Source of the DNA: Bacteroidaceae bacterium
Lineage (GTDB): Bacteria > Bacteroidota > Bacteroidia > Bacteroidales > Bacteroidaceae
Direction: 5' to 3'
NCBI GenBank assembly: GCA_017464815.1
Contig: JAFTYI010000034.1
Location: 1-41,303 of the forward strand
Length of the DNA stretch: 41,303 nt
Below the pieces are notes generated by a model, which saw only the letters and a program-made list of their open reading frames with translations, was not told the origin of the DNA and searched no databases. The translations under genes and the position numbers were made by a program. Numbering within the stretch: position 1 is the stretch's first letter; every line of letters starts with the position of its first letter. Positions 1 through 41,303 of this stretch are shown piece by piece.

Positions 1-111
1 AAAGGGAAACCGGTAAAAGTGGCAATGATTGCGGTTGCGAACAAACTTTTGAAGCAAATTTTTGCCATCGTGAAAAATAATCAGGCGTATAGTGAAATTT
101 ATGCTATTTAA
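1..111 (+). pseudogene. IS110-family transposase, C-terminal end (cut by window edge)
   Basis: Frame 1 is open from the window edge to a TAA at 109-111 and reads KGKPVKVAMIAVANKLLKQ, then IFAIVKNNQAYSE. This basic stretch, with an Ala-rich helix, KLL and a closing QxY, is typical of the C-terminal end (Transposase_20 region) of IS110-type DEDD transposases. The rest lies outside the window, so I cannot tell whether the element is intact. IS110 elements usually lack long terminal inverted repeats, and none is evident just after the stop. Confidence 0.6.
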
Positions 112-325
112 TTTGGTTTTTAACACAGTTCATTCTGAACGCAGTGAAGACGGGTTGTTGAGGACTCTGTCCGAAAAATCTGAATACGTCAGCATTATAG
201 TGTTCTGCTTGCGTTTACAGATTCTTCGCTTCGCTCAGAATGACAGAGACATCATGTAAACCAATTATATACAACCGACTTTTCGGACTGGCCCAGATAA
301 AGGAGATAAGGGAGACAAAACTCTC
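112..325. repeat. Intergenic region with a 21-bp interspersed-type inverted repeat
   Basis: There is no gene here. One arm at 130-150 (TCATTCTGAACGCAGTGAAG) is nearly the reverse complement of the arm at 223-243 (TCTTCGCTTCGCTCAGAATG). A second pair, GTCCGAAAA at 169-177 and TTTTCGGAC at 280-288, interleaves with the first rather than nesting in it. Sequences of the type 'ATTCTGAGCGAAGCGAAGAAT' are dispersed in many bacterial genomes, so this is probably a repeat copy lying beside the IS110 remnant. Confidence 0.6.
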
Positions 326-3277
326 TTAAGGCTTCAACACGACTCCCAGGTTGCGCTTGCCATCCATCTTCACCGTCAGGGGTTTGTCGAAGCGGACGTG
401 GCGGAGGAAGCGGGTCTCTTCAACGGCGGGCAGGGAGTCGAGGAAGGCTTGGTCGTAGACTCCGTCGCCGCAGTAGGCGTTGATGGTGAAGTAACCTACG
501 CCAAAGGAGGTGAGGTTCTGGAAGAAGTGGGTGCCCTGACTGGGGTCGACGCGATAGTTGGTGAGGCCGGCTTCGACGATGACGCGGGCTGCCGAGATGT
601 GGGGCCACTTGACGGGGATGCCGAGCCACGTGTCGCTGCTGCCCCAACGGCCGGGGCCTACGAGGATGTAGTTCTTGCCCTCGTCGAGGAAACGGCGGTT
701 GAGTTGCTCGATGTCGTAGGCTATCAGTTGGTTGTTCGAGGCCGAGTAGCCTTCGGTCTTGACGTAGATGACGTCCTGAATGTCGCTGACGATGCCGTGG
801 CCCAGGGAGTTGGAGGAGCGCAGGATGGTCTCCTCGTCCTTCACGAGGGTGAGGTCTTCGTCGAGCATCTCCTTGCTGTCCACGATGGGGCGGATTTGCA
901 GGAGGTAGAAGGTGCCGGTGTTGTCGGGGTTGAGCTTCACGGCAAACTCTATCTCAACGGGGCGGCGCATCTCGCCCTGCCCGTAGGTCTGCACCAGTTG
1001 GAGGATTTTGGCCAGGGGGAAGGCGTCGTGTTGCAGGATGTTGGCAAAGGTCACCAGCTTGCGTCCGCCGGGCCAGATGCCGTCGCGGATGACCATGTCG
1101 TAGGGGTCGTAGGTGGAGGCGATGAGGGCAAGCGAGCCTTCGGCCTCGGCGTCCCTGACGTGGAGCTTGAGCAGGTTGAAGCCGTCGTCGATGGAGAAGT
1201 TGCTGCCGGCGTTCTTCATGTCGAGGGCATAGAAGTGGGTCTGTGTCTCGCGCAGGGCAATCTCCATCTCGCTGGTCTGCAACACCTGGTGGGGGTGATA
1301 GGGACACATGCGCAGGGTGAGTCCGCCATCCACGATGTATTTGCCCAGTCCGAGGGCGAGGCTGACGGTGCCTTCCTCGGCCTTCTCGTCGCCGATGGGA
1401 TAGTAGTTGAGCGAGCGGGCCACGCCGCTGATGTTGGGGTAGAAGTGGTCGCCATAGCGTGTGCCCACCACCTCTTGCAGGATGACGGCCATCTTCTCCT
1501 GGTCGATGACGTTGCTGGTGGCCTGCATGTAGGCTTTGCTGTCGCGATAGTAGACGGAGGCGTAGACGCCCTTGATGGCGTCGCTGAGCATGCGCAGCAT
1601 CTCGTACTTGTCCTCCAGATAGGGAATCATGTAGGTGGAGTAAATGCCTGCAAAGGGCTGATAGTGAGAATCTTCCAAGAGGCTGGACGAGCGGATGGCG
1701 ACGGGCGACTTCACCACGTCGAAGAAGGCGAAGAAGTCCTCCACCAGGCGGTCGGGCAACTTGGCACGCAGGAAGTGGCGCAGGATTTCCTCGTCGCTGG
1801 CATCGCTGAGGGCGATTTGGTAGAGGTTGTTCATGTCCATGAACTCGTCGAAGATGTCGGTGCAGAGGACGACGGTCTTGGGGATGGCCACGCGGGCATT
1901 CTCCAGTTCCTCGAACTCCTGGTGGCGCATCACCATGTTGTCGATGAAGGCGAGGCCACGGCCCTTGCCTCCGAGGGAGCCTTCGCCGATGCGGGCAAAG
2001 TTGGAGTAGCGGTCGAAGCGGTCGCGTTGGAAGACGGCCACCACGCCCTGGTTCTTCATCTTGCGGTACTTCACGATGGCCTCGAAGATGATTTGGCGGT
2101 GGGCATCCACGTCGTCGAGCGACTTCCAGGTAATCTCCTTCAGGAACTCGGCCACGGGGAACATGGCGCGGGAGTAGAGCCAGCGGCTCACGTGGTTGCG
2201 GCTGATGTGATAGAGCAGCAGTTCGTGGGGGATGGTGAAGATGTTCTCCTGCAGCTCCTTCAGGTTGTGGATGCGCACCACCTCCTCGCCCGTGTGGGGG
2301 TTGCGGAAGACGAAGTCGCCGAAGCCGAAGTTGTCCGACACGGTTTCGCGCAGGTCGACGTCCATCTTCTTGGAGTTCTTGTCAACGAAGCTCACGCCCA
2401 AACGGAAGGCTTCGAGCTTGTTTTCGCTCTCGGCCGATTGCAGGATGAGGGGCAGGTATTCGTCGCGCCGGTGAATCTCTTCGATGAGCTGTATGCCGGC
2501 CCGCGGGTCGACCTTGCCATCCTTGGGGAAGCGGGCGTCGGTGATGACGCCCAGCATGTTGGACGAATACTTGTTGTAGAGTGCCATCGCCTCCTCGTAG
2601 CTGCGGGCCAACACGATTTTCGGACGGCCGCGCATGCGCAGGGTGCGCTGGTGGGCGTTCAGGGCCTCGGTGGCGAACACCTGGCTTTGGCGGAGCACGA
2701 ACTTATAGAGATTGGGGAGCACCGAGGAGTAGAAGCGGATGGAGTCCTCCACCAAGAGGATCATCTGCACACCCACCTCGTTGATGTCGTGCTCGAGGTT
2801 CATCTTGTCCTCGATGAGTTTGATGATGGAGAGCAGCAGGTCGGTGTTTCCCAACCAGCAGAAGACGTATTCAAAGATGCTCAAGTCCTCGTTCTGCATG
2901 CGCCGGGTGATGCCGTGGGAAAAGGGGGTGAGCACCACGATGGGCGTGTCGGCATACTGTTGCTTGACGCTGCGGGCAATGTCGAAGGCATCGTTGTTGT
3001 CGGTGCCCGGCATACAGATGACGAGGTCAAAGGTGGTGGTAGCCAGTTTCTCCTGTGCCTCCTCCATGGTGGATGCCTGGGTGAAGCGTGGCGGATAGCG
3101 AAGGCTGAGGTTCATGTACTCGTTGAAAATCTTCTCGTCCACGCGCCCGTCGTCCTCCAGCATGAAGGCATCGTAGGGGTTGGCAATGAGAAGCACGTTG
3201 AAGATACGCCGCGTCATCAGGTTGGCAAACGACGTATCCTTGAAGTAGAGCTGATTCAGTTTATACTTGCTAAGCAT
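326..3277 (-). CDS. PEP/pyruvate-binding (PPDK_N) protein with receiver-like N-terminal domains
   Basis: A 983-residue protein. Two receiver-like segments come first, at about 25-150 and 170-310; the second has LLVEDS and GVITDARFP, the usual acidic-pair and phospho-acceptor positions. A PPDK_N ATP-grasp nucleotide-binding domain follows at about 425-800, with LGGKGRGLAFID, AIRSSSLLEDSHYQPFAGIY and FYLLQIRPIVD. The last about 180 residues contain GPGRWGSSDTWLGIP. The phospho-histidine swivel domain and the PEP-utilising TIM barrel of PEP synthase and PPDK are not visible, so the common label 'PEP synthase' is doubtful; it may be an ATP-dependent phosphotransferase responding to a signal. It has its own promoter just upstream, separate from the his genes. 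Start ATG at 3277. Confidence 0.85.
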   Translation of the reverse strand: MLSKYKLNQLYFKDTSFANLMTRRIFNVLLIANPYDAFMLEDDGRVDEKIFNEYMNLSLRYPPRFTQASTMEEAQEKLATTTFDLVICMPGTDNNDAFDIARSVKQQYADTPIVVLTPFSHGITRRMQNEDLSIFEYVFCWLGNTDLLLSIIKLIEDKMNLEHDINEVGVQMILLVEDSIRFYSSVLPNLYKFVLRQSQVFATEALNAHQRTLRMRGRPKIVLARSYEEAMALYNKYSSNMLGVITDARFPKDGKVDPRAGIQLIEEIHRRDEYLPLILQSAESENKLEAFRLGVSFVDKNSKKMDVDLRETVSDNFGFGDFVFRNPHTGEEVVRIHNLKELQENIFTIPHELLLYHISRNHVSRWLYSRAMFPVAEFLKEITWKSLDDVDAHRQIIFEAIVKYRKMKNQGVVAVFQRDRFDRYSNFARIGEGSLGGKGRGLAFIDNMVMRHQEFEELENARVAIPKTVVLCTDIFDEFMDMNNLYQIALSDASDEEILRHFLRAKLPDRLVEDFFAFFDVVKSPVAIRSSSLLEDSHYQPFAGIYSTYMIPYLEDKYEMLRMLSDAIKGVYASVYYRDSKAYMQATSNVIDQEKMAVILQEVVGTRYGDHFYPNISGVARSLNYYPIGDEKAEEGTVSLALGLGKYIVDGGLTLRMCPYHPHQVLQTSEMEIALRETQTHFYALDMKNAGSNFSIDDGFNLLKLHVRDAEAEGSLALIASTYDPYDMVIRDGIWPGGRKLVTFANILQHDAFPLAKILQLVQTYGQGEMRRPVEIEFAVKLNPDNTGTFYLLQIRPIVDSKEMLDEDLTLVKDEETILRSSNSLGHGIVSDIQDVIYVKTEGYSASNNQLIAYDIEQLNRRFLDEGKNYILVGPGRWGSSDTWLGIPVKWPHISAARVIVEAGLTNYRVDPSQGTHFFQNLTSFGVGYFTINAYCGDGVYDQAFLDSLPAVEETRFLRHVRFDKPLTVKMDGKRNLGVVLKP

Positions 3278-3312
3278 CTTACACCTTATTTATATACATT
3301 AAATACTATTTA

Positions 3313-3344
3313 CAAACATAGTTCGAATAGGGAGATTCCCCAAC
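3313..3344 (-). promoter_or_regulatory. Promoter of the PPDK_N-domain gene
   Basis: On the minus strand the -7 box TATGTTTG (3320-3313) fits TAnnTTTG. GTTG lies 20 bp upstream (3344-3341), one base off the -33 TTTG. Transcription would start near 3306, about 28 nt before the ATG. Confidence 0.6.
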
Positions 3345-3366
3345 AATTCCCGATGAGATTGTCCAA

Positions 3367-3449
3367 GGGGCATAATGACCCTCCGTTGCGAGTCATAATG
3401 ACTCATGACCACGGGTCATAATGACTCTTGCTCATGGGTCATAATGACC
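3367..3449. repeat. 23-bp-period palindromic tandem array between hisC and the PPDK_N gene
   Basis: Four copies of the core CATAATGAC are spaced exactly 23 bp apart. Three sit in odd-centred palindromes, such as GGGTCATAATGACCC and GAGTCATAATGACTC. The spacers between the cores vary. The array lies downstream of hisC and upstream of the next promoter. Confidence 0.8.
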
Positions 3450-3543
3450 CTTAAAACGCCCCCTTTTTGCCTCTTTTCACACGTTTCACACGCATAAAGA
3501 GGAGGGGTCAGCAGAATTGCAAATTAATCTTTACACCCACCAC

Positions 3544-4596
3544 TTACCGCAGGAAGGCACGCATGGCCTCCATCAGTGCATCGTTCTCCTCGGGGGAGCC
3601 CACGGTGATGCGCAGGCAGTTGGCACAGAGTTGCACACGATGGCGGTTGCGCACGATGATGCCCTGGGTGAGCAGGTAGTCGTAAAGCGCCTGAGCATCC
3701 CTCACACGCACCAACACGAAGTTGGCATCTGAGGGAAAGACATGGCTAGTATCGGGATATTCCGTTAAAGAAGCTATCAGACGGGTGCGCTCGGCCTTGA
3801 GCAGCGCCACCCACTTCACAATCTGTCCGTAGTCGGCCAACACCTCCAGCGCCTGACGCTGGGTGAGGACGTTCACGTTGTAGGGGTACTTCACCTTGTT
3901 GAACAGCCCTATCACCTCGGGCGAGGCAAGGGCTATGCCCAAGCGGATGCCGGCCGAAGCCCACGCCTTCGAGAAGGTCTGCAACACGATGAGCCTCGGG
4001 AAGTCGGCCAACAGGCGGGCAAACGAGGGGGCGTCCATGAAGTCGGCATACGCCTCGTCCACCACCACCATGCCTTCGAAGCGGGTGAGCACCTTCATCA
4101 GCTCGTCGCGCTCGAGGCACTGCCCCGTGGGGTTGTTGGGCGAGCAGAGGAAGATGGCCTTGGTGTGCCCATCCACGGCCGCCAGCAGGGCGTCGGCACT
4201 GAAGCGGAAGTTGCCCGCCTCATCCGTGGCCAAAGGCACCGGGCGGTAGGCCACGTTGTTCACGTCGGCACACACCTCGTACATGCCGTAGGTGGGGGCT
4301 ATGCTCACCACATTGTCCACCCCCGGTTCACAGAAGATGCGGAAGACGAGGTCGATGGCCTCATCGCTTCCGTTGCCCAGGAAGATGCACTCCTCCTCCA
4401 CCCCCTTGATGGGAGCCAACAGGCGCTTCACCTCCGTCTGCAAAGGGTCGGGATAGCGGTTGTAGGGTTCGTGATAGGGACTTTCGTTGGCGTCGAGAAA
4501 CACCTTGGCATCAAACCCCTTGTACTCATCGCGAGCCGAAGAGTAGGGCTTCAAGCTCCAGATGTTGGGGCGAACGATATCTTGTAGAGTTTTCAT
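3544..4596 (-). CDS. hisC: Histidinol-phosphate aminotransferase
   Basis: About 350 residues, the normal length for this PLP fold-type I enzyme. It converts imidazole-acetol phosphate plus glutamate to L-histidinol phosphate. Visible motifs are the substrate-side [15 protein letters not shown], the cofactor-binding [18 protein letters not shown] (the PLP-pyridine Asp), and [15 protein letters not shown], which holds the Schiff-base Lys. The start [10 protein letters not shown] at 4596 is preferred; an ATG two codons upstream (4602) is also possible. It follows hisD with a gap of about 40 bp in the same operon. In other Bacteroides I would expect hisB next, but it is not here. Confidence 0.95.
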
Positions 4597-4636
4597 ATAC
4601 ACTATTCTTGTTTTTGATTAACATCCTCCTACACTC

Positions 4637-5920
4637 CTACAGCAGGCTCTCCAACCGCACAGTGACGGCATTCTTGTGTGCATCCAACTGCTCGCTGGCG
4701 GCCATCACCTCGATGGCAGGGCCGATGGCGGCAATGCCCTCGGGGGTAATCTCCTGGAAGGTAATCTTGCGGATGAAGCTATCGAGGCTTACCCCGCTAT
4801 ATGCCTTGGCGTAGCCGTTGGTGGGCAGGGTGTGGTTGGTGCCCGAGGCATAGTCGCCCGCACTCTCGGGCGAAAGGGAGCCGAGGAACACCGAGCCGGC
4901 ATTCACCACGCGGGCGGCCAGCGCCATGTAGTCGCGCGTCTCAATAATCAGGTGCTCGGGCGCATAGCTGTTGGTCATCTCCATCGCCTCGTCCATGTCC
5001 TTGACAAGTATCAGCTTGCTGTGCTCCAACGAGCGGGCGGCAATCTCCTTGCGTGGAAGGGCGGCCAACTGGCGCTCCACCTCCTCCCCGACACGGGCAA
5101 TCAGTTGCTCGTCGTCGGTCACCAGGATGGCCTGACTGTCCACCCCATGCTCGGCTTGCGACAACAGGTCGGCGGCCACAAAGGCCGGATTGGCCGACGA
5201 GTCGGCCAACACCTCCACCTCCGAAGGGCCGGCAGGCATGTCGATGGCCACGTCACGCAGAGACACCTGTTGCTTGGCGGCGGTAACATACTGGTTGCCA
5301 GGGCCGAAGATCTTGTACACCTTGGGCACACTCTCGGTGCCGTAGGCCATGGCGCCGATGGCTTGCACGCCACCAATCTTGTATATGCGGCTCACACCGG
5401 CCACCCGTGCGGCATAGAGGATGGCGGGATGGATGCTGCCATCGCGGGCAGGCGGAGTGCAGAGCACAATCTCGCCACACCCGGCAATGCGTGCGGGAGT
5501 GGCCAACATCAACACAGTGGAGAAGAGCGGAGCCGTGCCGCCAGGGATGTAGAGGCCCACCTTCTCGATGGCTACCGCCCGTTGCCAACAGGTGACACCG
5601 GGATGCGTCTCCACCCGTTTGCCCTCGAAGCGCTGGGCGGTGTGAAACTTCTCGATGTTGGCGTGTGCCAGCTCAATGGCGGCCTTCAACTCGGGAGTCA
5701 CCAGGCGTGCCCCCTCCTCCATCTCTTCTTGGGTGACGGTCAATGAGGCGAGTTGCACCTTGTCGAACTTCTCTTCATACTCGAGCACGGCGCGGTCGCC
5801 CTCGGTGCGCACCCGCTGAAGCACCTCATTGACGGTGCCACGCAACGCCTCCACGTCCAATGTCGGACGGCGGAGCAGTTCACTCCATGTCTCCTTGGCC
5901 GGATATCTGTATATCTTCAT
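4637..5920 (-). CDS. hisD: Histidinol dehydrogenase
   Basis: A 427-residue zinc-dependent enzyme that oxidises L-histidinol through the aldehyde to histidine in two NAD+ steps. Typical motifs are VGLYIPGGTAPLFSTVLM, FGPGNQYVTAAKQ, DMPAGPSEVEVLAD, LLSQAEHGVDSQA (Gln and His zinc ligands), APEHLIIET (Glu and His) and SAGDYASGTNHTLPT. The start MKIYRYPAKETW at 5920 is chosen. The reading frame stays open for 18 more codons upstream, but that extension is basic and Cys-rich and unlike the family. It lies between hisG and hisC; the gap to hisG is about 90 bp. Confidence 0.96.
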   Translation of the reverse strand: MKIYRYPAKETWSELLRRPTLDVEALRGTVNEVLQRVRTEGDRAVLEYEEKFDKVQLASLTVTQEEMEEGARLVTPELKAAIELAHANIEKFHTAQRFEGKRVETHPGVTCWQRAVAIEKVGLYIPGGTAPLFSTVLMLATPARIAGCGEIVLCTPPARDGSIHPAILYAARVAGVSRIYKIGGVQAIGAMAYGTESVPKVYKIFGPGNQYVTAAKQQVSLRDVAIDMPAGPSEVEVLADSSANPAFVAADLLSQAEHGVDSQAILVTDDEQLIARVGEEVERQLAALPRKEIAARSLEHSKLILVKDMDEAMEMTNSYAPEHLIIETRDYMALAARVVNAGSVFLGSLSPESAGDYASGTNHTLPTNGYAKAYSGVSLDSFIRKITFQEITPEGIAAIGPAIEVMAASEQLDAHKNAVTVRLESLL

Positions 5921-6013
5921 AATCGAATCTTTATCATAAGAGCATTTTATTCTGCATCGGGGTCGTTCAAACACATGTTGAAAACCCCAAAAGCATGTCT
6001 CTCTCTCCCTGTC

Positions 6014-6865
6014 TTACAATATCATCTTCTCAATGGGCAACACCAGTATTCCCTCGGCACCCAACGCCTTCAGTTTGCCGATGATTTCCCAAAAACGCTT
6101 CTGGTCGAGCACGGTGTGCACCGAGCTCCACCCCTCCTGTGCAAGGGGCATCACCGTGGGGCTTTTCATGCCGGGAAGCACGTCGATGATTTCCTTCAGC
6201 TTCTCGGTGGGGGCATTCATCAGCACATACTTCTTGTCCTCGGCCATCTTCACCGCCTCGATGCGAAAGAGCATCTCCTCCAGCACCTCGCGCTTCTCGG
6301 GGCTAAGGTTCTTGTTGCCGATGAGCAGTGCCTCTGACTTCATCACCACCTCCACCTCGCGCAAGTTGTTGCTCACGAGTGTCGAACCTGAGCTGACGAT
6401 GTCGAAGATGGCGTCGGCCAACCCGATGCCGGGGGCAATCTCCACCGAGCCGGTGATGACGTGAATGTCGGTCTTCACCCCGTTCTTTGCCATGAAGTCC
6501 TTCAGGATTTCGGGATACGAGGTGGCTATCTTCTTGCCTTGAAACCACTTCAAGCCCGTGTATTCGATGGCGGCAGGGATGGCCAACGACAAGCGGCACT
6601 TGCTGAATCCCAAGCGACGGATAACCTCGGCATCCTCCTTGCGCTCGAGATACTCGTTTTCACCCACAATGCCCAAGTCGGCCACACCGCTGGCTACTGA
6701 CTGGGGAATGTCGTCGTCGCGCAGGAAGAGCACCTCAACGGGGAAGTTGGTGGATTGCACCAACAGGGTTCTTTTCGACGAACTCAACTTGATGTCCGAC
6801 TCGCGCAAGAGCTCCATTGTCTCTTCATAGAGGCGGCCTTTGGATTGTACTGCAATTCTAAGCAT
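6014..6865 (-). CDS. hisG: ATP phosphoribosyltransferase, long form
   Basis: A 283-residue protein catalysing the first and committed step of histidine synthesis: ATP plus PRPP to phosphoribosyl-ATP. The catalytic part has LRIAVQSKGRLYEETMELL, SGVADLGIVGENEYLER and DAIFDIVSSGSTLVSNNL (the PRPP loop). The C-terminal about 75 residues (VLMNAPTEKLKEIIDVLPG to the end) form the ACT-like domain of the long, homo-hexameric HisG, which does not need HisZ and is inhibited by histidine. It is first in the operon, behind the His-codon leader and terminator at 6939-7068. Confidence 0.96.
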   Translation of the reverse strand: MLRIAVQSKGRLYEETMELLRESDIKLSSSKRTLLVQSTNFPVEVLFLRDDDIPQSVASGVADLGIVGENEYLERKEDAEVIRRLGFSKCRLSLAIPAAIEYTGLKWFQGKKIATSYPEILKDFMAKNGVKTDIHVITGSVEIAPGIGLADAIFDIVSSGSTLVSNNLREVEVVMKSEALLIGNKNLSPEKREVLEEMLFRIEAVKMAEDKKYVLMNAPTEKLKEIIDVLPGMKSPTVMPLAQEGWSSVHTVLDQKRFWEIIGKLKALGAEGILVLPIEKMIL

Positions 6866-6938
6866 AATATTCTTCTATGTATTTTATCTTCTATTTTCTT
6901 CTATTTCCTTGTCTGTTCACCCTTGACCGGCAACAATG

Positions 6939-6974
6939 AAAAAAGGAAGCTCCCCTCATCCGGCAAAGCTCCCC
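6939..6974 (-). terminator. Attenuator terminator of the his leader, with overlapping antiterminator
   Basis: On the minus strand GGGGAGCT (6974-6967) can pair with AGCTTCCT (6950-6943), including G-U pairs, and six U follow (6944-6939). The 5' arm overlaps AGCTTTGCCG (6970-6961), which can instead pair with CGGTAGGCT (7016-7008) just after the leader-peptide stop. CGG of that segment can also pair with CCG inside the peptide's end. This is the 1:2, 2:3, 3:4 arrangement of an attenuator. The folds were found by eye, with no energy calculation. Confidence 0.65.
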
Positions 6975-7020
6975 ATTATTTTGTTATCCGACACAAACGC
7001 AACATGCAGCCTACCGAAAC

Positions 7021-7068
7021 TTATTCGACGGGAAGATGATGATGGCGATGTGTGGTTGTCAGATTCAT
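7021..7068 (-). CDS. hisL: Histidine leader peptide MNLTTTHRHHHLPVE
   Basis: A 16-codon reading frame (15 residues plus TAA) starts about 18 nt after the predicted transcription start of the hisG operon. Four of five consecutive codons are His (H-R-H-H-H), preceded by three Thr codons. This is the hallmark of a leader peptide whose translation measures charged tRNA-His, as in the enterobacterial his operon. It is followed by alternative hairpins and an intrinsic terminator before hisG. The symbol is given by analogy of role, not by sequence homology. Confidence 0.75.
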   Translation of the reverse strand: MNLTTTHRHHHLPVE

Positions 7069-7092
7069 ATTGCTCAATCTTTTAATTTGCCG

Positions 7093-7124
7093 CAAAATTA
7101 CATCGTTTAATTGACAAATGCAAA
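7093..7124 (-). promoter_or_regulatory. Promoter of the hisG-hisD-hisC operon
   Basis: On the minus strand TTTG at 7124-7121, a 20-bp spacer and TAATTTTG at 7100-7093 are a full match to the Bacteroidetes consensus. Transcription would start near 7086, leaving a leader of about 220 nt before hisG. Confidence 0.8.
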
Positions 7125-7166
7125 CAATCTAGCAGATTTTTCTTTCAAATGTATCTTTTTTACGCT

Positions 7167-7643
7167 TTATTCTTCCAAATCGCACGATTCGAAGCCCATT
7201 TCCTCGCGTGCCTTTTCGGGAGGGAAGGTGAAGTAGAGACATTGGGCGCGGGTACACAGTTCCCCTACCTTATTATATATAGAGGCCTCCACGGTCACCA
7301 GATTGCGGCGTTGCTCCACCACGTGCGCCTCCAAGTCGATGTACTCGTCGCGTGTCGAAATCGAGCGCTTGTATTGCGTCTCCATCTTCGAAGTGACACC
7401 GGCGCGTTGCAACTGGCGCATCACCGCCCACGCACAAATTTCGTCGAGCAACGTGGCTTGGATGCCGCCGTGAAGCGTGTCAATCCATCCCTGATACTCG
7501 GCTCGGAGGGGCCATCGGCACACCACCTTGTCGCCCGCTTCGTAAAACTCCATCTTCACACCGTAAGGATTGTTGGGCGCACATCCGAAGCAATAGTATC
7601 CCTCGCGATTCAGCCAAGGGTTCTTAATCTTCTTTTTCTCCAT
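7167..7643 (-). CDS. PaaI-type hotdog thioesterase
   Basis: A 158-residue single-domain hotdog protein, probably an acyl-CoA thioesterase acting in the cytosol. The family signature is LHGGIQATLLDEICAWAV, with HGG in the loop before the central hot-dog helix. A conserved N-terminal YYCFGCAPNNPYGVKMEF is typical of the PaaI/YigI-like group. The strands with YKRSISTRDEYIDLEAHVV and LVTVEASIYNKVGELCTRAQ fit the fold. The substrate cannot be read from sequence. It lies downstream of ridA but is separated from it by a strong terminator-like hairpin, so it may be a separate unit, although I found no clear promoter. Confidence 0.8.
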   Translation of the reverse strand: MEKKKIKNPWLNREGYYCFGCAPNNPYGVKMEFYEAGDKVVCRWPLRAEYQGWIDTLHGGIQATLLDEICAWAVMRQLQRAGVTSKMETQYKRSISTRDEYIDLEAHVVEQRRNLVTVEASIYNKVGELCTRAQCLYFTFPPEKAREEMGFESCDLEE

Positions 7644-7653
7644 ATAACTACAA

Positions 7654-7703
7654 CTTTTTTCTCCCCCGCCTGAAAAAACTTTTTTCTAGACGGGGGAGAA
7701 AAA
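7654..7703. terminator. Bidirectional hairpin terminator between ridA and the thioesterase gene
   Basis: A long stem (TTTTTTCTCCCCCGCCTGAA at 7655-7674 against the reverse complement ending near 7703) has A/T-rich flanks, giving U-runs on both strands. It would end the ridA transcript. Confidence 0.75.
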
Positions 7704-7737
7704 TTCTCATGCTTTTATTGCCTTACAACGAGAGGAA

Positions 7738-8118
7738 TCAGCCACGCACGGCGATGCTCTCAATCTCCACCAAGGCGCCCTTGGGAAGCTGCTTCACGGC
7801 AAAGGCCGAACGGGCAGGATATGCACCGCTGAAGTAGCTGGCGTACACCTCGTTCATCTCCACGAACATGGCAATGTCGGCCAGGAAGACGGTTGTCTTC
7901 ACCACATTGTCCAACGTGAGGCCCGCCTCGGCAAGCACTGCCTTGATGTTTTCAAACACTTGGGTTGTCTGCTCCTTGATGCCACCCTCAACCACGTCGC
8001 CCGTGGCGGGATTAACGGGTATCTGACCTGAAAGGAACACCATGTTACCCACCTCAATAGCCTGACTGTAAGGGCCGATAGCCGCAGGAGCATTGGGAGT
8101 TGAAATCACTTTTTTCAT
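7738..8118 (-). CDS. ridA: RidA family reactive-intermediate deaminase
   Basis: A 126-residue protein of the YjgF/YER057c/UK114 family, which hydrolyses 2-aminoacrylate and other enamines released by PLP enzymes. Visible are the N-terminal [50 protein letters not shown], the key Arg in [12 protein letters not shown] and the Glu in VEIESIAV at the C-terminus. These are the active-site positions of the deaminating RidA subfamily. The protein would act as a cytosolic trimer. It is transcribed away from rho; a good promoter for it overlaps the probable rho promoter. Confidence 0.92.
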
Positions 8119-8311
8119 AAACGTTACACTATGTTTTTTTGGTTAGTTATTATATAAATAATGTAAATGATGGTGCTAAATTACGAAATTCCTACGGTAT
8201 GACACGAACATTTCCCCGAGTTTTACGTTCATTTAACATCACAAGTTGGGGCGACGCCTCAAAAAAAATAAGGTAAATCTGATAAAAAACGGAAGAAAAG
8301 TAAGGCTATGT

Positions 8312-8342
8312 GCAAAATTATCACTACTTTTGCGCCATCAAA
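8312..8342 (-). promoter_or_regulatory. Promoter reading toward ridA
   Basis: On the minus strand TTTG (8342-8339), a 19-bp spacer and TAATTTTG (8319-8312) fully match the consensus. The leader to ridA would be about 185 nt. A closer, imperfect -7 (TAATTTAG, 8183-8176) is an alternative. Confidence 0.6.
8325..8332 (+). promoter_or_regulatory. Probable -7 element of rho
   Basis: TACTTTTG fits TAnnTTTG on the plus strand, but I see no matching -33 TTTG 19-20 bp upstream. It lies inside the ridA promoter. It would give rho a leader of about 258 nt, which is C-rich over G (34 C to 18 G in 8401-8500 by hand count). Confidence 0.45.
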
Positions 8343-8597
8343 ATATGTAAAGGTAGCTATTCATAAGCCTACAATTGTACATTTCAATAGTATAAAACAA
8401 TCAGTTACACATTCAACCCAGCCTCTCCGTCAGGCAATAAATGCAAGAGACACGTGCGTTCTCCTCATCGAAGGACATCCGTCATCCGCCACTCTCAGGT
8501 TGTGCGCGTGTTGTATGCTTACGGCAGACACCTCCAGGAGGAACAAGAGGCAAGGACCATAGTAGAAATCAAACAATTCAAAAAGACATTATAGAGT

Positions 8598-10646
8598 ATG
8601 TATAACATCATCCAACTCAGAGAGAAAGAGCTGAGCGAATTGCAAGAAATAGCCAACGAACTGGGCATCAAGAAGAGCAGTTCATTGGAAAAAGACGACC
8701 TGATATACAAGATTCTGGACGAGCAGGCCATTGCCGAAGCCGCCAAGAAATCTTCCGAAACTCCGAAGAAACGTTCAAGAGTGACCGTCAAACAGGCGGC
8801 AGGAAAGGTGTACACCGCCACACAAGACAAAGCCAAGAAGATTGACGAACCTCAGAAAACCGTGATAACCCCCGCGGTAACCGAAGAGCCGCAACCCGCC
8901 CAACCGGTGGCCACCGCACCTGAAGCAGAAGCCACAGAAGCCCCCGCACCCAAAAAGCGCGGACGCAAGCCGGGAAGCAAGAACAAACCCAAAGAGCCGG
9001 TAGCCACCGAAACGGCACCTGCGGAAGAGAAGGCTGAAACTCCCGTTGAGAATCCGGTCAACAACGTGCAAGAGGCCACCCTACCCTTCGCCGAAGAGCC
9101 TGCAACTGAGCCCGCCGAAGCCACCGAAGCAATCCAAGCAAAGGAGGTGACCAACGAGGCAAACGAACCTGCAGAAGCCGAAGCCCCCGCTGTAGCCGAA
9201 ACTCCCGCACAAGAGGAGGGCGCCACGGAAGAAGCAAAGAACGAAGAGGCTCCCCAAAACACGAAAACGGGAGACGTCAATAGCGACCTGCCCGAAATCC
9301 TCTTCCAGAATCCCTACGCCACCGAGGACTTCATCCCCATCGAAGACCTGCCCTCAGAAGGCAACCTGGAGATTCCCGAAGAACTCTACGGAAAATTCGA
9401 AGCAACAAAGGTGGAGATGCAGGCTGCCAAAGCCCTGCAACAACAACGCCAGAGACTCGAACAATTCCCCGACTACTTCGATGACCAGATGCCCATGCCC
9501 GTACAACAACCCGAGAAGAACTACGATTTCGAAGGCATTCTCGAAGGCACCGGTGTGCTGGAAATCATGAGCGATGGCTACGGATTCCTCCGCTCGGCCG
9601 ACTACAACTACCTCTCTTCACCCGACGACGTATACGTGTCACAGGCACAAATCAAACTCTTCGGTTTGAAGACGGGCGACGTGGTGGAAGGCCCCATCCG
9701 CCCGCCCAAGGAAGGCGAAAAGTACTTCCCGCTGGTGAAGGCAACAAAAATCAATGGCAAAAGCCCCGCAGTGGTGCGCGACCGTGTGCCCTTCGAACAC
9801 CTCACTCCCCTCTTCCCCGAGGAGAAGTTCAAGCTCTGCACCGGACGTGGCGACAACCTCTCTGCCCGCGTGGTAGACATGTTCGCCCCCATCGGAAAGG
9901 GACAACGTGCCCTCATCGTGGCTCAGCCAAAGACAGGTAAGACCATCCTGATGAAGGACATCGCCAACGCCATCGCAGCCAACCATCCCGAGGCTTACAT
10001 GATTATGCTCCTCATCGACGAACGTCCCGAAGAGGTGACCGACATGGCCCGTAGCGTCAATGCCGAGGTAATCGCCTCGACCTTCGACGAACCGGCCGAA
10101 CGCCACGTGAAGATTGCCGGCATTGTGCTCGAAAAAGCCAAGCGCATGGTCGAGTGTGGCCACGACGTGGTCATCTTCCTCGACTCCATCACCCGTCTGG
10201 CCCGCGCCTACAACACCGTATCGCCCGCCTCGGGAAAAGTTCTCTCAGGAGGTGTCGACGCCAACGCCTTGCACAAGCCCAAGCGCTTCTTCGGAGCCGC
10301 ACGTAACATCGAAGGCGGAGGTTCGCTCACCATCATCGCCACCGCCCTCATCGACACCGGCTCAAAGATGGACGAAGTGATTTTCGAGGAATTCAAGGGC
10401 ACAGGTAACATGGAGCTCCAGCTCGACCGCAACCTGTCGAACAAGCGCATCTTCCCCGCCGTCAACATCGTGGCCTCAAGCACGCGTCGCGACGACCTGT
10501 TGCACGACAAGCAGACGCTCGACCGCATGTGGATTCTCCGCAAGTTCCTCTCCGACATGAATCCCATCGAAGCAATGGATTTCGTAAAAGGCCGCCTCGA
10601 ACAGACGCGCGACAACGAAGAATTCCTGATGAGCATGAACTCATAA
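8598..10646 (+). CDS. rho: Transcription termination factor Rho with long disordered insertion
   Basis: A 682-residue protein, against about 420 for E. coli Rho. Residues 1-45 are the Rho_N helical domain ([18 protein letters not shown]). Residues about 50-230 are a low-complexity Ala/Glu/Pro/Thr region with an AT-hook-like [12 protein letters not shown] near 118. The cold-shock-type RNA-binding domain begins near 315 ([15 protein letters not shown]). The hexameric ATPase follows, with Walker [13 protein letters not shown] near 442, [27 protein letters not shown] and the Q-loop/R-loop region [22 protein letters not shown]. Rho ends untranslated RNAs. The disordered insertion is known in Bacteroides, where it has been linked to phase separation of B. 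thetaiotaomicron Rho. A stem-loop terminator follows the gene. Confidence 0.97.
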
Positions 10647-10672
10647 GCAAGCATTCCACTTGCACCACCATA

Positions 10673-10718
10673 CAAAGAAAAGGAGCGGAGCCACTGAAGC
10701 ATCCGCCCCTTTCTTTTT
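10673..10718 (+). terminator. Intrinsic terminator after rho
   Basis: The stem AAAGAAAAGGAGCGGA pairs with TCCGCCCCTTTCTTT (one A-C mismatch) around a 12-nt loop and continues into a T-run. Confidence 0.75.
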
Positions 10719-10892
10719 TGGAGTTTCCCGCTCTTGAAGAAAATCCAAAACTAACACACAAATTTATAAAAGAGCGAGCGATCCAATGCGTATTAGCAAA
10801 AAAGACCTCAAAAAAGCGGTTATTGAATTCGCCTGTAATACAGAAAGTTATCTTTTTAATCGAAAAATAATGCAAAAAAACTTGCGGAAAAA

Positions 10893-10924
10893 TTTGCTCA
10901 CCTCGCAGAAAACCTCTACCTTTG
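10893..10924 (+). promoter_or_regulatory. Promoter of the tRNA-Val pair
   Basis: TTTG at 10893-10896, a 20-bp spacer and TACCTTTG at 10917-10924 match the consensus exactly. The transcript would start about 25 nt before the first tRNA. Confidence 0.8.
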
Positions 10925-10955
10925 CATCGCTTTTGAAAAGAAAGGGTATTCCTTC

Positions 10956-11030
10956 GGGCGTTTAGCTCAGCTGGTTCAGAGCATCTGCCTTACAAGCAGA
11001 GGGTCGGCGGTTCGAATCCGTCAACGCCCA
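10956..11030 (+). tRNA. tRNA-Val (anticodon TAC), first copy
   Basis: A 75-nt cloverleaf. The acceptor GGGCGTT pairs with AACGCCC; the D-arm is TAGCTCAGCTGGTTCAGAGC; the anticodon stem CTGCC/AGCAG carries loop TTACA with anticodon TAC; the T-arm has GGTTCGAATCC; the discriminator base is A. CCA is not encoded. Confidence 0.95.
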
Positions 11031-11074
11031 CTCAACGAAAACTGACTCTTTCGATTCAACAAAGCAAAACCTTC

Positions 11075-11149
11075 GGGCGTTTAGCTCAGCTGGTTCAGAG
11101 CATCTGCCTTACAAGCAGAGGGTCGGCGGTTCGAATCCGTCAACGCCCA
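11075..11149 (+). tRNA. tRNA-Val (anticodon TAC), second identical copy
   Basis: Identical in sequence to the copy at 10956-11030 and 44 bp downstream of it. Both probably come from one transcript starting at the promoter at 10893-10924. Confidence 0.95.
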
Positions 11150-11156
11150 CCGAAGC

Positions 11157-11190
11157 AAAGCACTGCATATTGAATGTGGTGCTTTTTTTA
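11157..11190 (+). terminator. Terminator after the tRNA-Val pair
   Basis: AAAGCAC (11157-11163) pairs with GTGCTTT (11179-11185) and a T-run follows. The stem is short, so read-through into hisS, for which I found no separate promoter, is possible. Confidence 0.55.
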
Positions 11191-11237
11191 TTTCAAGGAG
11201 ATAAATAAATAATAATCAATACAACGATAAAAGAACA

Positions 11238-12599
11238 ATGGCTGCAAAACCTGGTATTCCAAAGGGGACACGTGACTTTTCGCCTGTAGAGATGGCGAAG
11301 CGAAACTATATCTTCAACACCATCCGCGAAGTGTATGCTCTCTATGGCTTTCAGCAGATTGAAACTCCAGCTATGGAGAACCTGTCAACCTTGATGGGAA
11401 AGTATGGTGAAGAGGGAGACAAACTCCTTTTCAAAATTCAAAATTCGGGTGATTATTTCAAAGGGCTTTCTGATGAAGAGTTGCTTAGTCGCAATGCAAC
11501 CAAGTTGGCGTCTAAATTCTGTGAGAAGGGATTGCGTTACGACCTTACGGTGCCTTTTGCCCGCTATGTTGTGATGCATCGCGAGGAGTTGGCTTTGCCA
11601 TTCAAGCGCTATCAGATACAGCCCGTATGGCGCGCCGACCGTCCGCAAAAGGGACGTTATCGCGAATTTTATCAGTGTGATGCCGATGTGGTGGGCAGTG
11701 ATTCATTGCTCAACGAGGTGGAGCTGATGCAGATTGTCGACACGGTGTTTACTCGTTTTGGCATCCGCGTGTGCATCAAAATCAACAACCGCAAGATATT
11801 GAGTGGTATCGCCGAGATTATAGGTGAAGCCGACAAGATTGTTGACATCACCGTAGCCATCGACAAGTTGGACAAGATTGGCCTCGACAATGTGAATGCA
11901 GAATTGGCTTCGAAAGGTATCAGCCAGGAGGCTATCGACAAGTTGCAACCCATTATCTTGCTCAATGGTACCAATGAAGAGAAGTTAGCGACACTGAAGA
12001 AAGAACTTTCGGCCAGTGAAGTAGGCTTAAAGGGCGTGGAGGAAAGCGAGTTTATTCTGAGTACCTTAGCAACGCTCGGATTGAAGAACGAGGTGGAGCT
12101 GGATCTTACGTTGGCTCGTGGCCTCAATTACTACACGGGTGCCATCTTTGAAGTGAAGGCTCTTGATGTTCAGATTGGTAGTATTACAGGTGGCGGACGC
12201 TATGATAACTTGACAGGTATCTTTGGTATGCCGGGCATTTCAGGAGTTGGCATTTCATTTGGAGCCGACCGCATTTTTGATGTTCTCAACCAGCTTGACC
12301 TCTATCCGAAAGAGGCCGTTACGGGCACACGCGTGCTTTTCGTTAATTTTGGAGACAAGGAGGTGGCCTACTGCTTGCCTTTGCTTGCCCGCTTGCGTGC
12401 GGCAGGAGTCTCTGTAGAGATTTATCCCGATAGCAGCAAAATGAAAAAGCAGATGGCTTATGCCAATGCAAAAAACGTTCCTTTTGTGGCAATAGTAGGT
12501 GAGAACGAAATGCTTGAGGGTAAAGTGATGTTGAAGAATATGACCACGGGAGAACAGCATTTGTTGACTGCCGACGAATTGCTCAGTGCATTAGGATAA
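11238..12599 (+). CDS. hisS: Histidyl-tRNA synthetase
   Basis: A 453-residue class II aminoacyl-tRNA synthetase that charges tRNA-His. Motif 1 region: [13 protein letters not shown]; motif 2: [22 protein letters not shown]; histidine-specific loops: [14 protein letters not shown] and [13 protein letters not shown]; motif 3: [12 protein letters not shown]. The last about 100 residues ([18 protein letters not shown] onward) are the anticodon-binding domain. The sequence [16 protein letters not shown] at the start fits the family, so the ATG at 11238 is secure. The his leader elsewhere in the window senses the product of this enzyme, but the two are not co-transcribed. Confidence 0.97.
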
Positions 12600-12638
12600 T
12601 CTTCTTCAGGGGAAGTTTCATAGGAAATGTGCTCACCG

Positions 12639-12670
12639 TGTGTATATTCGCCGAATAATTACTAACTTTG
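12639..12670 (+). promoter_or_regulatory. Promoter of gpmI
   Basis: TAACTTTG at 12663-12670 fits the -7. TGTG at 12639-12642, 20 bp upstream, is one base off the -33. The ATG is about 50 nt after the expected start of transcription. Confidence 0.6.
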
Positions 12671-12723
12671 CACCGTGTTTAAGCGAATCATATTAAAACG
12701 AAATACTAAAAAAGAAAAAGACT

Positions 12724-14238
12724 ATGGCAAAGAAAGCGCTTTTGATGATTCTCGACGGATGGGGAATCGGTAATCATGGTAAGGGAGATGTAATCTTCAA
12801 CACCGCAACTCCGTATATGGATTATCTGGCAGAGACATACCCAAACTCCCAGTTGCAAGCAAGTGGAGAGAACGTGGGATTGCCCGACGGACAGATGGGT
12901 AACTCCGAGGTAGGACACCTCAATATTGGTGCCGGACGCATCGTGTATCAGGATTTGGTGAAAATTAACCGTGCCTGTGCCGATGGCAGCATCCTGCAAA
13001 ATAAGGAAATCGTGGCTGCTTACTCATACGCTAAGGAGAATGGCAAAAACATCCATTTGATGGGACTCACCTCCAACGGTGGTGTGCACAGTTCGCTCGT
13101 ACACCTCTACAAGTTGTGCGACATCTCCAAGGAGTATGGCATCGAGAATACCTATATCCACTGCTTCATGGACGGTCGCGATACCGACCCCAAGAGCGGA
13201 AAGGGATTCATCGAGGAGCTGACTGCCCACTGTGCCCAGAGCGCCGGACATGTGGCCTCTATCGTAGGCCGTTACTATGCCATGGATCGCGACAAGCGTT
13301 GGGAGCGTGTGAAGGTGGCTTACGACCTGCTCGTGAGCGGCGAAGGCAAGCAGGCTACCGATATGGTACAGGCCATGCAGGAGAGCTACGACGAGGGTGT
13401 GACCGACGAATTCGTGAAGCCCATCCATAATGCCACCGTCGATGGCACCATCAAGGAGGGTGACGTGGTGATCTTCTTCAACTACCGCAACGACCGCGCC
13501 AAGGAGCTGACCGTAGTGCTCACTCAGCAGGATATGCCCGAAGCTGGTATGCACACTATCCCCGGATTGCAGTACTACTGCATGACCCCCTACGATGCTT
13601 CGTTCACTGGTGTACACATCCTCTTCGACAAGGAGAACGTACAGAACACCTTGGGTGAATACCTGAGCGCACAAGGCAAGAGCCAGCTCCACATTGCCGA
13701 GACAGAGAAGTATGCTCATGTGACCTTCTTCTTCAACGGCGGACGCGAGACTCCCTACGAGGGTGAGGAGCGTATCCTGGTGGCTTCTCCCAAGGTGGCT
13801 ACCTACGACCTGCAGCCCGAGATGAGCGCCTTCGAAGTGAAGGACAAGCTGGTAGAGGCCATCAAGTCCGAGAAGTTCGACTTCATCGTGGTGAACTTTG
13901 CCAACGGCGATATGGTGGGACACACCGGTGTGTACAGCGCCATCGAGACAGCCGTCAAGGCTGTGGATGCCTGTGTGAAGGATGTCATCGAAGCTGCCAA
14001 GGCTGCCGATTACGAGGCCATCATCATTGCTGACCACGGAAATGCCGACAATGCCGTGAACAGCGACGGCTCGGTGAACACCGCCCACTCTCTGAATCCC
14101 GTTCCCTTCATCTATGTGACAGAGAACAAGGATGCCAAGGTCGAAAATGGCGTACTGGCCGATGTGGCTCCCTCTATCCTGCACATCATGGGATTGCCCC
14201 AACCCGCAGAGATGGATGGAAAGAATTTGATTAAGTAA
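12724..14238 (+). CDS. gpmI: 2,3-bisphosphoglycerate-independent phosphoglycerate mutase
   Basis: A 504-residue two-domain enzyme of the alkaline-phosphatase superfamily, interconverting 3- and 2-phosphoglycerate in glycolysis. The N-terminal [10 protein letters not shown] supplies a metal-binding Asp, and [16 protein letters not shown] holds the catalytic Ser. [14 protein letters not shown] and [13 protein letters not shown] bind substrate. The metal ligands [11 protein letters not shown] and [10 protein letters not shown] close the phosphatase domain. Length and motifs are standard for the metal-dependent (Mn2+) form. It is transcribed from its own promoter and followed by a palindromic repeat before the DUF3109 gene. 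Confidence 0.97.
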
Positions 14239-14254
14239 CCATACACATAATTTT

Positions 14255-14327
14255 AGGCACGGATTACGCGGATTACACGGATTGGAAATAACAGAGAAAA
14301 CCGTGTTCATCCGTGTAATCCGTGCCT
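14255..14327. repeat. REP-like inverted repeat, GGCACGGATTACACGGATT family, copy 1
   Basis: The left arm starts AGGCACGGATTAC and contains the 9-bp unit CGGATTACR twice. The right arm is its reverse complement and ends GTAATCCGTGCCT. It lies in the gap between gpmI and the DUF3109 gene and could form a stem-loop in the transcript. Confidence 0.85.
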
Positions 14328-14365
14328 TTCTTTATGATTGTACCTTGTAAATTGTAAATGTAATT

Positions 14366-14947
14366 ATGATCCAAATAGACGATGTTGTTGTCAGCCTCGA
14401 TGTGTTGAGGGAGAAGTTCTTTTGCGACCTGTCGGCCTGCAAGGGAGAGTGTTGCATAGAGGGCGATGCCGGTGCACCGTTGGAACTCGATGAGGTGGCC
14501 GAGATAGAAGAGGTGCTCCCCGAGATATGGGACGACCTCTCGCCCGAGGCACGTGCGGTAATCGACAAGCAGGGAGTGGCCTATACCGATGAGGAGGGCG
14601 ACCTTGTGACCTCCATAGTGAACGGTAAGGATTGCGTCTTCACCTGCTACGGCGAGGATGGCAATTGCTACTGTGCCATCGAGAAGGCATACCGGGCCGG
14701 GAAAACCAGGTTCTACAAACCCGTGTCTTGTCACCTCTATCCCATACGCATTGGCGACTATGGCCCCTACAAGGCTGTGAACTACCACCGTTGGAATGTC
14801 TGCAAGGCCGCCGTGGTGTTGGGGAAATCCAAAAATATGCCTGTCTATAAGTTTCTGCGCGAACCCCTTATCCGCAAGTTCGGCGAGGAGTGGTACAAGG
14901 AACTGGAAATCGCCGTGGAGGAACTCCGTCAGCAAAAGTATATTTGA
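14366..14947 (+). CDS. DUF3109 family cysteine-rich protein
   Basis: A 193-residue protein rich in Cys: FFCDLSACKGECCIEGDAG near 19-37, CVFTCYGEDGNCYCAIEKA near 90-108, PVSCHLYPIRIG near 118 and NVCKAAVVLG near 140. The CxxxxCC plus CxxxC pattern recalls the YkgJ-type zinc/iron-cluster fold. That family is assigned by domain only and its function is not known to me. It follows gpmI at 128 bp, with a palindromic repeat between, so co-transcription is possible but not shown. The start ATG gives MIQIDDVVVSLDVL, consistent with the family. Confidence 0.8.
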   Translation: MIQIDDVVVSLDVLREKFFCDLSACKGECCIEGDAGAPLELDEVAEIEEVLPEIWDDLSPEARAVIDKQGVAYTDEEGDLVTSIVNGKDCVFTCYGEDGNCYCAIEKAYRAGKTRFYKPVSCHLYPIRIGDYGPYKAVNYHRWNVCKAAVVLGKSKNMPVYKFLREPLIRKFGEEWYKELEIAVEELRQQKYI

Positions 14948-14974
14948 CGGGGGGTTACTCTTGCACTGTTATCA

Positions 14975-15133
14975 TAAAAAGATAAAAATTAGTGTTGGAT
15001 GCCACTCGTCTGCGGCTCCAACACTAATCCAACACAAAAACTAAACTAGACTTAACTAAACTATTCTAAATTCAGGAATTTCACAATCCCCTTTGTTGGC
15101 TGCAAAGGTAAGCACTTTTTTTGTTAACACAAA
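14975..15133 (-). ncRNA. Candidate small RNA with its own promoter and terminator
   Basis: On the minus strand a full promoter (TTTG at 15133-15130, 19 bp, TACCTTTG at 15110-15103) points into a region without a gene. About 70 nt after the expected start comes a perfect 12-bp stem (ATTAGTGTTGGA at 15028-15017 with TCCAACACTAAT at 14999-14988), and the minus strand then runs into TTTTTATCTTTTT. The plus strand has no U-run, so the terminator serves this direction only. The predicted RNA is about 115-120 nt, from about 15096 to about 14978. Its longest open frame is a few codons. I do not recognise the family. Confidence 0.6.
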
Positions 15134-15408
15134 ATTTTTGCAAGGAAAACAGATAAAAATATCTAAGGTTGACCCTAAACGAGTTGTAAAAGGCCTTAAC
15201 TTTCATACACATATTTCCCGTCAACACTTCGATTCCTAACGACCTTCCCAATTCCTTTAAGATTGGCAAACAAAGCGTTTCCTATCCACAAATAGGACAA
15301 TCACAAATCCTATTAACCACAAATGACAAGAAAAGAGCACAAGGACATAAAGTTGCAAATCATGCATTCCTCTATATCCTCATGCTCTTCTGTCCAAACA
15401 AGGAAGTA

Positions 15409-15562
15409 GCTTACCCTTGGGTTAAGGTGACCTTAACCTTGGGATGATGTGACCTTAACCTTGGGATGATGCGAGCTTAGCCCTAAGATGAGGTTAGCCC
15501 ATTCCTAAAACGATGCTAACTCAGTCCTAGAATGATGTCACTTCAGTCCCTAAGATGATGTA
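15409..15562. repeat. 22-bp-period degenerate tandem array
   Basis: Seven consecutive 22-bp units start at 15409, 15431, 15453, 15475, 15497, 15519 and 15541. They share the pattern CTTAnCCTnnGATGATG. Units 2 and 3 are nearly identical; the others diverge but keep the length exactly. The array ends just before the 3' end of the DUF3127 gene. The remaining stretch, 15134-15408, is AT-rich and I see nothing else in it. Confidence 0.85.
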
Positions 15563-15570
15563 GGCGTGCT

Positions 15571-15969
15571 TTAGAAGGGCAGGTCGTCCTTCTCGTCGCC
15601 AGCGGTGAAGTCTACCGGAGCCGATGATGCGGGAGCCGATGATGCGGGCGGGAAGGGCACAGCGCCATCGCCTACGGGTTGGGGAACCGAGGCTTGGGCA
15701 CCTACGCGCTCTACCTTCCAGGCGCGGATGTCGTTGAACCAACGATCCTGCCACTGACGGCAATCGATATCGAACGACACGGTGAGTTCTTCGCCCAACT
15801 GGATATTGAACTGGTCAATCTTGTCGGCACCGAACAGATTGAAGCACATTTTACGGGGAAACTGGTCGTGTGTCTCCAACACGTATTCCTGAGTTTTCCA
15901 GGGGTTACCACTTCTTGAAACTCCCTCTCTTGCGGGGAGAACTGCAATTATTTTACCACTTAATTCCAT
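15571..15969 (-). CDS. DUF3127 family protein with SSB-like acidic C-terminal tip
   Basis: A 132-residue protein beginning MELSGKIIAVLPAREG. The first about 90 residues form a compact beta-rich domain (YVLETHDQFPRKMCFNLFGADKI, ELTVSFDIDCRQWQDRWFNDIRAWKVE) that resembles an OB fold. A Pro/Ala-rich linker then leads to a C-terminus GDEKDDLPF. An acidic tail ending D-D-x-P-F is the hallmark of single-stranded DNA-binding proteins. DUF3127 is of unknown function; a nucleic-acid role is my inference. The start at 15969 is preferred over the longer frame (16002) because the extension is basic and lacks similarity. It is transcribed divergently from dnaN. Confidence 0.8.
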   Translation of the reverse strand: MELSGKIIAVLPAREGVSRSGNPWKTQEYVLETHDQFPRKMCFNLFGADKIDQFNIQLGEELTVSFDIDCRQWQDRWFNDIRAWKVERVGAQASVPQPVGDGAVPFPPASSAPASSAPVDFTAGDEKDDLPF

Positions 15970-16037
15970 GACTTTACTTTTAATTTGGTCGCGAAAGTAC
16001 AACTTTATTTCCTACAAAACGAATTTTTCTCCACCTT

Positions 16038-16071
16038 TTTGCAACAGATACACAAAGTTTTTGTACCTTTG
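16038..16071 (+). promoter_or_regulatory. Probable promoter of dnaN
   Basis: TACCTTTG at 16064-16071 fits the -7. The nearest TTTG is at 16038-16041, a 22-bp gap that is longer than the usual 19-20. The dnaN ATG follows about 50 nt after the expected start. Confidence 0.55.
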
Positions 16072-16126
16072 TCACATTATTATATGAAGAATTAGGTACA
16101 AAAATAAAAAATAAGCATTAACCCAC

Positions 16127-17251
16127 ATGAAATTTGTAATATCAAGCACTGCGCTTTTCAGCCATTTGCAGGCTATCGGCCGAGTTATCAACTCGAAGAA
16201 CACGCTTCCTATCTTGGATTGTTTCTTGCTCGAACTCAATGATGGGACATTGTCGCTCACGGCTTCGGACAACGAGACGACCATGGCCACCTCGTTGGAG
16301 GTGAACGAGAGCGATGGTAATTGCCGCTTTGCCATCAATGCCAAGACTATCCTTGATGCCTTGAAGGAAATCCCCGAACAACCCTTGACATTCGACTTCA
16401 ACCCCAGCACGCTGGAGATTCTCGTCCAGTACATGAACGGACGCTATAGCGTGGTGGCTCAGAATGCCGACGAATATCCCATCCCCGTGACGTTGGGCGA
16501 AACGGCCGTACACGTGGAAATGGAGGCTGCAACGTTGCTGAACGGCATCAACCGCGCCCTCTTTGCCACGGCTGACGATGAGTTGCGTCCCGTGATGAAC
16601 GGTATCTATTTCGACATCACTACCGAGGACATCACCATGGTGGCTTCGGATGGTCACAAACTGGTGCGCAACAAGAACTTTGCCACCAAGGGCAACGAGA
16701 AAGCGGCTTTCATCCTGCCGAAAAAACCAGCCACATTGCTGAAAAACCTCCTCGGCAAAGAGCAGGGAAGCGTGAGCATCGACTTCGATGACCGCAACGC
16801 CACTTTCACCCTGCCCAACTACCGCATGGTGTGCCGTCTGATTGAGGGCCGTTACCCCAACTACAACTCGGTAATCCCGCAAAACAATCCGCATAAGGTG
16901 ACTATCGACCGCGCCATCCTGCTGAGCGCGTTGAAGCGCGTGTCGGTCTTCTCGTCTCAGGCAAGCAGCCTCATCAAGATTCGCCTGCAGGACAACCAAC
17001 TGGTGCTTTCGGGACAGGACATCGACTTCTCTACATCGGCTGAGGAGAGCATCAATTGCAGCTATACCGATTCGCCCATGAGCATCGGCTTCAAGGCCAC
17101 GTTCCTCATCGACATCTTGAACAACCTTTCGGGACAGGATGTCATCATCGAACTGGCCGATCCCTCACGCGCCGGTGTGCTGGTGCCCGCCGAGCAGGAG
17201 GAGAACGAAGACCTGCTGATGTTGCTCATGCCGATGATGCTGAACGACTGA
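16127..17251 (+). CDS. dnaN: DNA polymerase III beta subunit (sliding clamp)
   Basis: A 374-residue protein with the three repeated clamp domains: about 1-120 (MKFVISSTALFSHLQAIGRVINSKNTLPIL), about 125-245 and about 250-374 (RAILLSALKRVSVFSSQASSLIKIRL). The N-terminal KNTLPILDCFLLE, the central RPVMNGIYFDI and the C-terminal LLMPMML end are typical; the last residues form part of the partner-binding pocket. The ring tethers DNA polymerase and other factors to DNA. It heads the plus-strand cluster of replication, repair and CoA genes, with a palindromic repeat between it and the exonuclease gene. Confidence 0.97.
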   Translation: MKFVISSTALFSHLQAIGRVINSKNTLPILDCFLLELNDGTLSLTASDNETTMATSLEVNESDGNCRFAINAKTILDALKEIPEQPLTFDFNPSTLEILVQYMNGRYSVVAQNADEYPIPVTLGETAVHVEMEAATLLNGINRALFATADDELRPVMNGIYFDITTEDITMVASDGHKLVRNKNFATKGNEKAAFILPKKPATLLKNLLGKEQGSVSIDFDDRNATFTLPNYRMVCRLIEGRYPNYNSVIPQNNPHKVTIDRAILLSALKRVSVFSSQASSLIKIRLQDNQLVLSGQDIDFSTSAEESINCSYTDSPMSIGFKATFLIDILNNLSGQDVIIELADPSRAGVLVPAEQEENEDLLMLLMPMMLND

Positions 17252-17271
17252 CACTAACGTCCAATAATTAT

Positions 17272-17344
17272 AGGCACGGATTACACGGAAAAACACGGAT
17301 AAGGGGAAAAGGAACAATCCGTGTAATCCGCGTAATCCGTGCCT
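17272..17344. repeat. REP-like inverted repeat, GGCACGGATTACACGGATT family, copy 2
   Basis: The left arm is AGGCACGGATTACACGGA and the right arm ends CGTAATCCGTGCCT, with the CGGATTACR 9-bp unit repeated in the right arm. It lies between dnaN and the exonuclease gene and matches the copy at 14255-14327. Confidence 0.85.
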
Positions 17345-17360
17345 ACATAAAATCTGTATA

Positions 17361-18125
17361 ATGAAACTGAATCTGAAAAACCCGCTCGTATTCTTCGATT
17401 TGGAGACGACGGGCGTGAACATAAACGCCGACCGCATCGTGGAAATCTGCTACCTGAAGGTCTATCCCAATGGCAACGAGGAATCGAAGACGATGCGCAT
17501 CAATCCCGAAATGCACATCCCTGAGCAATCGTCGGCCGTACACGGCATCTATGACGAGGACGTGGCCGACTGCCCCACCTTCAAGGAGGTGGCCAAGCAG
17601 ATTGCCCGCGACATCGAGGGATGCGACTTGGCGGGCTTCAACAGCAACCGCTTCGACGTGCCTCTGCTGGCCGAGGAATTCCTCCGCGCAGGAGTGGACA
17701 TCGACATGAGCCGACGGAAGTTCATCGACGTGCAGGTCATCTACCACAAGCTGGAGCAACGCACCCTGTCGGCTGCCTACAAGTTCTATTGCGACAAGAA
17801 TCTGGAGGATGCCCACACGGCCGAAGCCGACACACGCGCCACCTACGAAGTGCTGAAGGCGCAACTCGACCGCTATCCCGATGCGTTAGAAAACGACATG
17901 GCCTTCTTGGCCGACTACTCCAGTTTCACGCGCAACGTGGATTTTGCCGGACGCATGGTGTACAACGAAGAGAACATCCCCGTTTTCAACTTTGGCAAGT
18001 ACAAAGGCAAAGCCGTGGAGGAGGTGCTCCGCAAAGACCCCGGCTACTACAGTTGGATGCTTCAAGGCGACTTCACACTGAACACCAAGCAGATGTTGAC
18101 GCGAATAAAGTTAGGAATGAAATAA
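17361..18125 (+). CDS. DnaQ-like 3'-5' exonuclease
   Basis: A 254-residue protein. Residues about 8-170 form a DEDDh exonuclease: Exo I FFDLETTGVNINADRIVEI, Exo II LAGFNSNRFDVPLLAEEF, and Exo III AHTAEADTRATYEVL with the catalytic His and Asp. The last about 60 residues (VPVFNFGKYKG-type, FNFGKYKGKAVEEVLRKDPGYYSWM) form a small domain seen attached to such exonucleases in Bacteroidetes. It could proofread for a DNA polymerase or trim DNA or RNA ends; its place beside dnaN favours DNA but does not prove it. It is probably not the main polymerase epsilon subunit, which cannot be judged from this window. Confidence 0.88.
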   Translation: MKLNLKNPLVFFDLETTGVNINADRIVEICYLKVYPNGNEESKTMRINPEMHIPEQSSAVHGIYDEDVADCPTFKEVAKQIARDIEGCDLAGFNSNRFDVPLLAEEFLRAGVDIDMSRRKFIDVQVIYHKLEQRTLSAAYKFYCDKNLEDAHTAEADTRATYEVLKAQLDRYPDALENDMAFLADYSSFTRNVDFAGRMVYNEENIPVFNFGKYKGKAVEEVLRKDPGYYSWMLQGDFTLNTKQMLTRIKLGMK

Positions 18126-18130
18126 AAACA

Positions 18131-18224
18131 AAACCCACCCCATCCCTCCCAGTGAGGGAGGGCTTTGAAAAATTGCCCTTGCAATCCAAACCTCCTCCCT
18201 CACTGGGAGGGATGGGGTGGGTTT
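18131..18224. repeat. 31-bp perfect inverted repeat, GGAGGG-rich
   Basis: The left arm 18131-18161 (AAACCCACCCCATCCCTCCC and 11 more bases) is the exact reverse complement of 18194-18224, with a 32-nt centre. It fills the gap between the exonuclease stop and coaBC. Each arm itself contains CTCCC...GGGAG, so smaller hairpins can also form. The base make-up resembles the modules around rlmB. Confidence 0.92.
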
Positions 18225-18243
18225 CTAAATTAAAATTGACTCC

Positions 18244-19458
18244 ATGTCATTAAAAGGAAAGAAATTCGTACTCGGAATCACAGGTAGCATTGCCGCCTAC
18301 AAGGCTTGTACACTGATACGTGGCCTCATCAAAGAGGGCGCCGAAGTGCAAGTGGTCATCACACCGGCGGGCAAGGAGTTCATCACTCCCATCACCCTGT
18401 CGGCATTGACGAGCAAACCGGTCATCAGCGACTTCTTCGCCCAACGCGACGGCACTTGGCACAGCCACGTGGCTCTCGGCCTTTGGGCGGATGCCATGAT
18501 TATTGCCCCCGCCACCGCCTCCACCATCGGAAAAATGGCACACGGCGTGGCCGACAACATGCTCATCACCACCTACTTGTCGATGAAAGCCCCCGTCTTC
18601 GTGGCACCGGCTATGGACCTCGACATGTATGCCCACCCCTCCACCCAACAGAATCTTGACACCCTCCGCTCCTATGGCAACCACATCATCGAGCCGGGCG
18701 AAGGTTTCCTTGCCAGCCACCTCGTAGGAAAAGGGCGCATGGAGGAGCCAGAAAACATCGTCATTGCCCTTCAGAAATTTTTCTCCGACGAGGAAAAAAG
18801 TTTTTCCCCGTTGGGCGGAAAAAAAGTGTTAATCACCGCCGGCCCCACATACGAAAAGATTGACCCCGTACGTTTCATAGGTAACTATTCGTCGGGCAAA
18901 ATGGGATACGCCTTAGCCGAGGAGTGTGCCCGCCGTGGTGCGGAAGTGACACTTGTAAGCGGCCCCGTGGACATGGAGTGCAACCATCCGGCCATCCGCC
19001 GCATCGACGTGGAGTCGGCTGAAGAGATGTACAATGCCGCCACCGAGCACTTCCCCACCTGCGATGCTGGCATCCTCTGCGCCGCCGTAGCCGACTTCAC
19101 TCCCGAGGTGAAAGCCGAGCAGAAAATCAAGCGCGAGGGAGACGACCTCGTCCTCCGCCTGAAGCCGACGAAAGACATTGCCGCCTCACTCGGCAAGACG
19201 AAGTGCGACGGACAACTGCTCGTGGGCTTTGCCCTCGAAACAACTGATGAACTGGCTCACGCACAGGGTAAGCTTGAGCGGAAAAACTTCGACTTCATCG
19301 TGCTGAACTCGCTCAACGATAAAGGGGCAGGTTTCCGCCACGACACAAACAAGATTGCCATCGTGACGAAGGACGAAGTGAAGGACTTTCCCCTGAAGCC
19401 GAAGAGCGAAGTGGCCACCGACATCATCGACGAACTGGAAAAGAAACTCAACAGATAA
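18244..19458 (+). CDS. coaBC: Bifunctional phosphopantothenoylcysteine decarboxylase / phosphopantothenate-cysteine ligase
   Basis: A 404-residue two-domain protein for steps 2 and 3 of coenzyme A synthesis. The N-terminal flavin decarboxylase (about 1-180) has GITGSIAAYKACTLIRGL, the active-site His region WHSHVALGLWADAMIIAPATA and PAMDLDMY, where many homologues have PAMN. The C-terminal ligase (about 195-404) has VLITAGPTYEKIDPVRFI, NYSSGKMGYALAEEC, the Lys motif AEQKIKRE and the NDKGAGFRHDTNKIAIV end. It is followed after 10 bp by the DUF4835 gene and then by recN, an order common in Bacteroidetes. Confidence 0.96.
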   Translation: MSLKGKKFVLGITGSIAAYKACTLIRGLIKEGAEVQVVITPAGKEFITPITLSALTSKPVISDFFAQRDGTWHSHVALGLWADAMIIAPATASTIGKMAHGVADNMLITTYLSMKAPVFVAPAMDLDMYAHPSTQQNLDTLRSYGNHIIEPGEGFLASHLVGKGRMEEPENIVIALQKFFSDEEKSFSPLGGKKVLITAGPTYEKIDPVRFIGNYSSGKMGYALAEECARRGAEVTLVSGPVDMECNHPAIRRIDVESAEEMYNAATEHFPTCDAGILCAAVADFTPEVKAEQKIKREGDDLVLRLKPTKDIAASLGKTKCDGQLLVGFALETTDELAHAQGKLERKNFDFIVLNSLNDKGAGFRHDTNKIAIVTKDEVKDFPLKPKSEVATDIIDELEKKLNR

Positions 19459-19468
19459 AGAATATCGA

Positions 19469-20392
19469 ATGAAAAGACTCATCCGACACCTCCGTACACT
19501 TGCCATCATCGCCGCATCGGCATTGATGATGCCCCTCCACCTCCACGCCCAAGAGCTGGAGGCAAAGGTGGTCATCAACAGCCAGAAGATTCAAGGCACT
19601 AGCAAGGAGGTGTTCAAAACCTTGGAGACGGCACTGACCGAATTTCTGAACAACCGCAAGTGGACAAACCAGCAATACGCCCAACAGGAGCGCATCGTCT
19701 GCTCGTTCAACATCACGGTGAACCAGTATAGCGACGACGGAAACTTCGTGTGCGACATCATGGTGCAGAGCAACCGCCCGGTATTCAACTCATCGTACAA
19801 CACCACGGTGTTCAACTTCAAGGACACGGAGTTCGCATTCAACTACAAGGAGTTTGACCAACTGGAGTTCAAGGAGGACATCATCGACAACAACCTCACT
19901 GCCGTCATGGCCTACTATGCCCTGCTCATCATCGGCTTGGACATGGACACCATGGCCCCGCAAGGAGGAAACGACGTGCTCCACCGCGTGACAAACATCG
20001 TGAACAATGCCGAGATGCTGAACGCCACGGGATGGAAAGCCTTTGATAGCGACCGCAACCGCCACGCCATCATCAACGACTACATGGACGGCGGAATGGC
20101 TCCCCTACGCCAACTGATGTACGACTACTATCGCAAGGGATTGGACGAGATGGCCACCAATGCCGAACGCGGACGCACCAACATCACCACCGCCCTTGCC
20201 AAGCTGAAGGAGGCAAAGGAGAACAAGCCACTCTCCGCACTGCCCGTCATCTGGACAGACATCAAGAAGGACGAGCTGGTAAACATCTACTCCAAAGGCA
20301 CACAGAAGGAGAAGGAAGAGATCTCCACCATGATGAGCGACATCAACCCCTCGCAATCAACCAGTTGGAACAAGATAAAGAATAGTAAATAG
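19469..20392 (+). CDS. DUF4835 family exported protein
   Basis: A 307-residue protein with a signal peptide (basic MKRLIRHLRTL, a hydrophobic AIIAASALMMPLHL core, cut likely after HAQ). The mature part starts ELEAKVVINSQKIQGTS, the usual start of the DUF4835 family, and is mainly mixed alpha/beta with no recognised catalytic motif. The family sits between coaBC and recN in many Bacteroidetes; its function is unknown. Export to the periplasm is predicted from the signal. It starts 10 bp after coaBC, so the two are almost certainly co-transcribed. Confidence 0.88.
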   Translation: MKRLIRHLRTLAIIAASALMMPLHLHAQELEAKVVINSQKIQGTSKEVFKTLETALTEFLNNRKWTNQQYAQQERIVCSFNITVNQYSDDGNFVCDIMVQSNRPVFNSSYNTTVFNFKDTEFAFNYKEFDQLEFKEDIIDNNLTAVMAYYALLIIGLDMDTMAPQGGNDVLHRVTNIVNNAEMLNATGWKAFDSDRNRHAIINDYMDGGMAPLRQLMYDYYRKGLDEMATNAERGRTNITTALAKLKEAKENKPLSALPVIWTDIKKDELVNIYSKGTQKEKEEISTMMSDINPSQSTSWNKIKNSK

Positions 20393-20466
20393 CTACTAGC
20401 TACGAGTGACTAGTGACAAGCTACGAGTGACCAATCATAATTCATAATTCACAATTCATAATTAAA
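20393..20466. repeat. Short tandem repeats between DUF4835 and recN
   Basis: CTACGAGTGAC occurs twice (within 20393-20435). It is followed by a 7-bp-period tract of AATTCAT/AATTCAC units (about 20437-20463). There is no gene and no terminator-like T-run. Confidence 0.6.
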
Positions 20467-20470
20467 GAAG

Positions 20471-22135
20471 TTGCTAACCTCCCTCCACATACAGAACTAC
20501 GCACTCATCGACCGACTTGACATTGATTTCGAGTCGGGCTTCTCCGTCATCACCGGCGAGACGGGTGCGGGAAAATCCATCATCCTCGGAGCCATCGGCC
20601 TCCTGCTCGGCCAACGCGCCGACTCGAAGAGCATCAAGGCAGGGGCGGCCAAGTGTGTCATCGAAGCACATTTCGACCTCTCGGCATATGGCATGAAAGG
20701 GTACTTCGAGGAGAACGACTTGGAGTACGACGATGACGAGTGCATCCTGCGCCGCGAACTGTCTGCTTCGGGCAAAAGCCGCTCGTTCATCAACGACGTG
20801 CCTGCCTCGCTCAGCCAGATGAAGGAGTTGGGCGAACAACTCATCGACGTGCACAGCCAGCACCAGAACCTCCTGCTCGGGAAAGAGGGTTTCCAACTGA
20901 GTGTGGTGGACATTTTGGCTAACGATGCCCGCGAACTGTCAGCCTATAAGGAGACGTACAACCAATGGAAATCGCTCACGGCAGAGCTGAACGCCCTCAT
21001 CGAGGAGGCCGAGAAGAGCCGCGCCGACGAGGATTACCTCACCTTCCAACTGGAGCAACTGGATGCACTGAACATCCAAGCGGGCGAACAAGAGGAGCTG
21101 GAGGCCGAAGCCGACCAGCTGAACCATGCCGAGGAGATAAAGAGCGGCCTCTATGCCGCCGGCCAGTGCCTGCGTCCCGACGATGGCGAGGGTGCCCTCA
21201 ATGCCTTGAAGGAGGTGCAGCGCCACCTGCGCGACATTGCCCGCGTCTTTCCCCTGGCCGACGAGTTGCAGGAGCGCATCGGGAGTTGCCACATCGAGCT
21301 GAAGGACATCTGCGACGAGGTGGAGTCGGCTCTCGACCAAGTAGAGTTCAACCCCGTCCGCATGGAGCAGGTGAACGACCGCTTGAACCAGCTCTACACC
21401 CTCGAACAGAAACACCATGTACAGACAGATGCCGAGCTGCAGACCTTGGCCGAAGAGCTCCGCACGCGCCTCGATGCCATTACCTCCTACGACGACCGCA
21501 TAGCCGACCTGAAGAAGCAACGGCAGGCCACCTACGACCAACTGATGAAGCAGGCCGAAGCACTGACCGCCCTGCGCAAAGAGGCGGCCAAGCGCATCGA
21601 GCAACAACTGACCGAGCACCTCATCCCGCTGGGGATGCCCAACGTGCAGTTCCGCATCGAGTTTACCCCCCGCCGCGAGCCGGATGCCACGGGTGTGGAC
21701 AGCCTCACCTTCCTCTTCTCGGCCAACAAGAACGGCCAGTTGCAGGACATTGCCCACGTGGCATCGGGTGGCGAGATTGCCCGCGTCATGCTCTCGCTGA
21801 AGGCACTGATAGCCGGCGCCGTGAAGCTGCCCACCATCATCTTCGACGAGATTGACACCGGTGTGTCGGGCAAGATAGCCGAACGCATGGCCCTCATCAT
21901 GCAAGAGATGGGGCAGGCCGACCGCCAGGTCATCAGCATCACCCACCTGCCACAGATTGCAGCCCGAGGCACCGCCCACTACCGCGTCTATAAGGAGGAC
22001 ACCGACACGGGCACCACCTCGCACCTCGTCCGCCTCAACGAAGAAGAGCGCGTCACCGAGATTGCCCACATGCTCAGTGGCGAGACGCTGACCGATGCGG
22101 CCATGGAGAATGCGAGGGAGTTACTAAAGAATTAG
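20471..22135 (+). CDS. recN: DNA repair protein RecN
   Basis: A 554-residue SMC-like ATPase for double-strand break repair. The N-terminal LHIQNYALIDRLDIDFESGF and Walker A ITGETGAGKSIILGAIGLLL lead into a coiled-coil region (about 150-370, rich in Glu, Gln and Leu) with a short central break. The C-terminal ABC signature is ASGGEIARVMLSLKAL, Walker B is TIIFDEIDTGVSG and the H-loop is ISITHLPQIAARG. The family start is clearly at the TTG at 20471, since there is no ATG near it, so this is a rare start codon. Right after its stop the outer repeat of the rlmB cassette begins. Confidence 0.96.
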   Translation: MLTSLHIQNYALIDRLDIDFESGFSVITGETGAGKSIILGAIGLLLGQRADSKSIKAGAAKCVIEAHFDLSAYGMKGYFEENDLEYDDDECILRRELSASGKSRSFINDVPASLSQMKELGEQLIDVHSQHQNLLLGKEGFQLSVVDILANDARELSAYKETYNQWKSLTAELNALIEEAEKSRADEDYLTFQLEQLDALNIQAGEQEELEAEADQLNHAEEIKSGLYAAGQCLRPDDGEGALNALKEVQRHLRDIARVFPLADELQERIGSCHIELKDICDEVESALDQVEFNPVRMEQVNDRLNQLYTLEQKHHVQTDAELQTLAEELRTRLDAITSYDDRIADLKKQRQATYDQLMKQAEALTALRKEAAKRIEQQLTEHLIPLGMPNVQFRIEFTPRREPDATGVDSLTFLFSANKNGQLQDIAHVASGGEIARVMLSLKALIAGAVKLPTIIFDEIDTGVSGKIAERMALIMQEMGQADRQVISITHLPQIAARGTAHYRVYKEDTDTGTTSHLVRLNEEERVTEIAHMLSGETLTDAAMENARELLKN

Positions 22136-22356
22136 CAGACCCACCCCCGGCCCCTCCCTCTATGGAGGGGGGAAGACCCTCCCCCGAACCCTCCACAAGG
22201 GAGGGGAGTAAATACCTATAAAGCCCCATAAAATCCATTAAACCCATTAAGCCCATTAAACCCATAAAGCCCATTAAACCTAAAATAAATAACCAATAAT
22301 AACCTGACAGACTATCCACTCCCCTCCGTAGAGGGAGGGGCTGAGGGAGGGTCTTT
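22135..22356. repeat. Left repeat block of the rlmB cassette
   Basis: The outer arm at 22135-22170 (GCAGACCCACCCCC then GGCCCCTCCCTCTATGGAGG) starts on the last base of the recN stop codon. An inner element follows at 22173-22356: a GGAGGGG-rich arm (22173-22209), a 9-bp-period array of CCCATTAAA-like units (about 22211-22285), an AT-rich stretch, and a right arm (22318-22356) that is roughly the reverse complement of the left. Confidence 0.85.
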
Positions 22357-22363
22357 GACTGAT

Positions 22364-23104
22364 ATGGATCAAAGCGAAATGATATTCGGCGTACGCGCCG
22401 TGATTGAGGCCATCGAGGCCGGAAAGGAGATTGACAAGATACTGGTGAAGCGCGATATCCAGAGCGAACTGTCGCGCGAACTGTTTGCCGCCCTGAAGGG
22501 GACACTCATCCCTGTTCAGCGCGTGCCCATCGAGCGGCTCAACCGCATCACGCGGAAGAACCACCAGGGGGTGATTGCTTACATGAGCAGCATCACCTAC
22601 CAGCGCACCGAGGACCTAGTGCCCACCCTCTTCGAGCAGGGAAAGAACCCCGTCTTCCTGATGCTTGACGGCGTGACGGACGTGCGCAACTTCGGCGCCA
22701 TTGCCCGCACCTGTGAGTGTGCCGGGGTGGATGCCATCATCATCCCCACCAACAACAGTGCCAAGGTGAATGCCGACGCCATCAAGACCTCGGCCGGAGC
22801 GCTCCACACCCTGCCCGTGTGCCGCGAGAAGAGCCTCACCACCACCATCAACTACCTGAAGCAGTGTGGCTTCCGCGTGGTGGCTGCCACCGAGAAGGGC
22901 GACTACAACTACACCGACGGCCAGTACACCGACCCCGTCTGCATCATCATGGGTGCCGAGGACAAGGGCGTGAGCTACGAACACCTGGCCCTCTGCGACG
23001 AGTGGATAAAGATTCCCATGACGGGGCGCATCGAGTCGCTCAACGTCAGCGTGGCCGCCGGCATCCTCATCTACGAGGTGTTCAGGCAGAGGGGGTGGGA
23101 ATAA
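22364..23104 (+). CDS. rlmB: 23S rRNA (guanosine-2'-O-)-methyltransferase RlmB
   Basis: A 246-residue SpoU-class (SPOUT) methyltransferase that uses S-adenosylmethionine to methylate G2251-type ribose in 23S rRNA. The N-terminal substrate-binding domain has MIFGVRAVIEAIEAGKEIDKIL and KNHQGVIAYMS. Motif 1 is LDGVTDVRNFGAIARTCE, motif 2 IIMGAEDKGVSYEHL with KIPMTGRIESLNVS, and motif 3 NVSVAAGILIYEVFRQ. The first ATG in frame after the repeat is 22364; a TTG three codons earlier lies inside the repeat. The gene is flanked on both sides by the same kind of composite repeat. Confidence 0.95.
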   Translation: MDQSEMIFGVRAVIEAIEAGKEIDKILVKRDIQSELSRELFAALKGTLIPVQRVPIERLNRITRKNHQGVIAYMSSITYQRTEDLVPTLFEQGKNPVFLMLDGVTDVRNFGAIARTCECAGVDAIIIPTNNSAKVNADAIKTSAGALHTLPVCREKSLTTTINYLKQCGFRVVAATEKGDYNYTDGQYTDPVCIIMGAEDKGVSYEHLALCDEWIKIPMTGRIESLNVSVAAGILIYEVFRQRGWE

Positions 23105-23119
23105 AGAGGAGATACCCAA

Positions 23120-23354
23120 CAGACCCTCCCCCAGCCCCTCCACAAGGGAGGGGAGTGGATACTGAAGCTATAAACTCTATAAACTCTATAAATCCTATAG
23201 TATCTATAATTCCTATAGTTCCTATAATATATATAATATAAGGTATATGATTGCAAAACATACTCAAAGACTATCTACTCCCCTCCATAGAGGGAGGGGT
23301 AAGGGGGAGGGTCTTTCTCCCCTCCATAGAGGGAGGGGTTGGGGGTGGGTCTGC
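23120..23354. repeat. Right repeat block of the rlmB cassette
   Basis: The inner element at 23120-23316 copies the layout of the left block: a GGAGGGG arm (23120-23156), a 9-bp-period array of CTATAAACT/CTATAATTC-like units (about 23168-23236), and a right arm (23277-23316). The outer arm 23319-23354 is the reverse complement of 22135-22170 at 34 of 36 positions by hand alignment. Its last 100 bp overlap the start of the next reading frame. Confidence 0.85.
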
Positions 23355-25079
23355 CAGAGGCGGGTCTGTTGTGTCCGCCATTTTTCCTCCCTCCTCCTCA
23401 CCCTGTTTGCTGCTACGATAGCCATTGCGCAGCCCGCTCCGAAGTGGGCCAAGAAGGCACGGGCGGCGGTCTTCTCCATTGTCACCTATGATGGCGAGGA
23501 CAAGATACTCTCCACCGGAAACGGATTCTTCATCGGCCCCACGGGCGAGGCCGTGGCCGACTACTCGCTCTTCCGCGGAGCCGAGCGGGCGGTGGTCATC
23601 ACCACCAGCGGCAAGCAGTTGCCGGTGACCCACATACTGGGGGCCAACGAGATGTATGACCTCGTGAAGTTCCGCATCGACGCGGGGCGGGAGAAGCTGA
23701 CCACCCTGCCCATCGACACGACGGGCGTGGAGGTGGGACAGACCGTGTGGATGCTGCCCTACTCGACCAGCAAACAGGTGGAGTGCCCCATCGGCAAGGT
23801 GGAAGAGCGCGTGCCTGCCGCCGGGCAATACCACTACTACACCCTGCGCCTGCCGATGACCGACAAGCTGGTGAGCTGCCCCGTGATGAACGAGGCCGGA
23901 CAGGTGGTGGCCCTCGTGCAGAAGCCCTACGGACAACAGGACAACATGACCTGCTACGCCGTGGATGCCCACTTTGCCGCCAGCCTCAGCATTGGTGCAC
24001 TCGCGGGCAACAATGCCGCCCTGCGGGCCATAGGCATCAAGAAGGCACTGCCACCCACTGAGCAGGAGGCGCTCGTTTACCTCTACATGAACAGCGGACG
24101 TGCCCCCGAGGAGTACCTCGAGCTGCTCACCGACTTCATCGCCGCCTACCCCCACAGCGCCGAGGGGCTACAGCGCCGCGCCACCCTCTACGTGCAGAGT
24201 TTCCGCGACAGCGCCCACCTGCAACTGGCCGAGGACGACATGGCACGCGCCCTGGAGCTGAACCCCAACAAGGCCGACGCCCACCACACCCTGTGCCGCA
24301 TGGTCTATGCCCACGCCACCCACCACCAGCCTCTGCCCTACAAGGACTGGACGCTGGAAAAGGCCCTGGCCCACATCGACGATGCCCTGGCGCTGGACAC
24401 CCTCCCCCTCTACCGCCAGACAAAGGGCGACCTCCACTTTGCCCTCGGCCAATATGCCCAGGCCTACGAGGCCTACACCCTGGTGAACCGCACGAACATG
24501 GCCACGGCCGCCACCTGGTATGCCGCCGCACAGGCCCTGCAACTCACCGCCGACACGGCCCGCACGGCCGAGGTGGTGGAGCTGATAACCCGCGCCATCG
24601 AGACTTATGCCCAGCCCTATCCGCGCGAAGCCGCCCCCTACATCTGGGAGCGGGCCAAGGCATTCGTGGCCGACGGCCGTCCGCGCGAGGCGGTGATGGA
24701 CTACAACCTCTACCAGTCGCTCGTGGGCACCACCCAGCTGAGCGCCCACTTCCACTACCAGCGCAGTCAGGCCGCCCTGGCCGCACGCATGAACCAGATT
24801 GCCGTGGATGACATTCGCCGCGCCGTGGAGCTGGCCCCCGACCACACCGACTACCTCATCGAGCAGGCCTCCATCTGTGCCCGCTTCAACCTGATGGACG
24901 AGGCCATCCTTGCCGCCCGCCGCGTGACCGAGCTCCTGCCCGACTACCCCGATGCTCACCGCATCCTCGGTGTCTGCCTGGGCCAGCAGGGCAAGAAGGC
25001 CGAGGCACGCGCCGCCCTCCAGCGTGCCAAAGAGTTGGGCGACCCGCAGGCCGATGGGCTGATTGAAAGGTACAAGTAA
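23247..25079 (+). CDS. Exported trypsin-fold/TPR protein, N-terminus made of repeat DNA
   Basis: The only start codon in frame is the ATG at 23247, giving 610 residues. Residues 8-36 are encoded by the rlmB-cassette repeat and contain PLHRGRG twice. A signal-peptide core follows (HFSSLLLTLFAATIAIAQ). Residues about 70-250 resemble an HtrA/trypsin-like fold (GNGFFIGPTGEAV, MYDLVKFRI, LPMTDKLVSCPVMNEAGQVVAL). The His position is ADYSLF and GNSGGP is replaced by LVSCPV, so it is probably catalytically dead. From about 270 to the end come TPR-like helix pairs (ALELNPNKADAHHTL, GDLHFALGQYAQAYEAY, AVELAPDHTDYLIEQA). It is likely a periplasmic scaffold. Loss of the original start by repeat insertion is an inference. 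Confidence 0.75.
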   Translation: MIAKHTQRLSTPLHRGRGKGEGLSPLHRGRGWGWVCQRRVCCVRHFSSLLLTLFAATIAIAQPAPKWAKKARAAVFSIVTYDGEDKILSTGNGFFIGPTGEAVADYSLFRGAERAVVITTSGKQLPVTHILGANEMYDLVKFRIDAGREKLTTLPIDTTGVEVGQTVWMLPYSTSKQVECPIGKVEERVPAAGQYHYYTLRLPMTDKLVSCPVMNEAGQVVALVQKPYGQQDNMTCYAVDAHFAASLSIGALAGNNAALRAIGIKKALPPTEQEALVYLYMNSGRAPEEYLELLTDFIAAYPHSAEGLQRRATLYVQSFRDSAHLQLAEDDMARALELNPNKADAHHTLCRMVYAHATHHQPLPYKDWTLEKALAHIDDALALDTLPLYRQTKGDLHFALGQYAQAYEAYTLVNRTNMATAATWYAAAQALQLTADTARTAEVVELITRAIETYAQPYPREAAPYIWERAKAFVADGRPREAVMDYNLYQSLVGTTQLSAHFHYQRSQAALAARMNQIAVDDIRRAVELAPDHTDYLIEQASICARFNLMDEAILAARRVTELLPDYPDAHRILGVCLGQQGKKAEARAALQRAKELGDPQADGLIERYK

Positions 25080-25086
25080 TTATTTT

Positions 25087-25128
25087 AGGCACGGATTACA
25101 CGGATTTATTCCTTTAGACAGAAGAACA
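25087..25128. repeat. REP-like half repeat plus TTTAGACAGAAGAACA direct repeat, left copy
   Basis: AGGCACGGATTACACGGATT at 25087-25106 is the left arm of the repeat at 14255 and 17272, without its partner arm. TTTAGACAGAAGAACA at 25113-25128 recurs at 25408-25423, flanking the small gene at 25245-25397. Confidence 0.75.
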
Positions 25129-25185
25129 GAAGAATAAATCTTATGTCTGAAAAAAACAGAGGAAAGGCACAAATCCAGCCGATTG

Positions 25186-25217
25186 TTTGTATAAATCACG
25201 GAATATTAGTAGTTTTG
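25186..25217 (+). promoter_or_regulatory. Promoter of the 50-residue small gene
   Basis: TTTG at 25186-25189, a 20-bp spacer and TAGTTTTG at 25210-25217 fully match the consensus. Transcription would begin near 25224, about 20 nt before the ATG at 25245, which decides that start over an ATG at 25143. Confidence 0.8.
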
Positions 25218-25244
25218 CGGAGTAAAATCAAATCCCTACAGATT

Positions 25245-25397
25245 ATGTTAACAGCACCAGTCTCATCCGAATCCAAGACCAAGGCCCAGCCGACGCATAC
25301 CATCAGCCTGAAAACACTGGAACGTAACAGCATCAGCATAGAGGAATCAGAACGCCGCATGGCAAAGCTCATCAACGACCATTTCCATTCTAAATAG
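25245..25397 (+). CDS. Small protein, 50 residues, unknown function
   Basis: It starts MLTAPVSSESKTKAQPTHTI and ends RRMAKLINDHFHSK. It is polar and basic, with a predicted helix over the last 25 residues (SIEESERRMAKLINDHFH) and no signal peptide or membrane segment. A perfect promoter directly upstream supports expression from this ATG. The frame is open further upstream (to 25143) but that part would precede the transcription start. It is flanked by TTTAGACAGAAGAACA direct repeats and followed by two stem-loops. I do not recognise a family. Confidence 0.6.
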   Translation: MLTAPVSSESKTKAQPTHTISLKTLERNSISIEESERRMAKLINDHFHSK

Positions 25398-25407
25398 ACA
25401 TATATTT

Positions 25408-25475
25408 TTTAGACAGAAGAACATAAGGACAAAAGAGAAAAGCAACTTTTGTTCTTTTGTTCTTTTGTCTGAAAA
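25408..25475. repeat. TTTAGACAGAAGAACA direct repeat, right copy, with inverted partner
   Basis: The 16-bp repeat at 25408-25423 starts a long A/G-rich stretch. Its loose reverse complement, TTTTGTTC-unit repeats ending TTTTGTCTGAAA, lies at about 25448-25475, so the whole can fold back on itself. Confidence 0.6.
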
Positions 25476-25494
25476 AGAAAAGACCATAACTACA

Positions 25495-25540
25495 AAAAGG
25501 ACAGAAGAGCCATCGCAACCGCTCTCCTGTCCTTTTACCT
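25495..25540. terminator. Bidirectional terminator between the small gene and the fimbrillin-like gene
   Basis: AAAAGGACAGAAGAGC (25495-25510) pairs with GCTCTCCTGTCCTTTT (25521-25536) with one mismatch, with T-rich flanks on the plus strand and A-rich on the other. A second hairpin (GGTGAGACAC with GTGTGTCACC, 25561-25588) follows, directly downstream of the minus-strand lipoprotein gene. Confidence 0.7.
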
Positions 25541-25608
25541 TTTATAAATGTACCTTGCAAGGTGAGACACGGGGTCTCGTGTGTCACCCGCCATCGCCAA
25601 TCAGATTC

Positions 25609-27300
25609 TTACTTCTCAACCAATATCAAAGGCATAGCCTCTTTGGTCGCTTCATTGTCATTCAATTGGTATTTGTATGAGCCATCGGCATATTCCGTAA
25701 GGAACTGGTTCATATTGTCTATGACAGATGCCCAGGTGACGCTGTTCCCATCTACGTTTTCTGCACCGTAGTCACCTGCATTAAAGAACAAATCATCATA
25801 ACCGATACCATAATCGCCTGAGGTGTAATAACAAGCTTTGACGCCGCTCTGCTCAACGTCTTCTCCTACGTTGTAGTTACTACCAGCAATACTGCCGCTA
25901 CAATATCCTCCGGTTACCGAGGCTGTGCTATAGCAAGCAATCACACTGCCGGACGATTGGTTAAATCCGACAATACCGCCACATGGGAAATCTGTGTTGC
26001 CACATTCTATATTACCCGACACACTGCATCCGACGACACGTCCGTAATTGTCCGAAACGACACCCGAGGCATAGTATGCACTACTGCTGAAAATTACATC
26101 ACTCAAATGAAGATACCGTACCACAGAGCTTTCATCAATACTGGTGAACAGGGATGCGGCTTCTTCTTCAACCACCCTCTTCACCCCCTTGAGGGTATGT
26201 CCATTACCATCAATGGTCACTTCATACAAATCCAACCAGGGCCAGTTGCAGCCGTTGTCCGGGTTTCCATCCAAATCGGCATCGGTCAGGTCGATGTCGC
26301 CTGTGAGGGTCAGATTTATACTACCGTTGAACTTTTGATACGCATCAACCCACGCCTGCAACTCCTCCACATTGCCGGCTGTCATTTGGCGGGATAGACT
26401 TTCCACCTCCATCGTCCGTGCCACACGGTAGAACTTCCCGGCATCAATCCCCTTCTCGGTCAACTCAACCGATGAGCTACAGCAATGAGCATATTCCTCA
26501 TCATCATAAAAACATGTAATCTCAAGCTTCTTACCTTTAGCCACGGGGGGCAGATAGGCATAGAAGGTAGCAGTATTATCGGTAATAGGTGTAGCAATCT
26601 GAACAAGGTCACCTTCACATTCCGGATACATGGATACAATGTCCGCTTGGGTCAGGTCCAAATCCCCACTTGTAGGACAACCGTCCTCCCACGATATCTG
26701 GAAATATGCCTCCTGTACATTGGCAGGAAATCCGGAGAGGGTGAACTTGACAATGGCCGTAAGATGCTTGAAAGCAAAGTTCCCTCCGTCCGTACTGGTG
26801 GCCACCATCAACGTGTTGTTTTCATCCAACGTACCGTTTTGGTCGAAAAAGTCAAACGGTACAGAGGTTGCAGAGAAAGCGTCCATTAAGTTACCCTCCC
26901 GGTCATAATACTTATAATCTTTAGACTCGCTATTCCACAGATTTATGGCAGGATAATAGGCATAATAGGGCAGTTCCCCGACCTTCTCGGGCAAAGTACC
27001 CTGAAACTCATCGCCCGACGTCTGGTGGAATCGATACTCCTCCTGATTCTCATAACCGACAGCAGCGGTCGTCATCACCGTAAAACATTCGCCACTCTCG
27101 CGCCAATCCACCTTGATGATGTTCTTACCGCTTTCGTCAGTCACATCCTGCAAAGTCACACGTGTATCATTGCCGGGCAATGTGGCAATCACAGTCACTG
27201 GGGAATTCTGTCCAGTGCCGCTGTTCTGCAGTTCCTCGTCGTTACTGCATGCAACCAGCCCAAGCAGGGCGGCTGCCCATAAGATGTTTCTCTTCATCAT
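25609..27300 (-). CDS. Fimbrillin-family lipoprotein with GLUG-like C-terminal repeats
   Basis: A 563-residue exported lipoprotein: MKRNILWAAALLGLVACSND carries a lipobox (LVAC) with Cys as the acylated residue and acidic residues after it. Residues about 30-310 have the fimbrillin-like features of Bacteroidales cell-surface proteins (TRVTLQDVTDESG, PYYAYYPA, FAFKHLTAIVKFTLSGFP, ATFYAYLPP). Residues about 320-530 form a right-handed repeat region with GLUG-like units (ASGVVSDNYGRVVGCSVSG, CGGIVGFNQSSGSVIACYST, CSGSIAGSNYN). It is probably surface-exposed, as pilus component or adhesin. No neighbouring minor-pilin genes are present. A 41-residue peptide gene lies directly upstream on the same strand. 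Confidence 0.82.
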   Translation of the reverse strand: MMKRNILWAAALLGLVACSNDEELQNSGTGQNSPVTVIATLPGNDTRVTLQDVTDESGKNIIKVDWRESGECFTVMTTAAVGYENQEEYRFHQTSGDEFQGTLPEKVGELPYYAYYPAINLWNSESKDYKYYDREGNLMDAFSATSVPFDFFDQNGTLDENNTLMVATSTDGGNFAFKHLTAIVKFTLSGFPANVQEAYFQISWEDGCPTSGDLDLTQADIVSMYPECEGDLVQIATPITDNTATFYAYLPPVAKGKKLEITCFYDDEEYAHCCSSSVELTEKGIDAGKFYRVARTMEVESLSRQMTAGNVEELQAWVDAYQKFNGSINLTLTGDIDLTDADLDGNPDNGCNWPWLDLYEVTIDGNGHTLKGVKRVVEEEAASLFTSIDESSVVRYLHLSDVIFSSSAYYASGVVSDNYGRVVGCSVSGNIECGNTDFPCGGIVGFNQSSGSVIACYSTASVTGGYCSGSIAGSNYNVGEDVEQSGVKACYYTSGDYGIGYDDLFFNAGDYGAENVDGNSVTWASVIDNMNQFLTEYADGSYKYQLNDNEATKEAMPLILVEK

Positions 27301-27323
27301 TTGTCTTCCTTTCTTCTTTCGGT

Positions 27324-27449
27324 TTACAAATCACCACCATCCTGATAATCCATACCACTGCTGGCGAATCCTTTCTCGACGCGCACCTCCACCATTCTCA
27401 CTTGCGGAGCCTCGTAGGCCGCGTTCATTGTCTCTGTTTGTTGTTCCAT
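27324..27449 (-). CDS. Tiny peptide gene upstream of the fimbrillin-like lipoprotein
   Basis: A 41-residue reading frame, ATG at 27449: MEQQTETMNAAYEAPQVRM, then VEVRVEKGFASSGMDYQDGG, ending DL. It stops 23 bp before the lipoprotein start on the same strand. The pattern YEAP-V-VEV-VEKGFA-S matches, as I recall, very short unannotated proteins found beside surface lipoprotein genes in Bacteroides and Prevotella; this recall needs a search. There is no signal peptide. It was too short to be listed as an ORF by usual cut-offs. Confidence 0.65.
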   Translation of the reverse strand: MEQQTETMNAAYEAPQVRMVEVRVEKGFASSGMDYQDGGDL

Positions 27450-27641
27450 TTTCTTTTTGGGTTTAAATTGTTAATACTATAATTGGTTCTTTGTTTTCTT
27501 GTTTCCCTATGACTAACCCCTCTACCACACGACAAAAGGCTCGTCCTCCTAAGCCAAACCCCTCTACCACCGCCCGAAAAAAGAATGGCGAGTGGTGAGG
27601 GAGTTCAAGGGTAGGCTGGCGGTTGGAGGGGTAAAACGCCA

Positions 27642-27692
27642 AACGCCCCGCCGCACAGAACCGCATACGCTGATTCTGCACGGCGGGGCGTT
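27642..27692. repeat. GC-rich 12-bp inverted repeat
   Basis: AACGCCCCGCCG (27642-27653) and CGGCGGGGCGTT (27681-27692) are exact complements; CAGAA/TTCTG extends the stem inside. There is no U-run, so it is not a typical terminator. The 27450-27847 gap otherwise holds two copies of AACCCCTCTACCAC (near 27514 and 27554) and the tetranucleotide tract, and I see no convincing gene. Confidence 0.75.
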
Positions 27693-27730
27693 CGGCCCTC
27701 ACGCGCGTACTTGTTAATATATAAGATATA

Positions 27731-27772
<42 letters not shown>

Positions 27773-27847
27773 AACAAATTATCTGAGATGAGCAAATGTT
27801 TGGTCATAATTCTTAGGGGGATTTTGGGGTTATTTCAATGGGGGGAA

Positions 27848-28189
27848 TCAATTGGTTTCACTCTTTTGTCGGAGGGCTTTCAGTTCGGCATCGGTGATGG
27901 TTTCGCGCTCGGACTTGTCGTAGATGTAGAACAGCCCTATTTCCATTTCATCCGCAGAAAGAATCAGGTTCAAGGTGATGACTCTGGCTCCTCCACGCTT
28001 GCCCTTCCCCTTGGAAGTGACAGCCAAACGTATTTTGCGAAAGCCATTGCCTAAATCTGTTCCCATGGAAGGATTCTCCAGCAACTCTTTCACCAGCCCC
28101 ATCAGGTCCTGCTTCAACGACCGGTAGCGTTTGCTAAGCCTTTTGACCTCTTTATCGAAAGGCTCGTATGACACAACTTTACAGTTCAT
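27848..28189 (-). CDS. RelE/ParE-type toxin
   Basis: A 113-residue basic protein with the RelE/ParE fold pattern: FDKEVKRLSKRYRSLKQDL (first two helices), MGTDLGNGFRKIRLAVTSKGKGKRGG, and strand residues ARVITLNLILSADEMEIGLFYIYDKSERETIT. RelE proteins cut mRNA on the ribosome and ParE proteins poison gyrase; the sequence does not settle which. It overlaps the upstream gene by 11 bp, the usual arrangement for an antitoxin-first pair. The K-rich stretch and IYDKSE are like the Bacteroides type II toxins annotated as 'RelE/ParE family'. Confidence 0.75.
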   Translation of the reverse strand: MNCKVVSYEPFDKEVKRLSKRYRSLKQDLMGLVKELLENPSMGTDLGNGFRKIRLAVTSKGKGKRGGARVITLNLILSADEMEIGLFYIYDKSERETITDAELKALRQKSETN

Positions 28190-28484
28190 TGAGCAATTCT
28201 TCTATGGGTCTTCCCTTCACTTTTCCTTCACGTGCCAACTTGGCACACTCAAATGCCTGCTCCACTCCGGCCAGAATCTCGGCCTTGGTGCGGTAGGGCA
28301 CTTCATCCTCGGCTGCCACCATGAGCGCCTCATCCTCTTCGACGGCGTATGGCTTCATCCCTGCCGACTGCCTGCCAATGCGGTTGAGGTAGCGCTGCAT
28401 CTTGTCCAGCACTTCCCAACTGTCAATGTTGAGTATCTGACGGGCCAGTTCGCCACGCATCGCACTAAGTTCCATTGCTGTCAT
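28179..28484 (-). CDS. Probable antitoxin partner
   Basis: A 101-residue acidic protein, MTAMELSAMRGELARQIL at the start. The N-terminal part (EVLDKMQRYLNRIGR) and the C-terminal part (AKAEILAGVEQAFECAKLAREGKVKGRPIEELLNEL) are helical; the C-terminal Glu/Lys-rich segment ending PIEELLNEL is of the type that wraps around RelE/ParE toxins. I cannot name its family with confidence. It precedes and overlaps the toxin gene. A -7 box (TATATTTG, 28524-28517 on the minus strand) lies about 35 nt upstream. Confidence 0.65.
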   Translation of the reverse strand: MTAMELSAMRGELARQILNIDSWEVLDKMQRYLNRIGRQSAGMKPYAVEEDEALMVAAEDEVPYRTKAEILAGVEQAFECAKLAREGKVKGRPIEELLNEL

Positions 28485-28516
28485 ACCGTTTCCCTTTTTT
28501 ATTCATTATTCGCCTG

Positions 28517-28524
28517 CAAATATA
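28517..28524 (-). promoter_or_regulatory. -7 element of the toxin-antitoxin operon
   Basis: TATATTTG on the minus strand fits TAnnTTTG. No good -33 TTTG is seen at the expected distance, as is common for regulated promoters. Confidence 0.45.
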
Positions 28525-28591
28525 TAGGAAATGAACGAGACTACCATACGGATGGGGAGTTTTTTTCAACAAGCGGGCAGCATTTGTCCCC

Positions 28592-29206
28592 TCAGATGGG
28601 GAACCAGACGAAGACGGCGGCGTCCCACAAGGCATGGCTGAGCACGATGGCGGGAAAGCGCTGGGGGAAAAGGCGGTAGAGTCCGCCCCAGGCAATGCCA
28701 CACACCATGGAGGCCATGACGAGCATGAAGTTGAGCGAAGCCACATGCACCAGCGTGTAGCAGGCAGTGGCAAGCAGGAATCCCACGTTGGGCGAATAGT
28801 GCTGCGAGAGCCGCCTCTGCACATATCCGCGCCAGAAAATCTCCTCGGCCGGCCCGATGAGGAAGAGCAGCAGGACGCTGATGAGCCACGGACTCTCGCC
28901 CGCCTTCATGCCATAGATGAGGTTCACCTGCGGCCGGGCAAAGGGGAAGAGCCACTGGCTGGCCTTGTCGCCTACCCAAAAGACACACCACAGGGCGATG
29001 GCGATGGCGAAGCCTAACAATATATTGGACACTGACCACCGGAGATGCTTCCACCAACTAGGACTAAAAACGGTAGAAAGCACCGTAAGGGTGCAAGCAG
29101 AGAATGTCATCGTCCACCAAAAAGGGACATGGGGTGCCGTCCAAGGAGAGAACATCAGTGTCCACAGGAGGAAGGCCAACAGGATGAGGAACCACACGCG
29201 CTTCAT
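28592..29206 (-). CDS. CPBP family intramembrane metalloprotease
   Basis: A 204-residue membrane protein with about six hydrophobic segments, starting MKRVWFLILLAFLLWTLMFS. The first CPBP motif is GPAEEIFWRGYVQRRL (the EExxxR catalytic pair and Arg); a second region, TLVHVASLNFMLVM, supplies a His, and VLSHALWDAAVF another His. Members include eukaryotic-type CAAX prenyl proteases and bacteriocin-immunity proteins; no substrate is implied here. The start at 29206 overlaps the menA stop by 4 bp (ATGA); the longer frame upstream is the wrong-frame shadow of menA. Translational coupling with menA is likely. Confidence 0.88.
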   Translation of the reverse strand: MKRVWFLILLAFLLWTLMFSPWTAPHVPFWWTMTFSACTLTVLSTVFSPSWWKHLRWSVSNILLGFAIAIALWCVFWVGDKASQWLFPFARPQVNLIYGMKAGESPWLISVLLLFLIGPAEEIFWRGYVQRRLSQHYSPNVGFLLATACYTLVHVASLNFMLVMASMVCGIAWGGLYRLFPQRFPAIVLSHALWDAAVFVWFPI

Positions 29207-30096
29207 GACAGATGACCGGCTATAAGGAATGAGACACTGAGCAGCAGGCTGAAGAGCAGTTGCAACTGGGCCGTCCGCTCGTCGAGGCGGGTGATGGCAG
29301 AGGTATCGCCCGACGTGCTCCGGCGCATCAGTTGCAGGTTCTTCCACGCATTGGGAAGGGCCACAAAGGAGAGCAACGTCAGGTAGGGGAAGACTCCACA
29401 CGCGGCACAGGCTGCCACACAGAAGAAGGGGGTCAGCATGTAGAAGCCATAGAGCGTCTGCGAACGGTCGTGCCCGATGTTCATCGCCAACGTGGAGATG
29501 CCCGCATCGCCATCAGTACGGACATCGCGCGTGTTGTTACAATGCAGAATGGCAATGGTGATGCAGCCCAAGGGAATGGCCAAGAGCAGGGTGTCCGCCT
29601 GCAGACTGCCCGTAAACACCAGCGAAGTGCCCCAACAAGGCAGCCAGGCATAGGCAATGCCAATTACCACATCGCCCAAAGCGCGGTACTTCATGTAGGG
29701 ATAGAGCAACACACACAAGGCACCTCCCAAGCCGTACCAGAAGAGCGTCCAGCTGGTAAGCAGCATCAGTCCCACCCCACCGGCCAAGGCCACAACAAGC
29801 AGTCCGATGGAGAGGCGCTTTATCTCCTCGGGACGGAACATACCGGTGGTCAGCGTAGTGGCACCAGCCGTTTCATCCGTATCAACTCCCCGCTTATAAT
29901 CAAAGTAGTCACTCCACGTATTGCCAGCCGCATGGAAGACAACTATATTCACCAAGGCCCACACTCCGGCCAGCCAATTCAGATTCTCAACCCCTGCCCA
30001 ATGGAGGTACATCAGCGTCACCAACACAGGCATGGCACTGGCCGGGAAACTCCACGGCCGCACGGCAAAAAGCCACTCTTTGATTGAATGTTTCAT
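29203..30096 (-). CDS. menA: 1,4-dihydroxy-2-naphthoate polyprenyltransferase
   Basis: A 297-residue UbiA-superfamily membrane enzyme that attaches the polyprenyl tail in menaquinone synthesis, the quinone of anaerobic respiration in Bacteroides. About eight to nine membrane segments. The first Asp-rich motif is NTWSDYFDYKRGVDTDE, the second CNNTRDVRTDGDAG, both needed for Mg-pyrophosphate binding. The start MKHSIKEWLFAVRPWSFPASA is typical of MenA. It lies 27 bp after tilS and overlaps the CPBP gene, so tilS, menA and the CPBP gene form an operon on the minus strand. Other men genes are not in the window. Confidence 0.92.
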   Translation of the reverse strand: MKHSIKEWLFAVRPWSFPASAMPVLVTLMYLHWAGVENLNWLAGVWALVNIVVFHAAGNTWSDYFDYKRGVDTDETAGATTLTTGMFRPEEIKRLSIGLLVVALAGGVGLMLLTSWTLFWYGLGGALCVLLYPYMKYRALGDVVIGIAYAWLPCWGTSLVFTGSLQADTLLLAIPLGCITIAILHCNNTRDVRTDGDAGISTLAMNIGHDRSQTLYGFYMLTPFFCVAACAACGVFPYLTLLSFVALPNAWKNLQLMRRSTSGDTSAITRLDERTAQLQLLFSLLLSVSFLIAGHLS

Positions 30097-30123
30097 ATCT
30101 TTTTCTTACAATCCAACTTCACT

Positions 30124-31500
30124 CTAACTCCTATAAATATAACTCACAATCATCTCCACCACCTCCCGTGTCTGCTCTGTCACCCGAGCACGTTCATCAG
30201 TGCGACGTCCGACAACCCACAGAATGCGGTCGCGGGCATCGGTGACCACCAGCTGCTTCTCCTTCTCAAAGCGAGACAGTTTGAGGTCGGTCAACAAGTC
30301 GCTCACCAGTTTCTTCCGCCCCTTCATGCCGAAAGGGGCAAACTTGTCGCCCTGTCGCCAAGGGCGCACAGTGAGAGGGAACTCTACACAGGAAGCATCC
30401 AGCGTGGCCACTTTTGGAGAACGGGAAATCCGATAGTCAGGAGCAAGAGGGAAACGACTCACCAGCAGCATTGATTCTCGGGTCAAGGCCACCTCAACCG
30501 GCGGTTGGGGAATGCTTATCCCTATCCTCTCCTCCTCCAACTCCGACTCCGACTGACGGGGACGGAGTATCAATGTATCCCTATCCTTCAGCACTTCCCA
30601 CCCGCCATTGGCAAAGCGGCGGCCCGACTCGCCCGTGAGGCTACGGAAGACATCCTCTACCTGCGCCGACACAAATCCGTACGGGCGCAACAGTTCAAAG
30701 AGCACGGTCTGCGGCTCCACCTCACCCAGCAAGGCAGGAATGTTTATCGTCCGGCCATCAACATCGGCCACACGCGCCACAGCCTCTTTCACAGCCTTGT
30801 CATAGATGGTCTCTACCCCACGAAGGTGGTGAATGGTCGAAGAGATTTTTTCCCTCACCTGCGGATTTATTTTCTCCAACAGGGGAAGAATCTGCAGACG
30901 TATCTTGTTGCGCACATACTCATCCTGCAGATTGGTACTATCGGTCACATAGTCCTGGGCAAGCGCTTTCAGATAGGCCATCACCTCTGCCCGGCTGACA
31001 CCCAACAAGGGACGCACCACCCGCCCGTTCACCGGACGGATGCCCGTCAATCCGGCAAGACCCGTACCACGCACCAGGTTGAGCAAAAGAGTCTCTACCG
31101 CATCGTCGCGATGATGGGCTACGGCCACATGGGCATATCCATGTCCGCTACACAATTCGTCAAACCATGCATAGCGCAGTTCGCGGGCAGCCATTTCAAT
31201 ACTGATGCCCTGACGGGCTGCATACTCATGGGTGTCAAAGTGAGTGACATGAAGCTCTACGCCCAATGTCTGGCAAAGGGTGCGGCAAAAGGCTTCGTCG
31301 CGATTGCTCTCCTCACCTCGCAAATGGAAGTTGCAATGGGCCGCATGACAACTGTATCCCAACCGGAGGAGCACACGCAGAAGAGCCACACTGTCGGCCC
31401 CACCACTGAGTGCCACAAGCAGGGCTTCGCCTTGCCCGACAAGCCTCTCTTGCCTGATGAAGGCCTGCACGTTGTGTTCGAATTGCGTCGTCTGTCCCAT
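30124..31500 (-). CDS. tilS: tRNA(Ile)-lysidine synthase
   Basis: A 458-residue PP-loop ATPase that modifies C34 of tRNA-Ile(CAU) to lysidine, so that it reads AUA. The PP-loop ALSGGADSVALLRVLLRL (SGGxDS) is near residue 29. The N-terminal catalytic domain continues with AHCNFHLRGEESNRDEAFC and AVAHHRDDAVETLLLNLVRGTGLAGLTGIRP. The C-terminal about 110 residues (TVRPWRQGDKFAPFGMKGRKKLVSDLL) are the TilS C-terminal domain. Full length. It starts 40 bp after the end of the pectin methylesterase gene on the same strand. Confidence 0.95.
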   Translation of the reverse strand: MGQTTQFEHNVQAFIRQERLVGQGEALLVALSGGADSVALLRVLLRLGYSCHAAHCNFHLRGEESNRDEAFCRTLCQTLGVELHVTHFDTHEYAARQGISIEMAARELRYAWFDELCSGHGYAHVAVAHHRDDAVETLLLNLVRGTGLAGLTGIRPVNGRVVRPLLGVSRAEVMAYLKALAQDYVTDSTNLQDEYVRNKIRLQILPLLEKINPQVREKISSTIHHLRGVETIYDKAVKEAVARVADVDGRTINIPALLGEVEPQTVLFELLRPYGFVSAQVEDVFRSLTGESGRRFANGGWEVLKDRDTLILRPRQSESELEEERIGISIPQPPVEVALTRESMLLVSRFPLAPDYRISRSPKVATLDASCVEFPLTVRPWRQGDKFAPFGMKGRKKLVSDLLTDLKLSRFEKEKQLVVTDARDRILWVVGRRTDERARVTEQTREVVEMIVSYIYRS

Positions 31501-31540
31501 CAGCGGATTGAGGATGAGTTTGTTTGAGTCTGATCAGAGA

Positions 31541-32551
31541 TTACTTCGACTGAGGCGACCAGCCATCGTGGCCGGCCAATACCTCCTTCATGGTGTAACC
31601 ACGCAGGTTGGGGAGCTGATGACTCCACTCCACACGCTTGTCAACAGCAGCGCCGGGTCCATAATTCTGATACTCAGCATAGAAGGCCGTTTCCTTATTG
31701 GAGTCTTTTCCCCAATGGTCCCATCCGGCAGGGTTGATGTGGTTGCCCAATTCGCAACGCACATACACCGTCTGTCCATACGGACGCCAAGGACGGGAAA
31801 GAGAGACCTTTCCCTCGAGGCCGGCATCAGCCGTCAGCTTGCAATCGTAGAAGACGTAGCCATACTTGGCCTCTTGCGGAGTGCTGGGTGCGGTGACGTA
31901 GCCGCCCGACTTGCTATGAATCCGACAACGGTCGAACACGGCCGTGGAGGCACCGAAGATGAAGTCCACCGTGCCCTCGACGTAGCACTCCTCGTAGTAC
32001 TGGCGGCTATTGCGTCCCCAGGTATAGAGCGTGTCCTGAAAGCCAAGGAAGCGACACTTCTTGAAGTGTACGCGGTCGCCTGCCACAAAGCAGGCAACGG
32101 CCTGTCCGACAGGACCTGCAGAGTTTTCAAACGTGATATTCTCGGCATAGAAGTCCGAGGCATAGATGTAGATGGACGAAGAGCCTGACGTACCCTTGTT
32201 TTCGCCAAAGGAATTCTGCTTGCCTGCATAATCGTCATAGGTGAGCACGGCACCGTCCTCGCCATAGAGGGCGATATGCTGTTTGCAGGGTGCCACCACC
32301 AGTTTTTCCTTATAAGTGCCCTTGCGGATGTAGATGCGGGTAATCTGTTTGCGGAAGTCGGGCACGGCATTGATGGCCTCCTGCACCGTGCGGAAGTCGC
32401 CGCTACCATCCTGAGCCACCACATAGTGGCAATCGGTCATCTGCACCGTCGGTTGGTTCGAGAATGCCGGCGCCTTGGAGACGTCCGTCTGAGCCATCGT
32501 CATCCCATTGAGCATCAACAGGGAAAGGAGAAAGAGAATTGTCTTTTTCAT
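31541..32551 (-). CDS. Secreted pectin methylesterase (CE8)
   Basis: A 336-residue enzyme with a signal peptide (MKKTILFLLSLLMLNGMTMAQ). It removes methyl esters from homogalacturonan. CE8 motifs are present: IYIRKGTYKEKLVV, GQAVACFVAGD, GFQDTLYTWGRNSRQYY (catalytic Asp), EGTVDFIFGASTAVFDRC (second Asp) and LSRPWRPYGQTVYV, with the substrate-binding Arg. The right-handed beta helix spans most of the mature protein. The start at 32551 is used; the frame opens three codons earlier with TTG. It pairs in function with the pectate lyase fusion at 34904 but is separated from it by three unrelated genes. Confidence 0.93.
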   Translation of the reverse strand: MKKTILFLLSLLMLNGMTMAQTDVSKAPAFSNQPTVQMTDCHYVVAQDGSGDFRTVQEAINAVPDFRKQITRIYIRKGTYKEKLVVAPCKQHIALYGEDGAVLTYDDYAGKQNSFGENKGTSGSSSIYIYASDFYAENITFENSAGPVGQAVACFVAGDRVHFKKCRFLGFQDTLYTWGRNSRQYYEECYVEGTVDFIFGASTAVFDRCRIHSKSGGYVTAPSTPQEAKYGYVFYDCKLTADAGLEGKVSLSRPWRPYGQTVYVRCELGNHINPAGWDHWGKDSNKETAFYAEYQNYGPGAAVDKRVEWSHQLPNLRGYTMKEVLAGHDGWSPQSK

Positions 32552-32603
32552 AATCGTCAAGTTTTGTTTTTAGTTAGTTTTTTGGTTTCAATTATCAGTT
32601 TTC

Positions 32604-33272
32604 TTATTCCCCAAAGCAACGCCACAAGTTCCCCTCGGGCAGGGGAGCCTCCAAGTCAATCTGCACCTTCGACACGGGGTGGACAAAGCTGATTCGCCGT
32701 GCATGGAGGCAGATGCTGCCATCGGGATTGGAGCGTGGCGAGCCATACTTCAGGTCGCCCTTGATGGGACATCCCATCTTGGCCAACTGGCAACGGATCT
32801 GGTGATGACGCCCCGTCATCAGCTCCACCTCCAACAGTGAGTAGTTGTCCGAACGTCCTATCATCCGATACCTCAGCACGGCCTTCTTCGCATCCTTCAC
32901 CTCGCGTTCGTGGGCATACGACTTGTTCTGTTTCTCGTTGCGCACGAGCCAATGGACAAGCTCTCCCTCGGGTTGCTTCGGTTCGTTCTTCACAATCGCC
33001 CAATAGGTCTTCTGCACATCGCCCACACGAAACATTTCGTTCAAGCGCGAGAGGGCTTTGCTCGTTTTGGCAAACACCACCAGGCCACTGACCGGGCGAT
33101 CCAACCGGTGGGTGACTCCCACGAAGACGTTGCCGGGCTTCTGGTACTTCTCCTTCAGATACGCCTTCACCATGTCGGACAAAGGAACGTCGCCCGTCTT
33201 GTCGCCTTGCACAATCTCCGAGGCGCTCTTGTTCACCACGATGATGTGGTTGTCTTCGTAGATAACTGTCAC
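32604..33272 (-). CDS. RluA-family pseudouridine synthase, without S4 domain
   Basis: A 222-residue enzyme that isomerises uridine in RNA. The catalytic motif is GVTHRLDRPVSGLVVFAK, with the nucleophile Asp in HRLDRPVSG. AYARKEREVKDAKKAVLRYR-like, LVELELMTGRHHQIRCQLA and DLKYGSPRSNPDGSICLHA are the usual downstream blocks. The N-terminal S4 RNA-binding domain found in RluC and RluD is missing, so the protein is nearer to the RluA/TruC-type short form; which RNA site it modifies cannot be told. It lies between the pectin methylesterase and fabG genes, with an inverted repeat on its upstream side. Confidence 0.9.
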   Translation of the reverse strand: MTVIYEDNHIIVVNKSASEIVQGDKTGDVPLSDMVKAYLKEKYQKPGNVFVGVTHRLDRPVSGLVVFAKTSKALSRLNEMFRVGDVQKTYWAIVKNEPKQPEGELVHWLVRNEKQNKSYAHEREVKDAKKAVLRYRMIGRSDNYSLLEVELMTGRHHQIRCQLAKMGCPIKGDLKYGSPRSNPDGSICLHARRISFVHPVSKVQIDLEAPLPEGNLWRCFGE

Positions 33273-33293
33273 TTGGGGAAATTCTTTTAAGAA

Positions 33294-33412
33294 TTAAAGG
33301 AGTTATCGCTTCGCTAAGAAGTTAAAGGAGTTAAAGCCCAATGTCTTGCTTGTATGTTTGCCTAACTATTGGCTTAACTCCTTTAACTTCTATAACTCCT
33401 TTAACTCCTTAA
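33294..33412. repeat. Imperfect inverted repeat with 9-bp-period core (TTAAAGGAG units)
   Basis: The left arm (33294-33337) carries TTAAAGGAG twice, around a CGCTTCGCTAAG insert. The right arm (33371-33412) is nearly its reverse complement and reads as CTTTAACTC/CTTTAACTT/CTATAACTC units of 9 bp. It lies between the RluA-family gene and fabG. Confidence 0.8.
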
Positions 33413-33420
33413 TCAATGTA

Positions 33421-34167
33421 TTACATATTCATACCGCCATCGACCTGAATCACCTGGCCAGAGACGTAGGCAGACATGTCAGAAGCCAAGAATGTAGCCA
33501 CGTCGGCCACATCCTCGGGTGTGCCACCACGACGGAGAGGAATCTTCTTTGCCCACTCGGCCTTCACCTCGTCGCTCAAGGCGGCGGTCATGTCGGTGAT
33601 GATGAATCCCGGAGCAATGGCGTTGGCACGGATGCCACGAGAGCCCAACTCCTGAGCGATAGACTTGGCCAAGCCAATCATACCGGCCTTGGAAGCCGAG
33701 TAGTTTGCCTGTCCGGCATTGCCGTGAACACCTACGACAGAGGCCATGTTGATGATGCTGCCACCCTTCTGACGCATCATGATGGGAGTACATGCGTGAA
33801 TGAAGTTGAAAGCCGACTTCAGATTTACGGCAATCACCGCATCCCACTGGGCTTCGCTCATGCGCATCATCAAGCCGTCCTTGGTGATGCCGGCATTGTT
33901 TACCAAGATGTCAACCGAGCCGAACTCTTCCTTGATTTGGTTCACCACCTTCTCGGTCTCCTCGAAGTTGGCGGCATTCGATGCATATCCCTTCACCTTC
34001 ACACCGTAAGCGGCAATTTCCTTTTCAGTATTCAATCCGTTTTCGTCGATTACCAAATCCGTAAATGCCACGTTTGCACCTTCTGACGCAAATTTCAAGG
34101 CAATGGCCTTACCAATACCACGTGCTGCACCGGTGATGATGGCAGTCTTTCCTGTTAATAATCCCAT
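33421..34167 (-). CDS. fabG: 3-oxoacyl-[acyl-carrier-protein] reductase
   Basis: A 248-residue short-chain dehydrogenase that reduces beta-ketoacyl-ACP with NADPH in fatty acid elongation. The Rossmann motif is ITGAARGIGKAIALKFASEG. NNAG is at LVNNAGITKDG, the catalytic Ser in IINMASVVGVHGN and the YxxxK in YSASKAGMIGLAKS, followed by IRANAIAPGFIITDMT and the C-terminal YVSGQVIQVDGGMNM. Length and motifs are standard. It lies 14 bp downstream of the TetR-family gene on the same strand, so both are probably one transcript from the promoter at 34813-34844. Confidence 0.94.
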   Translation of the reverse strand: MGLLTGKTAIITGAARGIGKAIALKFASEGANVAFTDLVIDENGLNTEKEIAAYGVKVKGYASNAANFEETEKVVNQIKEEFGSVDILVNNAGITKDGLMMRMSEAQWDAVIAVNLKSAFNFIHACTPIMMRQKGGSIINMASVVGVHGNAGQANYSASKAGMIGLAKSIAQELGSRGIRANAIAPGFIITDMTAALSDEVKAEWAKKIPLRRGGTPEDVADVATFLASDMSAYVSGQVIQVDGGMNM

Positions 34168-34181
34168 AATTGTTCTTGAAT

Positions 34182-34784
34182 TTATTGATTAGTAAATAAT
34201 TTCCGTTTTCCAAAAGCCCCGTCCACAATCTTCTTGACGTAGCGCTTCATTGTCGAGCGGTCTTTTCCCTTTCCGATGCGTCCGCGGATGTAGAGCACCT
34301 CGATGCCCTTGACGCAACAATGCAGAATGTCGGCATACACCGCCACGTCGTCCACATCGAACACGCCCTTCTCCACTCCCTCCGAAAGGACTTCGCGGAA
34401 AATCATCGTCTCGTGATAGTTGAACCTCATGCGGGCACGCTCAACCTTCCAAATGTCGCGGAAGAACTCGGCACGCAGGGTGCCGTTGCGGGAAACCACC
34501 TCCTTTATTGCATCCAGATGGGTGTAAATCAACTCCAGAATCTTTTCATCAGGAGCAATATCCTTGGCGGCCACCTTACGCATCATCTCGACGAGCATAT
34601 CCAACTCCGACTCGATGACGGCAAAATACATGTCCTCCTTGCTCTTGAAATAGGTGTAGAGCGTGCGACGCCCCTTCTTCGATGCCACTGCAATGTCGTT
34701 CATTGTTGTGTCATCTATACCATTCTTGGCAAAAAGTTGCCTGGCAACATCAACCAGTTGTTTTCTTGTCTTGGACGCACTCAT
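34182..34784 (-). CDS. TetR/AcrR-family transcription regulator
   Basis: A 200-residue protein beginning MSASKTRKQLVDVARQLFAKNG. The TetR helix-turn-helix is complete: DDTTMNDIAVASKKGRRTLYTYFKSKEDM, with the usual TLYxYFxSKEDL. The ligand-binding helical part has no recognised signature. ATG at 34784 is preferred; the frame extends four codons to a TTG (34796), which would leave almost no leader after the predicted transcription start. It is followed by fabG in 14 bp, so it may regulate lipid synthesis, but that is inferred from position only. Confidence 0.88.
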   Translation of the reverse strand: MSASKTRKQLVDVARQLFAKNGIDDTTMNDIAVASKKGRRTLYTYFKSKEDMYFAVIESELDMLVEMMRKVAAKDIAPDEKILELIYTHLDAIKEVVSRNGTLRAEFFRDIWKVERARMRFNYHETMIFREVLSEGVEKGVFDVDDVAVYADILHCCVKGIEVLYIRGRIGKGKDRSTMKRYVKKIVDGAFGKRKLFTNQ

Positions 34785-34812
34785 AGAATTGCACAAACTT
34801 TATTATTCTGTG

Positions 34813-34844
34813 CAAAATTACATCATTTCTTCTTATTCCCCAAG
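34813..34844 (-). promoter_or_regulatory. Promoter of the TetR-fabG operon
   Basis: On the minus strand TAATTTTG (34820-34813) fits the -7 and CTTG (34844-34841), 20 bp upstream, is one base off the -33. The ATG at 34784 would be about 22 nt after the transcription start. Confidence 0.65.
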
Positions 34845-34861
34845 GATTTTTCAAAATAAGT

Positions 34862-34898
34862 GCAAGGCGAGTTCCAAAAAAATATTCCCTCGCCTTGC
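34862..34898 (-). terminator. Stem-loop after the pectate lyase gene
   Basis: GCAAGGCGAG (34862-34871) and CTCGCCTTGC (34889-34898) are perfect complements around a 17-nt A/T-rich loop, directly after the minus-strand stop at 34904. On the minus strand a weak T-rich tract follows, so it may end that transcript. Confidence 0.55.
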
Positions 34899-34903
34899 CG
34901 CTT

Positions 34904-37078
34904 CTATTTCTTTTGTGCATCCGACCACTCCTGCAAGCGCTCATACTCCTCCTTCGTCAGGCGCATGAACGAGCCGTGTTGCGGGGCCTCCACACCTATA
35001 ATATTCTGTGGTGAAGAGAAGTTGCGCAGGTTCTTGTCGGCCGTGCAGATGCGGTAGTTGCGCGGACGCGAAGAGTACTCGATGTAGGCCACACGCCACG
35101 TGCTGTCGCCCACGAGTTGGAAGGCCGAAGCTCCCTCACACTTCTTCTTGCCTTCGAAGTCGACATAGTCATCGGCCACGGGCTCCGGCCACGGGCCTGT
35201 CAGCTTCTTGCTGGCGGTGGTGAAGATGCCCGGTGTGCCGCCCTCCTTCTTTATCATCATGTGGTAGAGGCCGTCGGAGGGCAGGTAGTTGATGTCGGCA
35301 TCAATGGTGGCATATCCCCAGTCGAAGAGCAACTGAGGCTTGGTCAGGCGGGTGAACGACTCATCGGCATAGGAATAATACATGCGGTCGTACTTCTCCT
35401 CGGCACGATTCCACATGGAGTAGTAAATCAGGTAACCGCCCTTCTTCCCATCGGGCCACTTATAATTGCGGTCCCAAATGATTTGTGGCGCCCACACACG
35501 GTTGATGGTGCTCCAATCCTTATACACGTCGGGCGACTGGGGGTCACAGAAGATGGAGGCTCCCTTGCGGTAGTCAAAAGTGACCGACTCCCAATGAATA
35601 AGGTCGTCCGAGGTGAGGAGGTCGATGCCATAGTTGTCCCACTCGGCCGCCTTCTTCAACTCCCTGTAGCTGCCCACCCGCATGTCGGTGGTCACCATCA
35701 GATAGCCCTTTCCATCGTGGCGGCGGGTGATGTAGGCGTCGCGTTGTCCGCCTTCGATGCGTGCATGTTCGGCACGATCCATGATGGGGTTGCCACCAAT
35801 GAGGTCGTGGAAATGGAGGCCGTCGCGACTGAGGGCATACGCCGTCCATTCGCCGCGTCCGCTCATGTGGCAATAAAGGTAGCCATAGTCACCCGTCTGA
35901 TAGTTGCCCGGATGATGCTTGGTGTACCATGCCGGATACTTGTCGAGCACACCTTGAGGGTCGGTGCCAATCCAACTGTATCCCATGCGACGCTCGCGAC
36001 TGATTTCAGCATAGTCATCGTGTTTCTTCCCATCGCGGTCGCCAAAGTAAGGCTTCTCGGTCTCCAAGTCATAGTTGCGTGCCCACAAGAGGGGTGCATC
36101 CTCATCGGGCACCAGGCGGCGGTCCCATTTCCCGTCAGCATCCCTGTACATCTCGTGGCGATAGCCCTTGATGGCATGATTCCTCAACCACTCCACGGCA
36201 CACTCCACGGCATTCTTTACCTCAGACGAAGGGTTCTTCACCCCCATGAGCAGCTCCACCAAGTCGGCCGTCTCGCCATCAGCGGTAAACGAGGGGAACT
36301 CATAGGCGCGGGCTTGCACGGGCTCCAATGTCTCAAAGTGATGCTGCTGACACCACACGGTGCGCTTCCCATCCTTGATAATCTGAGTGTTCACAATGCA
36401 CCCGATAGCCTTTTCATACGACACCCTCGCGCGTACCTTATCTTTATCCGACAGCTTCAGCGCGTCATACGGAGCCTTGTCGCCCTCGGCAATGTCGCGC
36501 ATCAGCTTGATGACGTTGCTCATGGCATCATCGTTGTAAGTGATGTGCACCGAGTAGTCAGGATGTCCGCCCTTATGAGGCCTCTTCAACGGATAGTACT
36601 GCGGCCATCCGCCATTGTCGTACTGCGCCTCCAACAGATACTCAAAGCCGCGCAAGAAAGCCTTGCGATAGGCCCTTTTACCCGTCGCCTTGTACATCTT
36701 GGCAAGGAAGAGCATCTCGATGGTCGTGCTCATGTTGTCGATGGTGGAGCCAATGCCCTCCTTGCTCTTCATCATGCGACGGATATCGGCCCGCTCGGCC
36801 CACTTCTTGGCATCGGGCCGCTGGTGCCAGCTCTGGTTCTTGGCCCATCCGCCACTGGGGAACTGATAGGCTAGGACACTATCTGCCACAGTGCGGGCCT
36901 CTTCAGTCTTGTACCACTCATCGTTCATCCCACGTGCCAGATTGCGGAAAGAGGTCTCCGCCACCGGACGATTCACCCGCTTTCTTTCAGATATACTTTG
37001 TGCCTCAACTGATTGCGCACCCACCAACCACGCCATTCCCATGGCCAACAGACAAGAGTAAATGGTTCTTCTATTCAT
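34904..37078 (-). CDS. Secreted PL10-type pectate lyase fused to a GH43-like beta-propeller
   Basis: A 724-residue protein with a signal peptide (MNRRTIYSCLLAMGMAWLVG, cut near VEA-QS). Residues about 30-370 are a PL10-like pectate lyase: FPSGGWAKNQSW, DNMSTTIEMLFLAKMY, YDNGGWPQYYPL, ITYNDDAMSNVIKLMRDIA and HFETLEPVQARAYEFPS. Residues about 425-724 resemble the GH43-type five-bladed propeller (RDAYITRRHDG, HWESVTFDYRK, VWAPQIIWD, ATIDADINYLPSDG, KKCEGASAFQL); the Asp/Asp/Glu positions look kept. It would cut de-esterified pectin and perhaps trim side chains. The start at 37078 is used; the longer frame lacks a signal peptide. A -7 box lies upstream. Confidence 0.85.
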   Translation of the reverse strand: MNRRTIYSCLLAMGMAWLVGAQSVEAQSISERKRVNRPVAETSFRNLARGMNDEWYKTEEARTVADSVLAYQFPSGGWAKNQSWHQRPDAKKWAERADIRRMMKSKEGIGSTIDNMSTTIEMLFLAKMYKATGKRAYRKAFLRGFEYLLEAQYDNGGWPQYYPLKRPHKGGHPDYSVHITYNDDAMSNVIKLMRDIAEGDKAPYDALKLSDKDKVRARVSYEKAIGCIVNTQIIKDGKRTVWCQQHHFETLEPVQARAYEFPSFTADGETADLVELLMGVKNPSSEVKNAVECAVEWLRNHAIKGYRHEMYRDADGKWDRRLVPDEDAPLLWARNYDLETEKPYFGDRDGKKHDDYAEISRERRMGYSWIGTDPQGVLDKYPAWYTKHHPGNYQTGDYGYLYCHMSGRGEWTAYALSRDGLHFHDLIGGNPIMDRAEHARIEGGQRDAYITRRHDGKGYLMVTTDMRVGSYRELKKAAEWDNYGIDLLTSDDLIHWESVTFDYRKGASIFCDPQSPDVYKDWSTINRVWAPQIIWDRNYKWPDGKKGGYLIYYSMWNRAEEKYDRMYYSYADESFTRLTKPQLLFDWGYATIDADINYLPSDGLYHMMIKKEGGTPGIFTTASKKLTGPWPEPVADDYVDFEGKKKCEGASAFQLVGDSTWRVAYIEYSSRPRNYRICTADKNLRNFSSPQNIIGVEAPQHGSFMRLTKEEYERLQEWSDAQKK

Positions 37079-37129
37079 GGAGTCAGTTCTTTTTCTTGTT
37101 AATATCTCTCTGATTAAGTAATGATTTTG

Positions 37130-37137
37130 CAAAAATA
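37130..37137 (-). promoter_or_regulatory. -7 element of the pectate lyase gene
   Basis: TATTTTTG on the minus strand fits TAnnTTTG, about 50 nt upstream of the ATG. I find no good -33 box, as is common for regulated promoters. Confidence 0.45.
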
Positions 37138-37209
37138 CATCTTTTTTGCTCTTTACCGACGTTCTTAGCAAAAAAAGTTATAAAAGCCACCTTTATTTAT
37201 GCCAAATCA

Positions 37210-37342
37210 CATCTGCAACCACCACAATACGCATCCTTGACTCGCTACAGAACGCACCTTTACCCACAATAAAACCCATCCCTATCTGCCACGAAAAGCA
37301 TCTCCATCCGCCACGACACGCATCTTTATCCGCTAAACTATA
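37210..37342. repeat. 22-bp-period degenerate tandem array, second
   Basis: Six units start at 37210, 37232, 37255, 37277, 37299 and 37321 (the second has 23 bp, the others 22). Each opens with CATC or CACC; several share CCGCCACGA. The sequence differs from the array at 15409-15562 but the period is the same. It lies upstream of the pectate lyase promoter. Confidence 0.8.
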
Positions 37343-37346
37343 GGCA

Positions 37347-37362
37347 GGGCAATTGCCCTGAC
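37347..37362. repeat. CAGGGCAATTGCCCTG palindrome
   Basis: A perfect 16-bp palindrome immediately after the 22-bp array. It could be a protein-binding site or a small hairpin; nothing nearby decides this. Confidence 0.5.
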
Positions 37363-37404
37363 CCTGTTATAACCTGATACAAATAAGCACAGACAATATG
37401 CAAC

Positions 37405-37447
37405 AAAGTGGAGCATAGCCCTCGCGGCTGTGCTCCACTTTTCTTTT
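37405..37447. terminator. Strong stem-loop, copy 1 of a pair (AAAGTGGAGC family)
   Basis: AAAGTGGAGCATAGCC pairs with GGCTGTGCTCCACTTT around the loop CTCGC; TTCTTTT follows on the plus strand. It lies downstream of the minus-strand anti-sigma-like gene, whose own reading direction has only a short U-run, and a near copy lies at 40499-40542. Confidence 0.75.
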
Positions 37448-37463
37448 CACTAAAACAACATTA

Positions 37464-38261
37464 TTATTCACTTTTTGCTTGGGGGGCTTTCGTTATCTCA
37501 TCCACGGTGAGGGGGATGTTATAGTCGATGTGGTCGCATTGAATAGTCATGGTGAAGTCATCGGAGTCACTTGCCCCGTGAACAGAAAAAGATTTCACCA
37601 ACCCATCAATCTTGGAGAATACGCCTTCATAGGTGTAATCATATTTGTAAACATGTTTACTGTTACGGAGTGTGATTTCAGTGTCCGTTTCATGGACAAT
37701 GCTGAGATTCCTCTTGTTCTCTTCAAACTTTCCCATCAGCACATCCAATGTAATCCAATTGTTGAAATCGGGTTTCTGATTCATTCGCAGCGTTGCAATT
37801 TCCAACTCACCGTCACTCCACACCTTCATACTGTCGGGAGTATAGAGGAAGGTCGTTTGATGCGGACGTACCGACTCCTCTTGCATATCCATTCTACTGA
37901 AGTCACCTTTCTCTGTCCGCAAGATGGTGTAGATGAGGTTTCCTGCCACATCACTTTTCCCTGGTATGCGACATATCATTTGCATCCGGCAACTACGCAC
38001 TTCCTTCATTCCCGCCATAGCCCTGTCGATAATCTGAGCCGCACGGGCTTCACTGGGAGCTAACATTCTGATTCCAAGGAATACTCCCATCACCACTACG
38101 GCCGCCACACCGATGGTACGGACGTATCGCCAAAGGGAGACGCGCTTGGTCGTTTCAGGTACTTTGAACGAAGCGTTGCACCGAGGAGCATGTTTGGGGG
38201 TCAACAGATTCACCACCTGTTCGTCCAGTCTCTCATTGTCTCTTTCTTCTTTCATAATCAT
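37464..38261 (-). CDS. Membrane anti-sigma-like protein with LolA/RseB-like periplasmic part
   Basis: A 265-residue protein downstream of and 15 bp from an ECF sigma gene, same strand. The N-terminal about 45 residues are cytosolic and charged (EERDNERLDEQVVNLL). One membrane segment follows (IGVAAVVVMGVFLGIRML, about 50-67). The periplasmic part (about 75-265) is beta-rich: IDRAMAGMKEVRSCRMQMICR, GDFSRMDMQEESV, TLRNSKHVYKYDYTYEG. Its pattern recalls LolA- or RseB-type lipid-sensing folds, but no family is certain. Starts at 38261 and 38255 are both possible. It probably holds the sigma factor and releases it on an envelope signal. Confidence 0.7.
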   Translation of the reverse strand: MIMKEERDNERLDEQVVNLLTPKHAPRCNASFKVPETTKRVSLWRYVRTIGVAAVVVMGVFLGIRMLAPSEARAAQIIDRAMAGMKEVRSCRMQMICRIPGKSDVAGNLIYTILRTEKGDFSRMDMQEESVRPHQTTFLYTPDSMKVWSDGELEIATLRMNQKPDFNNWITLDVLMGKFEENKRNLSIVHETDTEITLRNSKHVYKYDYTYEGVFSKIDGLVKSFSVHGASDSDDFTMTIQCDHIDYNIPLTVDEITKAPQAKSE

Positions 38262-38276
38262 TATGGTTTAGAGGGG

Positions 38277-38801
38277 TTATTGAATCAATTTATTCATCCG
38301 CAATCCGTTGCGCAATTTCTCGATACCGTAGCGATAGCGGGCCTTCACCGTGGGAAGGGGCGCATCCAAAATGGAGGCAATGTCCACAAACGTCCGCCCA
38401 CCGTGGATGTGGAGTCTTATCACCTCGCTCTGTTCCGCGGGAAGCATGGCCAGCAGACGGTCAATCAAGCGAAACTCCTGCTCGAAGTTCTGTGGCTCGG
38501 TGTCCTTCACCTGCAATCGGCTCCAATCATCCACCACCATCGTCTCCACCTCTTTTTGCCGTTTGCGAAGAAGCATTCCACACTGATTGGTCAACGTCCG
38601 ATAGAGATAGTTCCGCAGATTCTCCACATTATCCAACAGATGTCCCTTGCCACACAACGCGAGAAACACCTCCTGCAACACATCCTCCGCCTCGGCCTCA
38701 TCGCCCAACCGATAACAGGCATATCGGTAGAGGTTGTCCCTCTCCTCCTCCATCAGGCAAGCCAGTTGCTCCATCCGTTTTCTATTCCTATTCATATACA
38801 T
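38277..38801 (-). CDS. ECF-type sigma-70 factor
   Basis: A 174-residue RNA polymerase sigma factor of the extracytoplasmic-function group. Region 2 is ENLYRYACYRLGDEAEAEDVLQEVFLAL (with the DAEDVLQEVF-type core near 45-55). Region 4 is LPAEQSEVIRLHIHGGRTFVDIASILDAPLPTVKARYRYGIEKL, with the recognition helix at the end. There is no region 3 or 1.1. The partner directly downstream is a membrane protein with an anti-sigma layout. I see no house-keeping promoter directly upstream, so self-activation is plausible. Confidence 0.9.
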   Translation of the reverse strand: MYMNRNRKRMEQLACLMEEERDNLYRYACYRLGDEAEAEDVLQEVFLALCGKGHLLDNVENLRNYLYRTLTNQCGMLLRKRQKEVETMVVDDWSRLQVKDTEPQNFEQEFRLIDRLLAMLPAEQSEVIRLHIHGGRTFVDIASILDAPLPTVKARYRYGIEKLRNGLRMNKLIQ

Positions 38802-38895
38802 TTCATTCGTCTTTCTGCTTTAAAGATGCAAAGTTGCGGAAAAAGATGTAAAGGAGGATAAAAAAAGCCTCCCAAAACAAAAAACATATTCATTA

Positions 38896-38927
38896 TTTGT
38901 TTATTTCAAATTAAACCCGTACTTTTG
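38896..38927 (+). promoter_or_regulatory. Promoter of the DUF234-type ATPase gene
   Basis: TTTG at 38896-38899, a 20-bp spacer and TACTTTTG at 38920-38927 fully match the consensus. The ATG at 38975 is about 40 nt after the expected start. Confidence 0.8.
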
Positions 38928-38974
38928 CAACCACGGTTACAGTAACACAGGTTGCAAAACAGAATAAGCTGATT

Positions 38975-40282
38975 ATGAGATTCTACAACAGAGAAAAAGA
39001 GACTCAAACTTTGCAGAAAATAGAAAATCTTTCTGCCGAATATGCACAGATGACCGTCATCACGGGACGACGACGGATAGGCAAAACCACCCTTATCCGC
39101 CATGCTTTCAAGCGTCTGCCATTGGTTTACTTCTTTGTGGGACGAAAAAGCGAAGCAATGCTTTGTCGCGAACTGACGGGAATTGTGAAGGATGTGTTGG
39201 GCGATGAACTGGGAACATTCACCTCCATGAGTGCTCTTTTCTCCAGTTTGATGAACATATCCAAACAGAAGAACTTCACGTTAGTATTTGACGAGTTTCA
39301 AAACTTCAGTGCCATAAACGACTCCTTCTTCAGCGATATGCAGCACCTGTGGGACAGTCACAAAGATGAAAGCCGGATGAATCTGGTACTTTGCGGTTCG
39401 CTCTACTCCATGATGACCAAAATCTTTGATGACCGCAAAGAACCCCTCTATGGGCGTGCCACACACCGCATCCGTCTGCAACCTTTTACGTTGGACACGC
39501 TGAAGGAGATTATGCACGAACATCATCCCCAGTACGCTCCCGACGACCTCCTAACTTTCTATATGGTAACGGGAGGAGTGGCCAAGTATGTGGAGCAGTT
39601 GCTCATGCATCATGCTTTCACCAAAGAGGCAATCATACAAACCGTTTTCAGCTACGGCTCCTATTTCCTCGAAGAGGGGCGCGACATGCTCTCCGATGAG
39701 TTTGGCAAGGAATACGGAAACTATTTTTCTATCCTTGCGGCAATAGCCAATGGGGAAACCAGCCGTGGAGATATCACCAACTATACCGGCATCGAATGTG
39801 GCGGACATTTGGACAAATTGGAAAAGTCATACGACCTCATCAACCGGCTTCGCCCTTACCTCCAACCCGAAGGGGGGCGCAACGTGAAGTATGAACTGAA
39901 AGACAACTTCCTTACCTTCTGGTTCCGCTTCATCTATAAATACCGCAGTGCCATCGAAATAGGCAATCTCGAATACGTGCAAGAGAAGGTGATGGCCGAC
40001 TATGAGACATTCTCGGGAAGAATCCTCGAACGCTACTTCCGGCAAAAGTTCCGCGAGACGGGACTCTATAACATCGTCACCAACTATTGGGAGAAAGGCA
40101 ACCTGAATGAAATCGACCTCATTGCTGTAAACGAGGTTGACCGTATCCTTGTCATCGGAGAATGCAAACGGAATGCCAAACGCATCAATCTCCATACATT
40201 GCAAGAGAAGTCGCAAGCCATCCTGCAAAAGCAAAAGCGCTTCAAGGCCGAATATGTGGGAATGAGTTTGGAGGATATGTAG
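38975..40282 (+). CDS. ATPase with C-terminal DUF234 nuclease-like domain
   Basis: A 435-residue protein of the ATPase_2 type often seen in archaea and Bacteroidetes. Walker A is ITGRRRIGKTTLIRHAF near 28-45; Walker B is FTLVFDEFQNFS; a sensor-like LVLCGSLYSMM follows. The C-terminal part (about 330-435) is DUF234, with a PD-(D/E)xK-like core NEIDLIAVNEVDRILVIGECKRNAK (Asp, Glu-x-Lys). This suggests nucleic-acid binding or cleavage, but no partner gene is present and the role is unknown. It is carried alone by its own promoter, with repeat-rich DNA on both sides, as expected of an accessory gene. Confidence 0.82.
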   Translation: MRFYNREKETQTLQKIENLSAEYAQMTVITGRRRIGKTTLIRHAFKRLPLVYFFVGRKSEAMLCRELTGIVKDVLGDELGTFTSMSALFSSLMNISKQKNFTLVFDEFQNFSAINDSFFSDMQHLWDSHKDESRMNLVLCGSLYSMMTKIFDDRKEPLYGRATHRIRLQPFTLDTLKEIMHEHHPQYAPDDLLTFYMVTGGVAKYVEQLLMHHAFTKEAIIQTVFSYGSYFLEEGRDMLSDEFGKEYGNYFSILAAIANGETSRGDITNYTGIECGGHLDKLEKSYDLINRLRPYLQPEGGRNVKYELKDNFLTFWFRFIYKYRSAIEIGNLEYVQEKVMADYETFSGRILERYFRQKFRETGLYNIVTNYWEKGNLNEIDLIAVNEVDRILVIGECKRNAKRINLHTLQEKSQAILQKQKRFKAEYVGMSLEDM

Positions 40283-40589
40283 CAGAGTGGCTTTTGTGCA
40301 ATGATGCAGTGCAAAAGTACCCGTTTATTCTTTGCATTCCTGCATTTTTTGCAGAAATATCCGTTTATACTTTGCATTTTTGCAGTTTTTGTTTGTTTTG
40401 CAAAGTATAATTTGCACCTCCGCCAATTCCTTACAACGGAATTTTAAGGAAAGGAATCATAACCTTTACATATTATTGCCTCGGAGAATAAAGATTCTAA
40501 AAGTGGAGTACACCCCTCGCGGTCGTGCTCCACTTTTTCTTTTATTTGTATTTTTATAACCAACAACATCGGAAAACTCATCTTAATAT
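40283..40589. other. Intergenic region with direct and inverted repeats, no gene
   Basis: CCGTTTATTCTTTGCATTCC (near 40321) recurs as CCGTTTATACTTTGCATTTT (near 40361). TTATACTTTGCA at 40365-40376 faces TGCAAAGTATAA at 40399-40410. A -7-like TACTTTTG sits on the minus strand at 40319-40312, without a clear -33. The stem-loop at 40499-40542 is listed separately. I see no coding sequence here. Confidence 0.6.
40499..40542 (+). terminator. Strong stem-loop, copy 2 of the AAAGTGGAGC pair
   Basis: AAAAGTGGAG pairs with CTCCACTTTT, with more pairs inside around CCCTCGCGG; TTTTTCTTTT follows on the plus strand. It fits a terminator for the ATPase transcript, though 217 nt after its stop. Confidence 0.7.
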
Positions 40590-40620
40590 TTTGAAACACG
40601 CCATTCGTGTTGTATCTTTG
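40590..40620 (+). promoter_or_regulatory. Promoter of the DUF6078-like gene
   Basis: TTTG at 40590-40593, a 19-bp spacer and TATCTTTG at 40613-40620 match the consensus. This places the start of transcription near 40628 and supports the ATG at 40670 over the earlier frame at 40607. Confidence 0.8.
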
Positions 40621-40669
40621 TACGAAATTAGAGTACGCAATTAGATTAACCATTAAAAACCGAAACAAG

Positions 40670-41110
40670 ATGAATGAAGTAATCGATTTGGATGACATGC
40701 CGACCATGTTCGGCATGTGCAATGTGAAAGAGTGTGCGCTGGCAGAGACTTGCCTGCGGCAGATTGTCTATCCGGCGGTAGCCAAGAAAAAGGATCCGTT
40801 CCTCCCTATGCTGAACCCCGAATGGCTGGCGGCGCAAAAGGGTACGTGCAAATACTACCTGAAGAACGAAAAGGTGCGCCGTGCCTTTGGATTCATCACC
40901 ACCATCAAGGCCATCCCGAGCGGAAAGGTGGGCAGCTTCCGGGCATCCGTCATCTCGCGTATGGGGCGCAAGCGTTACTACCAGACACGCAAGGGAGAGG
41001 TGATGCTTACTGAAGCGGAAGCGCAACTGATTGTCAAACTGGCCAACCGCTTGGGAATAGAACTGGAGGAGTATTTCGACCGCTACAAGTATGTACTCCT
41101 TTGGGGGTGA
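40670..41110 (+). CDS. DUF6078-like cysteine-containing protein
   Basis: A 146-residue protein starting MNEVIDLDDMPTMFGMCNVK. It has an N-terminal Cys cluster (MCNVKECALAETCLRQ), a further Cys in GTCKYYLKNEKVRRAFGFI, and the conserved RKRYYQTRKGEVMLTEAEAQLI block, all of which I associate with the Bacteroidales family DUF6078. Its function is unknown; the four Cys residues could bind a metal. The start is decided by the promoter at 40590-40620. Confidence 0.65.
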   Translation: MNEVIDLDDMPTMFGMCNVKECALAETCLRQIVYPAVAKKKDPFLPMLNPEWLAAQKGTCKYYLKNEKVRRAFGFITTIKAIPSGKVGSFRASVISRMGRKRYYQTRKGEVMLTEAEAQLIVKLANRLGIELEEYFDRYKYVLLWG

Positions 41111-41205
41111 CACTGTAGTGATTTTTGGCCATTCTAAAGACTTTTTTCGTTTCCCCTTCAGCGTGTCTTTTTGTAGAAAAGGTTGACTCTTAAAGAATCA
41201 ACTTA

Positions 41206-41303
41206 ATGAAAGCAAGAAAAAAGCAAATCAATCTGACCCGTTCGGAGCGGAATGCCCTTTTGCATGAATTATTGGAGCATTATTATGTGAATCATGGTAA
41301 GGT
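41206..41303 (+). CDS. Start of a further gene, cut by the window edge
   Basis: ATG at 41206 opens a frame that stays open to the window end: MKARKKQINLTRSERNALLH, then ELLEHYYVNHGK. It is basic and helical. It is too short to classify. It lies 95 bp after the DUF6078-like gene on the same strand. Confidence 0.45.
   Translation, partial: MKARKKQINLTRSERNALLHELLEHYYVNHGK

Follow-up and report, generated by a model that had tools for sequence, protein, structure and literature searches.

The leader preceding hisG in the Bacteroidaceae genome studied here very probably controls the his operon by ribosome-mediated transcription attenuation. It lies on the minus strand of contig JAFTYI010000034.1 (Bacteroidaceae bacterium, assembly GCA_017464815.1), of which we analyzed a stretch of 41,303 nt, referred to below as the window. 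The evidence consists of the parts of the leader, their conservation among relatives, the covariation of the alternative stems and the spacing between the His codons and the antiterminator. The interest of the system is in its breadth across the sampled Bacteroidota, in the spacing rule, and in the variants that have dropped the terminator.

The his leader of the window

A first-pass annotation of this DNA had described a full Bacteroidetes promoter, a short frame with the residues His-Arg-His-His-His, a hairpin around its stop codon, a segment complementary to the 5' arm of a U-tailed terminator, and then hisG. All of these parts agree base for base with that description, and the coordinates given for them hold (Table 1). 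The promoter elements TTTG and TAATTTTG, a combination that we take to be of the Bacteroidetes type, would put the transcription start near 7086, and the leader ATG (7068-7066) is 18 nt downstream of that expected start. The encoded peptide is M N L T T T H R H H H L P V E, with His at four of five consecutive codons in a 15-codon ORF upstream of hisG-hisD-hisC. The third of these genes is presumably hisC, judging by its position after hisG-hisD.

Table 1. Features of the his leader and operon in the window, and of other amino-acid leaders in the same genome (locus numbers precede the coordinates of the latter)
Feature	Position	Strand	Details
-33 promoter element, TTTG	7124-7121	minus	20 nt before the -7 element
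-7 promoter element, TAATTTTG	7100-7093	minus	
Leader ORF, MNLTTTHRHHHLPVE	7068-7021	minus	15 codons; from sequence
Regulatory codons, CAT CGC CAT CAT CAT	7050-7036	minus	His-Arg-His-His-His
Segment 1	7032-7024	minus	Pro-Val-Glu codons; 5' arm of the 1:2 hairpin
Segment 2	7018-7008	minus	partner of segment 1 (7018-7010) or of the terminator 5' arm (7016-7008)
Segment 3	6974-6961	minus	terminator 5' arm; antiterminator partner is 6970-6961
Intrinsic terminator	6974-6939	minus	hairpin 6974-6944, UUUUUU 6944-6939; 3' arm is segment 4
hisG	6865-6014	minus	first gene after the leader; ATG at 6865; Pfam HisG 172.9 bits, HisG_C 102.9 bits
hisD	5974-4637	minus	Pfam Histidinol_dh 583.2 bits; ORF limits as listed, true start may be internal
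hisC (presumed)	4602-3544	minus	Pfam Aminotran_1_2 189.5 bits (class I/II aminotransferase)
Ile/Leu/Val leader before ilvD, MILSTNIARISSLLLVNVVVETSRA	L181:1252-1329		terminator and strong antiterminator (0/1000 shuffles)
Phe/Tyr-rich leader before pheA, MKALHTFFYCFFYYFYFSNEVKREVVCVPYR	L186:1323-1418		terminator and antiterminator (0/1000 shuffles)
Tandem-Trp leader before trpB, MKTMMANTCWWRSYYSTSRKGSKPCISIS	L187:1003-1092		strong terminator

Three helices can be drawn in the leader RNA. In the 1:2 hairpin, CCCGUCGAA (7032-7024) is paired with UUCGGUAGG (7018-7010) at 8 of 9 positions, and the leader stop codon (7023-7021) sits in the loop. In the antiterminator, 2:3, CGGUAGGCU (7016-7008) forms nine pairs with AGCUUUGCCG (6970-6961), leaving one bulged U. 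The terminator, 3:4, is separated from the 1:2 hairpin by a linker, has a fold energy of -15.1 kcal/mol and ends in six U. The stretch thus contains a leader ORF with repeated codons for the product of the operon and an intrinsic terminator between that ORF and the first gene. An antiterminator that would be exposed by stalling and is exclusive with the terminator is found by comparison with relatives, the p value being 0.205 when the window is taken alone.

With this arrangement, ribosome stalling, its timing and the response to histidine would be as follows. The promoter would yield the leader RNA. With sufficient His-tRNA, the ribosome would pass the His codons, reach the stop codon and cover segment 2, such that the terminator arms could pair and RNA polymerase would halt before hisG. 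Under a shortage of charged His-tRNA, it would instead stall at the His codons, where it would occupy segment 1 while segment 2 stayed free; the free segment would capture the emerging 5' arm of the terminator, the terminator would come too late, and hisG-hisD-hisC would be transcribed. If the leader were not translated at all, 1:2 and 3:4 would both be expected to form and transcription would end.

A single copy of such a leader carries limited information. The folding energy of the window leader is ordinary (z -0.49, equalled by 54 of 200 shuffles) and was discarded as uninformative, and the antiterminator duplex is not significant in the window, being matched by 20.5% of shuffles. At least four His in six residues occur at 3 of the 909 short-ORF stops in the window, the leader ORF included. 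The window copy by itself is therefore not clearly beyond chance; with its relatives, it is far beyond it. The count of such stops and the fold z score are what can be said for a chance run of His codons next to a constitutive terminator, a reading to which we assign next to no probability. It is already contradicted by the comparative data, since 26 of the 34 families in a class-wide sample share the logic and the spacing while the sequences of peptide and hairpins change.

Several other features of the neighborhood can be recorded. The gene after hisC (326-3544) encodes a PPDK_N domain, with a weaker match to a response regulator, and is not hisB; no match to hisB was obtained in the genome, which is 78.68% complete. 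On the opposite strand to the leader, rho (8598-10646) is the third gene beyond it, after a thioesterase gene and an L-PSP family gene. The 682-aa Rho has a long stretch between Rho_N and the RNA-binding domain that is, by eye, rich in Ala, Glu and Pro. Two tRNA-Val (TAC) genes (10956-11151) immediately precede hisS (11238-12599), and positions 14982-15096 match the Bacteroides sRNA BTnc049 (RF04179) at 84.1 bits, against a gathering threshold of 81.9.

Conservation of the His codons, the stems and their spacing

For comparison, 180 regions upstream of hisG were assembled from 80 named loci (the best 80 of 337), 12 loci of the same genus and 88 class-wide loci. The class-wide draw covered 197 genomes, with hisG located in 89; the fragmented G027 was dropped. 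The three sets overlap, in that L001-L005 and L082-L086 represent the same five contigs and L081 and L109 are both the window. ORFs of 7-40 residues within 500 nt upstream of hisG were counted, and the class-wide counts use cuts of three His and a terminator score of -12 or better.

When at least four copies of one residue in six were required, His qualified in 111 of the 180 regions and the runner-up, Ser, in 22, in a sample that is redundant. At a laxer cut of three in six, the counts were 128 for His and 97 for Leu, and this cut by itself is weak evidence. The peptides otherwise vary widely among relatives, for example MIYTTTHHHHSPDE, MKTTSHTHHHVCTPIR and MFINQLHHHHFHYCSQAMC, so it is the His codons and not the peptide that are conserved. 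Among the 88 class-wide loci, 78 have a His-rich short ORF upstream of hisG and 10 do not; a few of the 78, such as that in L105, may be chance occurrences. His ORF and terminator occur together in 64 of the 88, with at least one such complete case in 26 of the 34 families, leaving 14 loci that have the His ORF and no scored terminator. Both parts were present in 36 of the 80 named loci, while 44 were without one or both. None of the 23 Prevotella-titled records (among L028-L080) with enough upstream sequence has a His leader with a terminator, which suggests that the attenuator may have been lost in the sampled Prevotella. Outside the class, 40 loci were chosen to cover families and HisG could be located in 27; of these, 16 have a His ORF and eight also a terminator.

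The terminators are far more frequent than in shuffled sequence: scores of -15 or better were obtained in 107 of the 128 regions with a His ORF and in none of 384 shuffles, and scores of -12 or better in 112 of the 128 and in six of the 384 shuffles. After the removal of repeats, the 112 regions gave 105 distinct leaders. The promoter is also recurrent. Of 47 Bacteroidaceae-type leaders, 42 have a TAnnTTTG element no more than 60 nt from the leader start (shuffle rate 6.2%), as do 43 of the 58 others (shuffle rate 5.6%), and in 35 of the 47 a TTTG is found 17-23 nt upstream of a TAnnTTTG.

These counts bear on a translational alternative, in which the short ORF would alter translation of hisG, either because ribosomes reinitiate or because the start region is kept open, the hairpin being incidental. 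Short leader genes near structural genes have been proposed to act in this manner in Bacteroidetes, among others (PMC4833913), and the 14 class-wide loci with a His ORF and no scored terminator would fit it. However, the same source gives a Bacteroidetes peak at 11-14 nt for the distance concerned, and in the window 155 nt lie between the leader stop and hisG (PMC4833913). A terminator follows the His ORF in 64 of the 88 class-wide loci, and segment 2 remains complementary to the terminator arm. We consider a translational effect quite improbable and attenuation of transcription the better account.

Covariation was examined in an alignment (A1) of 46 Bacteroidaceae-type leaders including the window; 47 had been selected and L075 was left out. 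In this set 79.7% of the cells of helix 1:2 are paired, with two-sided changes in seven of nine pairs; the values are 89.8% and two of 10 pairs for 2:3, and 92.9% and six of 12 pairs for 3:4. For all three helices, the paired percentage and the covariation score exceed those of all 500 shuffles and of every slide, in tests that related rows in the alignment inflate, and the 46 leaders were picked because they contain both a His ORF and a terminator, a selection that favours 3:4. For 2:3, the count of two-sided pairs is ordinary, being matched by 189 of 500 shuffles. Its eight two-sided cells are above all shuffles, but a slide of -3 gives nine, and two slid versions of the helix match or exceed the real one in two-sided pairs or cells. 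A further change concerns the subgroup of the window, in which both terminator arms were altered jointly: GGAGCUUU...GGGAAGCUCC in L001 stands against AGGCUUGCC...GGUAAGCCU in most others. Despite this change, the subgroup retains 2:3 with one bulge, and the joint change of the arms is a natural compensation. The check that had been proposed for the first reading, namely that the His codons and stems should persist in relatives with compensatory changes, gave a positive outcome, in that both are kept in most relatives examined and the stems show two-sided changes.

In all 105 distinct leaders, the sequence downstream of the last His codon was matched to the terminator 5' arm, and the best antiterminator duplex so obtained was compared with shuffles. 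It beats 95% of the shuffles in 71 leaders (median z -2.5 across the set) and is not significant in the other 34; in the class sample it does so in 43 of 62. Its position is set by the His codons. Segment 2 begins 11-19 nt past the last His codon in 86 of the 105 leaders, as against 19.6% of shuffles, and among the 71 significant leaders its position varies less relative to the last His codon (standard deviation 3.9 nt) than relative to the stop codon (9.1 nt). The stop codon is at or before segment 2 in 42 of the 105 leaders, the window among them, and in 63 the ORF extends into or through segment 2. The edge of the ribosome is about 11 nt beyond the A-site codon in E. coli footprints, and we assumed the same value here. 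Given this edge, both arrangements of the stop codon should leave segment 2 masked after the ribosome has moved beyond the His codons, and a constant distance from the last His codon to segment 2, wherever the stop lies, is probably the signature of a ribosome footprint.

The same spacing weighs against a leader of the T-box type, or one controlled by an RNA-binding protein, in which the His-rich ORF would be present by accident. A tRNA-binding RNA would not need constrained His codons at a constrained distance from segment 2, and no T-box was found when the whole window was scanned with Rfam at gathering thresholds or, up to an E value of 10, at 6860-7130. Although his genes are controlled by T-boxes and repressors in other phyla (PMC9413887), we regard such a leader as extremely unlikely here.

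Whether the predicted switch is visible in folding depends on when the RNA is examined. Equilibrium folding of whole leaders in different ribosome states gave a switch in only four of the 105, one of them the window. In almost every locus and state the terminator is the preferred structure, and the shuffled control was below 0.5 in one of 105. The terminator probability of the window leader was 0.88 with no ribosome, 0.00 with the ribosome on the first His codon, 0.48 on the last and 0.88 at the stop codon. The best fold of the whole window leader contains the terminator, and that of the RNA from 7019 to 6939 contains the 2:3 helix (-23.1 kcal/mol).

Attenuation is settled during the passage of RNA polymerase. 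For this reason the RNA was also folded only as far as the terminator 5' arm, at a point where the 3' arm has yet to be transcribed, and the capture of the 5' arm by upstream sequence was scored. The median score of these snapshots was 0.70 with the ribosome stalled on the last His codon, 0.67 on the first, 0.16 at the stop codon and 0.20 with no ribosome, and 0.45 in shuffles; the low value at the stop codon is partly an effect of length, the RNA being shorter, and the shuffled median for that state is 0.24. A ribosome stalled on the last His codon gave a score above the shuffled value in 98 of the 105 leaders. For the window leader the scores were 0.05 with no ribosome, 0.42 on the first His codon, 0.74 on the last and 0.35 at the stop, with a shuffle mean of 0.53, under which the value for the first His codon falls.

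Variants without a terminator and other leaders in the same genome

His leaders without a scored terminator occur in several families. They include all six loci of f39 (L125, L132, L139, L144, L155, L164) and, outside the class, all seven loci examined of f76 (L220, L236, L237, L238, L246, L248, L249). A hairpin is found among the His codons in several of the f39 and f76 leaders. By eye, weak A+U-rich hairpins with T runs are possible in L132, L139 and L144. Leaders ending in HHSS also lack a scored terminator in two of three f3 loci (L116, L150) and two of five f16 loci (L151, L154), and in the HHSS leader of L176 (f48) a scored hairpin is present but distant. In the HHSS leaders the last codons, the stop codon and the following bases together form an almost perfect palindrome (ATTCCTCCTAGGAGGAAT in L116 and its kin).

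Amino-acid leaders are not restricted to his in this genome. Leaders with a terminator and an antiterminator precede ilvD and pheA (Table 1). The third, before trpB, has its tandem Trp codons and a strong terminator, and no antiterminator was found for it (896 of 1000 shuffles were as good). By eye, no leader is seen before thrA or lysC, and a search for leuA with PF00682 returned only a partial match of 45 bits. In the class-wide genomes ilvD was matched in 16 of 60, and among 13 ilvD loci leader-like ORFs rich in Ile, Leu and Val can be seen by eye in L192, L198 and L199, and perhaps L203.

A broader reading of these observations can be put forward tentatively, with somewhat less confidence than would favour it over its negation. 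The his attenuator may be ancestral to much of the Bacteroidota and may belong to a set of leader peptides (his, ilv, phe and perhaps trp) that gauge the coupling of transcription and translation in vivo. Some lineages (f39; the HHSS leaders in part of f3 and f16; f76 outside the class) might then have kept the His leader, dropped the intrinsic terminator and come to use a different output, such as Rho-dependent termination, RNA stability or translation, by way of a hairpin lying at the stop codon or within the His codons.

Classic ribosome-mediated attenuation requires that the ribosome follow close behind RNA polymerase. The attenuator is present in 26 of the 34 families sampled in the class, and the His codons fix the spacing of its stems; together this implies coupling at least in these leaders, which offer native reporters for testing coupling in gut Bacteroides. 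They also provide a rule by which these bacteria would regulate histidine synthesis, one that the Rfam models miss, and the apparent loss in Prevotella and the terminator-less variants form a natural series for the study of how attenuators evolve.

Relation to known attenuators

Attenuation has been considered for this phylum before. A 2021 transcriptome of Flavobacterium psychrophilum gave clues of leader-peptide attenuation before amino-acid operons and described structured 5' elements of hisG and pheA that are also conserved in other Flavobacteriaceae and have no Rfam match; its available text gives no His peptide, antiterminator or wider survey (PMC9723704). In a transcriptome study of B. 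thetaiotaomicron, short ORFs reminiscent of attenuation leaders were noted, with hisG or histidine not mentioned in the portion of the report at hand (PMC7366714). The term "bacteroid" is absent from the accessible text of a 2010 survey of premature terminators (PMC2965389). Earlier predictions at hisG in gamma-proteobacteria and at hisZ in Firmicutes are cited in the available part of a 2016 paper (PMC4833913). Beyond these, a 2022 study of his regulation, as far as its main text was available, describes his attenuators in the Bacillus cereus group, Peptostreptococcaceae and Erysipelotrichales, which, like the leader described here, have three to five consecutive His codons and a terminator/antiterminator before the his genes; they belong to another phylum, and "bacteroid" does not occur in that main text (PMC9413887). 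The statement in the first-pass annotation that described his leaders are mainly proteobacterial is thus roughly right for the literature, with the qualification that, in the text available, some Firmicutes examples are also in print (PMC9413887). In the literature searched, mainly at the level of titles and the openings of abstracts, no description of a his attenuator of Bacteroidaceae was found.

The Rfam family RF00514, His_leader, covers the E. coli and Salmonella leaders and shares with the window leader a run of His codons, a U-tailed terminator before the first his gene and mutually exclusive hairpins. The alignment with the window spans all of the model (1-126) and scores 14.7 bits (E value 3.9) against a gathering threshold of 49, and no gathering match to the family was obtained in the window or in the 10 related loci scanned.

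The E. coli his leader has seven His codons and a relay of six segments, A-F. In place of this relay, the window leader has a single antiterminator helix, 2:3, that would replace 1:2 and 3:4. The enterobacterial his logic that had been suggested at first sight holds in outline, and in its architecture the leader resembles the trp type, with its three segments, more than the E. coli his leader with its six. In the trp attenuator of E. coli (trpL), helices 1:2, 2:3 and 3:4 alternate, with segment 1 in the codons of the peptide and segment 2 just after them. The window leader has the same three alternative helices and the same placement of segments 1 and 2. It differs from trpL in reading His and not Trp, and, among the 105 leaders tested though not in the window, in that the ORF runs into or through segment 2 in 63. 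The his leader of the window is, on this comparison, an additional case of a known kind of attenuator and not a new kind.
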